Assembly: GCF_000428845.1 (NCBI RefSeq)
Contig: NZ_AUAS01000005.1
Coordinates: forward strand, 124,001 to 188,000
DNA from: Dyadobacter alkalitolerans DSM 23607
Lineage (GTDB): Bacteria; Bacteroidota; Bacteroidia; Cytophagales; Spirosomataceae
DNA length: 64,000 bases
Reading direction: 5' to 3'
Below the pieces are notes generated by a model. The model made no database searches, was not told where the DNA came from, and was given only the letters and a program-made list of their open reading frames with translations. The position numbers and the translations under genes are program-made. Positions 1-64,000 of this stretch are shown here, piece after piece (position 1 is the stretch's first letter; the number at the start of each line of letters is the position of its first letter).

Positions 1-1117
1 GCTTTGTTACTAAACGCCCTGTAAAGTAAACATGGGTATTATTGAACGCCAGTTTCGCAGTTGGTAAGTTGTATTGTTGAACACGCAAGTCAATCTGATC
101 TCCCACTTCCAAAGCAACGTCAGTAGTGATTGACATGTTAGAGGAGTTTTCAACCGCCGCTGCCCTAATCTCCGTCACATCTCCATTTCTGGTTCTAAAA
201 AGAAAAAGTGTACTATTTACACCAGACGTTGACCAAGCAACAGTAGCATTAAAATTGTAAATCCCTTTTTGAGGAGCGATAAATGTACTATGAGGAGATT
301 GATTTAAATCATTGTAATTCCCGGACAGATCGTATTCCTCGTTTGCAAACGCTACTTTCACTTTGGTATTTGCAGGTATATTCACGCTTCCTCCACCAGC
401 AACTCCGCTCGCCGCGAAGGTGACCACATCACTATTTACAGAATTCTGCCAAGTCGCAAATCCACTACCATCGGAAGTAAGCACTTTTCCAGCGCCAGGA
501 TTTTGCCCAGGCCCTGCAATTCTCATTCGTCCACTAACATCAAGCGCCATAGCGTTCACTGTCGCCGAGGAGGCAAGAACTCCTACTCCATTCTGAAATG
601 TATGTCCAACAACACCCTTACCAAAAAAAGTAGATCCATGAATACCAATTCCATAATTCGCCGTTGACTGTATCGCAATTGCATCAGTATTTAGGGCGCC
701 ATTCTCCAGATAAAATGCTGCCCCATTTAGGCTTGTCGTATTAAGAGATGGAAAGGTCAAACCTCCACCGGACAATCCGGTCCAAGATGGATTCCCAGGC
801 GTTCCCGCATTATAATAGAATCCTGCTTTCCCTAATCCTGCATTCGTATTGTAAATAAGCAATGCCGTGGCCGGATTTGGAATCGTTGCGTTATCCGTCA
901 ATGATTGAAGCGAGATTCTTGGAATAAGCAATCCCTTATTTGTTCCTGCCACTTCGAGCGAGGCGCTTGGATCTGGGTTATTTGTGTTTATGCCTACGCT
1001 TTGTGAAAAAGCGTTTTGCCCTGCGCATAGGAACGCAAATGCGACGACAGCGGTCTTGAACTTTCGATAGACTTGCTTTCCCGCCCGAATGTGTAAGTGT
1101 AGAGTCCTGTTTCTCAT
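1..1117 (-). CDS. Secreted C1q-like domain protein, partial
   Basis: The open frame runs from an ATG at 1117 off the left edge of the window, giving 372 residues without a stop. The N-terminus is basic, followed by a hydrophobic stretch (about residues 21-36) that ends in an A-F-S-Q cleavage-like site. Then comes VGINTNNPDPSASLEV, the opening seen in many Bacteroidota surface and tail-fibre-like proteins. A linker with LTSDGSGFATW follows. From about residue 245 the sequence resembles the C1q/TNF-like beta jelly roll, rich in short beta strands (FIAPQKGIYNFNATVAW, LEVGDQIDLRV). Such domains mediate trimeric binding at the cell surface; the ligand is unknown. The frame is clean, and the DNA looks more AT-rich by eye than the crt region. 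Domain naming rests on pattern recognition only. Confidence 0.7.
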   Translation of the reverse strand, partial: MRNRTLHLHIRAGKQVYRKFKTAVVAFAFLCAGQNAFSQSVGINTNNPDPSASLEVAGTNKGLLIPRISLQSLTDNATIPNPATALLIYNTNAGLGKAGFYYNAGTPGNPSWTGLSGGGLTFPSLNTTSLNGAAFYLENGALNTDAIAIQSTANYGIGIHGSTFFGKGVVGHTFQNGVGVLASSATVNAMALDVSGRMRIAGPGQNPGAGKVLTSDGSGFATWQNSVNSDVVTFAASGVAGGGSVNIPANTKVKVAFANEEYDLSGNYNDLNQSPHSTFIAPQKGIYNFNATVAWSTSGVNSTLFLFRTRNGDVTEIRAAAVENSSNMSITTDVALEVGDQIDLRVQQYNLPTAKLAFNNTHVYFTGRLVTK

Positions 1118-1279
1118 AGTTTAATCTGTTTTTTTAGCATAATGAATGTGCATGGCCTGGGGCGATGCGCTTATTTGAGCTTAATTTTCTGGATTTATTC
1201 GCAGAGGAAAGCAATCCAATGAGCCTGAGGTGAGGTTGAGTTATTTAAGGGTTGAGATTTACGGTGAGCGGAAAACGTG

Positions 1280-1696
1280 TCAATTCTCATTTTCCGGATC
1301 GTTTGGGAGCACCCTTGCTTGGTCGTAAACATGGTTTTTATCCTCGCCACGATATTGCCCTGTCGCTTTGAATGAGCCGGGGTCGGCGCCGGGAACAGTA
1401 TATCCTCGATAGTATACTTGTTTATGATCACGGGCGTAATAAGAACTGCTTACATAGCCGGGAACGTCGGTGTTCAGCCGTACTATCTCGAATGTCGCCG
1501 CATCGACATCTATCAGCTCCTTAATCGAAGCATTCATTAATCCACCATAATAATAGACCCTGTGATCTCTTGTGTGATAGCCTGCGGGTGTGAGCGCACC
1601 GGGCTTGAAAACGCCTTTTTTATAAGAACATCCAATGCATTTTGAACAAATCCATACAAGACAAATAACCACCAATATGCCAAGCAGATATCTCAT
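1280..1696 (-). CDS. DKNYY-family protein with N-terminal membrane segment
   Basis: This is a 138-residue protein if started at the ATG at 1696, where a purine-rich GAAGAA lies just upstream. Two further in-frame starts (ATG at 1744 and one at 1780) would add residues that look non-functional. Residues 3-20 form one hydrophobic segment with cysteines, so it is probably membrane anchored. The rest contains repeated D-H/K-x-x-V-Y-Y units (DHRVYYYGG, DHKQVYYRG, DKNHVYDQ) typical of the DKNYY family, repeat proteins of unknown function usually found on the outside of Bacteroidota and Proteobacteria cells. It stands alone between two larger surface-protein genes. The family call is fairly safe; the function is unknown. 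Confidence 0.65.
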   Translation of the reverse strand: MRYLLGILVVICLVWICSKCIGCSYKKGVFKPGALTPAGYHTRDHRVYYYGGLMNASIKELIDVDAATFEIVRLNTDVPGYVSSSYYARDHKQVYYRGYTVPGADPGSFKATGQYRGEDKNHVYDQARVLPNDPENEN

Positions 1697-1844
1697 TTCT
1701 TCATAAAAGTTAGATGAATCAATAAGGTTATCGCATTTGTCCATAGCCTCAAAATCCGATGATTTTCCGGCTGGCGCCATTGAGGGATAGGTCGTTGCTG
1801 GTTGCTAAGAACAAAAAAGCCAAGCGCGTGGCCCGGGCACAAAA

Positions 1845-1875
1845 AAAAGGCTGTCTCAAAACGAGACAGCCTTTT
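1845..1875 (-). terminator. Intrinsic terminator of the adhesin gene
   Basis: A perfect 9-bp stem, GGCTGTCTC (1849-1857) with GAGACAGCC (1863-1871), encloses a 5-base loop. It is flanked by A and T runs on both sides, so it could end transcription in either direction. It lies about 30 bp beyond the stop of the adhesin gene read from 3997. Confidence 0.85.
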
Positions 1876-1906
1876 CCTGATCACATAACGCTATATAAAC
1901 TCTTAC

Positions 1907-3997
1907 TTATTTTTTCAGGATCTTGGAAGAATATGCGCCTTCTTGATTCACAATGTTTACAATGTACAAACCCGTTGCGTAAGACTGAACATTTACTTTG
2001 AGCTCTGTCTGGTTTTGGGTGGGCGTGGCTTGGTAAACGCGTTTTCCATTTAATGTCAGAATTTCGAATTTCTTCACTGGTGAGTAACTTTTCACCGTCA
2101 CTTCGTCCTGCGTTGGATTCGGGTAAAAACCTACTGCAAGCCTTGCATCGCATGTTCCGGCCTCGACGCTGCGGATCGCACTATATTCAAACGTTTCATC
2201 ATTATCTACTTGTTGCAGGCGATAATAATAAAATTTCGAAGGAGCCGATTCTCTGCTGTAAGGGGCGTCGCTGTATGTATATGTATCCTGCGTTGCGCTG
2301 TAATTAATGCGGTTGAGTGAGGTAAAGTTTTTAGCATCCGTCGAGCGCTCCACTACAAAGTGTGAGAAGTTTTTCGCTTCGGTAACTGCCCATTTTAACT
2401 GCACGTCGCAATTTTCATTTTTTGCTGTAAAGCTTGCCAATGTTACAGGCAATGCGCCTGTTGGTGGAGGTGTTGTGAAGCACTTTCCGTCAGGGGTAGA
2501 CGTCGGGTATGAAACTTCTACGATCTTCCAGGGAGTAACAGTTATCCTTACTTTTGCGCCTTCGTTGAGGATCAATGAATAGCGATCGGTAACTTCTACC
2601 CACTTTTCGCCATCCTTTTCCCAACCCGGCCAAGCCATTCCCGCTCCGTTCTCGTCCACCGCTGCGCCCGGGAATAAAATACTGCCTTTCAATGGTAACT
2701 CACTGTTTTCCTGGATAATGCTTGCGTCAGAATTGATCCATTCTATTTTCGCAGTCTCTCCGCTTGCAGGGTAATTTGGTGTTATTGTATATTCCAACCA
2801 TGGCGCATTGTTAATGCACTTTGATACAACGGTCACTTCGATCGCTTTTTCGACCGGCTCAGGAATGGAAGGCAAAAATGGCCAGAAATGAACTTCATCG
2901 CGGGTGTGTACAAAGCTTTTGGCAATGATCTGTCCGTTGATATTTCCATTGTTTTCTTTGATCAAATTGGCACAGGGAGCGAAAATGGTCCCGTGGATCG
3001 GCGTGTTGCCGCCTAACATCAATTTGTCGGTCGCATCCGGGAAGTTGTAGATCACGTAGCTTCCTTGCGGATCGGACAACCCGCCCACGCTTGGGAAGTT
3101 AATGATTGGATTGTTACCCTTCGACGCCGCAAATGTTGGGAAGTCTACAATGTTGATAATCAATGCAAATGGACCTGTATAGCTTCCATCTCCCAGTTGC
3201 GGGCCTTGTGGGATATGTTCGATGTTTGTGTTTCCGATTCTATCCCAAACTGCTGCTGAAACGGTCAGGACATTGATCTTGTTCGGGTCAACGATGATCT
3301 TTGGGTTATTCCCGATTTTCGAAGGGTCCAGGTAAGGTCCTGTTTCCATTCCCGTAATGATATTCCCATTCTGATCGCGGATCGCCAGGTTGTCTTTCAT
3401 GTCTCTCAGCTGGTTCGAGCGCTTCATGAAAGTGGTGAAAGCTCCATCTATATCGATCTGATCGCTGCCTGTCCCGAACACGTTCTGGCAAATCGGATTC
3501 TCACTATCGCTTACTTTCGGAGACCAGGTATTTACATTGGCATTGATCGTAATGTTTGGCGTATCGCTGTAATTGGCTGTGCTTCCCGTAATCCGGATGG
3601 TCGACTCCGCATTGTTATTATCCTTATACCAGACACGCAAAGGCGTTGCGACATTGGCATCTGCCGGTGCACACTGCCCGATTTTCAGATAATTGTCGCC
3701 ATTGATGGTAAGGCTTCCGCTATTGAGCTTCACCCCGCCCCGCACAGCCAGCCCGATTGACGCACCACCCACAAAGAATACGCCATGATTTTTATTAAAG
3801 CTGATCTGATATTGATTAGTAGTCAGATTACCGCCTATGGCAACAGGACCTTCCGTTTCATTGGAGATAAAAGTTGCATCACCTTTTACGAAGATATTAA
3901 ATCGCTTAGCGGCTGCGGTTGGGCTTTGCGCCCGGGCATCATTCAAATTAAATATGACAGATGCGAGGAGGGTTACGAGTAAAAGTTTGGCAGACAT
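1907..3997 (-). CDS. Choice-of-anchor A family adhesin with T9SS sorting domain
   Basis: A 696-residue secreted surface protein. It has a signal peptide (residues 1-24, ending near ARAQ). After about residue 33 comes the pattern of the choice-of-anchor A domain, with FNIFVKGDATFISNETEGPVA as its typical opening and repeated beta strands mentioning 'no anchor yet' glycine-rich turns; this domain occurs in collagen-binding-like adhesins. A fibronectin-III-like segment (VTLASFTAKNENCDVQLKW) follows around residue 540. The last ~75 residues are a type A C-terminal sorting domain (VGFYPNPTQDEVTV, then GLYIVNI and a terminal KK), which sends the protein through type IX secretion to the surface. It is monocistronic, with its own terminator downstream. 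The ligand is not predictable. Confidence 0.82.
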   Translation of the reverse strand: MSAKLLLVTLLASVIFNLNDARAQSPTAAAKRFNIFVKGDATFISNETEGPVAIGGNLTTNQYQISFNKNHGVFFVGGASIGLAVRGGVKLNSGSLTINGDNYLKIGQCAPADANVATPLRVWYKDNNNAESTIRITGSTANYSDTPNITINANVNTWSPKVSDSENPICQNVFGTGSDQIDIDGAFTTFMKRSNQLRDMKDNLAIRDQNGNIITGMETGPYLDPSKIGNNPKIIVDPNKINVLTVSAAVWDRIGNTNIEHIPQGPQLGDGSYTGPFALIINIVDFPTFAASKGNNPIINFPSVGGLSDPQGSYVIYNFPDATDKLMLGGNTPIHGTIFAPCANLIKENNGNINGQIIAKSFVHTRDEVHFWPFLPSIPEPVEKAIEVTVVSKCINNAPWLEYTITPNYPASGETAKIEWINSDASIIQENSELPLKGSILFPGAAVDENGAGMAWPGWEKDGEKWVEVTDRYSLILNEGAKVRITVTPWKIVEVSYPTSTPDGKCFTTPPPTGALPVTLASFTAKNENCDVQLKWAVTEAKNFSHFVVERSTDAKNFTSLNRINYSATQDTYTYSDAPYSRESAPSKFYYYRLQQVDNDETFEYSAIRSVEAGTCDARLAVGFYPNPTQDEVTVKSYSPVKKFEILTLNGKRVYQATPTQNQTELKVNVQSYATGLYIVNIVNQEGAYSSKILKK

Positions 3998-4377
3998 TGT
4001 TGAGTTACTTTTAATTACTCAACGAAAGTAGCCGACGGCAAAAAGTTTGTAATTCTTTTTGTGACAACCCGGTGAATGCTTGGGGTGATTTCTGAAAATT
4101 CAGGGGTTTCCAAAAATCATAAATTGTACTTTCCCCATATCACCGCAATCGACTCAACAACTAAATTGAACCCTGCTGCTATTTATTTATTCTCCCAAAA
4201 CACGCATTATTTCTACAAAAACCAACTTGAATACATGCAATAGCGGACTTTGATTTACACTACTTCTACATTCAAATCAAATCGATCCGCTTTAATCGTT
4301 GTCTAACATTATAACGATTCCCATAATGGCATTTACATACTTACACCACTTTGTGCTTGCGTATGTTCGTTACCCAA
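3998..4377. other. Intergenic region, no gene seen
   Basis: These 380 bases separate the adhesin start from the end of the S24 regulator gene. No plausible protein frame or RNA gene was found. It must hold the adhesin promoter, but no convincing TTG-N19-21-TAnnTTTG match was seen; TACTTTCG near 4025-4032 (minus strand) is a weak -7 candidate. A 6-bp inverted repeat, CATTAT/ATAATG, lies near 4308-4329. Confidence 0.5.
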
Positions 4378-5226
4378 TTATTTGGATGCAGGGCGTCCCT
4401 TTATTTCTTTGATCTCATTCTGCATTTCCTGCAACATTTTCATCAGCTGTTGCATGTCTGTTTGCGGCTCAGGAAGCTGCTTGCTGTGGAAGCTGTAATA
4501 TTCCCAAAGCTCGATCACTTCTGAAAGTGGGACGGTGTAAGCGAAATATTGCTTGTTAAACGATTGCAGCAACATGGTGCCATCCTTATTAATGGTAACC
4601 TGTTTGAAAACAAAATCCTGGTCACCTTTTAAGATAACAATACAAGGTGTCTCCGGCCGGATCGTGGTCCAGTCCTGAACATATTTTGTAATGATATCAC
4701 TTCCTTCCGGAACCGGTAACATGGAATCACCAATGGTTGGGAACATCCTGAATGTGCCATTTTTGGGAAGCGTAGGCAAGCTGAACCTTGGTAAGGTGGC
4801 CAGAAATTCAGGGTCGCTGTAACCCGAGCGGTAACCTGCTTTGGCCTGCACGGGAACGTACTCAATGTTTTCCTTCTCCTCGCGGTCCACGGTTATGGCA
4901 AGCACACGAATGTTATCGCCTTTCATAAAGAGTTCGCTGCCTTCTTCCAGGTCTTTCACTTTTTGTTCCGAGAGCTTGCTTAGGTCGATTTTAAGCAAAC
5001 TATCAATGCTCATTCTGAAAAACTCAGAAAAATGGATCAGATCGTCAATAGTTGGATTGGCGGTACGGCCACTTTCATGCGCATTCAATTTCACCCTTGT
5101 AATCCCCAAACGCTCAGCCAATGCTTCCTGACTCAGTTTCAGGCGTGAACGAAGGAATCTGATGTTCACCGGCCAATAAATCTCCTGATTTCTCATAACG
5201 TGAATGATATCTTGTAAATCAATCAT
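4378..5226 (-). CDS. XRE-type HTH regulator with LexA-like S24 domain
   Basis: A 282-residue regulator. Residues ~20-78 form an XRE helix-turn-helix (LSQEALAERLGITRVKLNAHE). The C-terminal half resembles the S24/LexA peptidase fold: GDSMLPVPEGSD supplies the candidate nucleophile serine, and the lysine in DFVFKQV is the candidate partner. The last 25 residues look like a coiled coil (MQQLMKMLQEMQNEIKEIKG). In this family such proteins act as repressors, some of which self-cleave on stress; here cleavage is only possible, not shown. An alternative start is the ATG at 5196. It is divergent from the MerR/B12 regulator, with 100 bp between starts that contain a palindrome (5229-5243) placed to autoregulate this gene. 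Whether it also controls carotenoid genes is inference. Confidence 0.8.
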   Translation of the reverse strand: MIDLQDIIHVMRNQEIYWPVNIRFLRSRLKLSQEALAERLGITRVKLNAHESGRTANPTIDDLIHFSEFFRMSIDSLLKIDLSKLSEQKVKDLEEGSELFMKGDNIRVLAITVDREEKENIEYVPVQAKAGYRSGYSDPEFLATLPRFSLPTLPKNGTFRMFPTIGDSMLPVPEGSDIITKYVQDWTTIRPETPCIVILKGDQDFVFKQVTINKDGTMLLQSFNKQYFAYTVPLSEVIELWEYYSFHSKQLPEPQTDMQQLMKMLQEMQNEIKEIKGRPASK

Positions 5227-5228
5227 AT

Positions 5229-5243
5229 GATATTAATAATATC
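5229..5243 (-). promoter_or_regulatory. Palindromic candidate operator of the S24 regulator
   Basis: GATATTAATAATATC is a perfect 6-bp inverted repeat with a 3-base centre. It lies directly between the start codon at 5226 and the -7-like CAAAAGTA (TACTTTTG on the minus strand, 5243-5250), so it covers the expected transcription start. That position fits autorepression by an XRE protein. The binding itself is inferred. Confidence 0.5.
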
Positions 5244-5265
5244 AAAAGTAGCAGCATTTTTTTAT

Positions 5266-5296
5266 TTTCCTACAAAATATGGCTAAAATAATTTTG
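5266..5296 (+). promoter_or_regulatory. Promoter of the MerR/crt operon
   Basis: TAATTTTG at 5289-5296 fits the Bacteroidota -7 consensus TAnnTTTG. A -33-like TTTC (consensus TTTG) at 5266-5269 lies 19 bp upstream. The expected transcription start near 5303 would fall inside the inverted repeat 5292-5327. The -33 element is imperfect. Confidence 0.55.
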
Positions 5297-5327
5297 TTTA
5301 ACTATTTTTGAAAAACGTTAAACAAAA
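5292..5327. promoter_or_regulatory. Inverted-repeat operator overlapping the -7 element and MerR start codon
   Basis: TTTTGTTTAAC (5292-5302) and GTTAAACAAAA (5317-5327) are perfect 11-bp arms 14 bp apart. The left arm overlaps the -7 element and the right arm reaches the A of the MerR start codon. Such a site fits an autorepressing MerR/CarH-type protein binding as a dimer or tetramer. No assignment of this exact sequence to a known operator was possible from memory. Confidence 0.6.
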
Positions 5328-6244
5328 TGTCGTCATATTCTATCAAAGACCTCGAACGGATCAGCAACATGAAAGCGCACACCATTCGCATGTGGGAGCA
5401 GCGTTATGGCTTGCTCGAACCCGACAGGACGGATACCAATATCCGGTCCTATAATGATGACCAGGTTAAGAAGCTGCTGAATGTCTGCACGTTGCTGGAC
5501 AGGGGAATGAAAATTTCGAAGATCGGCAAGCTTTCAAAATCTGAAATGGCGAGTGAGATTGAGAAGGTCATTCACGATTCTTTTCAGGGCGATGTGCATG
5601 TGGAAGCGATCATTAACCAGGCACTCATCGGCATCACAACTTTTAATGTTCCGCTTTTTGACGAGATCTTTTCAAATGCTGTAAAAAGGTTTGGTCTGAA
5701 AAAGACCTATATAAAGATCCTGTATCCGCTGCTCGTCCGGACGGGCTTAATGTGGGTAAAGGACGATCTGCTTCCTTCGCAGGAACACTTTTTATCCAAC
5801 CTTATCAGACAAAAACTTTTTGCGGCCATAGACGCGTTGCCCATGGCCGAGCATGCGGACCAGAAATGGATCCTGTTTTTAAATGAAGAAGAAGATCATG
5901 AGATAGGCCTGCTTTTTGCCTATTACATGATCAGGCAGATGGGAAAGGAAGTGGTTTATCTGGGCGCTCGGGTTCCTTTCAGAGATCTTTCACCGGTTAT
6001 TTCAGGCTGCAAGCCAACGCACGCATATTCTTTTTTTGTTCGCAATCAATTTGATGATCAGATAGAAACACTCCTGGGGAATCTCACAACTGAGTTTCCG
6101 CAAATAAATGTCTGCGTCTCCGGAGGCAGTGAAAAATTAAAGAAAATTGCCTCTAAAAAAGGAGTTATCTTGATAGAAACAATTGAAAATCTGACTGATA
6201 TTCTTATCTCTCCCAATGCACAACGGACGCCTACCCAAATCTGA
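5327..6244 (+). CDS. MerR-family regulator with B12-binding domain, CarH/LitR type
   Basis: A 305-residue protein. Residues 4-72 are a MerR winged helix (SIKDLERISNMKAHTIRMWE then QRYGLL). Residues ~90-165 match the methionine-synthase-like cap, and ~180-290 a cobalamin-binding Rossmann fold. W143, E153 and H154 form the Wx9EH motif, and E189-H191-G194 the E/DxHxxG motif; in CarH and LitR these bind adenosylcobalamin. These proteins are light sensors: they repress carotenoid genes in the dark and let go when light breaks the Co-C bond. The gene is first in a five-gene crt operon and overlaps crtI by 29 bp. It probably represses its own promoter through the inverted repeat at 5292-5327. B12 dependence follows from motifs, not from experiment. 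Confidence 0.85.
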   Translation: MSSYSIKDLERISNMKAHTIRMWEQRYGLLEPDRTDTNIRSYNDDQVKKLLNVCTLLDRGMKISKIGKLSKSEMASEIEKVIHDSFQGDVHVEAIINQALIGITTFNVPLFDEIFSNAVKRFGLKKTYIKILYPLLVRTGLMWVKDDLLPSQEHFLSNLIRQKLFAAIDALPMAEHADQKWILFLNEEEDHEIGLLFAYYMIRQMGKEVVYLGARVPFRDLSPVISGCKPTHAYSFFVRNQFDDQIETLLGNLTTEFPQINVCVSGGSEKLKKIASKKGVILIETIENLTDILISPNAQRTPTQI

Positions 6245-7718
6245 TAAATCACACGAAATTGCAGTCATCGGCTCGGGTTTCGCGGGCATGGCGGCGGCCG
6301 CAATGCTGGCCGAAAGCGGGAATGAGGTCACAGTTTTTGAAAAAAATTGCAGCATAGGAGGCCGCGCACGCACGTTTTCTCAGGACGGTTTCGTCTTTGA
6401 CATGGGGCCGAGCTGGTACTGGATGCCGGATGTTTACGACAGCTTCTTCTCGCTGTTTGGCAAATCCACTTCTGATTTCTACGAATTAAAGAAACTGGAT
6501 CCGGGCTTTGCCGTCATCTTCGAAAACGAGGTAATGGACATTCCAGCCAACTTCGATGCGGTTTGTGAGCTTTTCGAAAGCATTGAAACGGGCAGCGCCG
6601 ACCAGCTCAGGAAATTCATTGCAGAAGGAGAATTCAAATATACAGTGGGCATGAATGACATGGTTTACAAGCCGGGACATTCGGTTACCGAGTTTTTCAG
6701 CCTGAAATTATTCAAAGACGCGCTCAAACTCCAACTATTTACGTCGTTCAGTAAGCATGTTAGGCGTTATTTCAAAGATCCGAGGCTGCTTGCACTGATC
6801 GAATTTCCAGTGCTATTCCTGGGTGCAATGCCGAAGGACACACCTGCCCTTTACAGCCTGATGAACTTTGCAGGCCTTAAACAAGGCACATTCTATCCGA
6901 TGGGTGGTTTTGGAAAAGTGGCGGATTCGTTCAGGCAAATTGCCGAGAATGCTGGCGTTAATTTTTTAACCTGCCAGAACATTGAAAAGCTTGAAGTGAC
7001 TTCCGACGTCATCAGTCATTTACATACCAACAAAAAGAGCATAAGGACGGATGCAGTAATCGGAAGTGCTGATTATCATCACATTGAACAGGATTTATTG
7101 GGTAAAAATCATCGCACATATGATGAGGCATATTGGGAAAACAGGACGTTTGCCCCATCCTGCCTGCTATTTTATTTAGGTGTAAATAAGAAAATTGATA
7201 AGCTCCGGCATCACAACCTGTTTTTCGACGAGCACTTTGACCAGCACGCCGTTGAAATTTACAAAGACAAAAAATGGCCTGAGCGACCGTTATTTTACGT
7301 CTGCTGCCCGTCGAAAACGGACCCGTCCGTTGCGCCGGAGGGAAGTGAGAATTTATTCGTACTGATGCCCATTGCCATCGATCTGGATGATCCTGATTCG
7401 ATCCGGGAAAAGTATTTTGACGTACTTATGGATAGGCTCGAAAAATTTGCGGGCGAGGACATCAGATCAAATGTGGTTTACAAGAAGAGTTATTCTGTGT
7501 CGGATTTCATCAGTGATTACAATGCCTATAAAGGAAATGCCTACGGACTTGCCAACACGCTGATGCAGACGGCCATATTCAAACCTAAACTTAGAAGCAG
7601 CAAGGTTAAAAACCTTTTTTATGCTGGTCAGCTGACTGTTCCCGGGCCTGGCGTTCCTCCTTCGATCATCTCGGGTCGCATTGCGGCTACTGAACTTCAA
7701 AAATACCTAAACAAGTAA
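6216..7718 (+). CDS. crtI: Phytoene desaturase
   Basis: A 500-residue FAD-dependent desaturase of the CrtI family, of usual length. The dinucleotide-binding motif VIGSGFAGMAAAAMLAESG lies at residues 17-35. The C-terminal FAD signature LFYAGQLTVPGPGVPPSIISG is also present. It introduces double bonds into phytoene to give neurosporene or lycopene at the membrane. The ATG at 6216 lies inside the end of the MerR gene (29-bp overlap), pointing to translational coupling; no later start would keep the FAD motif. It is followed after 3 bp by crtB. Only one CrtI is present, so it is expected to carry out all desaturations up to lycopene. Confidence 0.92.
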   Translation: MHNGRLPKSDKSHEIAVIGSGFAGMAAAAMLAESGNEVTVFEKNCSIGGRARTFSQDGFVFDMGPSWYWMPDVYDSFFSLFGKSTSDFYELKKLDPGFAVIFENEVMDIPANFDAVCELFESIETGSADQLRKFIAEGEFKYTVGMNDMVYKPGHSVTEFFSLKLFKDALKLQLFTSFSKHVRRYFKDPRLLALIEFPVLFLGAMPKDTPALYSLMNFAGLKQGTFYPMGGFGKVADSFRQIAENAGVNFLTCQNIEKLEVTSDVISHLHTNKKSIRTDAVIGSADYHHIEQDLLGKNHRTYDEAYWENRTFAPSCLLFYLGVNKKIDKLRHHNLFFDEHFDQHAVEIYKDKKWPERPLFYVCCPSKTDPSVAPEGSENLFVLMPIAIDLDDPDSIREKYFDVLMDRLEKFAGEDIRSNVVYKKSYSVSDFISDYNAYKGNAYGLANTLMQTAIFKPKLRSSKVKNLFYAGQLTVPGPGVPPSIISGRIAATELQKYLNK

Positions 7719-7721
7719 GTC

Positions 7722-8558
7722 ATGAAAAGCTTATACGACAACCTTTCCGCGACATGCAGCAAAACAACCACACAACTATATAGTACGTCGTTTTCGCTGG
7801 GCATTTATTTCTTAAAACCGGCTTTGCGGGCACCCATTTACGGCATTTACGGCTTTGTGAGGCTTGCAGATGAAATTGTGGATAGTTTTCATGACTACAA
7901 CAAGGAGTTCATGATGAACAAAATCCGTCAGGATACGGTGGAAGCGCTCCGCGACGGGATCAGTATCAATCCGATCCTGAACAGTTTCCAGCATGTTGTA
8001 AAAAAGTATAACATTGAATGGGAGCTGATTGACACGTTTTTGAAGAGCATGGAAATGGATCTGATGAAGAAGGAATATACTTCGGATTCCTATAATGAAT
8101 ACATTCTGGGTTCTGCGGAAGTGGTTGGTTTAATGTGCCTTAGGGTTTTTACAGAAGGGAATCAGCAGCAGTTCGATGAACTCAAACCGTTCGCTATGAA
8201 ACTGGGATCCGCGTTCCAGAAAGTAAATTTCCTGCGCGACCTGAAAGCGGATTACGTGGATCTTGGCCGCACTTATTTCCCAGGCGTGAATTTTGATCAT
8301 TTTTCGAGCAAAGAAAAAGAAAAGATCCAGCAGGAGATTGAAGAGGAATTTGAGCAGGCGCTGATCGGCATTAAGCGGCTCCCGAGCGGTGCACGGCGTG
8401 GCGTTTATCTGGCTTATTATTATTACAAAAAACTTTTCCTGCGGATTAAGGAAACACCGCCTGAAAAAGTAATGAACGCACGAATCAGGATTCCGGACCA
8501 TGATAAGGTAGGACTCATGTTTCGTTCGTTGGTAAGGCATCAGTTCGACCTTTTATGA
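7722..8558 (+). CDS. crtB: Phytoene synthase
   Basis: A 278-residue squalene/phytoene synthase. It condenses two geranylgeranyl diphosphates to phytoene, the committed carotenoid step. The two aspartate-rich substrate motifs are visible: ADEIVDSF near residue 50 and FLRDLKADYVDLGRTYFPG near 170. Start and stop leave 3 bp after crtI and 48 bp before idi, so it belongs to the crt operon. Because CrtI accompanies it and no squalene-pathway genes lie nearby, phytoene rather than squalene is the likely product. Confidence 0.92.
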   Translation: MKSLYDNLSATCSKTTTQLYSTSFSLGIYFLKPALRAPIYGIYGFVRLADEIVDSFHDYNKEFMMNKIRQDTVEALRDGISINPILNSFQHVVKKYNIEWELIDTFLKSMEMDLMKKEYTSDSYNEYILGSAEVVGLMCLRVFTEGNQQQFDELKPFAMKLGSAFQKVNFLRDLKADYVDLGRTYFPGVNFDHFSSKEKEKIQQEIEEEFEQALIGIKRLPSGARRGVYLAYYYYKKLFLRIKETPPEKVMNARIRIPDHDKVGLMFRSLVRHQFDLL

Positions 8559-8606
8559 CGTTTTTTTGTTAGTTAAAAAAAGGAGCTGAACATTGGACTG
8601 TTGGCC

Positions 8607-9149
8607 ATGAACCTAAAACCCGATTTTATGACTGATCAAGTTGTGCTGGTGAATGAAGACGATATGGAAATTGGCTTGATGCCAAAGTTAGAGGCGCATC
8701 AAAAGGGCGTTCTGCATCGTGCATTCTCAGTTTTTATTTTTAATTCAAATGGTGAAATGCTTTTGCAGCAAAGGGCTTTCGGGAAATATCATTCGGAAGG
8801 GCTTTGGTCCAATACGTGTTGCAGCCACCCGCTTCCTGCCGAATCCGCGCATCATGGAGCGGTGAGGAGGCTTTCGGAAGAGATGGGCATTTCAGCCGAT
8901 TTGCAGTTTCTTTTCACATTCCAATATCGCGTTAAACTCGAAAACGGGCTGACAGAAAACGAACTCGACCACGTCTTCTGGGGCATTTCAGACGACGAGC
9001 CGAACATCAATGTGAGTGAGGCGAATGATTTTAAATACATGCAAATGGCTGATATTAAGGCAGATATAAACCAGAACCCGGAGGCTTACACCGAGTGGTT
9101 CAAGATTTGTTTCGCCGAAGTAGCCGACAAAATAAAACCAAAACAATAG
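8607..9149 (+). CDS. idi: Isopentenyl-diphosphate delta-isomerase, type I
   Basis: A 180-residue Nudix-fold enzyme that interconverts isopentenyl and dimethylallyl diphosphate, priming isoprenoid chains. The catalytic cysteine sits in SNTCCSHP and the catalytic glutamate in ENELDHVF; the Nudix-like REE-type helix is AVRRLSEEMG. The start is uncertain: an AGGAG lies at about 8580, with a TTG at 8601, an ATG at 8607 and a further ATG at 8628 (MTDQVV); 8607 is used here. The gene sits inside the carotenoid operon between crtB and crtZ, so its job here is to feed pigment synthesis. Confidence 0.9.
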   Translation: MNLKPDFMTDQVVLVNEDDMEIGLMPKLEAHQKGVLHRAFSVFIFNSNGEMLLQQRAFGKYHSEGLWSNTCCSHPLPAESAHHGAVRRLSEEMGISADLQFLFTFQYRVKLENGLTENELDHVFWGISDDEPNINVSEANDFKYMQMADIKADINQNPEAYTEWFKICFAEVADKIKPKQ

Positions 9150-9188
9150 CCGACGGCCACTGCCGGAAGCTGACAGCTTGAATTTACA

Positions 9189-9662
9189 ATGAGTCCCTGG
9201 ATAGTAAATACATTGATCGTACTGGCCGCTTTTATTGGCATGGAATGTGTGGCGTGGATTGCTCATAAATACTTGATGCACGGCGCCTTATGGTTTTTGC
9301 ACCACGATCATCACCAGCGTGATGACGGCGATTTTTTTGAGAAAAATGATTACTTCTTTGCCATCTTCGCCACGCCAGGCATACTCTGCCTTTTATTTGG
9401 TGTAAATCAAGGATTTAATCATTTTTTCTGGATCGGACTGGGCATTACGATTTACGGTTTCACCTATTTTCTGGTGCACGACATCTTCATTCACCAGCGC
9501 TTTAAAATGTTCCGTAACACGGATTCGGTTTATCTGAAAGCCATCCGTCGTGCGCACAAAATGCACCATAAGCACCTTGGAAAGCATCAGGGCGAATGTT
9601 TTGGGATGCTCTGGGTGCCGCTAAAATATTTCCGGGAAGCGAAAAACACGGCGTCCAAATGA
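9189..9662 (+). CDS. crtZ: Beta-carotene 3-hydroxylase
   Basis: A 157-residue membrane di-iron hydroxylase of the fatty-acid hydroxylase superfamily. The histidine clusters of the CrtZ type are clear: AHKYLMHG, LHHDHHQRD, VHDIFIHQRF and AHKMHHKH. Several hydrophobic segments span the membrane. It hydroxylates both beta rings of beta-carotene to give zeaxanthin through cryptoxanthin. Its stop overlaps the start of the cyclase gene in an ATGA (9659-9662), so the two are probably translated together. Confidence 0.92.
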   Translation: MSPWIVNTLIVLAAFIGMECVAWIAHKYLMHGALWFLHHDHHQRDDGDFFEKNDYFFAIFATPGILCLLFGVNQGFNHFFWIGLGITIYGFTYFLVHDIFIHQRFKMFRNTDSVYLKAIRRAHKMHHKHLGKHQGECFGMLWVPLKYFREAKNTASK

Positions 9663-10384
9663 ATTTCCTATATCTGCTCGTCGATCTTGGTGCCATTGCT
9701 GTTCCGTTGCTGTTTTCTTTTCATCCTAAAATTCAGCTGTATAAAAGATGGCATTTGCTTTGGCCGGCGATTATTCTTTCATTGATTCCTTTCGTGATAT
9801 GGGACAGCTATTTTACAACAATCGCCGTGTGGGGATTTACACCGAAATATCTCGTAGGCACTTACCTGTTTGGGCTTCCTATTGAAGAAATCCTGTTTTT
9901 CATCTGCATTCCTTACGCATGCCTTTTCACTTATTATTGCTTCCGGATCTATTTCGGAACTGATTATAAGCTTAAAAACGAGAATTTAATTACGGCCATC
10001 TTCCTGTGTTTCACATTGGCCATGGGCGTAACTTTTTACGATCGTTACTATACATCCTGGACCGCAGTTGGGCTGGTGGCGTTTCTATTATTTCTGAAAT
10101 TTATTGTCAAACCGCGCTGGCTGAGCCTGTTCTATTTCTCGCACATGTTCCTGCTGATCCCTTTCTTCATCGTAAACGGGATTCTAACAGGATCAGGACT
10201 GGACGAGCCGGTTGTTTGGTATAATAATGCGGAAAATATGGGTATCCGGATATTTACGATCCCTTTTGAGGACATCTTTTATGGCATGTTAATGTTGCTT
10301 CTGAACACGTTCCTATTCGAATATCTGCTTTCCAAATACCCCGTTCCAGAGAAGAAAAACTTAGAAACGGTCTCCGTGGGTTAA
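9659..10384 (+). CDS. Lycopene beta-cyclase, membrane CrtYcd type
   Basis: A 241-residue integral membrane protein with about six to seven hydrophobic segments. It has the two conserved acidic pairs of the bacterial/fungal CrtYc-CrtYd cyclase family: LPIEEILFF around residue 80 and IPFEDIFYGM around 205. The two half-domains are fused in one chain, as is usual in Bacteroidota. It cyclises both ends of lycopene to beta-carotene. The start chosen is the ATG that overlaps the crtZ stop; a longer frame from 9596 would lie inside crtZ. The 3' end overlaps the convergent flavoprotein gene by 24 bp. Confidence 0.87.
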   Translation: MNFLYLLVDLGAIAVPLLFSFHPKIQLYKRWHLLWPAIILSLIPFVIWDSYFTTIAVWGFTPKYLVGTYLFGLPIEEILFFICIPYACLFTYYCFRIYFGTDYKLKNENLITAIFLCFTLAMGVTFYDRYYTSWTAVGLVAFLLFLKFIVKPRWLSLFYFSHMFLLIPFFIVNGILTGSGLDEPVVWYNNAENMGIRIFTIPFEDIFYGMLMLLLNTFLFEYLLSKYPVPEKKNLETVSVG

Positions 10385-11497
10385 GGACACAAGCTTGTTC
10401 AAAACGCCCGGGAAATTGTTTAAAGCTCTCAGGGCCAGATCGGTTGTAGTCCTTTTCCCGAACAATCCCTGCAAATAATAACCGGCTGTAATTCTGCGTC
10501 CAAATGCGTGGTCCCATGCTTTTTTGTAGTTAGCCGAGACGCTGTCAATACTTTGCTTTTTCTCAAAATACAGGATCAGTTCAGTGGCCAGGATTTTGGA
10601 AGCGCGCATACCCATGCTCATGCCGTTGCCGCAGAGCGGCGTGATAGAACCCGCCGCGTCACCAAGGAGGAAGACGCCGTCTGTTTGTGTCTGTTTCCTG
10701 GAAAAATGAATGTTGCTGATCACTAACGGATGTTTGTTAACAAATTCAGCCTGGGTAAAATATGCTTTGAGAAAAGAATTTTTGTGCAAAACGTTGGCCT
10801 CCATTTCCTGAATGTCCTTGCCATTTTCCTGCAAGTTTCGGGAGGTGGTCAGATAGCACAGGCAATGCAAGTCCTGATCCACTTTTGAAACCCCGCAATA
10901 GCCGTCTTTAAAATTGTGCAGTTCAATGCGGTCAGGTGCCAGATCGGTTTTAATGTGGTATTTCACACCGATATAATTGTTAATCTCCTGCCCGGCATCC
11001 GTTGCGTTGCGCGCCAGGAACTGCGGGGTATATTTTCCATAACTGCCGCACAGCACGCCAATATTGAAATTCCCATTGGAAGATTTAACTACAAAACCTT
11101 CATTACCAATCCTTTCCAGTCCATTTACCTTACAATGTTCAAGAACAGCGACGCCTTTTGCGGCAGCAATGCTTGCAAGTGCGTGGTCAAGGCTAAATCT
11201 GCTGATTCCGAACCCTCCCATTTGCAAGGTATGTTCAAGCATAAATCCCTTTTCTGAACTGATTCCGAGCTTGTTAATGATGGGTAAATTGAGTTCATCC
11301 AGATTCAACCCCAGGCTTTTGATAAAATCCCAGCTCTCCATGGAAATGTACTCCCCGCAAACCTTATGAAAAGGATATTGATTTTTTTCAAACAAAACCA
11401 CCGAAACACCCCTGTCCGCAAGCTGGATAGCCAGGCAAAGGCCGGCTAATCCGCCGCCAATAATGCCGCAATCGTAGGTTTTAGCTTGCGTTTCCAT
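10361..11497 (-). CDS. FAD-dependent monooxygenase/reductase of the quinone operon
   Basis: A 378-residue flavoprotein of the NAD(P)/FAD-dependent oxidoreductase (PHBH/geranylgeranyl reductase-like) group. The N-terminal CGIIGGGLAGLCLAIQLADR is the dinucleotide-binding motif, KVCGEYIS is the typical second motif, and GDAAGSITPLCGNGMSMG is the C-terminal FAD motif. It is last in an operon with a UbiA/type III PKS fusion and a methyltransferase. In the Streptomyces srsABC set, a flavoprotein hydroxylates methylated alkylresorcinols, leading to quinones; the same role is inferred here. A reductase of isoprenoid chains is the alternative. The ATG at 11497 is preferred over a TTG six bases upstream and overlaps the methyltransferase end by 17 bp. 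Confidence 0.75.
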   Translation of the reverse strand: METQAKTYDCGIIGGGLAGLCLAIQLADRGVSVVLFEKNQYPFHKVCGEYISMESWDFIKSLGLNLDELNLPIINKLGISSEKGFMLEHTLQMGGFGISRFSLDHALASIAAAKGVAVLEHCKVNGLERIGNEGFVVKSSNGNFNIGVLCGSYGKYTPQFLARNATDAGQEINNYIGVKYHIKTDLAPDRIELHNFKDGYCGVSKVDQDLHCLCYLTTSRNLQENGKDIQEMEANVLHKNSFLKAYFTQAEFVNKHPLVISNIHFSRKQTQTDGVFLLGDAAGSITPLCGNGMSMGMRASKILATELILYFEKKQSIDSVSANYKKAWDHAFGRRITAGYYLQGLFGKRTTTDLALRALNNFPGVLNKLVSLTHGDRF

Positions 11498-12176
11498 AAA
11501 CAATCACTTCATGTCGGAATGCCCATTTGTTTCGAACAGAATATTTGACGGCTCCGGCTTTGTTCAGGATTGCCAACCATTCTGCCCTCTTAAACCCCCG
11601 CAAAACCGACAGCGGTGCATCGTTTTTGACCAAATAAGATTTAGAAAACAGTTGCGTAAGCCATTTAATGGAGTAGTAAGCCAGAGGATTTCTTTCCAGA
11701 TCATTAATAACCAAAACCGCCTTGCTAGCCAATGCAAACCGCACAAGATCAATGAGTTGTTCTTCTGTTAGATGATGGCAAAAGAGACAAGCATGGATAA
11801 TGTCGACCTGTTTTAAATGGCTGAAAATATGCCGGTAATCGTCACAAATCAATTTGACCGGCGCTGTTTTCAGATTTTCCTCTGCATAGGCAATGCAAAC
11901 GGGCTTAATGTCAACGCCATATAAATCCAGCGCATAGCCCTCATTTTTGTTCCAATTGTCAATGCGCTTTAATGTGTCGCCGCCGCCGCATCCGATATCA
12001 ACGAGAATATGAGATTTTCCCGGCTTAATGACCTTTTTTAGCGCGTTAAAGGAAATGTTGTATCCACCCAGCCAATGATTAATGAAGTCAAGTTCCCTTA
12101 AATTCTGGAACAAGTCGGCCGATGGGATATCCTCCTGATCAAGCAGCTCCTTATCCTGGCTGCGGTGTTTAAACAT
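11481..12176 (-). CDS. Class I SAM-dependent methyltransferase of the quinone operon
   Basis: A 231-residue methyltransferase. The SAM-binding motif I is HILVDIGCGGGDTLKRI near residues 56-72, and an acidic end of beta-2 (YGVDIKPVC) follows. It probably methylates the aromatic product of the upstream polyketide synthase, as SrsB does in Streptomyces, but C- or O-methylation cannot be told apart. The ATG at 12176 overlaps the last 8 bp of the synthase gene (ATGTTTAA), which indicates translational coupling. A longer in-frame start at 12197 would overlap the synthase further and adds a cysteine-rich leader that looks spurious. Confidence 0.8.
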   Translation of the reverse strand: MFKHRSQDKELLDQEDIPSADLFQNLRELDFINHWLGGYNISFNALKKVIKPGKSHILVDIGCGGGDTLKRIDNWNKNEGYALDLYGVDIKPVCIAYAEENLKTAPVKLICDDYRHIFSHLKQVDIIHACLFCHHLTEEQLIDLVRFALASKAVLVINDLERNPLAYYSIKWLTQLFSKSYLVKNDAPLSVLRGFKRAEWLAILNKAGAVKYSVRNKWAFRHEVIVYGNAS

Positions 12177-14127
12177 AACGCAGCTGCATCGTTTCAATGC
12201 TTACTCCTGGCCCGAATGCCGCCGCAAAAATTCTGTTGCCTATATTTTCCGGCTTAGCCTTTTCAAGGACTTGCTTCAATACAAATAAGACCGTAGGAGA
12301 TGACATATTTCCGAAATTTCTGAGCACATCGTAAGTGGCTGCCAGACAGCCCTTGTCCAGCTCCAAAGCAGCGACAAAATCATCCACAATGCGCTTTCCA
12401 CCCGGATGAACAGCCCAATGTTTAAATGCATCCGGCGCAAGCCCGATCTTTTCCATCATCGGCTTTATGTTTTTCCGGATCAGGTCAGGCACGTAAGAAG
12501 TCAAGTTCATAATAAAGCCTGTTTCCGACAACTGCCAGGCCATATCGGCATACCCATTATGCAGTATCAAGGAATTGAATGCATCGATCTCAACGTGATG
12601 CGCATAATCCGATCCCGCCTCGGCAGTAACCAAAACCGCTGCCGCACCGTCTCCGAAGATCAGGTTGGACAGCAGGTAATCATCATTATATCGCTTCTGA
12701 AAATGTATTGTGCAAAGCTCGGTGCAGACGATCAGCACTTTGGCACCCGGCTGGCTTCTGCAAATGGCATCTGCGTTTTTGAGCGCAATAATAGCGGCAT
12801 TGCATCCCATAAAATTTACGCTGCTGCGCTGTATGGCAGGATTCAGATCCAGGTCCCGCATCAGCTCCACTTCAAGGCCGGGCGCAAACAGGCCTGTGCA
12901 AGTCACTGTTATCAAGTGAGTTAATTTGCGTTTGATCTCAGTAAACCCCTTCATTTTCTCGACAGCACTTATGGAAAGTTTTGTGGCATGCTGCTGATAA
13001 AGCTGCATACGCTTGGTCAATGTCGGTTCCGGCAGTAATGTGGCTGTTTTGTTAAAAAACTGATAATCTTCCGGCGCTTTATCAAAATCGGCAATCACAG
13101 AATACCGGTTTGCTATGCCAGTTTTCCCCGCTACTACCTTGATCTTTCTCTTATTGGTAATGTCTTCTGTCGAATTCATGTAAAATGAAGTCAACGTTTC
13201 CTGCGAGTAACAATGTTCGGGAACGGCTGTCTCAATAGCAGATATATAACTCAAAGGGATTCTGTTAATTACAATTAAAATAATGAAACAACTGTTCATG
13301 CAGATGGCTGCTATCCAGTTCATCCGCATGGTATTCCTGAAATTCGCCTCACTCCTATCCTTCAAAACCAGGTAAAACCAATAGCCGAAATAAAGGACGA
13401 TCGGCAGGAAGAACACCTGAATAATATAAAAAACCATTCCAAGGCCTTTCGATGTAAAGTACAAATAATAAAATACATTGCACAGCAGAAACATCGCCGC
13501 CGTAAACAGAAATGTGCCCCTGTAACCCAGCTTATAGCTTAATGTTACGACGCCATCTTTCAGGTCCTGCTGGTGCTGATAAACCTGCGTAAGCGGATAA
13601 ACGCCGGCAATTTGAAAAGAACAGGCCAATAGCACATAAATATGCTCTCTACTCAACATCAGCGCACTTTCTGAAACGCCCGCAATGGACATATAGTAGG
13701 TAAACGCACCCTGGAAAATTACAACAGTCAGAAACCCGACAACCGGATATTTTTTCAGCCTGATCTGCCGTGAACTATATGCCCGCGACGCCGCAATGTA
13801 AAGTACCAGGCAAAAAGCGAACAATGTATTTACGAAAAGGAGCGCTAAAACGATCGCGGTAAAATCCAGAAACATGGTGAGGTAAAAAAGTGCGACCGTA
13901 GGCATAGGAGGCTTTTCGAGCCCGCCAACGCTCCCTTCGTCCCTATCCACATAACTGTTGTAACCATTACTAGCCGGGTAAATCAGCAGATGAATGATCA
14001 AAAAAGCGAAGAGTGCATGATGATGCACAACCGTATCTGCCTGACTGTAAGCAAACAGAAACAACGGCATCAGGAAAAAAGAAAAAGGAATGCGCAGAAG
14101 TTTAATTGTATTTCCATCTATGCCCAT
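12169..14127 (-). CDS. UbiA prenyltransferase-like / type III polyketide synthase fusion
   Basis: One uninterrupted 652-residue frame holds two enzymes. Residues 1-290 form a polytopic membrane domain like UbiA prenyltransferases. Acidic motifs are degenerate but placed as expected: NSYVDRDE (57-64) and DLKDGVVTL (188-196). Residues ~292-652 are a chalcone-synthase-like type III polyketide synthase with the full catalytic triad: C442 in FMGCNAA, H574 in WAVHPGG and N607 in FGNMSS. Such synthases make alkylresorcinols or alkylpyrones from fatty acyl starters. The downstream methyltransferase and flavoprotein fit conversion of the ring to a quinone, which the UbiA part might prenylate or anchor. 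At the junction a TTG (13252-13254) followed by SYISAI could be the old start of the synthase. Product unknown. Confidence 0.85.
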   Translation of the reverse strand: MGIDGNTIKLLRIPFSFFLMPLFLFAYSQADTVVHHHALFAFLIIHLLIYPASNGYNSYVDRDEGSVGGLEKPPMPTVALFYLTMFLDFTAIVLALLFVNTLFAFCLVLYIAASRAYSSRQIRLKKYPVVGFLTVVIFQGAFTYYMSIAGVSESALMLSREHIYVLLACSFQIAGVYPLTQVYQHQQDLKDGVVTLSYKLGYRGTFLFTAAMFLLCNVFYYLYFTSKGLGMVFYIIQVFFLPIVLYFGYWFYLVLKDRSEANFRNTMRMNWIAAICMNSCFIILIVINRIPLSYISAIETAVPEHCYSQETLTSFYMNSTEDITNKRKIKVVAGKTGIANRYSVIADFDKAPEDYQFFNKTATLLPEPTLTKRMQLYQQHATKLSISAVEKMKGFTEIKRKLTHLITVTCTGLFAPGLEVELMRDLDLNPAIQRSSVNFMGCNAAIIALKNADAICRSQPGAKVLIVCTELCTIHFQKRYNDDYLLSNLIFGDGAAAVLVTAEAGSDYAHHVEIDAFNSLILHNGYADMAWQLSETGFIMNLTSYVPDLIRKNIKPMMEKIGLAPDAFKHWAVHPGGKRIVDDFVAALELDKGCLAATYDVLRNFGNMSSPTVLFVLKQVLEKAKPENIGNRIFAAAFGPGVSIETMQLRYV

Positions 14128-14261
14128 GGCCTAATTTAAGAAAAAAATTTTTGAACATTTGAGGCTGTCACAGATACAATATACTTTCTACCAGGAACAC
14201 CATTGTGCCGGAAACGGTTAAAGAAGAATAACAATTAGTCATACCGGAAAAATAAAAGATC

Positions 14262-15209
14262 ATGCAAGCACAAAGTAAAGCACCTTCCACCCTCATGGTG
14301 GTATTGGCTTTTGCCACCGTTTACATCGTATGGGGATCGACTTACTTCTTCATTCAGCGCGCGCTGGAAGGTTTTCCGCCGTTTTTCCTGGGCGCTTTCC
14401 GCTTCATTATTGCTGGGCTTATTATGCTGGCTTGGAGTGTTGCACAAGGCGAAAATGTATTTTCTCTCAAAGCGATCAAGCCCGCGATCATTACCGGACT
14501 TTTGTTGCTTTTCATCGGCAATGGCATTGTCATATGGGTTGAGCAGTTTCTTCCCAGCGCAATGGTCGCCATCATGATCTCCTCATCTCCACTATGGTTT
14601 ATCGTCCTGGATAAACCGAAATGGTCTGAAAATCTTAGCAACAAATCGACGATTGTAGGTCTGTTGATCGGGTTTGCAGGGGTAGTGCTGTTGTTCAGTG
14701 AAAAAATAATGATTTCCATGTCGTCCATGAACAGTTCGCGTGATCTGTTCGCGATGGCGCTCGTCGTTTTTGGCTCGATGGCCTGGGCTGGCGGTTCTTT
14801 GTTTTCCAAATACAAATCAGGCACCGACTCGGCAAGTGTTAATTCGACCTGGCAAATGCTGGCAGCCGGATTTGCTTTCCTTCCAGGCAGCATTATCTCG
14901 GGCGAACTGGCGACCTTGAATCTTGCAGCCATTCCGATGGAAGCCTGGCTATCGACATTATACCTGATTGTTTTTGGGTCGATTGCCGGTTTTGGAGCAT
15001 ATGTCTGGCTGCTAAAAGTCCAGCCGGCAACCAAGGTTAGCACTTACGCCTATGTTAATCCCGTCGTAGCTGTCCTTTTGGGGATATTTTTTGCAAACGA
15101 ATCTATTTCTGTCCTGCAAATAGTGGGGCTGGTCATTATTCTCGGCAGCGTGTTGCTGATCAACCTGCACAAATATCGGAAGCCAAAACAAGTCGTATCC
15201 GCTTATTGA
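14262..15209 (+). CDS. EamA-family (DMT) transporter
   Basis: A 315-residue membrane protein with about ten hydrophobic segments arranged as two EamA repeats. The first begins with YIVWGSTYFFIQRALEGFPP, the typical opening of this family, and the second repeat ends in NPVVAVLLGIFFANESI. Members export metabolites such as amino acids or purine-like compounds; the substrate cannot be predicted. It is divergent from the quinone operon with 134 bp between starts, so a role in exporting that product is possible but unsupported. No partner gene follows on the same strand. Confidence 0.82.
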   Translation: MQAQSKAPSTLMVVLAFATVYIVWGSTYFFIQRALEGFPPFFLGAFRFIIAGLIMLAWSVAQGENVFSLKAIKPAIITGLLLLFIGNGIVIWVEQFLPSAMVAIMISSSPLWFIVLDKPKWSENLSNKSTIVGLLIGFAGVVLLFSEKIMISMSSMNSSRDLFAMALVVFGSMAWAGGSLFSKYKSGTDSASVNSTWQMLAAGFAFLPGSIISGELATLNLAAIPMEAWLSTLYLIVFGSIAGFGAYVWLLKVQPATKVSTYAYVNPVVAVLLGIFFANESISVLQIVGLVIILGSVLLINLHKYRKPKQVVSAY

Positions 15210-15231
15210 TCTCTTGGAGGAATGTGAGCAG

Positions 15232-15483
15232 TTAACACAAGGAAGCTTCTGTGATCTGCTCCACCTCTGAAATGTCCCTGTTTCTTTTGATCAAATTTAA
15301 GATCCGTTCAAAATCAACAAGTTGTGAAGCTTCGAAGGCAATGACGCCTACGAAAACTCTTCCCTTGCTGATAAAGTTAAGGTGTTTGATCCTTGCACCA
15401 TTAAACGATTCAACGATGGATGTGATCTTATGGAGACTTACAGCACTTCTGTAAATGATTTTGAGAAAGAAAATTTTGCTCAT
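15232..15483 (-). CDS. Small ACT-like domain protein
   Basis: An 83-residue protein if started at the ATG at 15483 (MSKIFFLKII); a longer in-frame start at 15522 is less likely. The order of strands and helices resembles an ACT regulatory domain: a strand with R-S-A-V-S-L-H-K, then a helix IVESFNGA, then strands KHLNFISKG and VFVGVIAF. It most resembles the small regulatory subunit of acetolactate synthase in layout, but no large subunit is nearby. It follows the cysteine desulfurase gene by 43 bp on the same strand, so the two are probably cotranscribed. ACT domains bind amino acids, so sensing of cysteine or another amino acid is a guess. Confidence 0.5.
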   Translation of the reverse strand: MSKIFFLKIIYRSAVSLHKITSIVESFNGARIKHLNFISKGRVFVGVIAFEASQLVDFERILNLIKRNRDISEVEQITEASLC

Positions 15484-15526
15484 TTTAGTACTTTTTATCG
15501 TGGCTAATAATTGAAGAACCAACGGC

Positions 15527-16702
15527 TCAATGCATTAATTCCAGACGGAAATGTGACTGGCCGCGTGATGCAGGATCGGCATTATAAATGTTCACAACGG
15601 CCTGCACAATGTGATCAATCTCATCGAATGTGTTGAACTTGCTAAACGAAAAACGGACATTTTCTTTATCCTTCTGACAAGGAAGCGCGCTGATCACATG
15701 CGAGCTGCCCTGACTGGAACAAGCGCTGCCGCCGGAAACTGCAATGCCCAGATTATCAAGACTTTTAACCAAACTTCCCGCAGCCAAACATGGAAATGAA
15801 ACGTTCAGGATGTTTGCCAGGCTGTTTTCAACAGAGTGACTTTCGCCATTATAACAAATGCCGTACACACCACTGATCGCCAGTTTGGAGACCATATATT
15901 GCTTCAACTTGCTGACTACGGAATGGTTGCTGTCCAGGTCGCGGTAAGCCACTTCGAGCGCTTTGGCCAGCCCTACAATGCCGGTCACATTCTCTGTTCC
16001 TCCGCGCTGTCCTTTTTCCTGGCCTCCGCCAAAAATTTGGGCATGAATGCGGTGTTTTTTATTGATATAGATAAATCCGGCACCTTTAGGTCCGTGGAAT
16101 TTGTGGGCGGAACCCACCAGAAAATCGATAGGCGTCTGGGTCAGATCGATCCATTGCTTCCCGATTGTCTGGGTGGTGTCCGTGAAAAAAATGGAATAAT
16201 AACGTTGAGCAAGTTTACTGATCGCGTGGATATCTGTCAGATTTCCAATTTCATTATTGCCGTGCATCAGACAGATCAATGTCTGTGGATTGGCTCTTAA
16301 AAGGTTTTCAAGATGGTAAAGATCAACATTGCCGCGCTCGTCCAACTGCACAAAACTCGTTTCAATATCACCCGATTTTTCGTGTTGGAGAATGGTTTGT
16401 AAAACAGCCTTATGTTCAATTTTGCTCGTCACGACATGGCTAATGTCATATTTCGCAATCGCACCGGAAATGGCAAGGTTGATGGCCTCAGTGGCACCGG
16501 ACGTAAAATATATTTCTTCCGCAGAAGCATTTAAAACATTCGCAACCAGCTTCCGCGAATCTTCGATCGCAGCTTTCACCTTCCGTCCTGCCCAGTGGGT
16601 GGACGACGGGTTGCCGAAGCTGGCGGTAAAAAATGGAAGGATCGCTTCAATCACTTCCGGATCCAGCGCAGTTGTGGCGGCGTTATCACAATAAATTTCC
16701 AT
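15527..16702 (-). CDS. Cysteine desulfurase, NifS/IscS family
   Basis: A 391-residue PLP enzyme of class V aminotransferase fold. The PLP lysine is K201 in GSAHKFHGPKG, a conserved His is in SKIEHKAV, and the persulfide-forming cysteine lies in SGGSACSSQGS on a loop near residue 333. These mark a group I (NifS/IscS-like) enzyme, which releases sulfur from cysteine for iron-sulfur clusters or thio-modified tRNA. It has no iscU or sufE neighbour here; the only partner is the small ACT-like gene downstream. The ATG at 16702 is the only good start. Confidence 0.9.
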   Translation of the reverse strand: MEIYCDNAATTALDPEVIEAILPFFTASFGNPSSTHWAGRKVKAAIEDSRKLVANVLNASAEEIYFTSGATEAINLAISGAIAKYDISHVVTSKIEHKAVLQTILQHEKSGDIETSFVQLDERGNVDLYHLENLLRANPQTLICLMHGNNEIGNLTDIHAISKLAQRYYSIFFTDTTQTIGKQWIDLTQTPIDFLVGSAHKFHGPKGAGFIYINKKHRIHAQIFGGGQEKGQRGGTENVTGIVGLAKALEVAYRDLDSNHSVVSKLKQYMVSKLAISGVYGICYNGESHSVENSLANILNVSFPCLAAGSLVKSLDNLGIAVSGGSACSSQGSSHVISALPCQKDKENVRFSFSKFNTFDEIDHIVQAVVNIYNADPASRGQSHFRLELMH

Positions 16703-17061
16703 GTTGATCTAAGTGTTAAATGTTATCAGTTTATTGATTCCAAATGCCGCACCTTGCCTGGATAATCGTAACAATTCCGCCAAATACGAAAGCGTAACGA
16801 CCATGCACGGACAAGCCTCTGGCTTTCCTTAACTCGATTGTACTCTGTTACTCCGGTGGTTGGATTCTCAGATTTATCATTAGAATTAGGTTGGGGCACC
16901 TTAAAAAGTCATAGGTTGCCAGAAGATCATAGAGCCTAACCTCTCCCTTCCTTCTTTATAAATCTACTAATTCGATAGACAAAGATGTAATAAAGATTTT
17001 AAAGATGCAAGAAGAGTGAAAAATTTTTGAGAAAATGCGTGGTGCGCAGGTTAGCTGCCGT
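16703..17061. other. Intergenic region, no gene seen
   Basis: These 359 bases lie upstream of the desulfurase and downstream of the sulfatase. No coding frame, RNA gene or clear terminator stem was found. No consensus promoter with correct spacing was seen either, so the desulfurase promoter is not identified. Confidence 0.5.
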
Positions 17062-18486
17062 TTATTTGGTTTCCGGATAGCCTTTTTGGAGGAGCATGGC
17101 TAGTTCATTGACGGTGATAATGTAGGTGCTTTCTTTGGCAAGGTTCGTGAATTCGTTGGGGTCTTTCTGGTGGTCGTATAATTCTACGCCTGCTTTGCCT
17201 CCATCCCATTCCGTGTAACGGAAGCGCTCCGTTCTTACGCTGCGGCCGATAATTTTATCCCGGCGAACTTGGGTGTAAGCAGCTTTATCCCAAATGCCAT
17301 CCGGATTCTTGAGTAATGATGCCAGACTTTTGCCGCCGAGTTTTTGGGTAGGCGTTAGTCCGCAGAGCTCAGCTAATGTTGGATAAATGTCTAACAATTC
17401 CACGGTCCTGCCCGATGCCTTTCCAGCAGTTCCGCCCGGCACTGAGAAGATTAATGGAACGTGCGCAGCATTTTCGAAAAGGCTCTGTTTCATCCACTGG
17501 CCGTGCTGGCCTACATTATAACCGTGATCGCTCCACAAAACGATGATCGTTTTGTTTGTTAGTTTCAACCGGTCCAGTTCGTCCAGCACCCTTCCTACTT
17601 GCGCATCCATGAATGAAATAGATGCATAATAGGCGCGCAATGCCTCTTTTCTTTGCGCTACTGAAAGGCCTAAATGTGCCGGTTTGGTAGAAATTGCTGC
17701 TTCCGGAACGTCGTCTAGGTCATTTTGAATTTCCTTTGGAAGTGGGATTGATGCCAGCGGATATTGGTCAAAATATTTTTTTGGCGCTACATAAGGCGAG
17801 TGCGGACGATAAAAACCAACCGCCAGGAAAAACGGCCCAGCCTTCTTTTCCTTCAATAATTTTATAGCCTCGCTCGCAACCATTCCATCTGTCTGCTCTT
17901 CATCCGCTCCTTCGCTAGCATGCCAGGCGAGTGCGCTGCCAAGGCTTTGGGCCGGTGTCAGATTTTTAACTAATGATTCTTCGGTTTTGTCACGCCCTTT
18001 TGGGTTGATCTTTCGGTCCCAGGAAATAGGGTCGTCCAGACCGTCCGTCCCGATCTGCCCTGGAACGCCGTAATGATATATTTTCCCGACTCGGGCGCTG
18101 TAATAATCGTTGTTCTTAAATAGCTGCGGCAATGTTACCACGTTGGGAAGATTCTTGCGGAAGTGTGTTTGCAGTTCGTACACCTTGGTAACATCAGGTC
18201 GCTGGCCGGTTAGGAGGGAAGAGCGACTCGGGCTGCAAAGTGGGAATTGAGTGTAAGCTTTGTCAAATTTCACCCCGCGTTTGGCAAGGCGGTCAATGTT
18301 CGGCGTTTTGACAAATTTATTTCCATAGCAACCTAAATCCGTGTTTAAATCATCAACTGCGATAAAAAGAACATTCAGCTTCCTTTCTGCCTTTCCTTTT
18401 TCTTCTTCTGCTGCGTAGCTTTTTTTAACAATACCGCCAGAAAATGTGCAGACAAAAAACGCGGAAACGAAATATCTTTTTATCAT
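17062..18486 (-). CDS. Secreted sulfatase, iduronate-2-sulfatase-like
   Basis: A 474-residue arylsulfatase-family enzyme with an N-terminal signal segment (residues 1-25). The metal-binding start VLFIAVDDLNTDLGCYG matches the iduronate-sulfatase branch. C84 in LCSPSRSSLLTG is the residue converted to formylglycine by a maturase; no maturase gene is in the window. WSDHGYNVGQHGQW near residue 320 supplies further metal and substrate ligands. It hydrolyses sulfate esters, probably on sulfated polysaccharides outside the cytoplasm. It follows the VapBC pair on the same strand with a 46-bp gap but is probably independent. The exact sugar is not predictable. Confidence 0.87.
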   Translation of the reverse strand: MIKRYFVSAFFVCTFSGGIVKKSYAAEEEKGKAERKLNVLFIAVDDLNTDLGCYGNKFVKTPNIDRLAKRGVKFDKAYTQFPLCSPSRSSLLTGQRPDVTKVYELQTHFRKNLPNVVTLPQLFKNNDYYSARVGKIYHYGVPGQIGTDGLDDPISWDRKINPKGRDKTEESLVKNLTPAQSLGSALAWHASEGADEEQTDGMVASEAIKLLKEKKAGPFFLAVGFYRPHSPYVAPKKYFDQYPLASIPLPKEIQNDLDDVPEAAISTKPAHLGLSVAQRKEALRAYYASISFMDAQVGRVLDELDRLKLTNKTIIVLWSDHGYNVGQHGQWMKQSLFENAAHVPLIFSVPGGTAGKASGRTVELLDIYPTLAELCGLTPTQKLGGKSLASLLKNPDGIWDKAAYTQVRRDKIIGRSVRTERFRYTEWDGGKAGVELYDHQKDPNEFTNLAKESTYIITVNELAMLLQKGYPETK

Positions 18487-18532
18487 CGGTTTTAGGTTTA
18501 GTTTAAACTTGCTTTACGCCCAGTGTACCCTC

Positions 18533-18931
18533 TCACCAAACGACTTTCAATCCCTCCGAAGCATATTTACGAATGTTCTCATCATCGCTGATCAATGTAT
18601 ACTTATGGCAAAGCGCCTGCCAAATGAGCATTCTGTCGAACGGGTCTTTGTGGTAGGTTGCTGTAAGCTGATGGAAACTGCTTGTTTCACTCGCACTCAG
18701 GTTCAAGATGCTAAATCCCGCTCCTTCACAAATGTCGGGCATTAAGGATGGACTTGTCTCTCCTATCCGGAGTTTGCCCGAACTCACTTTAATAGATATT
18801 TCCCAAAAGCTTATGGAGCTTACCAGTATCTTGTTGTCACTACTGGACAATATTTCCTTAACGCGCCCGGTTAATTTTTCAGTTTCAAAAAATGCCCAGA
18901 GTAAAATGTGTGTGTCTAATAGGTAGGTCAT
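18533..18931 (-). CDS. PIN-domain toxin, VapC type
   Basis: A 132-residue PIN nuclease. The acidic residues that bind metal are visible: D6 in LLDTHILLW, E44 in FWEISIK and DPFDRMLIWQA further on. Such toxins cleave RNA, often tRNA, and are blocked by a partner antitoxin. The start ATG overlaps the antitoxin stop (TGA) in ATGA, the classical arrangement for coupled synthesis. This subgroup is known to be chromosomal and widely transferred. Target unknown. Confidence 0.85.
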   Translation of the reverse strand: MTYLLDTHILLWAFFETEKLTGRVKEILSSSDNKILVSSISFWEISIKVSSGKLRIGETSPSLMPDICEGAGFSILNLSASETSSFHQLTATYHKDPFDRMLIWQALCHKYTLISDDENIRKYASEGLKVVW

Positions 18932-19161
18932 ATTCCGAATTCTTCATCAGTTGTAATTTTAAAATCATCACTCATAAAGAATTCTCCTTTGCCTTGAAGT
19001 ACCCCTAATTTTCTTGGTTCTTTTTGTACATCATTCGGTACGAGCAGCGCCTTTACTTCCTTACTTCTTCCGTAAGTAATACCAATCTTTTCTCCCTTTT
19101 CGACGTCTTTCAGGACTTGGGAAAAATGTGTCTTGAATTCTCCAACAGTCATTGTTTTCAT
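18928..19161 (-). CDS. Phd/YefM-type antitoxin
   Basis: A 77-residue antitoxin from the ATG at 19161 (MKTMTVGEFKTHFSQVLKDV); a start at 19179 would add six residues. The N-terminal half has the Phd/YefM DNA-binding fold, with the family pattern VGEFKTHFSQVL and KVGI/T-like strands; the acidic C-terminus (DDFKITTDEEFGI) would wrap the toxin. It is followed with a 4-bp overlap by the PIN toxin gene. It is expected to repress its own promoter. Confidence 0.83.
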   Translation of the reverse strand: MKTMTVGEFKTHFSQVLKDVEKGEKIGITYGRSKEVKALLVPNDVQKEPRKLGVLQGKGEFFMSDDFKITTDEEFGI

Positions 19162-19244
19162 AATCAGCTTTTTAATCAAATATAAAGTTTATTTGTCAAG
19201 TTGTCAAGTTGCTTATGTAATGAGCGTTGAGCTTTGGATCTGTA

Positions 19245-20114
19245 TCAGTCTAACTTTTTTGTTAACGCATTCAACGCTGCCTCCGTGGGCGTTGATGAGC
19301 GGATTCCTTCATCCGGTATTTTGGCTTTGGCAGTCCAGGCAATAGCGTTCAGGACTACTTTTCTGAAATTATCATTGCCCCAGTTCTTGTGCATATGCCC
19401 GCCTGAAAACCCAAACCCGCGACCACCGTCTGGTCTTTCCAATGCCCAGGCCACAGGTTGCAGCTCTTTTTTGGTAAGCACTGCTTCGCGAACGGCCGGA
19501 TTATTAGAGTGCGTTCCGTCCTTTCCTTTTAATGTAGATTCTGGCGGTAAGGCTTGCAAAATCGGAGTTATATTTTTCATCCCATCGGCAAAACGCATGT
19601 GATAATACCATTCGTCTGTGATGGAAAATGGCTTTACGCCATTAGTGATCGGGTGGTCAGGAAAAGTGGAAAAAGCAGCTTCCCAGACCGGGTTAACCGA
19701 CCAATTTATCTCAAAATAACCCCCTATCCAATCCTTAAAGTGATTTCCAACGTCTCCCGCCGGGACTTCAAGCGAGAAATGCAGCATTACCAACCCAACT
19801 CCCTTTTTCATCAACCGGTCCATTTCTGCCAGATGCGGAATCAACAAATGATCGCCTCCCCCATCCGCATAAATCACAATCGCATCGGCATCATTTAAGA
19901 CAGCACGGTCCTTTGGCCAACCACTTTGAAGCAGCACAGCATTCACGCCCGGTAATCCTTCTTTGATGGATTTCACAAGCAATGTGCTGCCGCCCTGGTG
20001 CTCATGCTCTCCTTTACCGTGGCTGTCAGGCCCGGCGATGAAGACAATTTTTTGGGCCAAAATATGACCACTCACGAAGGCCAGTAATAATGTGATTTTG
20101 AGTATCCGCTTCAT
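19245..20114 (-). CDS. ThuA-domain protein, secreted
   Basis: A 289-residue protein with a signal peptide (residues 1-20, ending in ILAQ). The rest matches the ThuA fold, a class I glutamine-amidotransferase-like domain: VFIAGPDSHGKGEHEHQGG near the start, ADAIVIYADGGGDHL, then MLHFSLEVPAGD and FGFSGGHMHKNW. ThuA domains occur in sugar-degradation loci in Bacteroidota and Planctomycetes; their reaction is poorly known. It stands between a toxin-antitoxin pair and the M1 peptidase and may belong with the nearby sulfatase in glycan use, which is inference. Confidence 0.75.
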   Translation of the reverse strand: MKRILKITLLLAFVSGHILAQKIVFIAGPDSHGKGEHEHQGGSTLLVKSIKEGLPGVNAVLLQSGWPKDRAVLNDADAIVIYADGGGDHLLIPHLAEMDRLMKKGVGLVMLHFSLEVPAGDVGNHFKDWIGGYFEINWSVNPVWEAAFSTFPDHPITNGVKPFSITDEWYYHMRFADGMKNITPILQALPPESTLKGKDGTHSNNPAVREAVLTKKELQPVAWALERPDGGRGFGFSGGHMHKNWGNDNFRKVVLNAIAWTAKAKIPDEGIRSSTPTEAALNALTKKLD

Positions 20115-20167
20115 CCTCGTATATAGTCGGTTATGAATACAGCTGGTAAAAAATCACGCCATGCACA

Positions 20168-21912
20168 TTATTCCTTCATGAATCTTACCGCCTTAATGCT
20201 TTTATTAACAACATCTTCGACCTGCAAAATGTACACTCCGTGCTGCAATGCCGAAACAGGGATGGAATTGCTATTTGACTGGGAAACATGTTCCAATCGC
20301 TCTAAATGGCCTTCTGCATTGTAAATCGAAACATTCATTTCGCCCCGATTTTCCCCGTTCGTTCTGAAATGCAGCACGGCAAGGGCAATTTGAAAAACCC
20401 AACAGAAGCATGAGAAGTCGACTGGCTAACCTTGATCTGGACATTATTGCCATCAGGGAACCACTGCACTTTATAAGACGGATAGCCTTCACCGATGAAC
20501 CACTGGTCGAAAAAATATGTCAGGTCCTTTCCGCTAACGGCTTCCAGGTGGCTTTTAAGATCATTGGTCGTAGCGAAGCCGTAAGCCAGTGCCGGATCTT
20601 GCAGATAATTTTTAACTCCTGAAAAAAACACTGCATCACTTAATATCCACCGGAGCATATATAGCAGGTACGAACCTTTTGCATAACTAAGCCTCTGATC
20701 GAAAATACGACCGACGCTATTTATATTATCGACCCAAACAGAGCCTCCATCTTGACTGGTTATGAAATCTATTTCTGTCTGCCTGCTAGACAATATATTT
20801 TCAGGGTATTTATTTTCTAAGTATATACCTGTTAAAAAAGAAGCAAAGCCTTCGTTAAGCCAAATATCTTCCCAATTAGCGCATGTAATCTTATTGCCAA
20901 ACCATTGATGAGCAAGTTCATGCGCAATAAGTTGCTCGCTCATATTATACATAAACGAGCACGTCTGATGCTCCATGCCTCCTCCCCAATTAAACTGAAC
21001 ATGTGAGTACTTTTCTTTTAAAAATGGATAAGTGCCAAAAATCCCGCTGAAGAGCGTTAGTGCATTGATCGCATCTTGTGCTCCTTTCTCAAAGGACATT
21101 TTGCTCTCGGAATAGCAAAACGTTTGAACAGGCATTTCTAGATTTCCTGTTTTGAATTTGTCATTTATAACTAAATAATCACTTACAGCGAGACATATAA
21201 GGTAGGTGGCAATAGGATATCTATGCTTCCAATGAGTAACGATTTTACCACTTGGTAGGAGAATCTCACCTTGTAGCATTCCATTAGACACCGCTTTGAA
21301 TGGTGACGGATGTGTAATAAATACGTCTAAAGAATCTGCCTTATCATTTAATCCATTTTTGCAAGGCCACCAATCACTGCTGCCATACGGTTCGCTCAAA
21401 GTCCAAAGAACTGGTGATAGCGGTAGTGCATTTCCGTGAAGAGATGTTTCAAATGAACCCATCCCAGCTGATGGAGGAATTCCTTTGTAAGTCACCGTTA
21501 TAGAATCAGTCACACCTTTTTGAAGTGGCACGGGAAAACTAATATCTATTTTGTTATTCACATGTGATACAGACAAAGGCTCATCTTGTCTTAACACGGA
21601 CAGAACAGTGAGGTTATTTACCAGGTCAAGTGAAATAACATTCGAAGCCAATGTCATTTTAAAGTATATAGTGACTTTGCCTTTCACATATCTTAACGCA
21701 GGGTCAATATCCCATTCACAACGATAATATTTGACGTCGAAATTCTGTGAAGCGCTTGTTCGAGCATTTATTAGGTCACCTTCTAGCCTTCGCTGAAACC
21801 CTTTTTGCTCCTTATGGGAAATGCTTTCTAAATCTTCAAGATAGCTCTTGCTGAGCTGCGCTCGTGCCCAACAAGGGACAACAAGTAAGACTAACACCAG
21901 AATTGTTCTCAT
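20168..21912 (-). pseudogene. M1 metallopeptidase with out-of-frame T9SS sorting domain
   Basis: The main frame (20335-21912, 525 residues) is an aminopeptidase-N-like protease with a signal peptide (1-19). GGMEHQ (311-316) is the exopeptidase motif, and H331-E332-H335 with E354 (HELAHQWFG, NEGF) is the zinc site. After FKLPLP the frame runs into 13 unrelated residues and a stop. In another frame the next bases read VLHFRTNGENRGEM, then a full type A sorting domain to 20168 (GVYILQVEDVVNKSIKAVRF). Adding one base near 20377 would join them into about 580 residues. No slippery heptamer is visible. So this is a one-base deletion or a sequence error; the peptidase core itself is intact, but it should fail type IX export. 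The DNA looks AT-richer than its neighbours. Confidence 0.8.
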
Positions 21913-22088
21913 AAGCGATTTGTTTAGTCAATGGTGGTAATTCAGACATTGAAACTTTTCGCTAAAATGAGTAAAAGGATGCTGCTAACGAGAAATGGTT
22001 TACCCAGTGACCATATGAATTTTTCTAACGGTAATAAACTGCGCCTGGACCGACAACATGTACGCAGCAGAGGAGGGTTATTACGGCA

Positions 22089-22295
22089 TTAATCCAAGGC
22101 GTCGTTTAATTGAATTGTATAAACTCCGTCATCGCCTTTTTCGGGCAGCGACATTTCAAGTCCTTCGCTTTTATTGACCCGCAAATAATTCTCGACAGCC
22201 AGGATCGCTTCATCCTCAGATGCAACATTGGATACAGAAAGCGTAACTCCCGACTTAACAGATCCCGAAGGATCCAGATTTTTGATATTTGGCAT
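22089..22295 (-). CDS. Small hypothetical protein
   Basis: A 68-residue protein of no recognised family. It is acidic, lacks a signal peptide and membrane segment, and alternates likely strands and one helix (EDEAILAVENYL). It has a normal ATG and stop, and is not overlapped by a better frame. It is monocistronic on the minus strand, 93 bp from its nearest neighbour upstream. Coding status is plausible from amino-acid composition only. Confidence 0.45.
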   Translation of the reverse strand: MPNIKNLDPSGSVKSGVTLSVSNVASEDEAILAVENYLRVNKSEGLEMSLPEKGDDGVYTIQLNDALD

Positions 22296-22358
22296 AATGT
22301 TCTGTGTTTTTAGTGACGTTTATAAATTCCCGTACCAGATTTTGGATATAACAAAACA

Positions 22359-22376
22359 GCCCGCCGATGGGCGGGC
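22359..22376 (-). terminator. Intrinsic terminator of the Ser/Thr/Pro-rich gene
   Basis: GCCCGCC (22359-22365) pairs with GGCGGGC (22370-22376) around a 4-base loop. Read on the minus strand the stem is followed by a T-rich tail. It lies about 35 bp past the stop at 22411. Confidence 0.8.
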
Positions 22377-22410
22377 CGTTTATATTCAAAACCTAACTAT
22401 GTCTCAGCTA

Positions 22411-23034
22411 TTATTTCTGAGGAGTTGATGGTCTTGAAGTGCTGCTACCTGGAACTGTCGATGACGATGATGGCGTGGTAGTACTTCCCGGCACTGTTGA
22501 TGATGGGATAGTTGTACCCTGCGGAACAGTTGAAGGTTGTGTTGTATTGTTAGGAATGCTTGAAGCTGGCACATTGCTGTTTGGCGTTGTACCTGATGAT
22601 GGCTGCGTTGCGCTTCCAGGAATTGTTGTCGATGGCTGTGTAGTGGATGAACCCGGTGTAGTAGACGATCCTGGCACAGTGCTCGATGGCTGTGTAGTTC
22701 TGTCAGGCACAGTTCCCGGGGGAACTGATGATGGCCTGGTTGTAGAACCAGATGTGGTTGTCGACGGCTGCGTCGTCGAACCTGACTGGGTTGACGAACG
22801 AGGCTGTGTTGTTGAACCTGGCTGGCTCGATCCAGGTAAAGTTGATGGTTGCGTTGTGCTGCCGGGAACCGTTCTTGGTTGTGTTGACGAGCTGCCCGGC
22901 GTGGTCGACGGCTGCGTCGTGCTGGATGGCGAACTGCTTGACGATGAACCGCTTGATGGTGTTGTCGTTTGAGCAAATATAGCTGTTGACCCTAGTAATG
23001 CGATTCCTAATATGTTTAACTTTAAAGCTTTCAT
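22411..23034 (-). CDS. Secreted Ser/Thr/Pro-rich low-complexity protein
   Basis: A 207-residue protein with a signal peptide (residues 1-22, ending IFAQ). All the rest is low-complexity Ser, Thr, Pro, Gly and Gln built from loose TTQPST, PGSS and STVPGS units; no folded domain is visible. The pattern is that of a mucin-like or spacer region that could be heavily glycosylated, and a proline-rich wall-spanning or adhesive role is conceivable. The gene has its own terminator. It is divergent from a DUF899 gene across a region with two mirrored 14-bp sites. Reading frame choice is supported by the signal peptide; the opposite-strand frame over the same DNA is an artefact of the repeats. Confidence 0.75.
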   Translation of the reverse strand: MKALKLNILGIALLGSTAIFAQTTTPSSGSSSSSSPSSTTQPSTTPGSSSTQPRTVPGSTTQPSTLPGSSQPGSTTQPRSSTQSGSTTQPSTTTSGSTTRPSSVPPGTVPDRTTQPSSTVPGSSTTPGSSTTQPSTTIPGSATQPSSGTTPNSNVPASSIPNNTTQPSTVPQGTTIPSSTVPGSTTTPSSSSTVPGSSTSRPSTPQK

Positions 23035-23124
23035 GACAATTGGTTTTAGTGATGAATTTTGATTGTTTTACGACATTATAATGGGTAAGTAAAAAGAATC
23101 ATACCAATGCGGCACATCATTAAG

Positions 23125-23237
23125 CAAACTTCCCCAATTATCCCCGTGAAATCCGGCTCCACGTTTTTCTGTCCCAAACACCCCCCGGATTCGACGTTTT
23201 TACACACCCTTATTTACCCAATTATTGGGGAAGTTTG
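23125..23237. repeat. Two mirrored 14-bp sites in a divergent intergenic region
   Basis: CAAACTTCCCCAAT (23125-23138) and its exact inverse ATTGGGGAAGTTTG (23224-23237) are 85 bp apart. The second is part of the palindrome CCCAATTATTGGG (23217-23229). The region separates the Ser/Thr/Pro-rich gene from the DUF899 gene, so the sites look like operators, one nearer each start. No known consensus matches from memory. Confidence 0.55.
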
Positions 23238-23257
23238 TAAACAACAATCATATACAC

Positions 23258-24034
23258 ATGGAAAAACAGAATGAATTTTCAGCTGCTATCGCGACAGAAG
23301 GCACTGATAACCATCGCATTGTATCGCAGGAGAAATGGATTGAAGCACGGAAGCACCTGCTTAAAAAGGAAAAAGAACTCACACGGCTCAATGATGAGCT
23401 GGCCCGTCAGCGCCGTCAGCTGCCGTGGGTTGAGGTTAATAAGCACTATATATTTGAGAGCGAGCAGGGCCGGAAAACGTTATCCGACCTCTTTGATGGT
23501 AAAAGTCAGCTGATTATTTACCACTTCATGTTTGCGCCCGGCGACAAAGAAGGTTGCCCTGGCTGCTCGTTCCTGGCCGATCATATTGATGGTGCTAACC
23601 TGCACCTTGCCCATCACGATATTTCTGTTGTAGTCGTTTCCCGTGCTCCGTTGCAGGAATTATTGCCTTTTAAGAACCGCATGGAATGGAAGTTCGAGTG
23701 GGTTTCATCGTTCGGCAGCGATTTTAATTATGATTACTATGTCTCCTTTACCCCGGAGCAGCTCAATAACGGGTCGATTTATTACAATTATGAAAATTTA
23801 AAACACGATGACGGAACCGAGTCTCCGGGAACAAGTGTGTTTTTTAAGGATAAATCGGGCAACATTTATCACACTTATTCCAGTTATGCCCGCGGTGGCG
23901 ACATTCTGGTGGGTGCCCACAATTTCCTGGATATCACCCCAAAAGGCAGAAATGAAGACGGCGCCATGGATTGGATGCGGCATCACGATAAATACGATGA
24001 GTACAAAAAGGATAATAATTCCTGCTGCCATTAA
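23258..24034 (+). CDS. DUF899-family thioredoxin-like protein
   Basis: A 258-residue protein from the ATG at 23258 (MEKQNEF); an upstream in-frame start at 23225 lies inside the mirrored operator-like repeat and is unlikely. It matches the DUF899 (AhpC/TSA-like) pattern: a helical start, then LPWVEVNKHYIFES, and the cysteine pair in EGCPGCSFLADH, near where thioredoxin-like proteins have their active site. A conserved histidine-rich stretch follows (LHLAHHD). Function in the cell is not established; redox is inferred from the fold. It lies 32 bp upstream of the broken PQQ dehydrogenase gene on the same strand. Confidence 0.75.
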   Translation: MEKQNEFSAAIATEGTDNHRIVSQEKWIEARKHLLKKEKELTRLNDELARQRRQLPWVEVNKHYIFESEQGRKTLSDLFDGKSQLIIYHFMFAPGDKEGCPGCSFLADHIDGANLHLAHHDISVVVVSRAPLQELLPFKNRMEWKFEWVSSFGSDFNYDYYVSFTPEQLNNGSIYYNYENLKHDDGTESPGTSVFFKDKSGNIYHTYSSYARGGDILVGAHNFLDITPKGRNEDGAMDWMRHHDKYDEYKKDNNSCCH

Positions 24035-24066
24035 ATATAGATAGGGTTGAAATTATTTAAGTGTGC

Positions 24067-26195
24067 ATGCGAAAACTCACCTTATTACTGCCTGTTATCG
24101 CTTTCGCAGCCTTTGCAGCTTATCAAACGAAAGATGATGACCGCACCTGGGCTATCTATAAGGCCGATGCCGAAAGCACGAGTTACGCGCCGCTCGCTCA
24201 AATCAATACAGCCAATGTGCATCAGCTGCAACCTGCGTGGACCTTCGCACTGAGCGATATGAAGCCAGGATCCAGACCCGCGAACAGCGAATGCAATCCC
24301 ATTATTATCGATGGCGTAATGTACGCAACCTCAGCAAAACACCTCGTGTACGCCGTGGACGCAGGAACTGGAAAACAACTTTGGTCCTTTGACCCCTTTG
24401 ATGGGGCCGAAGGCGGCGGCGTGAGCCGTGGTGTCACTTATTGGGAAAATGGCGATGACAAACGAATACTGGTCACCGGCGGCGATATACTTTTCGCACT
24501 AAATGCACAGACTGGTAAGCCTATCCCAACGTTTGGGAAAGAAGGAAAAGTAAGCATGAATGTAGGCCTTAGGGACGATCCGGAAACTATTTCTGTGATT
24601 CCTACCAGTCCGGGAATTGTGTACAACGACCTGCTCATTATGGGTGCAGAAGTGTCGGAATTGTATGGTGCACAGCCCGGCTATATCCGCGCTTACAATT
24701 GCATGACGGGTAAGTTGGAATGGACCTTTCACACCATTCCGCTACCAGGAGAGCCTGGCTATGAAACCTGGCCGAAGGACGCTTATAAATATGCAGGCGG
24801 TGTGAACGATTGGGCAGGAATGAGCCTGGACACAAAACGAGGCATTGTTTTTCTCGCATTGGGCTCCCCCAGCTACGATTTTTACGGAGCCGACCGGAAA
24901 GGAAACAATTTATATGCCAACAGCGTCGTGGCGCTCGATGCTGCAACTGGCAAATAAATTTGGCATTATCAGCTCGTGCATCACGATCTTTGGGATTACG
25001 ATCTGCCGGCTCCGCCCAATCTTGTAACCGTAGCGCGGGCTGGCAAAAATGTGGATGCAGTTGCCCAGGTTACCAAGCACGGATTTGTTTTTGTTTTTAA
25101 CCGAGAAACCGGTGAGCCACTCTTCCCGATCGAGGAGCGAAAAGTGCCTGCTTCCCACATTCCCGGCGAAGTGGCGTCGCCTACCCAGCCGTTCCCGATC
25201 AAACCCAAACCATTTGCAAGACAATGGATGACCGAAGCTGATCTGACGCACTATTCAGATGCAGGCCGGGATTCTATTCGCAAAAAATTCAGGTCCATGC
25301 GATATGAAGGACTTTTCACCCCACCCGACCTGAAAGGCACGTTAATGCTACCCGGCAGCCGCGGTGGGGCAGAATGGGGCGGGGCGGCATATGACCCGTT
25401 GACTTCTGTTCTTTTTGTCAAATCAAATGATTCGCCGGAAATCCAGTCGATGAAGAAGGTGGACGAAGAAAAGGAAGCCAAGGATCAGACGGTTTTTGAA
25501 CAAGGAAATCCGTTTATATGACCTACTGCGTGGCATGTCATGGCAAAGACAAAAACGGTGACGAGCCGAATTATCCCTCCCTGATCGGCCTGAAAAACCG
25601 GATGACACCGGAGGCAGCATTGGGTAAGATCAAAAAAGGTGGGGGGAAAATGCCTGCATTCGCCAGCGTAGTGAAAGGTAAGGAAAAGGGAATCATTGCA
25701 TTCCTTTATGAACGCGAACAAAACTCGGGCAAAGTCAGTAAAATGGAAACTGGTCAGACCAAAGCCGGGGCTGATAAATATCTCAACCTGACTGCATACG
25801 GGCATTTCCGCGATCCGGACGGCAACCCAACGCTTCGCCCGCCATGGGGCACATTGAATGCGATTAATCTCACAACCGGGAATTATGAATGGCAGATCCC
25901 ACTCGGAAATAACGAACGGCTACGCGCCAAGGATGCGCAAGAAACGGGACAGGATGGCTCTGCAGGGCCCATCGTAACCGCCGGCGGGCTCATTTTCATC
26001 AGCGGCACCCATGATAAAAAGCTCCACGCGATCGACAAAAAAACCGGAAAGATCCTTTGGGAAACCCTCCTACCCGGCGTCGCCAATGCAACTGCCTGCT
26101 CTTACATGCATAAGGGCAAGCAATATGTTGCATTGTCGGTGGGCGGAACGAAGGAAAACCCATCGGGTTCTATCATGGCGTTCGCGTTGCCTTAA
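24067..26195 (+). pseudogene. PQQ-dependent dehydrogenase with cytochrome c domain, disrupted
   Basis: The intact product would be about 709 residues: a signal segment, a quinoprotein beta-propeller with tryptophan-docking repeats (LYAVDAGTGKQLWSF), and an inserted cytochrome c domain with CVACH haem motif. The start is the ATG at 24067. Two lesions break it. At 24955-24957 an in-frame TAA interrupts ATGK-stop-IWHYQLVHHDLWDYD, which otherwise continues in the same frame. Near 25504-25508 one base is missing: the frame goes from FEQG to stop, whereas reading GGN-AAA-TCC-GTT gives KSVYMTYCVACHG. The family oxidises sugars or alcohols in the periplasm and passes electrons to the haem. No PQQ biosynthesis genes are nearby. 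The last base overlaps the DoxX gene end-to-end. Confidence 0.85.
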
Positions 26196-26566
26196 TACCA
26201 GGCAGCTTTTTCAGCATTCGAACCTGGCAGAAAAATGCTGCTATCGCGCAGGAATGCCGCAACCCAGATCAAAATCATCGGAAGCAATGCATTGAATGGT
26301 GTCCCGTGAGAAAGTTCGGTGGCCAGGGCCCCGGCAAAGTAGCAGGATAGCAGAATAAAGCCAATCTTCATTGTTTTCGGGTAAATAAATAATGCTGTAA
26401 AGCCGATTTCCATCAACCCGAGCGGAACGCGGTAATCGCCCACACCAACCTTCGCTAATGTACTGACAACCTCTTCGCTTCCTGATAATTTCATGACCCC
26501 GCTCATAACGACAAGCGCGCTGGCGACTATTGTTACTCCAATGGTGGTAATTCTCTTTGCTTTCAT
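26192..26566 (-). CDS. DoxX-like membrane protein
   Basis: A 124-residue protein with four hydrophobic segments, matching the DoxX-like family (VVMSGVMKLSGSEEVVSTLAKVG, then an LGLMEIG helix and FAGALATEL). Such proteins often accompany quinone or redox enzymes and are sometimes controlled by HxlR regulators, as the neighbouring divergent gene suggests. Start ATG at 26566, 100 bp from the HxlR start. Its stop overlaps the stop of the broken PQQ gene by 4 bp on the other strand. Function unknown. Confidence 0.78.
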   Translation of the reverse strand: MKAKRITTIGVTIVASALVVMSGVMKLSGSEEVVSTLAKVGVGDYRVPLGLMEIGFTALFIYPKTMKIGFILLSCYFAGALATELSHGTPFNALLPMILIWVAAFLRDSSIFLPGSNAEKAAWY

Positions 26567-26623
26567 AATTGTTTTATTTTCAGCAAAAATAGATACCTTT
26601 ACTTACGAATATATAGTAATATA

Positions 26624-26647
26624 CAAAAGGTTAGCAGTATCCTTTTG
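26624..26647. promoter_or_regulatory. Inverted repeat, candidate HxlR operator
   Basis: CAAAAGG (26624-26630) and CCTTTTG (26641-26647) are perfect 7-bp arms 10 bp apart, between the DoxX and HxlR starts and 20 bp from the latter. A DoxX -7-like element (TATTTTTGC on the minus strand, 26583-26591) lies on the other side. Position suggests control of both genes. Confidence 0.45.
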
Positions 26648-26666
26648 GTTATTCTCAGCAATAATT

Positions 26667-27074
26667 ATGGATCAATTACATGGATTTTCAAGACCACATT
26701 CCGGTGCGGAATGTAATAGCAAATTAGGTGCAATCGGAGATGCGCTTTATGTAATTGGCGGAAAATGGCGGTTACGGATCATCGTGGCGCTAACGGAAGG
26801 CGGCTCGCGGTTCAATGAATTGCAGCGCATGCTGCCGGGAATCTCGCCGCGTGTCCTTTCCAACGAACTCAAAGAACTGGAAATAAACGGCTTTCTAACC
26901 AGAAATGTTTTTACAGACACGCCGGTTGTTGTGGAATATAAGCTTACACCATATAGCCGCACTCTGGACAGCGTGATGGGAGCACTTGTGGAATGGGGCG
27001 AAATGCACCGGATTAAAATACGCGAGGATGATATGCAGACTACAAAGCCTATTGCTCAGGAAGCGATACTGTAA
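26667..27074 (+). CDS. HxlR-family winged-helix regulator
   Basis: A 135-residue regulator from the ATG at 26667; earlier in-frame starts give hydrophobic sequence unlike the family. The signature IGGKWRLRIIVALTEG followed by RFNELQRMLPGISPRVLSNELKELE is typical HxlR. An N-terminal cysteine (AECNSK) sits near the position of the redox-sensing cysteine in some members, such as HypR. It is divergent from the DoxX gene and probably represses it through the inverted repeat between them. It overlaps the 3' end of the next convergent gene by 26 bp. Confidence 0.85.
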   Translation: MDQLHGFSRPHSGAECNSKLGAIGDALYVIGGKWRLRIIVALTEGGSRFNELQRMLPGISPRVLSNELKELEINGFLTRNVFTDTPVVVEYKLTPYSRTLDSVMGALVEWGEMHRIKIREDDMQTTKPIAQEAIL

Positions 27075-27975
27075 TATGCCACATGTCTCCCGAATTTGTC
27101 ACTTTCGGCGTGCCCCAAACACCCGGGCCGCCATCGGTCCGGAGATATACACCGAAAACCAGGCTGGTAACGTCTGAGCCGGTAACCATCAGGCTTCCGC
27201 AGGCGGCACCATTGCCGCAATGGCCGGTTATGGTGGATTTGGTATGTAAAATTTTAGTTTTGGAATCGTCCAGGACCAGCTCTTTACTTCCCGAGAGTTT
27301 GACTAATGTTCTGCCGGGCGTTTGAAGTTCCAGCTCTGTGGTAAAACCGAGGCGTTTATTCGCAAAATTGGTCGTTGCCCCTAGCCCAGCCAATGTGATC
27401 ACCGGATTATTGACCGGCCTGCTGAACTGCAAACGCAGCTTGCCGTAATAATAACGGCTTGTATCAGCAGTAGAAGCATTCGCAGCCTGCAATGGTTTTG
27501 CCGACAAAAAGACCTGCACTCCTACATTGGTGTACAAATTCACCCCGCGCCCCGCTTCTCCCTTCGGATGCGACGTAAAAAGCGTTCGTGCAGAATCCTC
27601 AAAATAATAATTGTTATTGACCACCGGAACAGATTTCACCTGCGTGGCACTCGCGCCCGAAGCCGCCCCGAATGTCATTCCAGTCACGTGCTGGGGAACA
27701 GTAATGTAAGGCTGATCATCGAAACTGAATGTGACGGTAAGGTCGGATTGGGGTTTTTGGAAATAAATGCCTTCGTCCTTGCTGCCGTTGTTGTTGACAA
27801 AAAAAGAGAGTGTTTGCGGAATTGAGGTCGGGCCCTTGGGGACGGGCGGACGGTAACTGTTATTAACGCCATCCTGTACAAATTCAAGCGTGTTTTGTGC
27901 GATAGTCGTTTGCGCTGTGATGCAGGCCATCAATAGGGAACACACCCGTATGTTCAGAGTCTGTTTTAAAAGCAT
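27049..27975 (-). CDS. Secreted protein of unknown family
   Basis: A 308-residue protein from the ATG at 27975 (MLLKQTLNIRVCSLLMACIT), which gives a normal signal peptide ending in TIAQ near residue 27; a longer start at 28170 makes no sense as secreted protein. The rest is beta-rich with many Asn, Gly and Ser residues, and two closing cysteines in HCGNGAACGS. No sorting domain is visible and no family was recognised. It overlaps the HxlR gene at its 3' end and stands alone upstream. A surface or periplasmic role is the most that can be said. Confidence 0.6.
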   Translation of the reverse strand: MLLKQTLNIRVCSLLMACITAQTTIAQNTLEFVQDGVNNSYRPPVPKGPTSIPQTLSFFVNNNGSKDEGIYFQKPQSDLTVTFSFDDQPYITVPQHVTGMTFGAASGASATQVKSVPVVNNNYYFEDSARTLFTSHPKGEAGRGVNLYTNVGVQVFLSAKPLQAANASTADTSRYYYGKLRLQFSRPVNNPVITLAGLGATTNFANKRLGFTTELELQTPGRTLVKLSGSKELVLDDSKTKILHTKSTITGHCGNGAACGSLMVTGSDVTSLVFGVYLRTDGGPGVWGTPKVTNSGDMWHITVSLPEQ

Positions 27976-28185
27976 GTGTAGTAAAAAAAAGAATCGTTGA
28001 GTTGTTTTTCTGCCGCAATATAATGTTTCAAGTGCATGGTTATAGCGGTACCAGTCACAAAAATCTGCAGACCTGTAACCGGCAACGCTATACAATGCAA
28101 TTTTAAGTATTTGAATATTAAGCCAGTGTGAACATTTGATGCATTCCTGAACGGATCGCAAATTTATCAAATGGCTGCTTCGACA

Positions 28186-29814
28186 TTACGGAACTGCGCG
28201 AAACCAGCGGTAACCGTAAGCTTCTAAGGTGATCGTATGTCGGCCCTTTTTGTCTGTTACACTTTCAATGTTGCTCATCAGGTCCGCAATGCGTGTGGCC
28301 CCTGCCATTTCCTCAGGAACGACCAGTTCCAAAGATTTTTCCTGGAAATTATGCCATATGAGCAAGATCTTATTTTTCCAGGTGTAACGCATGCCCAGGA
28401 TTTGATTTTGACCCGTATCCATAATTTCCCAGTTGCCGTAACCAATTTCCGGACACTCTTTTCGCATCCTTATCAGGGAGGTCATCCAGTTCAGCAGGGA
28501 ACTGGGCTCGCGCCGCTGATTCTCGACATTCACGTGATCATAAGCATAGTAACCTTCCTCAACCACCTGATGCACCAATGTTTCAGCTTGTGAAAAACCG
28601 CCTTGTTTTTCGCCCGTCCATTGCATAGGCGTCCTTACGGCGTCGCGCTCTTCCAGTTCGAGGTTATCACCCATGCCAATTTCATCACCATAACGGATAA
28701 CCGGCGTCCCCGGCAAGGAGAACATTAGGCTGTAAGCTAGTTCTGTTTGCTGCCTGCTGCCGAGCATAGGTGAAAGCCTGCGCCGGATGCCCCGATCATA
28801 AAGTTGCATATGTTTTTCAGGACCAAACCTTTCGAAAACAATCTGCCGCTCTTCCTCGGTCAGCCTGCCCAGGTCCAGCTCGTCGTGGTTGCGGAGGAAA
28901 TGCGCCCACTGGCTGGTGCCGGGAATGTCCCTTGTCGCTTCCAGCGCCTTAATCAGCGGACGCGTGTCGGCAGTGGCCAGGGCGTAGAATGTATATTGGT
29001 TGACAAAAAAATTAAACATTAAATGAATGCCGTCACCGTCTTCCCCAAAGTACTTTTTGCTTTCATCCGGTAACACATTCGCTTCTCCCAAAAGCACTGC
29101 GTCGCCTTTCCGCCATTGCAGAAACTTCCGCATTTCTTTCAGGTATTCAAAATGCAATGCGGGTTCACCGCCCTTTTTGGAAGTGCTCGATTCAAGTATA
29201 AATGGCACGGCGTCCACACGGAAACCTGCGATCCCGAGTTCGAGCCAGTAACCCATAATCTTATTTATTTCTTCCCTTACCTCGGGATTGTCTGTATTCA
29301 GATCGGGCTGGAATTCGTAGAAACGGTGAAAATAATATTCTTTTGACTCCTTATCCTTTGTCCAGGTGGCCTTTTGTACACCCGGAAAAACCATGCCTTT
29401 GTTCCAGTCCGCCGGCCTCTTCTCCGACCATACATACCAGTCCCTTTTTGGACTATCCTTTGAAGACCGTGCTTCCTTGAACCAGCGGTGCTCGTCGGAA
29501 GTGTGATTCACAACAAGATCGATAATGACCTTTATGCCCAGTTTACGGGCCTTATGAATGAAGCTTACAAAGTCGCCGCTGGAACCGTGGCGTGGATCTA
29601 CGCCGTAAAAGTCGCTGATATCGTAACCATTGTCACGGTTGGGTGTGGGTTGAAAAGGTGCCAGCCAGATCGTGTCTAACCCTAATGCATGCAGATAATC
29701 GAGCCGGTTGCAAAGTCCTTCAAAATCGCCCGTTCCGTCACCATTTGCATCCATGAATGTTTCGAGATCGAGGCTGTAAATCACCGCGTTTTTATACCAA
29801 AGGTCTTCGAGCAT
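28186..29814 (-). CDS. Alpha-amylase-family (GH13) enzyme, trehalose-synthase-like
   Basis: A 542-residue enzyme from the ATG at 29814; an upstream start at 29898 adds unconvincing residues that overlap the terminator of the next gene. The four GH13 motifs are readable: DLVVNHTS, GFRVDAVPF (nucleophile Asp), LLGEANV (acid/base Glu) and FLRNHDELD. It lacks a signal peptide and is therefore cytoplasmic. The start DLWYKNAVIYSLDLETFMDAN resembles maltose alpha-D-glucosyltransferase/trehalose synthase, which rearranges maltose to trehalose; plain oligosaccharide hydrolysis is the alternative. It stands alone, 22 bases from a strong terminator that ends the DUF2723 gene. Confidence 0.85.
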   Translation of the reverse strand: MLEDLWYKNAVIYSLDLETFMDANGDGTGDFEGLCNRLDYLHALGLDTIWLAPFQPTPNRDNGYDISDFYGVDPRHGSSGDFVSFIHKARKLGIKVIIDLVVNHTSDEHRWFKEARSSKDSPKRDWYVWSEKRPADWNKGMVFPGVQKATWTKDKESKEYYFHRFYEFQPDLNTDNPEVREEINKIMGYWLELGIAGFRVDAVPFILESSTSKKGGEPALHFEYLKEMRKFLQWRKGDAVLLGEANVLPDESKKYFGEDGDGIHLMFNFFVNQYTFYALATADTRPLIKALEATRDIPGTSQWAHFLRNHDELDLGRLTEEERQIVFERFGPEKHMQLYDRGIRRRLSPMLGSRQQTELAYSLMFSLPGTPVIRYGDEIGMGDNLELEERDAVRTPMQWTGEKQGGFSQAETLVHQVVEEGYYAYDHVNVENQRREPSSLLNWMTSLIRMRKECPEIGYGNWEIMDTGQNQILGMRYTWKNKILLIWHNFQEKSLELVVPEEMAGATRIADLMSNIESVTDKKGRHTITLEAYGYRWFRAVP

Positions 29815-29853
29815 AGGTTTGAGATTTGTTGATTTTGCAAAAACCGTAAAAAA

Positions 29854-29887
29854 GCAATGCCATGAAACCTGCGTCTCATGGCATTGC
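29854..29887 (-). terminator. Intrinsic terminator of the DUF2723 gene
   Basis: A perfect 12-bp stem, GCAATGCCATGA (29854-29865) with TCATGGCATTGC (29876-29887), loop 10 bases. Read on the minus strand it is followed by TTTTTTA. It lies just past the DUF2723 stop at 29906. Confidence 0.9.
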
Positions 29888-29905
29888 CAGCATGGCACCG
29901 ACGTG

Positions 29906-32881
29906 CTAATTGCCTCCGCTATACATATTAAATGCTAGTAAATGTTTCCTGAAAATAGCCTCATACTTTTCTGCTTCGGCATCCTTTTTCGCGCGTTTGC
30001 ATTCCTGAACAATGGTTTGCAGCATATAAAGATCCACATTCACATCGCGGTTCCTGGTGCCGCCGTTCTCCTTGGCCCACGTCAGGTTTTCGTCCGATCG
30101 CAGTGCCATAATGCGGGCGGAATCCAAAGCTTTTTTATCCTCGCCGACATCAAACAACATGCCCACAAAACCCACTGAAAACTGGTCAAACGGAATGGTG
30201 TCGTCCGGCATTACGGTCATGGCCGTGTTCACTACTTTCTTCGCTTTTTTCAAGTCATTTTCGGCGATTAGCTGGCCTGCGAGGCGTAGGAACGAGATCC
30301 TGGCCGTAGCAACGGGCGAGCCGCGATACGTGTCATCGTGATACACTTTGGGGTTATTCAGCGAACGCCACTGCATTTTTTTCATCATGTTATCATACAT
30401 AATTTCAGAATTGACGTAACCATCCGAAGCGCCCTGAACGCGTACAGGCAACAGTCGGTAAGTGTAACCTTCGAGCTGCAAATATTCCTGTAAACCCAGA
30501 TTGTGCGTGGCGCCCATTGTGGATGAAAAATAGACGGGCCGCTTCCAGTTATTGGTTGCGATAATGTCCAGCATCACGAGGTCGCTTTTGTAAAGATCAT
30601 TGGTTCCAATGTCCCAGCTCATTGAATCGGTGAGCATAGGCAGCAAATCATTTTTGACAATGCTCATGGACCGGACCTTTTGCGCATCGACGGGTAAAAA
30701 AAGTGTGGAAGAAGGTAAAATTGAGGTCATATCACCGCTCGTCAGCGGAACCTGGATCGCCTTATTTTCCTGATTGATCAAATCAAGATATTCTTTCAGG
30801 TTAATTCCGTTCCTGACGGACGGGATTTCGTAAAAGGGCACGAATTCATTCTTCCCGGTTGCATAATCGTCCAGATCCAGCGAGAGTGGCAAGGCTTCCG
30901 AAAGGTTCGTTTTGCGTCTTAGCTGCTCAATGTACCAGTCTATACCCAGGAATGTCTGCACACATACGCGCACGTCCGTGCGAACGCCCTCCACTTCCTG
31001 CAAATACCACAATGGGAACGTATCATTATCGCCTCCCGTAAAAAGTATCGCATTAGGCGCACACGAATTGAGCAGATTTCTGGCAAAGTCGACAGAATGA
31101 TATCGGTCGCTCCGGTCGTGATTATCCCATCCTCTCGCCAGCATGATTAGTGGCACCGACAGGCTCGCAGACACGGCCAGCGCAGTCCTAAGCTTAGGTG
31201 TTTTAATTAATTTGCGTAAAAAACCTGCAACAGCCATTACGCCAAATCCGATCCAGATGCAGAAAATGTAAAATGAGCCTACGTAAATGTAATCGCGCTC
31301 CCTCGGTTCTGCGGGCGGTGAATTGAGATAAACGACAAGCCCTACTCCTGTAAGAACGAACAGCAAGCCGAGCACCAGCAACTCGTTCCGCCGTTTCCCG
31401 TACATCCATACGAGGCCTGCAATGCCCAGCAAAAGCGGCAGCATATAAAAGTTGTTATGGCCCCTGTTTGTGGCAATAGACGAAGGAAATTTGCCGACAG
31501 CCTGCCAGGGCATCACCGTCCCCGCTCCTTCCTTATCACTTTCACGCCCGGCAAAATTCCAGAGAAAATAACGCCAGTACATATGCCCCATCTGGTGTGA
31601 GAACAGGTAAAGAAGGTTGTGCGTCATGGTTGGCTGCTTCCCTTCCGCAAGGCCTGTCATCTGCTGGTAAAGCTGCGGGTGGCCCGGCTGCGCGCTGTAC
31701 ATGCGTGGAAAAAGAATGTTACTGCCTGGCGCATATTTGTAAACCGGCCGGTAATCAATGACGACATATTTGCCATCTTTCTTGCGGTAAACCGGCGCTC
31801 CGCGCTCCTGGCTGATTGGCTTCGAAGTGAAGGACGGGCCCCATAAGAGCGGTCTGCTTTCGTATTGTTCCCTCTTCAAATAAGAAACGAAACGCAGCAC
31901 ATCGCTTGGATTGTTCTCATTAATAGGCGGGTTAAATTCCGAACGAACCAGCACCATCATATAAGACGAATAGCCAATGAGCACAAAAACCAATGACAGC
32001 AAAGCAGTGTTGAGTAGCACTTTCCCCCTCTTGTGCGCGTAGCGCACCGACCAGCTTAATGTTCCCAGAAATAGCACGACGAAAAAGATGATTCCGGAGT
32101 TAAACGGAAGGCCCAGCGTATTGACAAAAAAGATCTCAAACTTTCCCGCCAGATCCGGCAAGCCAGGAATAATGCCGGAGTTAATGATCGCTAATACAGC
32201 CAATCCACCGCCGAATGCCAGACTCCGGCCTATAATGGTCGGTTTGGGATATATTTTGAAATAATAAACCAAAGCCAGGGCCGGAATCGTGACCAGGTTG
32301 AGCAAATGCACACCGATAGAAATGCCAGTGAGATACGCAATCAGGATCAGCCAGCGGTTTGCCGTAGATGGGTCCTGTGTCTCCTCCCACTTGAACACGG
32401 CCCAGATTACAATGGCCGTAAAAAAAGATGACATTCCATAAACCTCAGCCTCTGCTGCTGAAAACCAGAATGAGTCCGACCAGGCGTATGCCAGGGCGCC
32501 GGTAAGGCCGGAAAAAATGACGAGTACTGCCTCGGATTGGCTGAGCTGTTCCGCTGTTTTACCAATGAATTTCCGAACCAGCAATGTAATGGTCCAGAAC
32601 AAAAAGAGAATGGTAAAGGCACTGCTGAGCACCGAAACCATATTGACCCAGTACGCTACACGCGTCACATCCCCAAGCGCCAGCAAGGAGAAGAGCCGGC
32701 CGATGAGCAGAAAAAAAGGTGCTCCCGGCGGATGGGGCACCTGTAATTTAAAGGCCGCGGCAATGAATTCGCCGCAATCCCAAAAACTCGCCGTACGCTC
32801 CATAGTTAGTACGTAAGTAAGGAATGCAGTTGAGAAGACTGCCCAGCCCGTAATGTTGTTCCATTTTTTGAAATGTGTCAT
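29906..32881 (-). CDS. DUF2723 polytopic membrane protein, GT-C-like
   Basis: A 991-residue membrane protein from the ATG at 32881 (MTHFKKWNN). It has about ten to twelve hydrophobic segments in the first 600 residues and a soluble C-terminal part. The opening TMERTASFWDCGEFIAAAFKL with acidic residues in the first extracytoplasmic loop is typical of DUF2723, often compared with protein O-mannosyltransferases (GT-C fold). A role in surface glycosylation is the common inference but is not shown. It ends at a strong hairpin terminator. Nearly every Bacteroidota genome carries one or two copies, so it adds weight to the assignment of the host. Confidence 0.85.
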   Translation of the reverse strand: MTHFKKWNNITGWAVFSTAFLTYVLTMERTASFWDCGEFIAAAFKLQVPHPPGAPFFLLIGRLFSLLALGDVTRVAYWVNMVSVLSSAFTILFLFWTITLLVRKFIGKTAEQLSQSEAVLVIFSGLTGALAYAWSDSFWFSAAEAEVYGMSSFFTAIVIWAVFKWEETQDPSTANRWLILIAYLTGISIGVHLLNLVTIPALALVYYFKIYPKPTIIGRSLAFGGGLAVLAIINSGIIPGLPDLAGKFEIFFVNTLGLPFNSGIIFFVVLFLGTLSWSVRYAHKRGKVLLNTALLSLVFVLIGYSSYMMVLVRSEFNPPINENNPSDVLRFVSYLKREQYESRPLLWGPSFTSKPISQERGAPVYRKKDGKYVVIDYRPVYKYAPGSNILFPRMYSAQPGHPQLYQQMTGLAEGKQPTMTHNLLYLFSHQMGHMYWRYFLWNFAGRESDKEGAGTVMPWQAVGKFPSSIATNRGHNNFYMLPLLLGIAGLVWMYGKRRNELLVLGLLFVLTGVGLVVYLNSPPAEPRERDYIYVGSFYIFCIWIGFGVMAVAGFLRKLIKTPKLRTALAVSASLSVPLIMLARGWDNHDRSDRYHSVDFARNLLNSCAPNAILFTGGDNDTFPLWYLQEVEGVRTDVRVCVQTFLGIDWYIEQLRRKTNLSEALPLSLDLDDYATGKNEFVPFYEIPSVRNGINLKEYLDLINQENKAIQVPLTSGDMTSILPSSTLFLPVDAQKVRSMSIVKNDLLPMLTDSMSWDIGTNDLYKSDLVMLDIIATNNWKRPVYFSSTMGATHNLGLQEYLQLEGYTYRLLPVRVQGASDGYVNSEIMYDNMMKKMQWRSLNNPKVYHDDTYRGSPVATARISFLRLAGQLIAENDLKKAKKVVNTAMTVMPDDTIPFDQFSVGFVGMLFDVGEDKKALDSARIMALRSDENLTWAKENGGTRNRDVNVDLYMLQTIVQECKRAKKDAEAEKYEAIFRKHLLAFNMYSGGN

Positions 32882-33017
32882 GTCAAGTCCCGTTTTTTCT
32901 GTGCCCAAAGCTATGGAAAGCGCTTTGAAGCAATATCCGCCTAACTCTTAAAAAAAGTTAAGCGAATAACTCAGAATCAACTATTTAACTTAATTTAACA
33001 TGACGAGCGGCCAGTGA

Positions 33018-33152
33018 CTATCTGCCTAAAATTTGATAAAGTGCGTATATAGCGGAAAGCCAAAGGAGCGATCCGGCGGTGATAGTAAAAACAAGGGCTC
33101 CGATAAAAGGCAGAGCGCGGGAGTTCATTTCGAATTGGATAAGTCTGGCCAT
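33018..33152 (-). CDS. Small single-pass membrane protein (44 residues)
   Basis: This short frame starts with ATG at 33152 and ends TAG at 33018. The sequence has a basic/hydrophilic start (MARLIQFEMNSRAL) and a long hydrophobic run (PFIGALVFTITAGSLLW onward), then NH near the C-terminus. A purine-rich stretch GAAAGAAGAAG lies directly before the ATG. A weak promoter (TTG, 18 bp, TATATTTA) lies upstream around 33205-33235. It was found by reading the sequence between the two larger genes. Function unknown. Confidence 0.5.
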   Translation of the reverse strand: MARLIQFEMNSRALPFIGALVFTITAGSLLWLSAIYALYQILGR

Positions 33153-33306
33153 CTTCTTCTTTCTGCAATAATTTTCTGATAGGGTTATGCACTGACCGGA
33201 GCGGCCATCTTTGTGTAAATATAATTATTGTTGAATTAGTGCAATTCATGTATCCAGAAACTACTTGTGCGAACATATTGACACCTTGTAGCAAATATTC
33301 GACAAA

Positions 33307-33963
33307 TTAGGAATGATAAAAGCCGGAGTTGTCCTTTTTGTAGATTTCTACTTTCTTGAATAACTCGAGAACATTGGTTACTTCGAGCTTTTCGAAGATC
33401 CTTGCCTTGTAAGTGCTTACCGTGCTCTCTTTAATGTTAAGTTCGATGGCAATGTCTTTGGTCCACTTCCCGGTGAGAAGCATATCCATAATTTCCAATT
33501 CCCGGTTTGAGAGAATCTCCAAGGGGCTTTCGCGACTTTCTCTTTCCACCAATGTGTTGTTAACCAGCTGCTGCTGAACCACATTACTGATATATGTACC
33601 TCCGTTCAATACCGAAGTTACTGCCCTTTCCAACTCTTCATTACTAGTATCTTTGGGCAAAAAGCCATTCGCGCCGGCTTTCACATAATGCAACGCATAC
33701 AGTTCTTCCTCCTGTGACGAGAAAACCAGAATCTTAACATTTTCCTGCACAGACCTGATCCTCGGGATCATATTGAAAGCCTCGCCGCCGGGAATCCGAA
33801 TATCTAATATGACCAGGTCAAAATGCCTGGTTTGCAGCACTCTAAGTGTTTCATTGAAACTGGCTGCTTCTCTGATATCCACAGCTGGTATAACGTCCTC
33901 AATCAGCAACTTCACGCCCATCCGCACTATTGAATGATCCTCTACTAACAAAATCGTTTTCAT
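33307..33963 (-). CDS. LuxR/NarL-family response regulator
   Basis: A 218-residue regulator from the ATG at 33963; a GTG six bases earlier is a possible alternative. The N-terminal receiver has the acidic pair in LVEDHS, the phosphoacceptor Asp in LVILDIRIPGG and the conserved Lys in GFLPKDTS. The C-terminal LuxR helix-turn-helix starts at ILSNRELEIMDMLLTGKW and ends VTNVLELFKKV. It would bind DNA when phosphorylated. The only kinase gene nearby, 78 bp upstream on the same strand, is truncated, so the phosphate source is uncertain. Confidence 0.88.
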   Translation of the reverse strand: MKTILLVEDHSIVRMGVKLLIEDVIPAVDIREAASFNETLRVLQTRHFDLVILDIRIPGGEAFNMIPRIRSVQENVKILVFSSQEEELYALHYVKAGANGFLPKDTSNEELERAVTSVLNGGTYISNVVQQQLVNNTLVERESRESPLEILSNRELEIMDMLLTGKWTKDIAIELNIKESTVSTYKARIFEKLEVTNVLELFKKVEIYKKDNSGFYHS

Positions 33964-34041
33964 CAACACTGTTATTTCTTATTTCCTCTAAAAGTAGTTT
34001 AATATCAAGGAATATTGCATAGAAGCCAGGCTACAATAAAC

Positions 34042-34590
34042 TCATTTCTGGAAAATGATGTGAATCGATGCACCGTGTGTTTTGTCGGATTCGGCCAGCA
34101 GGCGCGCGTTAATCAATGCGCTTACTTCCTTTACAATCACCAGCCCCATTCCAAAGCTATCGGGATCCAGTCCGGCGCTGGGCACTTTCTCATCGCTATT
34201 GATCCACCGGATGATCGCGGGCTCCATTCCGGGCCCGGTGTCCTTCACGATGACGTGAAGCGAATCACGATAATCTGTATGCGTTACTTCAATGATGCCC
34301 CTGCTGGTCACTTTGTTTGCATTGTCGATCAGGTTATGGAGCACAATGCTGAGTAATTGTAAATTGCTTTTCAGGATTACGCCTTGCGACACCGTATTGA
34401 TAAATTGATTGCCGCTGCTTTCCGCTTCGGCCATAAAAATGGCAAACTTCTGATCAACCAGTTCGTGCACGTCGAGATAATTGAAAGTCACACGCGTATT
34501 CCTGTAGCGAAACTGCGTGTATTCAAGCAGGTTTTTCATAAAATGATAAAGCCGGTAACTCGACTGGCTTATAGCGCGGATCGTAGGCAA
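34042..34590 (-). pseudogene. Truncated histidine kinase: ATPase module without the phosphoacceptor
   Basis: A 182-residue fragment. Its start reads DLPTIRAISQSSYRLY after a TGA, the position where HisKA domains have the phosphoacceptor His. Only the last helix of the dimerisation domain and the HATPase module remain, with LSIVLHNLIDNANKV (N box), VKDTGPGMEP (G1) and FGMGLVIVKEV (G2). No sensor, no membrane segment. Possible starts are a TTG at 34590 and an ATG at 34539. A good promoter (34665-34694) lies upstream, so it may still be expressed as a stand-alone ATPase. The LuxR regulator follows 78 bp on. Decay of a once full sensor kinase is the simplest reading. Confidence 0.7.
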
Positions 34591-34664
34591 GTCTCACGGC
34601 TCCGAAACAATAATGATGGGTTGTAACGACTTTTGAAAGAGGGAGGATACCTGAAATAAAAACC

Positions 34665-34694
34665 CAAATCTACCTAAATAAATGTCACTCGCAA
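34665..34694 (-). promoter_or_regulatory. Consensus Bacteroidota promoter for the kinase-regulator operon
   Basis: On the minus strand, TTG (34692-34694) is followed after exactly 19 bp by TAGATTTG (34665-34672). This fits the -33/-7 consensus TTG-N19-TAnnTTTG. The expected start near 34657 is about 70-120 bases before the first possible start codons of the kinase fragment. Confidence 0.7.
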
Positions 34695-34763
34695 TGTAGA
34701 GAAATCGCTACAAGAGAATTTACAGCTATCTACAACCAAAATTGCTTTGACATTGTAAATTTG

Positions 34764-34895
34764 TCTGTTCTTTCTTTTGGAATGGCTTGTGTTATTGGCA
34801 GAAAGAATCACCCAGGAGTGAACGTAATGAAATACGTTATAAACGTTGAGTATATCTTACACCTTCCGGCCCTGCCGTGAAGGTGTTTTGTTTTT
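34764..34895 (+). ncRNA. Candidate small RNA or short mRNA ending in a terminator
   Basis: A -7-like TAAATTTG (34756-34763) lies 100 bases before a terminator hairpin: CACCTTC (34860-34866) with GAAGGTG (34879-34885), an inner GGC/GCC pairing, then TTTTGTTTTTT. Between them are an inverted repeat AACGTA/TACGTT and a 32-codon frame (34782-34880) that ends inside the terminator. No larger plus-strand gene runs into this terminator, so it should end a transcript of its own. No -33 element is visible, so the start is uncertain. Confidence 0.4.
34860..34895 (+). terminator. Plus-strand intrinsic terminator with no gene upstream
   Basis: A 7-bp stem CACCTTC/GAAGGTG, with a 12-base loop that can fold further, followed by TTTTGTTTTTTA on the plus strand. 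All recognised genes around here lie on the minus strand; see the candidate RNA ending here. Confidence 0.7.
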
Positions 34896-35011
34896 TATGA
34901 TACGGCGTTGAGAAACCGGGAGAAGTTAAGCAGAGGAAAGAGAGCAGGTAATGTGCTTACTTTTTTATTGCAACAGAGGAACGACTTAAATTTTAGTAAT
35001 TGTCGGAAGTG

Positions 35012-35221
35012 CTAGTTTTCCCTGGCTTTTTCCTGTGCCTGTCTTTTGGATTTTTTCACTTCCCCCGGCGTAAACTCACCATTGATCCATCTTACAAAAT
35101 TCTTTGATTGAACCTGGTAGACCTGTGCGGACAAAGGTTTCAAATCTGAATTTTCAATTTCCTTTAGATAATCTGCAAGTAACCGGTTAATCTCTTCCAA
35201 ATACTGACTCTGCGTTCTCAT
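35012..35221 (-). CDS. Small hypothetical protein
   Basis: A 69-residue protein from the ATG at 35221 (MRTQSQYLEEINRLLADYLK). It is hydrophilic and charged, mostly helical at the start, then FVRWINGEFTPGEVKKSKRQ with a basic C-terminus. No signal peptide or membrane segment. No family recognised. It stands alone on the minus strand between the candidate RNA and the adhesin-like operon end. The amino-acid mix looks coding. Confidence 0.45.
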   Translation of the reverse strand: MRTQSQYLEEINRLLADYLKEIENSDLKPLSAQVYQVQSKNFVRWINGEFTPGEVKKSKRQAQEKAREN

Positions 35222-35436
35222 GTGCAATGTTTAATTAATAATGATAATGTGTTTAAATTAAGTCTGAAACAGGCAGACTCTTCCTTTAATCGAATGCAAT
35301 TATAATTATTCATTTTTTCGCAATTTTATTTTTGGGGTGATCCCTCGTTTTTTCAGGGTGTAATGTGATTTTGGCGGGGAAACCCTCTTTGCAGCTAACC
35401 CAACCGGCTTCGTAATGCCAGTCCTTATATATGCGA

Positions 35437-35467
35437 TAAGGGCTATACGCAATGCGTACAGCCCTTA
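35437..35467 (-). terminator. Hairpin downstream of the ECF operon
   Basis: TAAGGGCT (35437-35444) pairs with AGCCCTTA (35460-35467), and inside it TACGC pairs with GCGTA, with one mismatch between. It lies 28 bp past the stop of the second adhesin-like gene (35495). A T-run is lacking, so it may be a weak terminator or an RNA stabiliser. Confidence 0.5.
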
Positions 35468-35494
35468 CTGTTCATGGCTAATTTATATTGAAAA

Positions 35495-36196
35495 CTATTC
35501 TTTACTCCGCAGGTACACATCATTGCTAATCGATTCCAGCTTCACCTCCGGCCCGCCGCCATTCAGTGTGCCTTCCAGCAAATAGCCCACGATCGGGTTT
35601 TTCTCTTTTTTGTTTTTAAAATCAATGTCAAAATCGGAATAGACTTGTCCGGTTATGGTTTTCATGGCAACATTAATTCCTCTGGATTTGGGCCAGCTCA
35701 TATCCACAAATCCGCTGATCGTTTTCGCATGAACGGTTGTAGTAGCGCCTTGAATGTCGATGTTCCCGTCGATCGTTTCCAGTTTGAGCTTGGCATTGCG
35801 CGGCAAAAACACCTGGTAATTTATTTCTTTGCACAAATAGTATCGCTGCTTTCCGTCCTTATCATTCCATGAGCTCCGATTGTTTCCGGGACAATCTTCT
35901 GCTTTGCCCTGCCTAAGCAGTTTATCATCAAATCCAACTTCTACAATCACTTCATCGGACGTTGCGCGGTCGGTTACGAGCAGTGCGTCGTTTAATTGGT
36001 TATTATTAATGACCGCCCGGATTTTCACGTAAACCTCCTCTTTGTCCCAATAGCGGACCTGAATGCTGTCGGCAAACTTCAAGTTCAGGTTTGCGGTTTG
36101 GCCTTCCTTGTAAGGCAACTTTTTTTCGATGATTTTCTGGGCAGATAAAGGCCCTGCGAGCAATGCTAAAACGATTATTAAAAGTCTGTTTTTCAT
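35495..36196 (-). CDS. Secreted DUF4097-like putative adhesin 2
   Basis: A 233-residue protein with a signal peptide (residues 1-19, ending LSAQ). The body is a repeated beta-strand pattern (LKLETIDGNIDIQG, VHAKTISGFVDMSW, AMKTITGQVYSDF, VKLESISNDVYLRSK) like DUF4097, predicted beta-helix or solenoid proteins. Two cysteines lie in ED-C-PGNN and YYL-C-KEI. It is the last gene of the operon that starts with an ECF sigma factor and follows its paralogue after 21 bp. In such operons the adhesin-like genes may make the response output of the sigma factor; that is inference. Confidence 0.72.
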   Translation of the reverse strand: MKNRLLIIVLALLAGPLSAQKIIEKKLPYKEGQTANLNLKFADSIQVRYWDKEEVYVKIRAVINNNQLNDALLVTDRATSDEVIVEVGFDDKLLRQGKAEDCPGNNRSSWNDKDGKQRYYLCKEINYQVFLPRNAKLKLETIDGNIDIQGATTTVHAKTISGFVDMSWPKSRGINVAMKTITGQVYSDFDIDFKNKKEKNPIVGYLLEGTLNGGGPEVKLESISNDVYLRSKE

Positions 36197-36217
36197 AACA
36201 TTATATGGCCAAAGTGG

Positions 36218-37003
36218 TTATTTTTTCCTGATGTAAATGTTACCGCTGATCGTATTGAGCTGCATTTCAACCCCGCCGCCGTTCGTTGAGCCTTCAATGT
36301 TGCTTCCACCACCCACTTTGGAAAGCCCGTCTTTGGTGTTTCTGGTGCCGAGGTCAAAATCTGTGTACATTTCACCGTTAATGGAACGCAGCTTCATCGT
36401 CGACTTTGCGGTTGCAGGCAACGTCACATCCACTTCGCCGCTGATGGACGAAATTGCGGTCGGCTTACTCTGGTTTAGTGCGGAAAAAACTACGTCCACG
36501 TCACCACTCGTCGTGTTGGCCACCACCGGCCCTGTTACATTGGTCAGCTGAATGTTGGCACCATTGGTTTTAATTTCAAGATCTCCATCCATATTGCTGA
36601 TCGCGATCTTGGACCCACCCTGCCAGTTCACTTCCTGAAAAAGCACCGAAACCTGCCTGGGTATACGGATCGTGTATTTGGCCTCCTTGCGCGTCACTTT
36701 CTCCACTTTGATCCCGCTCGCATCTGCTGTAACCGACAGCCCCATTCCCGTGTTGTCTACACCAGCATAATACAATGGTTTTAAACCCTTCGCCCGCTCC
36801 GGCGGCGCTTCATAACCTAAAGTCGTCTGGATCACGATTTCGTCGCCCGCATATCCTTCGATCTTCACCTGACTAGCAGCCATTTCGATGGTTACCTTTT
36901 TATCTTTCGAGTTGGCCAGCTTGGCTTTGTATTCTGGCGTCTGAGCTATGGATTCGGCAAGGCATAGCAAGCAACCCATACTTATTAAAAGTATTTTTTT
37001 CAT
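36218..37003 (-). CDS. Secreted DUF4097-like putative adhesin 1
   Basis: A 261-residue protein with a signal peptide (residues 1-20, ending SIAQ). As in the next gene, strand repeats of the form AISNMDGDLEIKTNGANI, VVANTTSGDVDVVF, AISSISGEVDVTL and KLRSINGEMYTDFD build a beta-solenoid of the DUF4097 type. It has no membrane anchor or sorting domain. It follows the anti-sigma gene by 57 bp and precedes its paralogue by 21 bp. Substrate or partner unknown. Confidence 0.72.
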   Translation of the reverse strand: MKKILLISMGCLLCLAESIAQTPEYKAKLANSKDKKVTIEMAASQVKIEGYAGDEIVIQTTLGYEAPPERAKGLKPLYYAGVDNTGMGLSVTADASGIKVEKVTRKEAKYTIRIPRQVSVLFQEVNWQGGSKIAISNMDGDLEIKTNGANIQLTNVTGPVVANTTSGDVDVVFSALNQSKPTAISSISGEVDVTLPATAKSTMKLRSINGEMYTDFDLGTRNTKDGLSKVGGGSNIEGSTNGGGVEMQLNTISGNIYIRKK

Positions 37004-37060
37004 GGTTTTAATTAAAATGTAAATGGATTAAAAAAGCGTAATGTCTTTGTTCAGAAGCAT

Positions 37061-37834
37061 TTAAACGTCCGCAGCGATAAGCTCACTGACTCCCTGCTGC
37101 GCTTTAAGCCGGACCACTTCCAGCACTTCCTGGTTTCTGGCCAACTGCTGAAATGGTTCAACCGCCCGCTTTTCTTTGTTCGAAACCAAGATTTCGATCA
37201 GCATAATCTGAATGTTGGGATCGGTTTGAATAGCCAGGGAATGCATAAGCGCTTCTGCTACATTATCCTCATTATCAAACCGTTGCAATGCCTGACAAGC
37301 CGCAAGCCTCACATTAACATTCGGATCGAAATTGAGTGTATTGATCAGTAGCTGCGTAATGTCCTTATCCAGGTTTGAAAGTGCATAGCTCTGATTCACG
37401 GCCTGAATGCGTTCGCTGGCCGATGTGGAATTCATTTTTTCAAACGCAAGCACATTTTTCATTTCCAGCTGCGACACCGACTCTTTTGAAGCTATCAACG
37501 GATTCCCCGCACTATCGCGCTCCTGAAATACACGCCCTCCCAAAAACCCGACGATCAACAGCGCCAACCCCGCAGCAATCCTGACCAGCCAGCGGCCAAA
37601 AGTGCGCATCGGACTTTGTTTCGGCGGATCAAGCAACATTAATAATTCACTGCCGAATGTCAGGGACGGATGTTCGTTTCTTGCCTCCACAAAGTAACCA
37701 AATTGTGCTGCGTGGCTCATCAAATGTTCGGGAACGTCACCACTTTGGAAAAAGCGTTTAAGTTCCTTTTCTTCTTCAATGGTCGTTTCACCTTCGTAAT
37801 ATTTTTCTAATAGTTTCTCAATATCCTGATTCAT
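37061..37834 (-). CDS. Membrane anti-sigma-like protein with HEAT repeats
   Basis: A 257-residue protein from the ATG at 37834 (MNQDIEKLLEKYYEGETTIEEEKELKRFF, start only), overlapping the sigma gene stop by 17 bp; a longer start at 37906 is unlikely. The first ~90 residues are an acidic helical region of the kind that binds ECF sigma factors. A single membrane segment follows (LVRIAAGLALLIVGFLGG, near residues 105-122). The outside half is built of alpha-helical repeats (DPNVNVRLAACQALQRF, DPNIQIMLIEILVSN) that look like HEAT repeats. It is most likely the regulator of the sigma factor, with the repeats as the sensory part. It also matches a 'putative zinc-finger' style gene product only loosely, since no zinc motif is seen. 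Confidence 0.72.
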   Translation of the reverse strand: MNQDIEKLLEKYYEGETTIEEEKELKRFFQSGDVPEHLMSHAAQFGYFVEARNEHPSLTFGSELLMLLDPPKQSPMRTFGRWLVRIAAGLALLIVGFLGGRVFQERDSAGNPLIASKESVSQLEMKNVLAFEKMNSTSASERIQAVNQSYALSNLDKDITQLLINTLNFDPNVNVRLAACQALQRFDNEDNVAEALMHSLAIQTDPNIQIMLIEILVSNKEKRAVEPFQQLARNQEVLEVVRLKAQQGVSELIAADV

Positions 37835-38336
37835 AATCGTTTGCTTTAAGATAATTCTCCCGAAGCTTCTGCCTCGCCCTCGAAAGGATCGTACGAATGT
37901 TCGCATTGCTCAATCCCGTAACCTGCTCAATCTCCTCGAATGAATATTCTTCCACATCGCGCAAATGCAGCACGAGTTTGTGCTGTTCGGGTAGCTCGCC
38001 GATGAGCTTGTGGATGAGCGCCGCGCTGTCGCTGTTTTCCAGTTGCCGGTGCGGCGACAATTCCGCTGCCTGCACGCTGGTAACGTCTGCACCGTTTTGC
38101 ATTTTCTGCTTATGATGCGATTTGAGCCTGTCCATGCAAAGGTTTTTCGTCATCTGCACAGCCAGTGCTTCGACGCTATGATATGTTTCCAGCTGCTGCC
38201 TGTTCGTCCACAACCTCAGCAACACATCCTGAATGGCATCTTCCGCCTCCTCGCGGTTGCGAAGAAACATTTGCGCCAATCTGAAAAGGCGTCCCTGCAC
38301 GGGAAGGATGCGTTGGTTAAAGGCTTGTAAATCCAT
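37818..38336 (-). CDS. ECF-type RNA polymerase sigma factor
   Basis: A 172-residue sigma-70 family factor. Region 2 includes NREEAEDAIQDVLLRLW and LAVQMTKNLCMDRLKS; region 4 includes LPEQHKLVLHLRDVEEYSFEEI with the helix-turn-helix LSNANIRTILSRARQKLRE. It is first in an operon with an anti-sigma-like membrane protein (17-bp overlap) and two adhesin-like genes. When freed it would direct RNA polymerase to its own operon. No cognate promoter motif was verified. Confidence 0.88.
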   Translation of the reverse strand: MDLQAFNQRILPVQGRLFRLAQMFLRNREEAEDAIQDVLLRLWTNRQQLETYHSVEALAVQMTKNLCMDRLKSHHKQKMQNGADVTSVQAAELSPHRQLENSDSAALIHKLIGELPEQHKLVLHLRDVEEYSFEEIEQVTGLSNANIRTILSRARQKLRENYLKANDYESGY

Positions 38337-38535
38337 TCACATACAAAGACGACCAAGCCAGCGCTTCGTTACAGGTTGGGAGGAATATTTTTCAATTGGG
38401 GTTAAAATTGTCTTGTGTTTGCTACCGTATGCTGTATTTGGACTTTTTCTGATTTTAAACGTTTGCACTTGGATGAGATCAAAAAATATTTTTTAGATTT
38501 GAAGCTCAGTAAAATACACACGGAACAAGGCTATA

Positions 38536-38739
38536 ATGGAAGCACTAAACATTTTATCTTCTATCGTCATCATCACAGCCTTTGCGGCGGTGGTTTATAA
38601 AACTGCGAAGCTTTTTTACAAGCTGATTACTAATGCAGATCTAACTATAACCAACAAAAGAACCGGCAAATCCATAAAAATGGGAGCCCACCCTACTCCT
38701 GGTTTTGCAGAAAAACTACTGGATGTGCTCAATTCATGA
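38536..38739 (+). CDS. Small membrane protein, first of a two-gene pair
   Basis: A 67-residue protein. Its N-terminus is a membrane segment (ILSSIVIITAFAAVVYKTAKLF) and its C-terminal half a hydrophilic stretch (DLTITNKRTGKSIKMGAHPTPG). No family recognised. The stop TGA overlaps the start of the next gene (ATGA at 38736-38739), so the two are made together. The stretch looks AT-richer than its flanks by eye. Membrane-protein pairs of this sort occur in toxin-antitoxin, phage-exclusion and signalling loci, but nothing here points to one. Confidence 0.55.
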   Translation: MEALNILSSIVIITAFAAVVYKTAKLFYKLITNADLTITNKRTGKSIKMGAHPTPGFAEKLLDVLNS

Positions 38740-39098
38740 CCAGTGTTTCTTCTGAATCCGGTAATGTTCCAAAAAGACAGGCTGTCAAGGTTACAGGAAT
38801 CACTTTTGTTCTGACCAGTATTGCTAATAAGGTCAGTGATCCCACCTACAAGGATTGGCTCGTATCTTTGAGTCCATTGTTCGGGTATTTGCTTCATCTG
38901 GTTTATGCAGTCGTAGCTTGCGAAATTTCATTCGCTTACTTTCAAAACCGCGTAAATCGCTTTGTGAAAGAATTGAAGCTAAGAAAAACGGATCCGGAAT
39001 GCGATGAAATTGAATCAAAGCAAATCGACAAAGAGATGGCCGATATGCGCAAAGTTTTAATAGAAAGGCGCATAAAGGATCTTAACGCTCGGTTTTGA
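38736..39098 (+). CDS. Membrane protein with charged C-terminal tail, second of the pair
   Basis: A 120-residue protein. The middle holds one or two hydrophobic segments (LSPLFGYLLHLVYAVVACEISFAYF). The last ~45 residues are rich in charge and look like a cytoplasmic coiled coil (FVKELKLRK...ESKQIDKEMADMRKVLIERR). Start ATG overlaps the previous gene's stop. No family recognised. The layout suggests a two-component membrane complex whose tail faces the cytoplasm. Confidence 0.5.
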   Translation: MTSVSSESGNVPKRQAVKVTGITFVLTSIANKVSDPTYKDWLVSLSPLFGYLLHLVYAVVACEISFAYFQNRVNRFVKELKLRKTDPECDEIESKQIDKEMADMRKVLIERRIKDLNARF

Positions 39099-39320
39099 TT
39101 TCCGCCCTAGGCAATGTATCCAAAAGACTATTGGCAGTTTCTGGTACAACATCAAGGCATTTCTTGCCAAACTAGCACAACCCCTAATTACATTTCAGAC
39201 ACAGGAAATTGCAATCCGGAGATCGGATAGCACATATTGCACAACTTCAATCTGGATTAAGCGGATTACGGGGCTAATTTGTCATGAAATCAAATGCATT
39301 GTTACTCAATATTCTTAGCC

Positions 39321-39623
39321 ATGAACCTGAAATTTTCTACTATTATCCTCGGCTCCGTGCTTGTCGGCGGAACCATTACGGCCATTTGTCTCAGAGTTGG
39401 ACAAAAGCCCTTGCCACAGGAAGCCTTGGAAGCGAATGCTGTACCAATAGAAACTGTGCCGAGCTGTAAATATGTATACGACGAGATTGCCCATAAGCTC
39501 GTGGCTTACAGTCCAACAGAAAAGTGCGCGACTGTCCAGAGCAATTTCTCTTTCAAGATCGGCAGCCGGGTTTCAGATCTTACAAAAGAGTCATTGACAG
39601 AGCCTCAGATTGTTACGCTTTAA
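39321..39623 (+). CDS. Secreted small hypothetical protein
   Basis: A 100-residue protein from the ATG at 39321 (MNLKFSTIILGSVLVGGTIT); an earlier in-frame ATG at 39294 is possible. The N-terminus is a signal or anchor sequence. The rest is short, with two cysteines (PSC-KYVYDEI and EK-C-ATVQSN) that may form a disulfide. No family recognised. Its end is only 2 bp from the convergent enolase-superfamily gene. Confidence 0.45.
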   Translation: MNLKFSTIILGSVLVGGTITAICLRVGQKPLPQEALEANAVPIETVPSCKYVYDEIAHKLVAYSPTEKCATVQSNFSFKIGSRVSDLTKESLTEPQIVTL

Positions 39624-39625
39624 AT

Positions 39626-41038
39626 TCATTGCGCTGTGTCAAACATCTCCTCGTAGTGTGGTGATGGCGTGAGTATGCCACCGCTTTCGGCATAAAATGT
39701 TGCGTCGGTGAGGTAAACACCTTTTTGCGTACGAATCCAGGAACCGTCTTTTTTGGGATGATAGGTCATTAATTTCTCCCAGTTTTTGTAATACTGGTGA
39801 CCATTCGTCTCCTGTAAACCAACGGTCATGCCTGGAAAAGGCTGCAACCTTGCCGCCACATTCTTGTTCCAGTCTACCAAAATCGGATTAACGGTCAGAT
39901 CGGCGCAGAAACAGGGGACTTTTTTTTCGTAGGCGAGCTGCGTGATTTTCATGGTCATGCTCAGCGTTTTAGCGATTGCTTTGACGGCAATAGCGCTGTA
40001 ACCCAGTTCGATCCGGTGCGCTGCATCCTCCACGGTGTGCGCACTTTCGTCGGCGGCTACGCGCACGCCCATATCACCCACAAAAGCCTCGTTACGCTCT
40101 TCAAACGGCTCTTCGATCACCGCAATCTGGTCGAATGCACCGATCTTTTGCGCATGATCCAGGAAGCGGAGCAACGTTTCTTTTTTCTCATATCGCCCGT
40201 TTGCATCGAAATAATACGGGATCTTGCCATTCTGCGTGTAGGGAGTTTCGTAATGTCCGATTGCCTTGTGTACAGCGCTCAGGAAGGCAATGTCCTTCTC
40301 GATCATTTCCTGTTGCGTCCCCGCCGAGCCGGTTTTCAATTTCATGATAAAATAACCTTCATCTGCTGCCTGCTTGATCCGCTCCGCCGAAGTACCCACA
40401 CTGAAAGAAGGAATACTCGCCACTTTTTCATGCCTGTGTGACAAGCCGGGCTGGTATGCCGCAGGAATAAGCTGATCGAATTGATCAATGTTGTTTTCCT
40501 TGGCATATAAAAGCCATGCAGCATTGTCGACACTTACCAATGCATTGAGTGCAAACGTTTTACGCAGGTCAGGGTTGCCCGTGATCTTTTTTCCGTAAGC
40601 CAAAACCTCCGGCAGGATGTCGTCCAGCAATTTTACCGGATCTGAGAATGTCGTGCCCTTGATCATTTGCAAAGCCCGTTCCGTCATGGCGTACATCAAT
40701 GCATTTCCGGCACTCTCTGAATGTCCCGCAAAAACCTTAGAATCAGACCATAACACGCCCTGTGTGCCAATCCCAATTTTCCTGATCCCGGATTCGGATT
40801 CCAGCAGCGAGATCGCCTGCCAGCTGTCTGTAATAGCGCTTCCCTTAAACCTGTACGGGTTCAGCGGCTCTCTTTCAAAATTGGAATTAACGTTTTTGAT
40901 CCGGATCGTTTTCATGGGTTTAGGAAGATGCATAGATGCGCTTTTGAGTTCCGGCGCCAGCATGCCGGCTGCCGCGATGACGCCTGCCCGGTTGATGAAG
41001 TCGCGCCGGGAAATGTTTTCATCGTTTTTTGTGAACAT
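39626..41038 (-). CDS. Exported enolase-superfamily enzyme (mandelate racemase/muconate lactonizing type)
   Basis: A 470-residue enzyme with a twin-arginine signal (SRRDFINRAGVIAAAGML, residues 10-27), so folded export by Tat is expected. The metal ligands of the enolase superfamily are visible in order: YYFDANGRY (Asp), VIEEPFEE (Glu) and VAADESAH (Asp). Base-like lysines are in MKLKTGS and AIAVKAIAKT. This pattern marks MR/MLE-group enzymes such as dipeptide epimerases or sugar-acid dehydratases; the substrate is not predictable. It stands alone. Bacteroidota often export such enzymes for sugar-acid or peptidoglycan-derived substrates. Confidence 0.8.
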   Translation of the reverse strand: MFTKNDENISRRDFINRAGVIAAAGMLAPELKSASMHLPKPMKTIRIKNVNSNFEREPLNPYRFKGSAITDSWQAISLLESESGIRKIGIGTQGVLWSDSKVFAGHSESAGNALMYAMTERALQMIKGTTFSDPVKLLDDILPEVLAYGKKITGNPDLRKTFALNALVSVDNAAWLLYAKENNIDQFDQLIPAAYQPGLSHRHEKVASIPSFSVGTSAERIKQAADEGYFIMKLKTGSAGTQQEMIEKDIAFLSAVHKAIGHYETPYTQNGKIPYYFDANGRYEKKETLLRFLDHAQKIGAFDQIAVIEEPFEERNEAFVGDMGVRVAADESAHTVEDAAHRIELGYSAIAVKAIAKTLSMTMKITQLAYEKKVPCFCADLTVNPILVDWNKNVAARLQPFPGMTVGLQETNGHQYYKNWEKLMTYHPKKDGSWIRTQKGVYLTDATFYAESGGILTPSPHYEEMFDTAQ

Positions 41039-41298
41039 GGAAATTACCTTTTACAGACAGTTTATTCAAAGGACTCAGGAATGCACAACTACCCTGACAG
41101 AGCCATATTTCCCGGATTATTCACATGTTTTTTCCGTTGCCTAAGTTTTTTGCAATGGATTGTCCCGATTTTCCTATCTGAAAATGGAAACCAGTATATT
41201 TGGCCTTAATCCTCCTCTCGCTGTGTTTTCATTAATGATAGCAGCTTAATAAACCAACTGAACTTATTACTCAATGCTCTTTACAAAAAATGTAATGT

Positions 41299-41991
41299 AT
41301 GGACGACGTGCACTTGCTTTTAATTGATGACGAAGTACAATATAGCGAGCTGACAAAAGAATACCTGGAAATGCGGGGCTGCAAGGTCACACTCAAACAC
41401 GACGGAATGGCCGGCATGGAAGCATTTAAGCAGAAACCTTTTGACCTATGCGTCCTGGATGTGAAAATGCCGAAAAAGGACGGATTTACGCTCGCTGCCG
41501 AAATCAAGGAAATGAACGAGACTATCCCGATCATTTTCCTCACGGGCCAGTCGCTGAAAGAAGATAAAATCAAGGGCCTGACCATCGGCGCGGACGATTA
41601 TCTGACCAAACCTTTCAGTATGGAAGAGCTTTATCTGCGGATCCGCGCCATTTTGAAGCGGGTCAAAATCCATGAAAAAGTACAGGTGATTGATCAATTC
41701 AACATCGGATGTTCGAGCTTTAATGCCGGCTTGCGCGAATTGGCAGTGATGGATAAAGTTATCAAGCTGACTTCTATTGAATCCAAATTACTGAAAATGC
41801 TTTGCGAGCACGAAAACAAGGTTCTTACCCGCGAAGTGGCGATGTTTGGGATTTGGGGAGACGAAGAGGCGTTTCGCGGTTATAGTCTCAACGTATATGT
41901 AAGCAAGATCCGCAAGTTTCTCAAAGAAGATTCCAAGGTCGAAATCCTGAATCTGCATGGTGAAGGTTACACACTGATCAGCAAGGCATAG
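41299..41991 (+). CDS. OmpR-family response regulator
   Basis: A 230-residue regulator. The receiver has the acidic pair DDE, phosphoacceptor Asp in CVLDVKMPKKDG, and Lys in DYLTKPFS. The C-terminal winged helix is of OmpR type (LTSIESKLLKMLCEHENKVLTR, ending with GEGYTLI). It is followed after 3 bp by an HPt-domain gene on the same strand and faces the giant hybrid kinase tail to tail. These three together look like a complete phosphorelay, with this protein as the DNA-binding output. Its target genes are unknown. Confidence 0.88.
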   Translation: MDDVHLLLIDDEVQYSELTKEYLEMRGCKVTLKHDGMAGMEAFKQKPFDLCVLDVKMPKKDGFTLAAEIKEMNETIPIIFLTGQSLKEDKIKGLTIGADDYLTKPFSMEELYLRIRAILKRVKIHEKVQVIDQFNIGCSSFNAGLRELAVMDKVIKLTSIESKLLKMLCEHENKVLTREVAMFGIWGDEEAFRGYSLNVYVSKIRKFLKEDSKVEILNLHGEGYTLISKA

Positions 41992-41994
41992 CAA

Positions 41995-42312
41995 ATGGAT
42001 CTAACTTTTTTACGCAACCTCATGAACGGCGACGAAAGGCTGGTCAGCAACTTCGTCCGGATCTTTCGCGAACAAGCACCTAAACAGGTAGAAGAAATCC
42101 AGGAATCACTCGCCAATGAAGACTGGGAAAACTTCTCAAACCTGGTCCATAGTCTCAAAACACAGTTCGCCTACATGGGACTAACCGACTTATCGGAGCA
42201 AATGAAAATCATGGAGTCCGAAGTGGACAACGGCGATAAAACCCAGCTGAAACCCTTACTGGAACACTTCAATAAAGAATTCCGAATTCTTTCTGAAAAA
42301 GAATTACAATAA
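41995..42312 (+). CDS. HPt phosphotransfer protein
   Basis: A 105-residue protein with the HPt signature HSLKTQFAYMGLTDLSEQMK: the His in NLVHSLKTQ would receive a phosphate, and the following Lys and Gly fit the family. It is fully alpha-helical. It lies 3 bp after the OmpR-type regulator gene and its end is 20 bp from the end of the convergent hybrid kinase. It would pass phosphate from the kinase's own receiver to the response regulator. Domain call is certain in my view; pathway partners are inferred from context. Confidence 0.87.
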   Translation: MDLTFLRNLMNGDERLVSNFVRIFREQAPKQVEEIQESLANEDWENFSNLVHSLKTQFAYMGLTDLSEQMKIMESEVDNGDKTQLKPLLEHFNKEFRILSEKELQ

Positions 42313-42331
42313 GGGATCATTGCCCGTTCAT

Positions 42332-47926
<5,595 letters not shown>

Positions 47927-48081
47927 GCGTATAAGTCTTTTGTTTTAATACAAACCCCACATTATCACTGCACTTAATAAAAGTAGTATCCCCGTTTATG
48001 AACTGAAACAGCGACATGCGGATTTTTATAATTTTTTATACTTTTTAATTTTTGCTTAGATTATGAAGTAATGGCGAAAGG

Positions 48082-48089
48082 TAGATTTG
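48082..48089 (+). promoter_or_regulatory. -7-like element upstream of the StyA-type gene
   Basis: TAGATTTG fits the Bacteroidota -7 consensus TAnnTTTG and lies 30 bp before the start codon at 48120. The nearest upstream TTTG is 27 bp away, longer than the usual 19-21, so the -33 part is weak. Confidence 0.4.
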
Positions 48090-48119
48090 TAACATCAAAA
48101 TGAACTAACCTTCTATACA

Positions 48120-49370
48120 ATGAGAAAAATCGCGATCATGGGTGCCGGGCAATCAGGTTTGCACCTGGCAATCCGCCTTTTGAAAAGTGGTTACGACGTG
48201 ACCATCATTTCAGAAAGATCGGCAGGAGAGATCTTCAATGGCCCGCCAACGGGCGCTACATATTTGTTCAACGACACGTTGCAGCTTGAAAAAGAGCTTG
48301 GGCTTGACCTTTGGAGTGACACAGCCTATCATTCGACGGGCTTTAACATTAATTTCGGAATGCCTGATGGCAATCTGGCATTGAGCATCAATTCCAAAAC
48401 CAGCAAACCGGGCGTGTCTATTGATCAGCGCCTGAAATTCTATCAGTGGATCAAACTCTTTGAAAGAAACGGCGGCAAGTTCATCGTCAGCGACACGACG
48501 CCTTCGGACCTGCTGGCTTGTACGGAGCAATTCGATCTCGTTGTGGTTTCATCCGGCAAAGGTCCGCTTGCTAAGCTTTTTCAGCGCGACGAGGCCAAAT
48601 CCACAAGAGATAAACCTGCCCGTAAACTGCTGCAATTACACATTAATAACTTCGAACATCCGGGCAAAACCAAGTTTACTTCCATTACATTGGACGCAGT
48701 AATGGGAGCCGGCGAGATCATTACAGCCCCATTTTATCAAAAGGACGACATTCAATGCTCATTCATGCTTGTAGAAAGCGTTCCGGGAGGTCCTATGGAT
48801 GTTTTTGACGACGTAAAATCCGGTAGCGAGCAACTGGAAAAAGCCAAGAAAATGATCCGCGAGGTGCTTCCGTGGCGTTATGAAGCCTTTGCCAATGCTG
48901 AAATCATCCGCGATGATGCTTTCCTGAAAGGATCGTTCGCACCCGTTGTGCGCAAGCCGGTTGTGCAGCTCAATTCCACGGCTGCGGTGCTTGGAATCGG
49001 CGACACGGTGATCCTGAATGATCCGATCGTTGGGCAAGGTGGCAACAACGCGACCAAAATGGCGAATGCTTATGCAAAAGCAATCATTGCGCGTGGGGAT
49101 AAGCCATTCGATGTGGCATGGATGAACCAGACTTTTGACGATTTCTGGGAATATTCCAAGCATGTGAACCGTTTCTGCGACATATTCTTGTCTCCCCCGT
49201 CACCGCATGCATTCGACATTCTGGCTGCGGCCAGTCAAAATTCAGGAATCGCTTCTGATTTTGTAAATGGCTTCAACCATCCGCCAAGCCTTTTTCCATG
49301 GCTCGATGATGCGGATGAAGCGCGTAAATATATTGCCAGCAAAATGGCGTCGCTGGAATCGGTCGCTTAA
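48120..49370 (+). CDS. StyA-type FAD-dependent monooxygenase
   Basis: A 416-residue flavoprotein of the styrene/indole monooxygenase (StyA) group. The N-terminus IAIMGAGQSGLHLAIRLLKSG binds FAD; ERSAGEIFNGPPTGATYLF and GDTVILNDPIVGQGGNNATKMA match family motifs. Such enzymes epoxidise styrene or indole using reduced FAD from a separate reductase (StyB). No StyB gene follows. It is divergent from the giant kinase gene by 193 bp, and 131 bp upstream of a molybdenum hydroxylase operon on the same strand; a shared pathway of aromatic oxidation is possible but unproven. True substrate unknown. Confidence 0.78.
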   Translation: MRKIAIMGAGQSGLHLAIRLLKSGYDVTIISERSAGEIFNGPPTGATYLFNDTLQLEKELGLDLWSDTAYHSTGFNINFGMPDGNLALSINSKTSKPGVSIDQRLKFYQWIKLFERNGGKFIVSDTTPSDLLACTEQFDLVVVSSGKGPLAKLFQRDEAKSTRDKPARKLLQLHINNFEHPGKTKFTSITLDAVMGAGEIITAPFYQKDDIQCSFMLVESVPGGPMDVFDDVKSGSEQLEKAKKMIREVLPWRYEAFANAEIIRDDAFLKGSFAPVVRKPVVQLNSTAAVLGIGDTVILNDPIVGQGGNNATKMANAYAKAIIARGDKPFDVAWMNQTFDDFWEYSKHVNRFCDIFLSPPSPHAFDILAAASQNSGIASDFVNGFNHPPSLFPWLDDADEARKYIASKMASLESVA

Positions 49371-49501
49371 AATCCACGCCCAGGATTACGGGACTACATT
49401 TCCCATAACCCCTATATTTATGCCCGTTTAAACATGCTTTCATGGAGGAATAGTTTTTTACGCACCCAAGCATAATCAACAACTATTCACCATTTGCATG
49501 T

Positions 49502-50026
49502 ATGAAAATTGACGCAACGGTTCTGGATCAACCAGTCCAAAGAAAGCAAAAATTGCCTGAATATGAATTAGTTAATTTAACCATCAACGGCCGGTTTTTT
49601 AAACTCAAATTGCAACCCTGGGTCAGTCTTCTCGATGCAATCAGGGAATACGCCGGTCTTACCGGGACCAAAAAGGGATGCGATCATGGCCAATGCGGCG
49701 CCTGCACGGTGCTCATCAACGGCAAACGCATTAATTCCTGCCTGACACTTGCTGTTATGAAAGACGGCGAGGCGATCACAACTATTGAAGGGCTTTCGGA
49801 CGGGACGGTTAACCATCCTTTGCAAGACGCATTTATAGAGCACGACGCTTTCCAGTGCGGTTACTGCACGCCGGGACAAATCTGTTCTGCGGTGGGAATG
49901 CTCAATGAGGGCCGGGCTAATTCTTTGGAGGATGTGCAGGAACTCATGAGCGGCAATATCTGCCGTTGCGGTGCTTATAATAACATTAATGCAGCCATTA
50001 TGGATGTTAAATCTAAAATGGCATGA
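49502..50026 (+). CDS. Molybdenum hydroxylase, [2Fe-2S] subunit (YagT/PaoA-like)
   Basis: A 174-residue small subunit of the xanthine oxidase family. The plant-type [2Fe-2S] cluster ligands are in GCDHGQCGACTVLI and the following C; the second cluster is in CGYCTPGQIC and CRCGAY. It passes electrons from the molybdenum site to FAD. Unlike E. coli PaoA it shows no Tat signal, so the complex is probably cytoplasmic. The stop overlaps the next gene by 4 bp (ATGA). First of a three-gene operon. Confidence 0.9.
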   Translation: MKIDATVLDQPVQRKQKLPEYELVNLTINGRFFKLKLQPWVSLLDAIREYAGLTGTKKGCDHGQCGACTVLINGKRINSCLTLAVMKDGEAITTIEGLSDGTVNHPLQDAFIEHDAFQCGYCTPGQICSAVGMLNEGRANSLEDVQELMSGNICRCGAYNNINAAIMDVKSKMA

Positions 50027-51018
50027 ACAGTTTTTCATACAACAAAGCCTATGACGTCGCAGAAGCTGTGGCGGACATTCAAGTTCATGAACATGGCAAA
50101 TTCATCGCAGGCGGCACCAATTTGCTGGATCTGATGAAGGAAAATGTGATGAAACCGGATCATTTGACGGACATTAACCGGCTTGACCTGGCGGACATCA
50201 CAGAGAATGAGGACGGCGGATTGCGGCTGGGCGCACTCGTTACCAACGCCGACACAGCATGGAACGAGCTCGTGGAGCAGCGCTATCCCCTGCTTTCCAA
50301 GGCTATTCTGGCCGGTGCATCGCCGCAGTTGCGCAATATGGCTACCAATGGCGGCAACCTTTTCCAACGCACGCGCTGCTATTATTTTTATGACACGGCC
50401 ACTGCCTGTAACAAGCGCGAGCCTGGCTCTGGTTGTTCAGCAGTCAACGGCATCAACCGCATCCATGCCATTCTGGGAACGAGCATGCAATGCATTGCCA
50501 CGCATCCTTCGGACATGTGCGTCGCGCTTGCGGCACTGGACGCGAAGGTGAATATTTCTGGCCCTAATGGCGAAAGAACATTAGAATTTGCTGATTTTCA
50601 CCGGTTACCCGGCAATTCACCACATTTGGATACCAACGTTTCTCCGGGAGAACTGGTTACTTCCATTGATCTTCCTCCAAGCAATTTTACCAAAAAAGCT
50701 TTTTATCTGAAAGTCCGCGACAGGCAGTCCTATGCATTCGCACTGGTTTCCGTAGCAGCAGCTCTGGATCTGGACGGGGATGTGATTAAAGATATACGGG
50801 TTGCAATGGGCGGTGTTGCGCATAAGCCTTGGCGGCGCAGGGATGTGGAGGAAAGTTATATTGGAAAAACGGCTTCTACGGAGAACTTCCAGGAGTTGGC
50901 TGAAACCATGCTCACGGGTGCAATTGGTTTTGGTGGTAACACTTTTAAAATCGAATTGGCTAAAAGAGCAATCGTACGTGCTTTGAATGAGGCGCTCAAA
51001 ACAGGAGAAAATCTATGA
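50023..51018 (+). CDS. Molybdenum hydroxylase, FAD subunit (YagS/PaoB-like)
   Basis: A 331-residue medium subunit with the FAD-binding motif AGGTNLLDLMK near the N-terminus. NLFQRTRCYYFYDTATAC and PGSGCSAVNG, then SMQC, provide extra cysteines like those of the 4Fe-4S loop in PaoB-type subunits. The C-terminal part is the CO-dehydrogenase flavoprotein fold. It joins the small and large subunits in a YagTSR/PaoABC-like complex. It overlaps both neighbours by 4 bp (ATGA at each end), indicating coupled translation. Confidence 0.88.
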   Translation: MNSFSYNKAYDVAEAVADIQVHEHGKFIAGGTNLLDLMKENVMKPDHLTDINRLDLADITENEDGGLRLGALVTNADTAWNELVEQRYPLLSKAILAGASPQLRNMATNGGNLFQRTRCYYFYDTATACNKREPGSGCSAVNGINRIHAILGTSMQCIATHPSDMCVALAALDAKVNISGPNGERTLEFADFHRLPGNSPHLDTNVSPGELVTSIDLPPSNFTKKAFYLKVRDRQSYAFALVSVAAALDLDGDVIKDIRVAMGGVAHKPWRRRDVEESYIGKTASTENFQELAETMLTGAIGFGGNTFKIELAKRAIVRALNEALKTGENL

Positions 51019-53273
51019 AAACGCAATATATAGGAAAGCCCGTCAGCCGGGTGGACGGACTGGCGAAGGTTACGGGCAGCGCCAAATATTCAGCCGACTT
51101 TAAAGTGGAAGGCATGCTGTATGGCTACATTGTATCCAGCGGCATTGCAAAGGGAAAAATTCTGAACATTGATACTTCGCAGGCCATGTCGCTGAAAGGC
51201 GTTTTGCAGGTTTTCACACATGAGAATGTTTCCGGCCTGCCTTGGTTTAGCATTAAATACAAGGATATGGATGCGCCGACCGGCTCGCCATTCCGGCCTT
51301 TGCATGACGATAAGATCATTTACAGCGGTCAGCCTATCGCATTGGTTGTGGCGGAAACTTTCGAACTGGCGAGATATGCATCCTCATTGGTCCAGGTGGA
51401 GTATCAGGAAGAAGGATTCACGACCGATCTGATCCAAAACCTGGGAAATTCATACAAAGCGCCGTCCGGGAAAATAGGTTTTGTACAGCCTAAATCTCGT
51501 GGTAATGCAGAGGAAGCGTATGAGCAGGCGGAATTTAAAATGTCCGGTTCTTACCAGCACGGAGCAGAGCATCACAACCCTATGGAGCTGTTTTCAACAA
51601 CGGCCATCTGGGAAAATGAAAAGCTGACTGTTTATGATAAAACGCAGGGAGTTTCCAATTGCCAGTTTTACATTGGTAATGTATTCGGACTGGCGTATAA
51701 GGATGTACGGATCATTTCGCCGTACGTTGGCGGCGCTTTCGGATCCGGACTAAGGCCTCAATATCAGCTTTTTATGGCTGTTCTTGCTGCGCTTGAATTG
51801 AAAAGACCTGTTAAGGTGGGGTTGACCCGTCAGCAGATGTTCACATTCGGGCACAGGCCGGTTACTATGCAGAATGTTGCCCTTAGTGCGTCTGCGGATG
51901 GCACTTTGGAATCCATTACGCACGAGGCATATTCTGAAACTTCCAGGTTTGAGAACTATACAGAGATCATCGTAAACTGGTCTGGGACAATGTATAATTG
52001 CGATCGTGTCAAATTGAAATATGACCTGGTCGGGCTGGATATGTATACGCCTGTGGATATGCGTGCGCCTGGAGCTGTTACGGGTGCGCATGCGATGGAA
52101 AGTGCAATGGATGAATTGGCATATGAACTGAAAATGGACCCGTTGATTTTCAGACTTAAAAATTATGCGGATGAAGACCAGACCGAAGGGAAACCATTTT
52201 CCAGCAAAGAGCTGATCGCATGTTATCGGGAAGGGGCAGAAAAATTCGGATGGACCAAAAGAAACCTCGAACCCCGCTCAACGCGGGAAGGAAACCAGTT
52301 GATCGGCTGGGGAGTGGCTACGGCTGCCTGGGACGCATTCCAGATGCCTTGCCGGGCAAAAGCATTGCTATCCATTGACGGAAAGCTGGTGGTAAGCAGC
52401 GGAACTTCGGACATTGGAACTGGCACTTACACCATTATGACGCAGATTGCGGCGGAAAGTTTAGGCCTGAAAATCGAGGATGTGACATTCAAACTGGGAG
52501 ATACCAATATGCCGCTTGCGCCGCTGGAAGGTGGTTCATGGACGGCGGCTTCGGTGGGCGCAGCCGTGAAAGGCGTATGTGAAGATGTGAGAAAGAAGCT
52601 GGCAAAGATGGCCGTCAAAACCAAAGACTCCCCTTTCTATAATACTGATCCGAAGGGCATTTCATTTGATTCGGGAATGTTGTCGGACCTTAATGACAGC
52701 TCGAAGTCGATATCAATTGTTGACCTGATGCGGCTTGCGGGCGTCAACAGCATTGAGGAAACCTCAACCAGCGGCCCAAACCCGGTTAACAAAATGAAGT
52801 ACACTTTTAATTCACATGCGGCGGTTTTTGCGGAGGTGAAAGTGGATGAAGATCTCGGGATCGTCCGTGTGACACGTGTCGTCTGCGCGGTTGCCGCAGG
52901 AAAAATTCTGAACCCGAAAACGGCAAGAAGTCAGATCCTGGGCGGCGTTGTTTGGGGAATCAGCAAGGCATTGGAGGAGGAGAGCAAAATGGATCACCAA
53001 TACGGGCGGTTCATGAACCACAATCTATCCGAATACCACGTGCCGGTGAACAAGGATATTAACGATATCGAAGTGATCTTCGTGGAAGAGAAGGACGACA
53101 TTGTCAATCCTTTGGGTATCAAAGGCGTCGGGGAAATTGGGATTATTGGAGTGGCAGGAGCAATCGCGAACGCGGTGTTCCATGCAACCGGCGTCCGCGT
53201 TAGGAACCTGCCTATCACTATGGACAAAGTGCTTCAAATCGCAGAAGACGATCACAATCAAGTTTCGGTTTAA
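51015..53273 (+). CDS. Molybdenum hydroxylase, molybdopterin-binding subunit (YagR/PaoC-like)
   Basis: A 752-residue catalytic subunit. The N-terminal GKPVSRVDGLAKVTGSAKY is typical of the family, SPYVGGAFGSGL binds the cofactor, and the catalytic Glu is in KGVGEIGIIGVAGAIANA near the C-terminus. PaoC-type enzymes oxidise aldehydes broadly with a molybdenum-cytosine dinucleotide cofactor; aromatic aldehydes are likely, xanthine less so. Maturation genes (such as paoD) are not in the window. It ends just before a bidirectional terminator. Confidence 0.88.
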   Translation: MKTQYIGKPVSRVDGLAKVTGSAKYSADFKVEGMLYGYIVSSGIAKGKILNIDTSQAMSLKGVLQVFTHENVSGLPWFSIKYKDMDAPTGSPFRPLHDDKIIYSGQPIALVVAETFELARYASSLVQVEYQEEGFTTDLIQNLGNSYKAPSGKIGFVQPKSRGNAEEAYEQAEFKMSGSYQHGAEHHNPMELFSTTAIWENEKLTVYDKTQGVSNCQFYIGNVFGLAYKDVRIISPYVGGAFGSGLRPQYQLFMAVLAALELKRPVKVGLTRQQMFTFGHRPVTMQNVALSASADGTLESITHEAYSETSRFENYTEIIVNWSGTMYNCDRVKLKYDLVGLDMYTPVDMRAPGAVTGAHAMESAMDELAYELKMDPLIFRLKNYADEDQTEGKPFSSKELIACYREGAEKFGWTKRNLEPRSTREGNQLIGWGVATAAWDAFQMPCRAKALLSIDGKLVVSSGTSDIGTGTYTIMTQIAAESLGLKIEDVTFKLGDTNMPLAPLEGGSWTAASVGAAVKGVCEDVRKKLAKMAVKTKDSPFYNTDPKGISFDSGMLSDLNDSSKSISIVDLMRLAGVNSIEETSTSGPNPVNKMKYTFNSHAAVFAEVKVDEDLGIVRVTRVVCAVAAGKILNPKTARSQILGGVVWGISKALEEESKMDHQYGRFMNHNLSEYHVPVNKDINDIEVIFVEEKDDIVNPLGIKGVGEIGIIGVAGAIANAVFHATGVRVRNLPITMDKVLQIAEDDHNQVSV

Positions 53274-53296
53274 AATACTGTGAATAGCATAAAAAA

Positions 53297-53327
53297 AGCG
53301 TGGCGGTTGAACGCCACGCTTTTTTTA
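53297..53327. terminator. Bidirectional intrinsic terminator
   Basis: GCGTGGCG (53298-53305) pairs with CGCCACGC (53312-53319) around a 6-base loop, with A and T runs on both sides. It serves the molybdenum hydroxylase operon on one strand and the convergent aldo/keto reductase on the other. Confidence 0.9.
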
Positions 53328-54257
53328 TGCCTTCTCGACCCATTCGATCATTTTTTTTCTTCCGCCCTCGTCGGGAAGTTCGCCCAGGGCCGCTCCTAGA
53401 TTATCGGTCAAATGTTTTACGTCCGAAGTTCCGGGAATGGCGCAGGTTACGGCCGGATGGCTGACAATGTATTTCAAAAAATACTGAGCCCAGCTCTTGA
53501 TGTCATAGTCGGCTGCAAAGGCCGGCAATTCCTTGCCCTTAACCGCCCTGAATAATGCGCCTTGCTCAAATGGCTCGTTAATAATCACGGCCACTCCGTG
53601 ATCTTTGGCCGCATTAAGCAGACTCTTTTCGGCATTCCGCGAGCGGATGGAATAATTGAATTGGACAAAATCAACTTCCTTTGACTTCACGATCTGTTCC
53701 AGCCGGGCGTGTGCGGAATCTGTGTAATGAGTGATGCCGATATATTTTATTTTTCCCTGCGCCTTCCAGTCTTTTAATGTTTTCAAATGTGTTTGCCAAT
53801 CCTGCAAATTATGGATCTGCATCAGCTCGATTTTTTTCCGCCGCATTTTTCTGAACGAATCATTCATTTGCGCTATCCCCTGCTCCTTCCCGGTTGTCCA
53901 GACTTTGGTGGCAAAGAAAAACTTATCATTGTTTTTTAACTCGGTAGTGAGCGCGCCGATCACCTCTTCTGCACGCCCGTACATAGGCGATGCGTCGATC
54001 AGCTTGCCGCCTAATGTCGCCATTTCCTGCAAAACCTTGGTCAATGCTGCTCTTTCGCTGGCTGCCTGGCCTACATCGAATTGCTGCCAGGAACCGAGAC
54101 CGATTACCGGAATTTTTTCGCCGCTGGCCGGGATTGTTCTTTGTATCATTATTTTTTGTTCCGGTTTTGCATGAGAGAACAATGGATTTAACAGCATTGC
54201 ACCGCTGGAAAGGCCAATGCTCTTGATAATATCACGACGGGAAAACGAATCTTTCAT
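53325..54257 (-). CDS. Tat-exported aldo/keto reductase
   Basis: A 310-residue enzyme with a twin-arginine signal (FSRRDIIKSIGLSSGAMLL, residues 5-23). The aldo/keto reductase tetrad is visible: Asp and Tyr in LIDASPMYGRAEE, Lys in FFATKVWTTG and His in LMQIHNLQDW. These enzymes reduce aldehydes or ketones with NADPH; a Tat-exported version must use the cofactor it carries when folded. It converges on the molybdenum hydroxylase operon and shares its terminator, but has no evident role in common. Substrate unknown. Confidence 0.87.
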   Translation of the reverse strand: MKDSFSRRDIIKSIGLSSGAMLLNPLFSHAKPEQKIMIQRTIPASGEKIPVIGLGSWQQFDVGQAASERAALTKVLQEMATLGGKLIDASPMYGRAEEVIGALTTELKNNDKFFFATKVWTTGKEQGIAQMNDSFRKMRRKKIELMQIHNLQDWQTHLKTLKDWKAQGKIKYIGITHYTDSAHARLEQIVKSKEVDFVQFNYSIRSRNAEKSLLNAAKDHGVAVIINEPFEQGALFRAVKGKELPAFAADYDIKSWAQYFLKYIVSHPAVTCAIPGTSDVKHLTDNLGAALGELPDEGGRKKMIEWVEKA

Positions 54258-54330
54258 ATTTAAAAGGGCAGGATAAAAACGCTTACATGGCCTAATTTAC
54301 ACAACAATCCCAAAAATTACCCCAAGAATC

Positions 54331-54363
54331 AAAAAAGGAGCCCGGCTCGTGGCCAGGCTCCTT
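54331..54363 (-). terminator. Intrinsic terminator of the lipoprotein gene
   Basis: GGAGCC (54337-54342) pairs with GGCTCC (54356-54361), with a second GGC/GCC pairing inside. On the minus strand it is followed by TTTTTT. It lies about 30 bp past the lipoprotein stop. Confidence 0.85.
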
Positions 54364-54393
54364 TCTCAAATTTTCACACCAAAATGTAACTTC

Positions 54394-54834
54394 TTATTTT
54401 TTCTTAATGGTCACATTAACTTTATAATCCTCGATTTTAGGCGTTTGTGTGCTCACCGGATAAGGCTGCAATTCGCTTACAGTCAAAATGTAGTTCTGAC
54501 CACTTAATGTGAACGCCTGCGAATCTGCTTTTGCATCTCCTTTGAAATCAACATCGACCTCAGTGGAATTGGTGGCATCGGAAACATTGAGCTTGATTTT
54601 TGCGCTTCCCATCTGAATACAAACTACATCCTTAGGACAACGGCTGTCGTTAACTTCCCGAAGGTCTACCTTCAAGTCGGCTCCTGATGCTCCTGCGCCC
54701 GACGCTGCAATTTTGGTCTGCTTGCGGTAAGGCACGCTGGTTGACTCGGCCTCGGGCTGTGGCGTTGCATTTTGTTTCTCGTTACAAGCCATAACCGAGA
54801 CCCAGATCAGTGCAAATAAAATTGTTCTTTTCAT
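54394..54834 (-). CDS. Small lipoprotein of unknown family
   Basis: A 146-residue protein from the ATG at 54834 (MKRTILFALIWVSVMACNE); an earlier start at 54879 would break the signal. SVMAC is a lipobox, so cysteine 17 would be lipidated and the protein anchored to a membrane. After an Asn/Gln/Pro-rich linker there is a beta-rich domain with a cysteine pair (SRC-PKDVVC-IQMG). No family recognised. It has its own terminator. An envelope binding role is the most that can be said. Confidence 0.65.
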   Translation of the reverse strand: MKRTILFALIWVSVMACNEKQNATPQPEAESTSVPYRKQTKIAASGAGASGADLKVDLREVNDSRCPKDVVCIQMGSAKIKLNVSDATNSTEVDVDFKGDAKADSQAFTLSGQNYILTVSELQPYPVSTQTPKIEDYKVNVTIKKK

Positions 54835-54920
54835 GCTAATAGTGCTTTTTGTCATACTGTTTAGAGAAACACACGGCAATAAAAAGGTTGTAATGAAATG
54901 CGAAAATATTGCAGAATTCC

Positions 54921-55283
54921 CTAAACCTCGAAAGGCAGCTCATAGTCTTTTGTAATAGGCTTTGAGCTGCGCGTTTTGACTGTGATCCGGGCTTTCAGCG
55001 GACTTCCTATTAAGAGGTGATGTTTGATATACTGATCCTCGTGGTAAGTCCAGGATTTATCTTCCAGAAAATATTCTTCCGTGTTTTGCTTTGATGCTTT
55101 ATAAGCCCATTGTTCAACAATGTTGGGTTCATAGGTAACTATGGTTCCCATACTCACCACCTGAATTCCCGGCACGCCGCTGTTTCCTAATTCCGTACAG
55201 CTTTCAACTGTAACATTAATCGATGAATTGTCTTCCAGATCCTTTACCGACCATTGATCGATGATTGTTTTTACGTTAGCCAT
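54921..55283 (-). CDS. Hypothetical protein, beta-rich
   Basis: A 120-residue protein without signal peptide or membrane segment. It alternates likely strands (INVTVESCTELG, IQVVSMGTIVTY, PLKARITVKTRSS) and has a Trp/Tyr-rich centre (SWTYHEDQYIKHHLL). No family recognised. It is monocistronic between the lipoprotein gene and the PepSY-like pair. Amino-acid composition looks coding. Confidence 0.5.
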   Translation of the reverse strand: MANVKTIIDQWSVKDLEDNSSINVTVESCTELGNSGVPGIQVVSMGTIVTYEPNIVEQWAYKASKQNTEEYFLEDKSWTYHEDQYIKHHLLIGSPLKARITVKTRSSKPITKDYELPFEV

Positions 55284-55397
55284 TATTGTTTCTGTTTAAA
55301 TGTGTTGTAGATAAACAAATAAACAGCTGTACGCCTATTTGACTGGGTTTCATTTACCAAACGGTTGATATAAAGAAGCCAAAGGTTTACAAAACAA

Positions 55398-55424
55398 AAC
55401 AGCCGGGAAATTTTCCCGGCTGTT
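55398..55424 (-). terminator. Intrinsic terminator of the first PepSY-like gene
   Basis: AACAGCCGGGAAA (55398-55410) pairs with TTTCCCGGCTGTT (55412-55424), followed on the minus strand by TTTGTTTTGT. It lies 27 bp past the stop at 55451. Confidence 0.88.
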
Positions 55425-55450
55425 CCTTCATTATGTGGAAAAATTATTCC

Positions 55451-55792
55451 TTATCCCACATTATTACCATCTTTATCTAATCTCACCCTGGCACTTTCAC
55501 TGCCTTTGGCTACTTGTAATTCGTAATATGGTGTTTTAGCGCCCTCTTTTACGAGGAAGGCCTTCTTCACCGTCCAACCTGAAAACTCTTCTCCTTTAAT
55601 GGTCTTTTTAATTCCCTCAGGAAGGTCTTCCGGTTTTACCGCTACCTTATCTTCTTTTGAAGTTGTAGTGGTTTTTGTCGTGGTCTCTTGTTTGGTTTCC
55701 GTTTGAGCGGACTCTGTTGTTTGCGCTGTGGCTTGAACAGAAGCGAAAGAGATAAGTGTCATGGCCAATGCCGATACTATTAGCTTTTTCAT
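55451..55792 (-). CDS. Secreted PepSY-like protein 1
   Basis: A 113-residue protein with a signal peptide (residues 1-24, ending ATAQ). A low-complexity Thr/Glu/Lys linker (residues ~25-48) leads to a small domain: VKPEDLPEGIKKTIKGEEFSG, then TPYYELQVAKGSESARVRLDKDGN. This pattern (EDLP...V...G...YYEL) is like PepSY-like domains of Bacteroidota. Function unknown. A paralogue lies next to it, across 182 bp. Confidence 0.6.
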   Translation of the reverse strand: MKKLIVSALAMTLISFASVQATAQTTESAQTETKQETTTKTTTTSKEDKVAVKPEDLPEGIKKTIKGEEFSGWTVKKAFLVKEGAKTPYYELQVAKGSESARVRLDKDGNNVG

Positions 55793-55974
55793 AATTTGGG
55801 TTCGTTTGAACTTGTTTATTTTACGTTTCTGTGCATCCGCACTGTTGCGTAAAAAGCTAACATCATTATGCCAAAATACCTAATATGCTCATTTTCAGTA
55901 TATTATTAAAATACAACATCGTAAGACTGTGTCGAACGAAATCCACGTTTTGTGGGATTTATATCCAGCTAAGG

Positions 55975-56319
55975 TTAATTCAGGATCTGACCTTCTTTGT
56001 TCACTTTCATGCGGGATTGCTCATCCGCCTTCCTGACAACCAGTTCATAATACTGCCCGCCGTCGTCAGCAACCACCAGATAGGCGTCAGAAATCGCCCA
56101 GCCTGCATATGATTTGTTATTCAATGCGTTGCGTACTTTTTCAGGAAGGTCCTCCGGCCGCACTTGTACGCGTTTTTCAAGCTCGATGACTGTTGCCTCT
56201 TTGACGAAATGCACTTTATGAATGCCATCGCCCGTAAATGCAGAGCCGACGATAGCAGCTCCGAAAACTAGTGAACTAAGTAAAAGTCCTCTTTGAAAAA
56301 ACGTCTTATCCTTTTTCAT
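55975..56319 (-). CDS. Secreted PepSY-like protein 2
   Basis: A 114-residue protein with a signal or anchor (residues 9-28) and the same C-terminal pattern as the previous gene: VRPEDLPEKVRNALNNKSYAG, YYELVVRKADEQSRMKVNKEGQ. The two differ in linker and probably arose by duplication. Both look like single small PepSY-like domains outside the cytoplasm, perhaps folding inhibitors or binders. Lies upstream of the SusD end on the same strand but is separated by its terminator. Confidence 0.6.
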   Translation of the reverse strand: MKKDKTFFQRGLLLSSLVFGAAIVGSAFTGDGIHKVHFVKEATVIELEKRVQVRPEDLPEKVRNALNNKSYAGWAISDAYLVVADDGGQYYELVVRKADEQSRMKVNKEGQILN

Positions 56320-56393
56320 AATTGATAGCCCATATTGACGCCTTGGTCGGAGTCAATGCTGCATGGCTAAAATTATGCCTGCCCTAAAACAGA

Positions 56394-56421
56394 GAAGCCA
56401 TACCCGGATGGGCATGGCTTC
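56394..56421 (-). terminator. Intrinsic terminator of the SusCD operon
   Basis: GAAGCCAT (56394-56401) pairs with ATGGCTTC (56414-56421), with CC/GG inside. On the minus strand it is followed by a T-rich stretch. It lies 19 bp past the SusD stop. Confidence 0.8.
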
Positions 56422-56439
56422 AAAGCGAATTGAATCTGA

Positions 56440-58320
56440 TTATTTATCGTAACCTGGGTTTTGTACCAGCTTCGCGTTACGGTTGATCTCATCACGGCTG
56501 AACGGACGGAAATACATTTTATCAACCCATGTACGGTTTTCATGCGATTTCTCGACAACCGGGGTATAAGTGTAAGTATAAACGTCTGTATCATAGTGAT
56601 ACGGCTCCTTCATCGTCTTACCTGGCTTGAACTTGCCCAAAACGTTGATGTATTCCAACGGACGGCCCAATGTTTCCTTGGCGATCATCCAGCGGCGTGC
56701 ATCGTGGTAACGTTGCTCTTCGTAAGCCATTTCGATGCGTTTTTCATGACGATACGCTTCTTTCAAAGCAGCGCCGGTCACTTTCAATGCTGGCATACCG
56801 GAACGGAAACGGATCCTGTTCAGCCATAGCAAAGCTTCTGCTTCCTGGCCCACTTCGATGCTTGCCTCAATGTAGTTGAACACAACTTCCGTAGTACGGA
56901 TGAACGGCCAGGGGATGTTCTGACGATCCGTATTGTCATACAATGCAGGGTTTGGATCAATGAATTTACGCATGTAATATCCGGTACGGCTACCATTCCA
57001 GTCTTCGATCGAGCTGCTGCGTGTATCCAATCCTTTGCGGTTGATCAATGCGCCTTTGTCATCCAAAAGGTCATATGCACCTGTCTGGATCTGGTTAGCA
57101 GGATCTTTCGCATCAGAAGGACGTGGCTTCCAGTCTGCACCGTCAAACATGACCGTTGCGTAGAAACGAGGATCACGGTTTTTGTAAGGGGCCGCTTTGT
57201 GCGTTGGGTTGGTCCAGCTGAAACGTGTTCCGTCCATCAGTTCGTAATCATCAACCAGCAGACCGATAGGCGTGTTTCCAGCCCAGTTGTGGTAACCATT
57301 AGGACCGTTGTTCAAGCCGGTCTGGCGGGCACCTTCGCTAAGGCTAGGTGTGAAATAACGTCCGAAAATGATCTCGTTGGCAGCCGAAGCATCCAGTGAT
57401 TTATCAGCGCTCGCACCGCCCATAGCGATGGAGATGTAATTGCTCCTTCCTTGTGCAGGCGTTACCGGAGCAGTCAGGTTAAGCTTATAACCTCCGTCCG
57501 TTGCAGCCAATGCCGCTTTTGCAGCAGCCTGTGCAGCCGTCCAGCGTGCCTTTCTGTCACCCGATACATAACCCAGGAATTCAGGGTTAGGGTAAGCAGC
57601 AAGCACAGCCGATTTTGCTTTCGCAGTAGTCATATCATGCAGATCGCTGGCAGCATAAAGCAGCACTCTCGATTTCAGCGACAATGCAGCCGCTTCACTT
57701 GCACGGCCTTTGACAATCGTTTTGCCTTTCAGCAACATGGCAGCGCTATCAAGGTCAGTAACGATGCGGTTCACACATTCTTCGTATGTGTTACGGGGCA
57801 CAGAGTAATCCTCATTCAGGTTATAAACCCTCGTGATGATCGGCGCAGATCCGTAATAGCGAACAAGCTGCTGATAGTAATAGCCACGCAGGAAGTAAGA
57901 CTCTCCCATGAGACGGGCTTTCAAAGTCTCATCTGTGAAAGTCGCCGTTTTCAGATTGGCAATCGCAAGGTTTGCAGCCCTGATCCTGGTATACATCGGG
58001 CCCCAGCCATAAGTGTCATCCACCCAGCCAAGATTGGAAGGACTTAAACTTCCTTCATTCACCGTATTAATGTTCCGGCCAGTGTGCGTAAACACTGCTT
58101 CATCTGTGAGGGAAGCCAGCATCTGCTCGCTAAAACCGCCTTGCTGAAGTCCCCCGTAAATACCTGTTACAAATCCTTCGGCAAGCGGACCTTCTTTCCA
58201 CACTTCTTCTGACGGAATTTCAGTTGGAGGCGTTACGTCCAAGAATTCCGTGTCGCAGGATACCAGCCCGAATGAGCCAAGTGCTGCTAAAAATATCCAA
58301 TGTTTATAATTCAGTTTCAT
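56440..58320 (-). CDS. RagB/SusD-family outer-membrane lipoprotein
   Basis: A 626-residue lipoprotein. The signal ends in a lipobox (GLVSC, Cys 22). SusD family motifs include TEIPSEEVWKEGPLAEGFVTG and MARIRAANLAIANL-like helices of TPR repeats, and RDPRFYATVMFDGADWKPR near the centre, with the closing MYFRPFSRDEINRN block. It sits on the cell surface as the lid over its SusC partner, encoded immediately upstream with a 9-bp gap, and binds a glycan or other nutrient. The ligand is not predictable. No regulator or glycosidase gene sits next to the pair. Confidence 0.9.
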   Translation of the reverse strand: MKLNYKHWIFLAALGSFGLVSCDTEFLDVTPPTEIPSEEVWKEGPLAEGFVTGIYGGLQQGGFSEQMLASLTDEAVFTHTGRNINTVNEGSLSPSNLGWVDDTYGWGPMYTRIRAANLAIANLKTATFTDETLKARLMGESYFLRGYYYQQLVRYYGSAPIITRVYNLNEDYSVPRNTYEECVNRIVTDLDSAAMLLKGKTIVKGRASEAAALSLKSRVLLYAASDLHDMTTAKAKSAVLAAYPNPEFLGYVSGDRKARWTAAQAAAKAALAATDGGYKLNLTAPVTPAQGRSNYISIAMGGASADKSLDASAANEIIFGRYFTPSLSEGARQTGLNNGPNGYHNWAGNTPIGLLVDDYELMDGTRFSWTNPTHKAAPYKNRDPRFYATVMFDGADWKPRPSDAKDPANQIQTGAYDLLDDKGALINRKGLDTRSSSIEDWNGSRTGYYMRKFIDPNPALYDNTDRQNIPWPFIRTTEVVFNYIEASIEVGQEAEALLWLNRIRFRSGMPALKVTGAALKEAYRHEKRIEMAYEEQRYHDARRWMIAKETLGRPLEYINVLGKFKPGKTMKEPYHYDTDVYTYTYTPVVEKSHENRTWVDKMYFRPFSRDEINRNAKLVQNPGYDK

Positions 58321-58329
58321 TTCTAATTC

Positions 58330-61300
58330 TTAAAAAGTTACACGTACACCTGCATTAAGTACTCGCGATTGCGGATAATATTGTCCGTTTGAGCTTGTAG
58401 ATTCCGGATCCCAGATCTTGATCTTATCAAATGTGAACAAGTTAAGTCCGTTAACATACAGTCTCAGGTTACCCAAACCGATTTTGCTTCCAATTTCCGA
58501 AGGCAGGTTGTAACCAAGCTCAATGTTTTTAAGACGCAAATAATTGTTGCTTCTCAGGAAATAAGTGTTGGCACCGGCGTTGTCGAAATTGGTATAATAA
58601 GTGTTATTTCTGTTGGCCAGCCTGGGGTCTGTCGAACTTGGGTTATCAATGGTCCAGCGGTTGTCATATGCATATTGCAAATAGTTACCAATGTCGCCCG
58701 ACTCCGTTTGTCCAATGTACTGCAACCCGCCTAATGCGCCCTGGAACAGGATTGAAAGGTCAAATGCTTTGTAACCCAGGTTGATCGACGCACCGCCGGT
58801 GAATTGCGGACGGTTTGTTTTTTCAGATCTCACTTTATCATCAGCTGTGATTCTTCCATCTCCGTTGATATCCTTAAACTTCATGTCACCCGGACGGATC
58901 GTTCCTGTGATACCCTTGTAATCCAATGGGTTGGCATCAACTTCGCTCTGATCGCGGAACACACCGTCATATTGATACGCCAGGAATGAGTTATATGGCA
59001 TTCCCGTTGTTTGCTGGTAAGTAGGTGCGCCCGGCGTTTCATCCCAGAATTTGATCTGGTTCTTCGCATAACCACCATTCACGCTCACAGAGTAAGTGAA
59101 GTCATCTAAGCTGCCATCATAGCTCACTTTAAATTCCCATCCTTTGTTTTGCAGCTTACCCAGGTTTTGAGGAGGAAGTTTTCCATCAATACCAGCGCTT
59201 GAAGGCGTAGAACCTGTTTTCGGGATCAAAATATTCGAACGGTTGTTCACGAAATAATCAAATTCGAAAGCAACTTTATCACGGAACAATGTTCCCTCGA
59301 TACCGAAGTTCATGTTGTTGGCAACCTCCCATGTAAATGCTTTGTTAGCAACGCGCGATTCAAGAAGCGTTTTAGCAACCTGGTCGTTGATCACGTAAGA
59401 ACCGAAGCCCATTGTTGACAAATACTGGTATTCAGCAAGGATTTCTGTTCCGACCAAATACGGCTCAGCACCCATTTGTCCCCATGAACCACGGATTTTA
59501 ACATTGTTCAGGAAGTTGATGTTGCCCTTCCAGAAATCCTCCTCCGAAATTCTCCAACCTGCCGAAATCCCCGGGAAGAAACCAAAACGGCCATCCTGCG
59601 GGAATACGTAAGAACCATCCACGCGCCAAAGGAATTCAGCAAGATATTTCTCTTTGAAGTTATAACCGGCTCTACCGAAGTAGCTCAAACGAGCTCTGTT
59701 AAACAAATCTGTATTGTTATAAGTCGTCCCGTTAACGGTTGTAGAACCTGAGTTACCAATGTTCTGCTCAGGCGTTCCACCTGCAAAAAGCTGATCAACA
59801 ACTGGTGAAATAAAGTAGCGACGGTAAGCAAAAAATCCATCCGCATCCACTTTCTCACGCTGGATACCAGCCATTACATTGAAATTATGCGAGCCGAAAG
59901 ATTTCTCGTATGAAACCTGACCTGTCAGCTGAATAGACAATTCCTGCGAAGAAGTTTCAGTCAAACGCGGATCGCTGAATGTAGAACGAACCGTTCCTGT
60001 CAGGAGTGGAGAAGTTCCATCCGCTTCATAGGTTTTCTTATCCCAGTAATAAAGCGTCCATGGTTTCTGGAATGACTTCTGACGACGGATTTGCTTATCA
60101 ATCGCTGCCATTGCATTCACTTTCAGACCTTCCACACCCGGAATAAGGATTTCGAGAGAACCGTTTGTTTGGATATAGTCGCGTTTGTCGTGGTTATAAC
60201 CTGTTGTGTTGGTTGTAATAACCGCCGGGTTTTGACCATTCTCAATATCAGGACCAGGTCTTCCGTCTGGCCAGATCGCGATTTCAGTAGGTTTTCCACG
60301 CATCAACATACGGAAAATATCACCTGCGCCACCACCATTAGGGAAACGACGGAATTCTTCACGAAGCGTCAGGCCCAGGTTTGCACTTACATATTTGTTG
60401 ATTTTTGTATCCAAATTGATACGCATATCATACTGTTTGTAACCTGTTGCAGACTTTACATAATTACCTTCCTGGTTAATGTGTCCAAGGGATGCCAGGT
60501 ATCTGATGTTCTCACTGCCACCTGTTAACTGCAAGTTGTGACGTTGCTGCGGCGACCAGTTACGGATCACGCTGCCATACCAGTCTGTGTTCGGGTGAAT
60601 CAAAGGATCAGATCCATCCGAAAATTTCCTGATATCATCCGGCGTGAAAACTGCATTCAATACATTGCCGTTGTCTTTTCTAGTGTAAGCGCCATTGGTG
60701 TTGAAACCTTGCAATGCATCTCCCCACTCACCTACCTGCAGGTTATCATAAATCTGCAATTCGTTTCGGATTGTAGCATACTGCGTTGCATTTGACATTG
60801 TTGGGGTGCGCGTTGGCTGCCCGATACCCATGTTCAAATCGTACGACAACTGCGGTTTTCCGGTTTTACCTCTTTTGGTAGTGATCAAAATAACCCCGTT
60901 ACCTGCACGTGAACCGTAGATAGCCGCCGCCGCATCTTTCAAAACGGATACGCTCTCAATATCAGCAGGGTTCAGACGGTCCAGACCACCACTTCTGTTG
61001 GGCACGCCATCCACAACGATCAGTGCATTGCTGTTACCCAGCGAGTTAGTTCCACGGATACGGATGGCAGATCCGTCGTACCCCGGCTCACCACTGCCTT
61101 GTACAGCAGACACACCCGGCAGACGACCGCTCAATGTGTTCGAAAGGTTGGTTGCCGGTGCCTTTGCCAATTCGCCACCTTTAACAGCTGTTACCGAGCC
61201 TGTTAATGTCGCTTTCTTGGCAGTTCCGTAACCTACAACCACCACTTCTTCCAGTGCTTTGGTATCGGTAAGCAATTTTACGTCCAGACTGGTTTTGTTG

Positions 61301-61584
61301 CCCAGCGGGATCTCCTGTGTAATGTAACCAATAAATGAAAATACCAACGTTGCGGATCCCGGTGCATTCACCGTGTAGTTCCCTTCCAAATCCGTGACAG
61401 TACCAGTAGAAGTACCTTTTACCACAACGCTCACGCCGGGAAGCCCCTGCGACTGCTCATCATTGACTTTTCCCTTTACCGTAACATCCTGAGCAAATGT
61501 ACCGGCCGTGACGATGAACGTCAGAAAAAGGGAAAAAAAGTACCGGCTTAGGCCCCGGCCTTTTTCAGGTTTAGAAATCCCCAT
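58330..61584 (-). CDS. SusC/RagA-family TonB-linked outer-membrane transporter
   Basis: A 1084-residue transporter. Signal segment at residues 13-31, then a CarboxypepD-like domain (VKGKVNDEQSQGLPGVSVVV), TonB box region, a plug domain (VVVGYGTAKKATLTGSV, VSVLKDAAAAIYGSRAGNGVI) and a C-terminal beta barrel ending RVLNAGVRVTF. It is the first gene of a SusCD pair and imports substrates bound by SusD, powered by TonB. Length is usual. The start ATG at 61584 has no clear promoter match. No FecR/ECF or hybrid two-component gene sits beside it. Confidence 0.92.
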   Translation of the reverse strand: MGISKPEKGRGLSRYFFSLFLTFIVTAGTFAQDVTVKGKVNDEQSQGLPGVSVVVKGTSTGTVTDLEGNYTVNAPGSATLVFSFIGYITQEIPLGNKTSLDVKLLTDTKALEEVVVVGYGTAKKATLTGSVTAVKGGELAKAPATNLSNTLSGRLPGVSAVQGSGEPGYDGSAIRIRGTNSLGNSNALIVVDGVPNRSGGLDRLNPADIESVSVLKDAAAAIYGSRAGNGVILITTKRGKTGKPQLSYDLNMGIGQPTRTPTMSNATQYATIRNELQIYDNLQVGEWGDALQGFNTNGAYTRKDNGNVLNAVFTPDDIRKFSDGSDPLIHPNTDWYGSVIRNWSPQQRHNLQLTGGSENIRYLASLGHINQEGNYVKSATGYKQYDMRINLDTKINKYVSANLGLTLREEFRRFPNGGGAGDIFRMLMRGKPTEIAIWPDGRPGPDIENGQNPAVITTNTTGYNHDKRDYIQTNGSLEILIPGVEGLKVNAMAAIDKQIRRQKSFQKPWTLYYWDKKTYEADGTSPLLTGTVRSTFSDPRLTETSSQELSIQLTGQVSYEKSFGSHNFNVMAGIQREKVDADGFFAYRRYFISPVVDQLFAGGTPEQNIGNSGSTTVNGTTYNNTDLFNRARLSYFGRAGYNFKEKYLAEFLWRVDGSYVFPQDGRFGFFPGISAGWRISEEDFWKGNINFLNNVKIRGSWGQMGAEPYLVGTEILAEYQYLSTMGFGSYVINDQVAKTLLESRVANKAFTWEVANNMNFGIEGTLFRDKVAFEFDYFVNNRSNILIPKTGSTPSSAGIDGKLPPQNLGKLQNKGWEFKVSYDGSLDDFTYSVSVNGGYAKNQIKFWDETPGAPTYQQTTGMPYNSFLAYQYDGVFRDQSEVDANPLDYKGITGTIRPGDMKFKDINGDGRITADDKVRSEKTNRPQFTGGASINLGYKAFDLSILFQGALGGLQYIGQTESGDIGNYLQYAYDNRWTIDNPSSTDPRLANRNNTYYTNFDNAGANTYFLRSNNYLRLKNIELGYNLPSEIGSKIGLGNLRLYVNGLNLFTFDKIKIWDPESTSSNGQYYPQSRVLNAGVRVTF

Positions 61585-62261
61585 AAACAGAGTATAGATA
61601 GTAGATAGTTAAAAAATAGTTAAACAATGAAAAATCTTGACTTTATACAAATGGCATTCAGGCGTAATTCGTGTGTCTTTTTCACACAATTATTTTGATT
61701 AAAAATCAGTCACATTCTGTTCTCCGCGGAACATCATTTTCCGCGTAGCGCTATCATAAAATTTGAGGGGGTTGAAGCAAAAGCGGCATTTGCGCTGCTA
61801 CATTTCCGTCTTTACGGAGCCGGCGAAATGGTAACCGGCAGTACAAAAAGATATGATATAATTCACATAAACAAGCATTCCTGCTTTCTGACTATGTTTT
61901 CTTCGAAAATAACCATAGGTTACTTTACGTATAGTCGCAAACAGTGTCTTTTGGACACTTAAATATTGTTTATTCCATAGATTGTTATAAAATTCGATTT
62001 TCGATGGTGCCTTCACTAAACCCAATTCAACACTTTTCATGGCCATCCGTCGGCGCATCGCCGCATAGAAGAGAGCAAAAAACATTCTGCCCGGTAAATG
62101 ATATAACAACAAGCGAATTGCTTTTATTATGTTTTAAAAGAAAATATTTACATCACGTTATAAGCAGTGCTGATAGGGAGTTTGAGAAAGAGAATTTAAA
62201 TTTGCAGCGGAGAAAAAGGAAACCAGGAATTAATATTCACACATTACAAAAGCATCTGTCA
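61585..62261. other. Intergenic region of 677 bases, no gene seen
   Basis: This AT-rich stretch lies between the SusC start and a small glycine-rich gene. Frames across it on either strand (for example minus 61798-62112 and plus 61944 onward) give Cys/His-rich or otherwise unlikely proteins and lack a start context. It should hold the SusC promoter, but no TTG-N19-21-TAnnTTTG match was found. Nothing else was recognised. Confidence 0.5.
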
Positions 62262-62447
62262 ATGAAAAATCAACCAAATGATATCCAATCCCTGAACACA
62301 CCGCTTAACGGAGGAATTGCTTGCGGTCTTCTTTTAGGCGTAGTGGGAGGTCCGATAGGCGCGCTGTTCGGCGTCATCCTGGGAGCAACCGCGGGATTTT
62401 ATTATGACAAAAAAGAAAACTCCCGAAAAAACGACGCTGTTAGTTAA
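62262..62447 (+). CDS. Small glycine-zipper-like protein
   Basis: A 61-residue protein from the ATG at 62262; the frame extends upstream to 61944 but that part is not protein-like. Two glycine-rich stretches (NGGIACGLLLGVVGGPIGAL, then FGVILGATAGFYY) make a glycine zipper of the kind that forms paired membrane helices. The C-terminus is charged (KKENSRKNDAV). No family recognised. The next gene on the strand is another small membrane protein 41 bp away. Confidence 0.5.
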   Translation: MKNQPNDIQSLNTPLNGGIACGLLLGVVGGPIGALFGVILGATAGFYYDKKENSRKNDAVS

Positions 62448-62488
62448 AGAAACAACGACGTCGTATAGTCTTATTACACACATTATAA

Positions 62489-62788
62489 ATGGACAAGTAT
62501 TTAACCGCATTAGTGGTCCCAATCATCATGGCGCTCAGCGGTGCCATCATTTATGTTGCTGTCAGCAGCAAGCGCGACGGACTGCATAATGTCAAAGAGA
62601 AAGAGGCTATTCTGGTCATGCTGGATGTTGGCGGGATCAATGCCGCCGTCCGCATTGTTATGTTAGCTCTCAACTCCAACACGCTCATCGACAGTAATGT
62701 TGACCGCATTTATCTCGTAATAGGAGCCTTCGTAACAGGACTCATCTCCTACAAAGACCTAATAGGACGATTCAAAGCCAACCAATAG
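62489..62788 (+). CDS. Small three-helix membrane protein
   Basis: A 99-residue protein with likely membrane segments near residues 7-25 (LVVPIIMALSGAIIYVAV), a middle helix (GGINAAVRIVMLAL) and a C-terminal helix (IYLVIGAFVTGLISY). No family recognised. It follows the glycine-zipper-like gene and may be cotranscribed with it. Function unknown; a membrane complex of the two is conceivable. Confidence 0.5.
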   Translation: MDKYLTALVVPIIMALSGAIIYVAVSSKRDGLHNVKEKEAILVMLDVGGINAAVRIVMLALNSNTLIDSNVDRIYLVIGAFVTGLISYKDLIGRFKANQ

Positions 62789-62819
62789 AAACTTCCTCAA
62801 CACCTGAGCCAATCATCGC

Positions 62820-62888
62820 CAGACACTCATTCACTCATCACTCATTCTTCAATTCAGTCATTCACTCATTCAATCATTCAATCATTGC
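62820..62888. repeat. Short tandem repeat of CATTCA-like units
   Basis: About ten loose copies of (A/C)TCATTCA/ATCATTCA, such as CATTCACTCAT and TCATTCAATCATT, fill this stretch between convergent genes. It is a microsatellite-like tract that can vary in length. It lies in non-coding DNA next to the stop of the dehydrogenase gene. Confidence 0.6.
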
Positions 62889-62913
62889 CCGGCGCCCCTG
62901 TCACTCATCCCTT

Positions 62914-63696
62914 TCAATGCGCTGTCCACCCTCCGTCAACAGTCATTATCGACCCGACCATGTAGCTGGATGCTTCGCTGGCTAGGAAGATGGCGGCTCC
63001 CTGAATTTCTTGCAGGTTGGCCCAGCGCTGTAATGCGGTGGCGCCAATGATGATGTTGCGGGCTTCGTCGCTGTTGGCGATGGGGATGTTCATTTCGGTG
63101 AGGAACGGGCCGGGACAGATCGCGTTGACATTGATGTTGAAAGGCGCAAGTTCCATCGCCAGTGCACGGGTCATTTGCACGACTGCTCCCTTACTGGCAG
63201 TGTATGGCGTTCTGTTGGCTAGCCCTACCAGCCCCAGCGTGCTGGCCAGATTGATGATCTTGCCGCTTTTCTGCTGCTTCATGATGGGTGTAACAGCACG
63301 CGATGCGAGCCACGTGCCGTTTACATTTACATCCATAACCCGGTTAAAATCTGCGGGGGGAAGCTCGTCGATCGGGCCGCGTATATTGATACCCGCACTG
63401 TTGATCAGAATATCGATCTTACCAAAAGCCGCTATCACGAATCTTACCATAGCTTCTGTCTGTCCCAGGCTGGTAATGTCTGCCGGGAATGAGGTTATCC
63501 GGGTTCCGAATGAGCGCAACTCTTCCGCGCTCTTTTCGGCATCGGCTGCATTGCGGTTCACAAGCACAATATCGGCTCCGGCAGAAGCCAGCCCGGCGGC
63601 CATAGCCAGGCCAAGCCCTTTCGAGCCGCCGGTGATAACGGCTACTTTTCCTGTCAGATCAAAAAGCTTAATCCCTGGTAACTGCGAAACCGACAT
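62914..63696 (-). CDS. Short-chain dehydrogenase/reductase, gluconate 5-dehydrogenase-like
   Basis: A 260-residue SDR enzyme. The cofactor motif is VITGGSKGLGLAMAAG (residues ~20-35), the catalytic triad is Asn/Ser/Tyr/Lys in NVNGTW, NLASTLG and PYTASKGAVVQM. The start LFDLTGKVAVITGG and the C-terminus VGSIMTVDGGWTAH are those of gluconate 5-dehydrogenase or 2-deoxy-D-gluconate 3-dehydrogenase types. It reduces or oxidises a sugar acid with NAD(P). The partial esterase gene starts beyond it on the same strand with 3 bp between, suggesting an operon for sugar or carbohydrate-ester use. Confidence 0.85.
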   Translation of the reverse strand: MSVSQLPGIKLFDLTGKVAVITGGSKGLGLAMAAGLASAGADIVLVNRNAADAEKSAEELRSFGTRITSFPADITSLGQTEAMVRFVIAAFGKIDILINSAGINIRGPIDELPPADFNRVMDVNVNGTWLASRAVTPIMKQQKSGKIINLASTLGLVGLANRTPYTASKGAVVQMTRALAMELAPFNINVNAICPGPFLTEMNIPIANSDEARNIIIGATALQRWANLQEIQGAAIFLASEASSYMVGSIMTVDGGWTAH

Positions 63697-63699
63697 TAA

Positions 63700-64000
63700 T
63701 TAATACTGGTGAAAGGACTGTGATACGAATTCGAGCACTTTGGGGAGCGAGTCCCGCCAATAGGTCCAGTTATGCGCACCATCGCGGATCCTGAATTCAT
63801 GCGGGATTTCCTTTTTCTTCATCGCAATGTGAACCAGGCTGTTGCCTTCGTACAGGAAGTCGTCGTCGCCGCAATCAATGTACCAGCGAACGGCTTTTTT
63901 CTGATCGTCTTTGATGTTGTTGATCAATGCCAGTGCGCTGTGGCGGTTGTAATAATTGGTTACTGTGGAATCCTGAATGTCGGGGTTAGCATTGTTGCGC
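63700..64000 (-). CDS. Putative esterase, C-terminal part (partial at window edge)
   Basis: The frame enters from the right edge and ends with a stop at 63700, so only the last 99 residues are seen. The window edge reads NNANPDIQDSTVTNYYNRHS in frame. The catalytic Asp is likely in YIDCGDDDFLYEGNS and His in IRDGAHNWTYWRDSLP, the pattern of esterase-D-like and feruloyl-esterase-like alpha/beta hydrolases. The nucleophile serine lies outside the window. It runs in the same direction as the dehydrogenase gene and is separated from it by 3 bp. Confidence 0.75.
   Translation of the reverse strand, partial: RNNANPDIQDSTVTNYYNRHSALALINNIKDDQKKAVRWYIDCGDDDFLYEGNSLVHIAMKKKEIPHEFRIRDGAHNWTYWRDSLPKVLEFVSQSFHQY

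Follow-up and report, generated by a model that had tools for sequence, protein, structure and literature searches.

A single open reading frame in the genome of Dyadobacter alkalitolerans DSM 23607 joins a UbiA-type prenyltransferase to a type III polyketide synthase (PKS), and it raises the question whether the two enzymes are made and used as one chain or as two proteins. The window analyzed here is a stretch of 64,000 nucleotides (contig NZ_AUAS01000005.1, positions 124,001 to 188,000 of the forward strand). The frame has 652 codons, runs from 14127 down to 12169 on the minus strand and is open throughout, in agreement with the preliminary description, which did not give the strand. Its parts are the following.

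13264..14127, minus strand: UbiA-type prenyltransferase domain, residues 1-288, with nine predicted membrane helices
13252..13263, minus strand: joint RIPL, residues 289-292, linking helix 9 to the first strand of the PKS
13249..13254, minus strand: TTG AGT at codons 292-293, former start and second codon of the PKS, identical in 32/32 fused copies
12169..13254, minus strand: type III polyketide synthase, residues 292-652, with the triad C442/H574/N607

Both halves are readily recognized by family profiles. Pfam UbiA matches residues 19-268 with 61.5 bits, compared to a curated cut-off of 34.2, and the two PKS profiles, Chal_sti_synt_N and Chal_sti_synt_C, match residues 295-503 (100.9 bits) and 521-651 (79 bits). 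The predicted model of the PKS part has the ketosynthase fold and matches the solved structure 7d41_B with a TM-score, by target, of 0.88. Its triad, described previously as intact, aligns with those of solved type III PKSs and is invariant in all 32 distinct fused copies. Residue C472 aligns with C205 of PKS18, which we take to be a residue lining the long acyl tunnel; this correspondence fits a fatty acyl starter and is no proof of one. Elsewhere in the genome there are five further UbiA-family matches, making six with the fused gene; for the N-terminal family of type III PKSs the fused gene is the sole match.

The UbiA-like acidic motifs reported for the membrane domain agree only in part with the canonical forms. 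The first Asp-rich motif is present as N57-x3-D61, in the form NSxxDxD, and the second reads QxxxD (Q184, D188) instead of DxxxD; the consensus forms in the family are NDxxDxxxD and DxxxD (PMC4106721). QxxxD is invariant in 29/29 aligned relatives, and by this alignment it is a family trait rather than a peculiarity of one copy; the NSxxDxD form of the first motif is likewise conserved in the subfamily.

The fused frame is widespread in the genus. Among 48 Dyadobacter genomes, 32 carry it, 13 have UbiA and PKS as neighboring, overlapping genes, and three have no close copy (in G001 and G007 the sole PKS is a remote one, and G025 has no match). Five of the fused genomes are assembled as one contig (G005, G017, G034, G112 and G119). 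All named close relatives (65-90% identity) belong to Dyadobacter, and 10 of their 31 loci are fused (L031-L040); D. psychrophilus and D. beijingensis have the fused form and D. koreensis the split one. These counts answer a doubt raised with the first description, that close relatives might all be split near residue 290 and the present copy be a sequencing error or a lost stop. The 13 two-gene genomes speak for such an error, but a frame common to 32 genomes, five of them in one contig, rules it out for practical purposes.

No further whole-length open frame was present among the matches listed, either in the family (222 genomes, 174 of them outside the genus) or in a sample of 390 genomes from the order; these lists stop among the weak matches, too low for a fusion to be expected. 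The pathway itself is common in the order, with 304 of these 390 genomes matching one or both domains at E <= 1e-60. Several candidates for additional fusions were rejected. In G164, which has a long open PKS frame, about 100 bases separate the end of UbiA from the PKS; in G471 and G410, which also have long open PKS frames, UbiA was not found in the 9 kb examined; and in G345, G289, G372 and G412 the two genes share a frame, but a stop separates them.

The split copies show how the two genes could have merged. In all 13 split Dyadobacter copies the PKS starts with TTG, overlapped by the UbiA stop TGA (TTGA), and the fused copies are about one base longer before the TTG. Outside the genus the stop/start overlaps vary, with TTGA in L053, GTGA in L048 and L105, ATGA in L055, L056 and L058, and an eight-base UbiA/PKS overlap in L050-L052, L054 and L060; in other loci the genes are separated. 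A tree was calculated for 54 of 70 distinct rows, namely those >55% identical in UbiA together with five outgroup rows. In this tree 30 fused copies group in one clade (support 97/93) and the other two, L021/L040, in a pair (80/82). The best tree needs two changes, one for the clade and one for the pair, and a single fused clade, which would require one event, is compatible with the data (AU p = 0.319). Two residues of the joint appear to be kept at the amino-acid level: P291 is found in 32/32 fused copies with a free third base (A in 16, T in 13, C in 3), and residue 289 is R or K, encoded by four codons, in 30/30 copies of the main clade. Such conservation is a hint of selection acting on the fused chain as such.

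The strongest constraint at the joint is on the codons of the old PKS start. The 32 distinct fused copies share 37 invariant Leu columns and 18 invariant Ser columns, and TTG292 and AGT293 are the only ones in their respective sets to use a single codon. TTG292 shows no codon changes on the tree, compared to 4-18 (mean, 11.8) in the other 36 Leu columns, and AGT293 shows none, compared to 2-15 (mean, 9.7) in the other 17 Ser columns. The rank of each codon alone gives p = 1/37 and 1/18, whereas a Poisson model gives 7e-6 for Leu and 6e-5 for Ser, and a negative binomial 1.7e-4 for Ser. Codons 292-293 do not sit in a mutational cold spot, since the flanking codons P291 and Y294 have undergone five and six synonymous changes. 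With M and W excluded, 9 of 285 invariant columns lack any change (29, 184, 230, 233, 280, 292, 293, 651 and 652). Codons 651-652 overlap the ATG of the next gene, a methyltransferase, and thus serve as an internal positive control. Columns 29, 184, 230, 233 and 280 have no explanation in this analysis, and they weigh against reading 292-293 as a start. The UbiA part also has very few synonymous changes over codons 230, 233 and 277-281 (GGA230, TTT233 and TGT280 among them), likewise without explanation.

The surroundings of TTG292 are mixed in what they say about a start. The mRNA windows around it are on average less structured than 97.6% of the codon windows of the same gene, partly because the membrane-helix codons are A+T-rich (A+T percentile, 97.8). 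Weak structure fits a start in this phylum, which lacks Shine-Dalgarno sequences (PMC6847099). In Flavobacterium johnsoniae an adenine at -3 is a positive, Kozak-like start preference (PMC6847099); the base at -3 of TTG292 is C in 32/32 fused copies, and the absence of A counts against a start. Taken at the level of codons, TTG292 is conserved beyond the need for its amino acid, as would be expected of an internal in-frame start. Such a constraint points to selection on the bases and is not proof that ribosomes start there.

A second line of evidence concerns the side of the membrane on which the PKS would lie. Both predicted models, of the fused protein and of the UbiA part, show nine membrane helices, of which the last ends at residues 288-289. 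In the fused model a helix at 263-288 is followed by a PKS strand at 293-301, leaving a joint of about four residues; the pTM of this model is only 0.67, too low to fix the arrangement of the domains. The UbiA model superposes on AfUbiA across residues 4-291, the whole length of the domain. This match rests on a predicted model, since a search of PDB sequences with the UbiA subfamily profile gave no matches at E 0.1. In AfUbiA the termini are reported to lie on opposite sides of the membrane, with the N terminus probably cytoplasmic and the C terminus probably extracellular, which agrees with the orientation measured for E. coli UbiA (PMC4106721). The number of helices predicted for members of the family is eight or nine (PMC4106721), so membership alone does not fix the topology of the fused protein. 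K and R are concentrated in the UbiA loops on the motif side, which is predicted to be cytoplasmic. Malonyl-CoA and acyl-CoA are cytosolic. By homology and prediction, then, the C terminus after helix 9 is probably extracellular, on the side opposite the motif loops and the CoA substrates. Nine helices together with the AfUbiA homology would place a read-through PKS there too, provided that helix 9 spans the membrane.

The explanation that we favor, and consider probable, is that two coupled genes were merged by a one-base event and that PKS translation still starts within the fused frame, at the retained UUG. In the split state, ribosomes ending UbiA at the TTGA overlap could restart on the PKS, and a one-base change just before this overlap would bring both genes into one frame. 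With the old UUG kept at the DNA level, PKS translation would most likely begin there and yield a free cytosolic PKS of 361 residues; conservation of the old start codon in every fused copy suggests that this free PKS is still made. The full-length UbiA-PKS chain is probably made as well, and it could be a working enzyme, a tolerated by-product or a tether for PKS dimers.

The fusion had been interpreted at the outset as a single chain that channels a polyketide ring to the prenyltransferase, and as one bifunctional enzyme of this kind, with a UbiA-tethered PKS handing over its product, it would account for a frame held open in 32 genomes and for the apparent amino-acid selection on P291 and R/K289. 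A positive residue after helix 9 would also favor a cytosolic C terminus. The main argument against channeling is the outside-facing C terminus, which follows from homology to AfUbiA, with all nine helices present and K and R on the motif side. The joint is also short, at about four residues, the relatives work as two proteins, and the frozen start codon would be left without explanation. We consider a bifunctional enzyme unlikely on these grounds, though the conservation of the joint residues keeps the channeling view alive to some degree. The same conservation, together with that of TTG AGT, suggests selection on bases and joint residues alike, which is what would be expected if the gene had a purposeful dual output, with full-length chains and free PKS forming mixed dimers and some of the PKS thereby anchored at the prenyltransferase. 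Other prokaryotes are reported to make a long and a short form of a protein by means of an internal in-frame start (PMC6168691, PMC11899642). The outside-facing C terminus applies equally to this arrangement, the dimers are hypothetical, and the fused model has the low pTM given above; we rate such a purposeful output as rather improbable. We also consider unlikely a fuller version, a two-product gene in which free PKS comes from the frozen UUG, the joint (R/K289, P291) is tuned to keep the PKS of the UbiA-PKS chain cytosolic, and some of the PKS is held next to the prenyltransferase through mixed dimers. If true, a two-product gene of this kind would be a natural snapshot of a bifunctional enzyme evolving without giving up its separate parts.

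The retained bases allow one other mechanism, a +1 slip of the ribosome at the proline codon that precedes TTG. Translation of UbiA would then end at the preserved UGA (CCN T TGA), and the PKS would restart as before. The sequence CCN TTGA in 32/32 fused copies does keep the old UGA in the +1 frame, but the varying third base of the proline codon leaves no fixed slippery site, and we regard slippage as very improbable.

The fused gene is followed on the same strand by two further genes.

11481..12176, minus strand: methyltransferase (Methyltransf_25); PRK06202-like at 129 bits, short of the 243-bit cut-off of that profile
10361..11497, minus strand: FAD-dependent oxidoreductase of the geranylgeranyl reductase / UbiH-like superfamily, fourth gene of the operon

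The likely ATG of the methyltransferase overlaps the last PKS codons and stop (12169-12176, ATG TTT AA), and the methyltransferase and flavoprotein genes overlap by about 17 bases (11481-11497). Since the other joints of the operon overlap too, the whole operon may be translationally coupled. The two enzymes of the fusion share this operon recurrently: the order UbiA-PKS-methyltransferase-flavoprotein on one strand is found in 21 of the 35 loci outside the genus that span at least 6 kb, which is not a natural frequency because many of these loci were picked for UbiA adjoining PKS. The exceptions include loci from metagenome-assembled genomes (L055-L058) that have UbiA and PKS only, with no methyltransferase or flavoprotein nearby (L055 ends soon after the PKS), loci in which UbiA lies on the opposite strand (L084, L108 and L109) or after the flavoprotein (L096), and several with no UbiA in the stretch.

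By analogy to known gene sets, the operon most likely makes a prenylated, methylated and oxidized membrane lipid of the alkylresorcinol type. It brings a type III PKS together with prenyltransferase, methyltransferase and oxidase genes, as do Agq-like clusters. In the Agq pathway of Actinoplanes missouriensis, which makes alkyl-O-dihydrogeranyl-methoxyhydroquinones, the alkylresorcinols formed by the type III PKS AgqA are then prenylated and hydroxylated (PMC10896814). Unlike the Bacteroidota operon, Agq is actinobacterial, and the likeness is one of gene set. We know of no PKS-prenyltransferase fusion in an Agq cluster. The losA locus of Micromonospora endolithica likewise has genes for a UbiA-family prenyltransferase and a methyltransferase near a type III PKS (PMC7587189), but as separate genes with an acyl-CoA dehydrogenase gene between. 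The hidABC-like operons of cyanobacteria and planctomycetes, which encode alkylresorcinol synthases, combine a type III PKS with a methyltransferase and an FAD oxidoreductase, as here (PMC10896814), and one cyanobacterial cluster of this type also encodes a prenyltransferase (PMC8086630); they differ in gene order, and the term "UbiA" is absent from the main text of both articles. A further counterpart is the operon of other Bacteroidota, which has homologous genes in the same order and on the same strand but encodes two proteins, with a stop between. Covalent fusion of a type III PKS to another enzyme is known from the Steely proteins of Dictyostelium (PMC9489281), which differ in being eukaryotic and in having a fatty acid synthase, not a prenyltransferase, as the partner. 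The earlier statement that no described enzyme of this layout was known agrees with our search, which found in the open-access literature neither a UbiA-type III PKS fusion of this kind nor a paper on the product of this pathway.

A domain fusion is routinely taken as evidence that two proteins act in a single chain. In this case the conserved bases suggest that the cell continues to produce the second protein separately, and in the fused product the PKS may end up on the wrong side of the membrane. Because fused and split Dyadobacter forms lie about one base apart at the joint, and some are named isolates, the effect of fusion on product, topology and coupling is directly testable.

The operon is convergent with a set of carotenoid genes encoding a MerR-type regulator, a desaturase-like protein of the Amino_oxidase family, a squalene/phytoene synthase, an IPP isomerase and a lycopene cyclase, along with an open reading frame that has no Pfam or NCBIfam match and is hydroxylase-like in appearance; CrtI and CrtZ are our reading of the names. 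The regulator heads the carotenoid genes (5327-6244, plus strand) and matches B12-binding_2 with 20.9 bits, below the cut-off of 23; we read it as resembling carotenoid regulators of the light or cobalamin type. In two Dyadobacter genomes without the operon, G001 (L094:4190-5931) and G007 (L095:3751-5489), a remote PKS about 28% identical lies beside a remote methyltransferase about 30% identical, and by sequence comparison this is another type III PKS locus.
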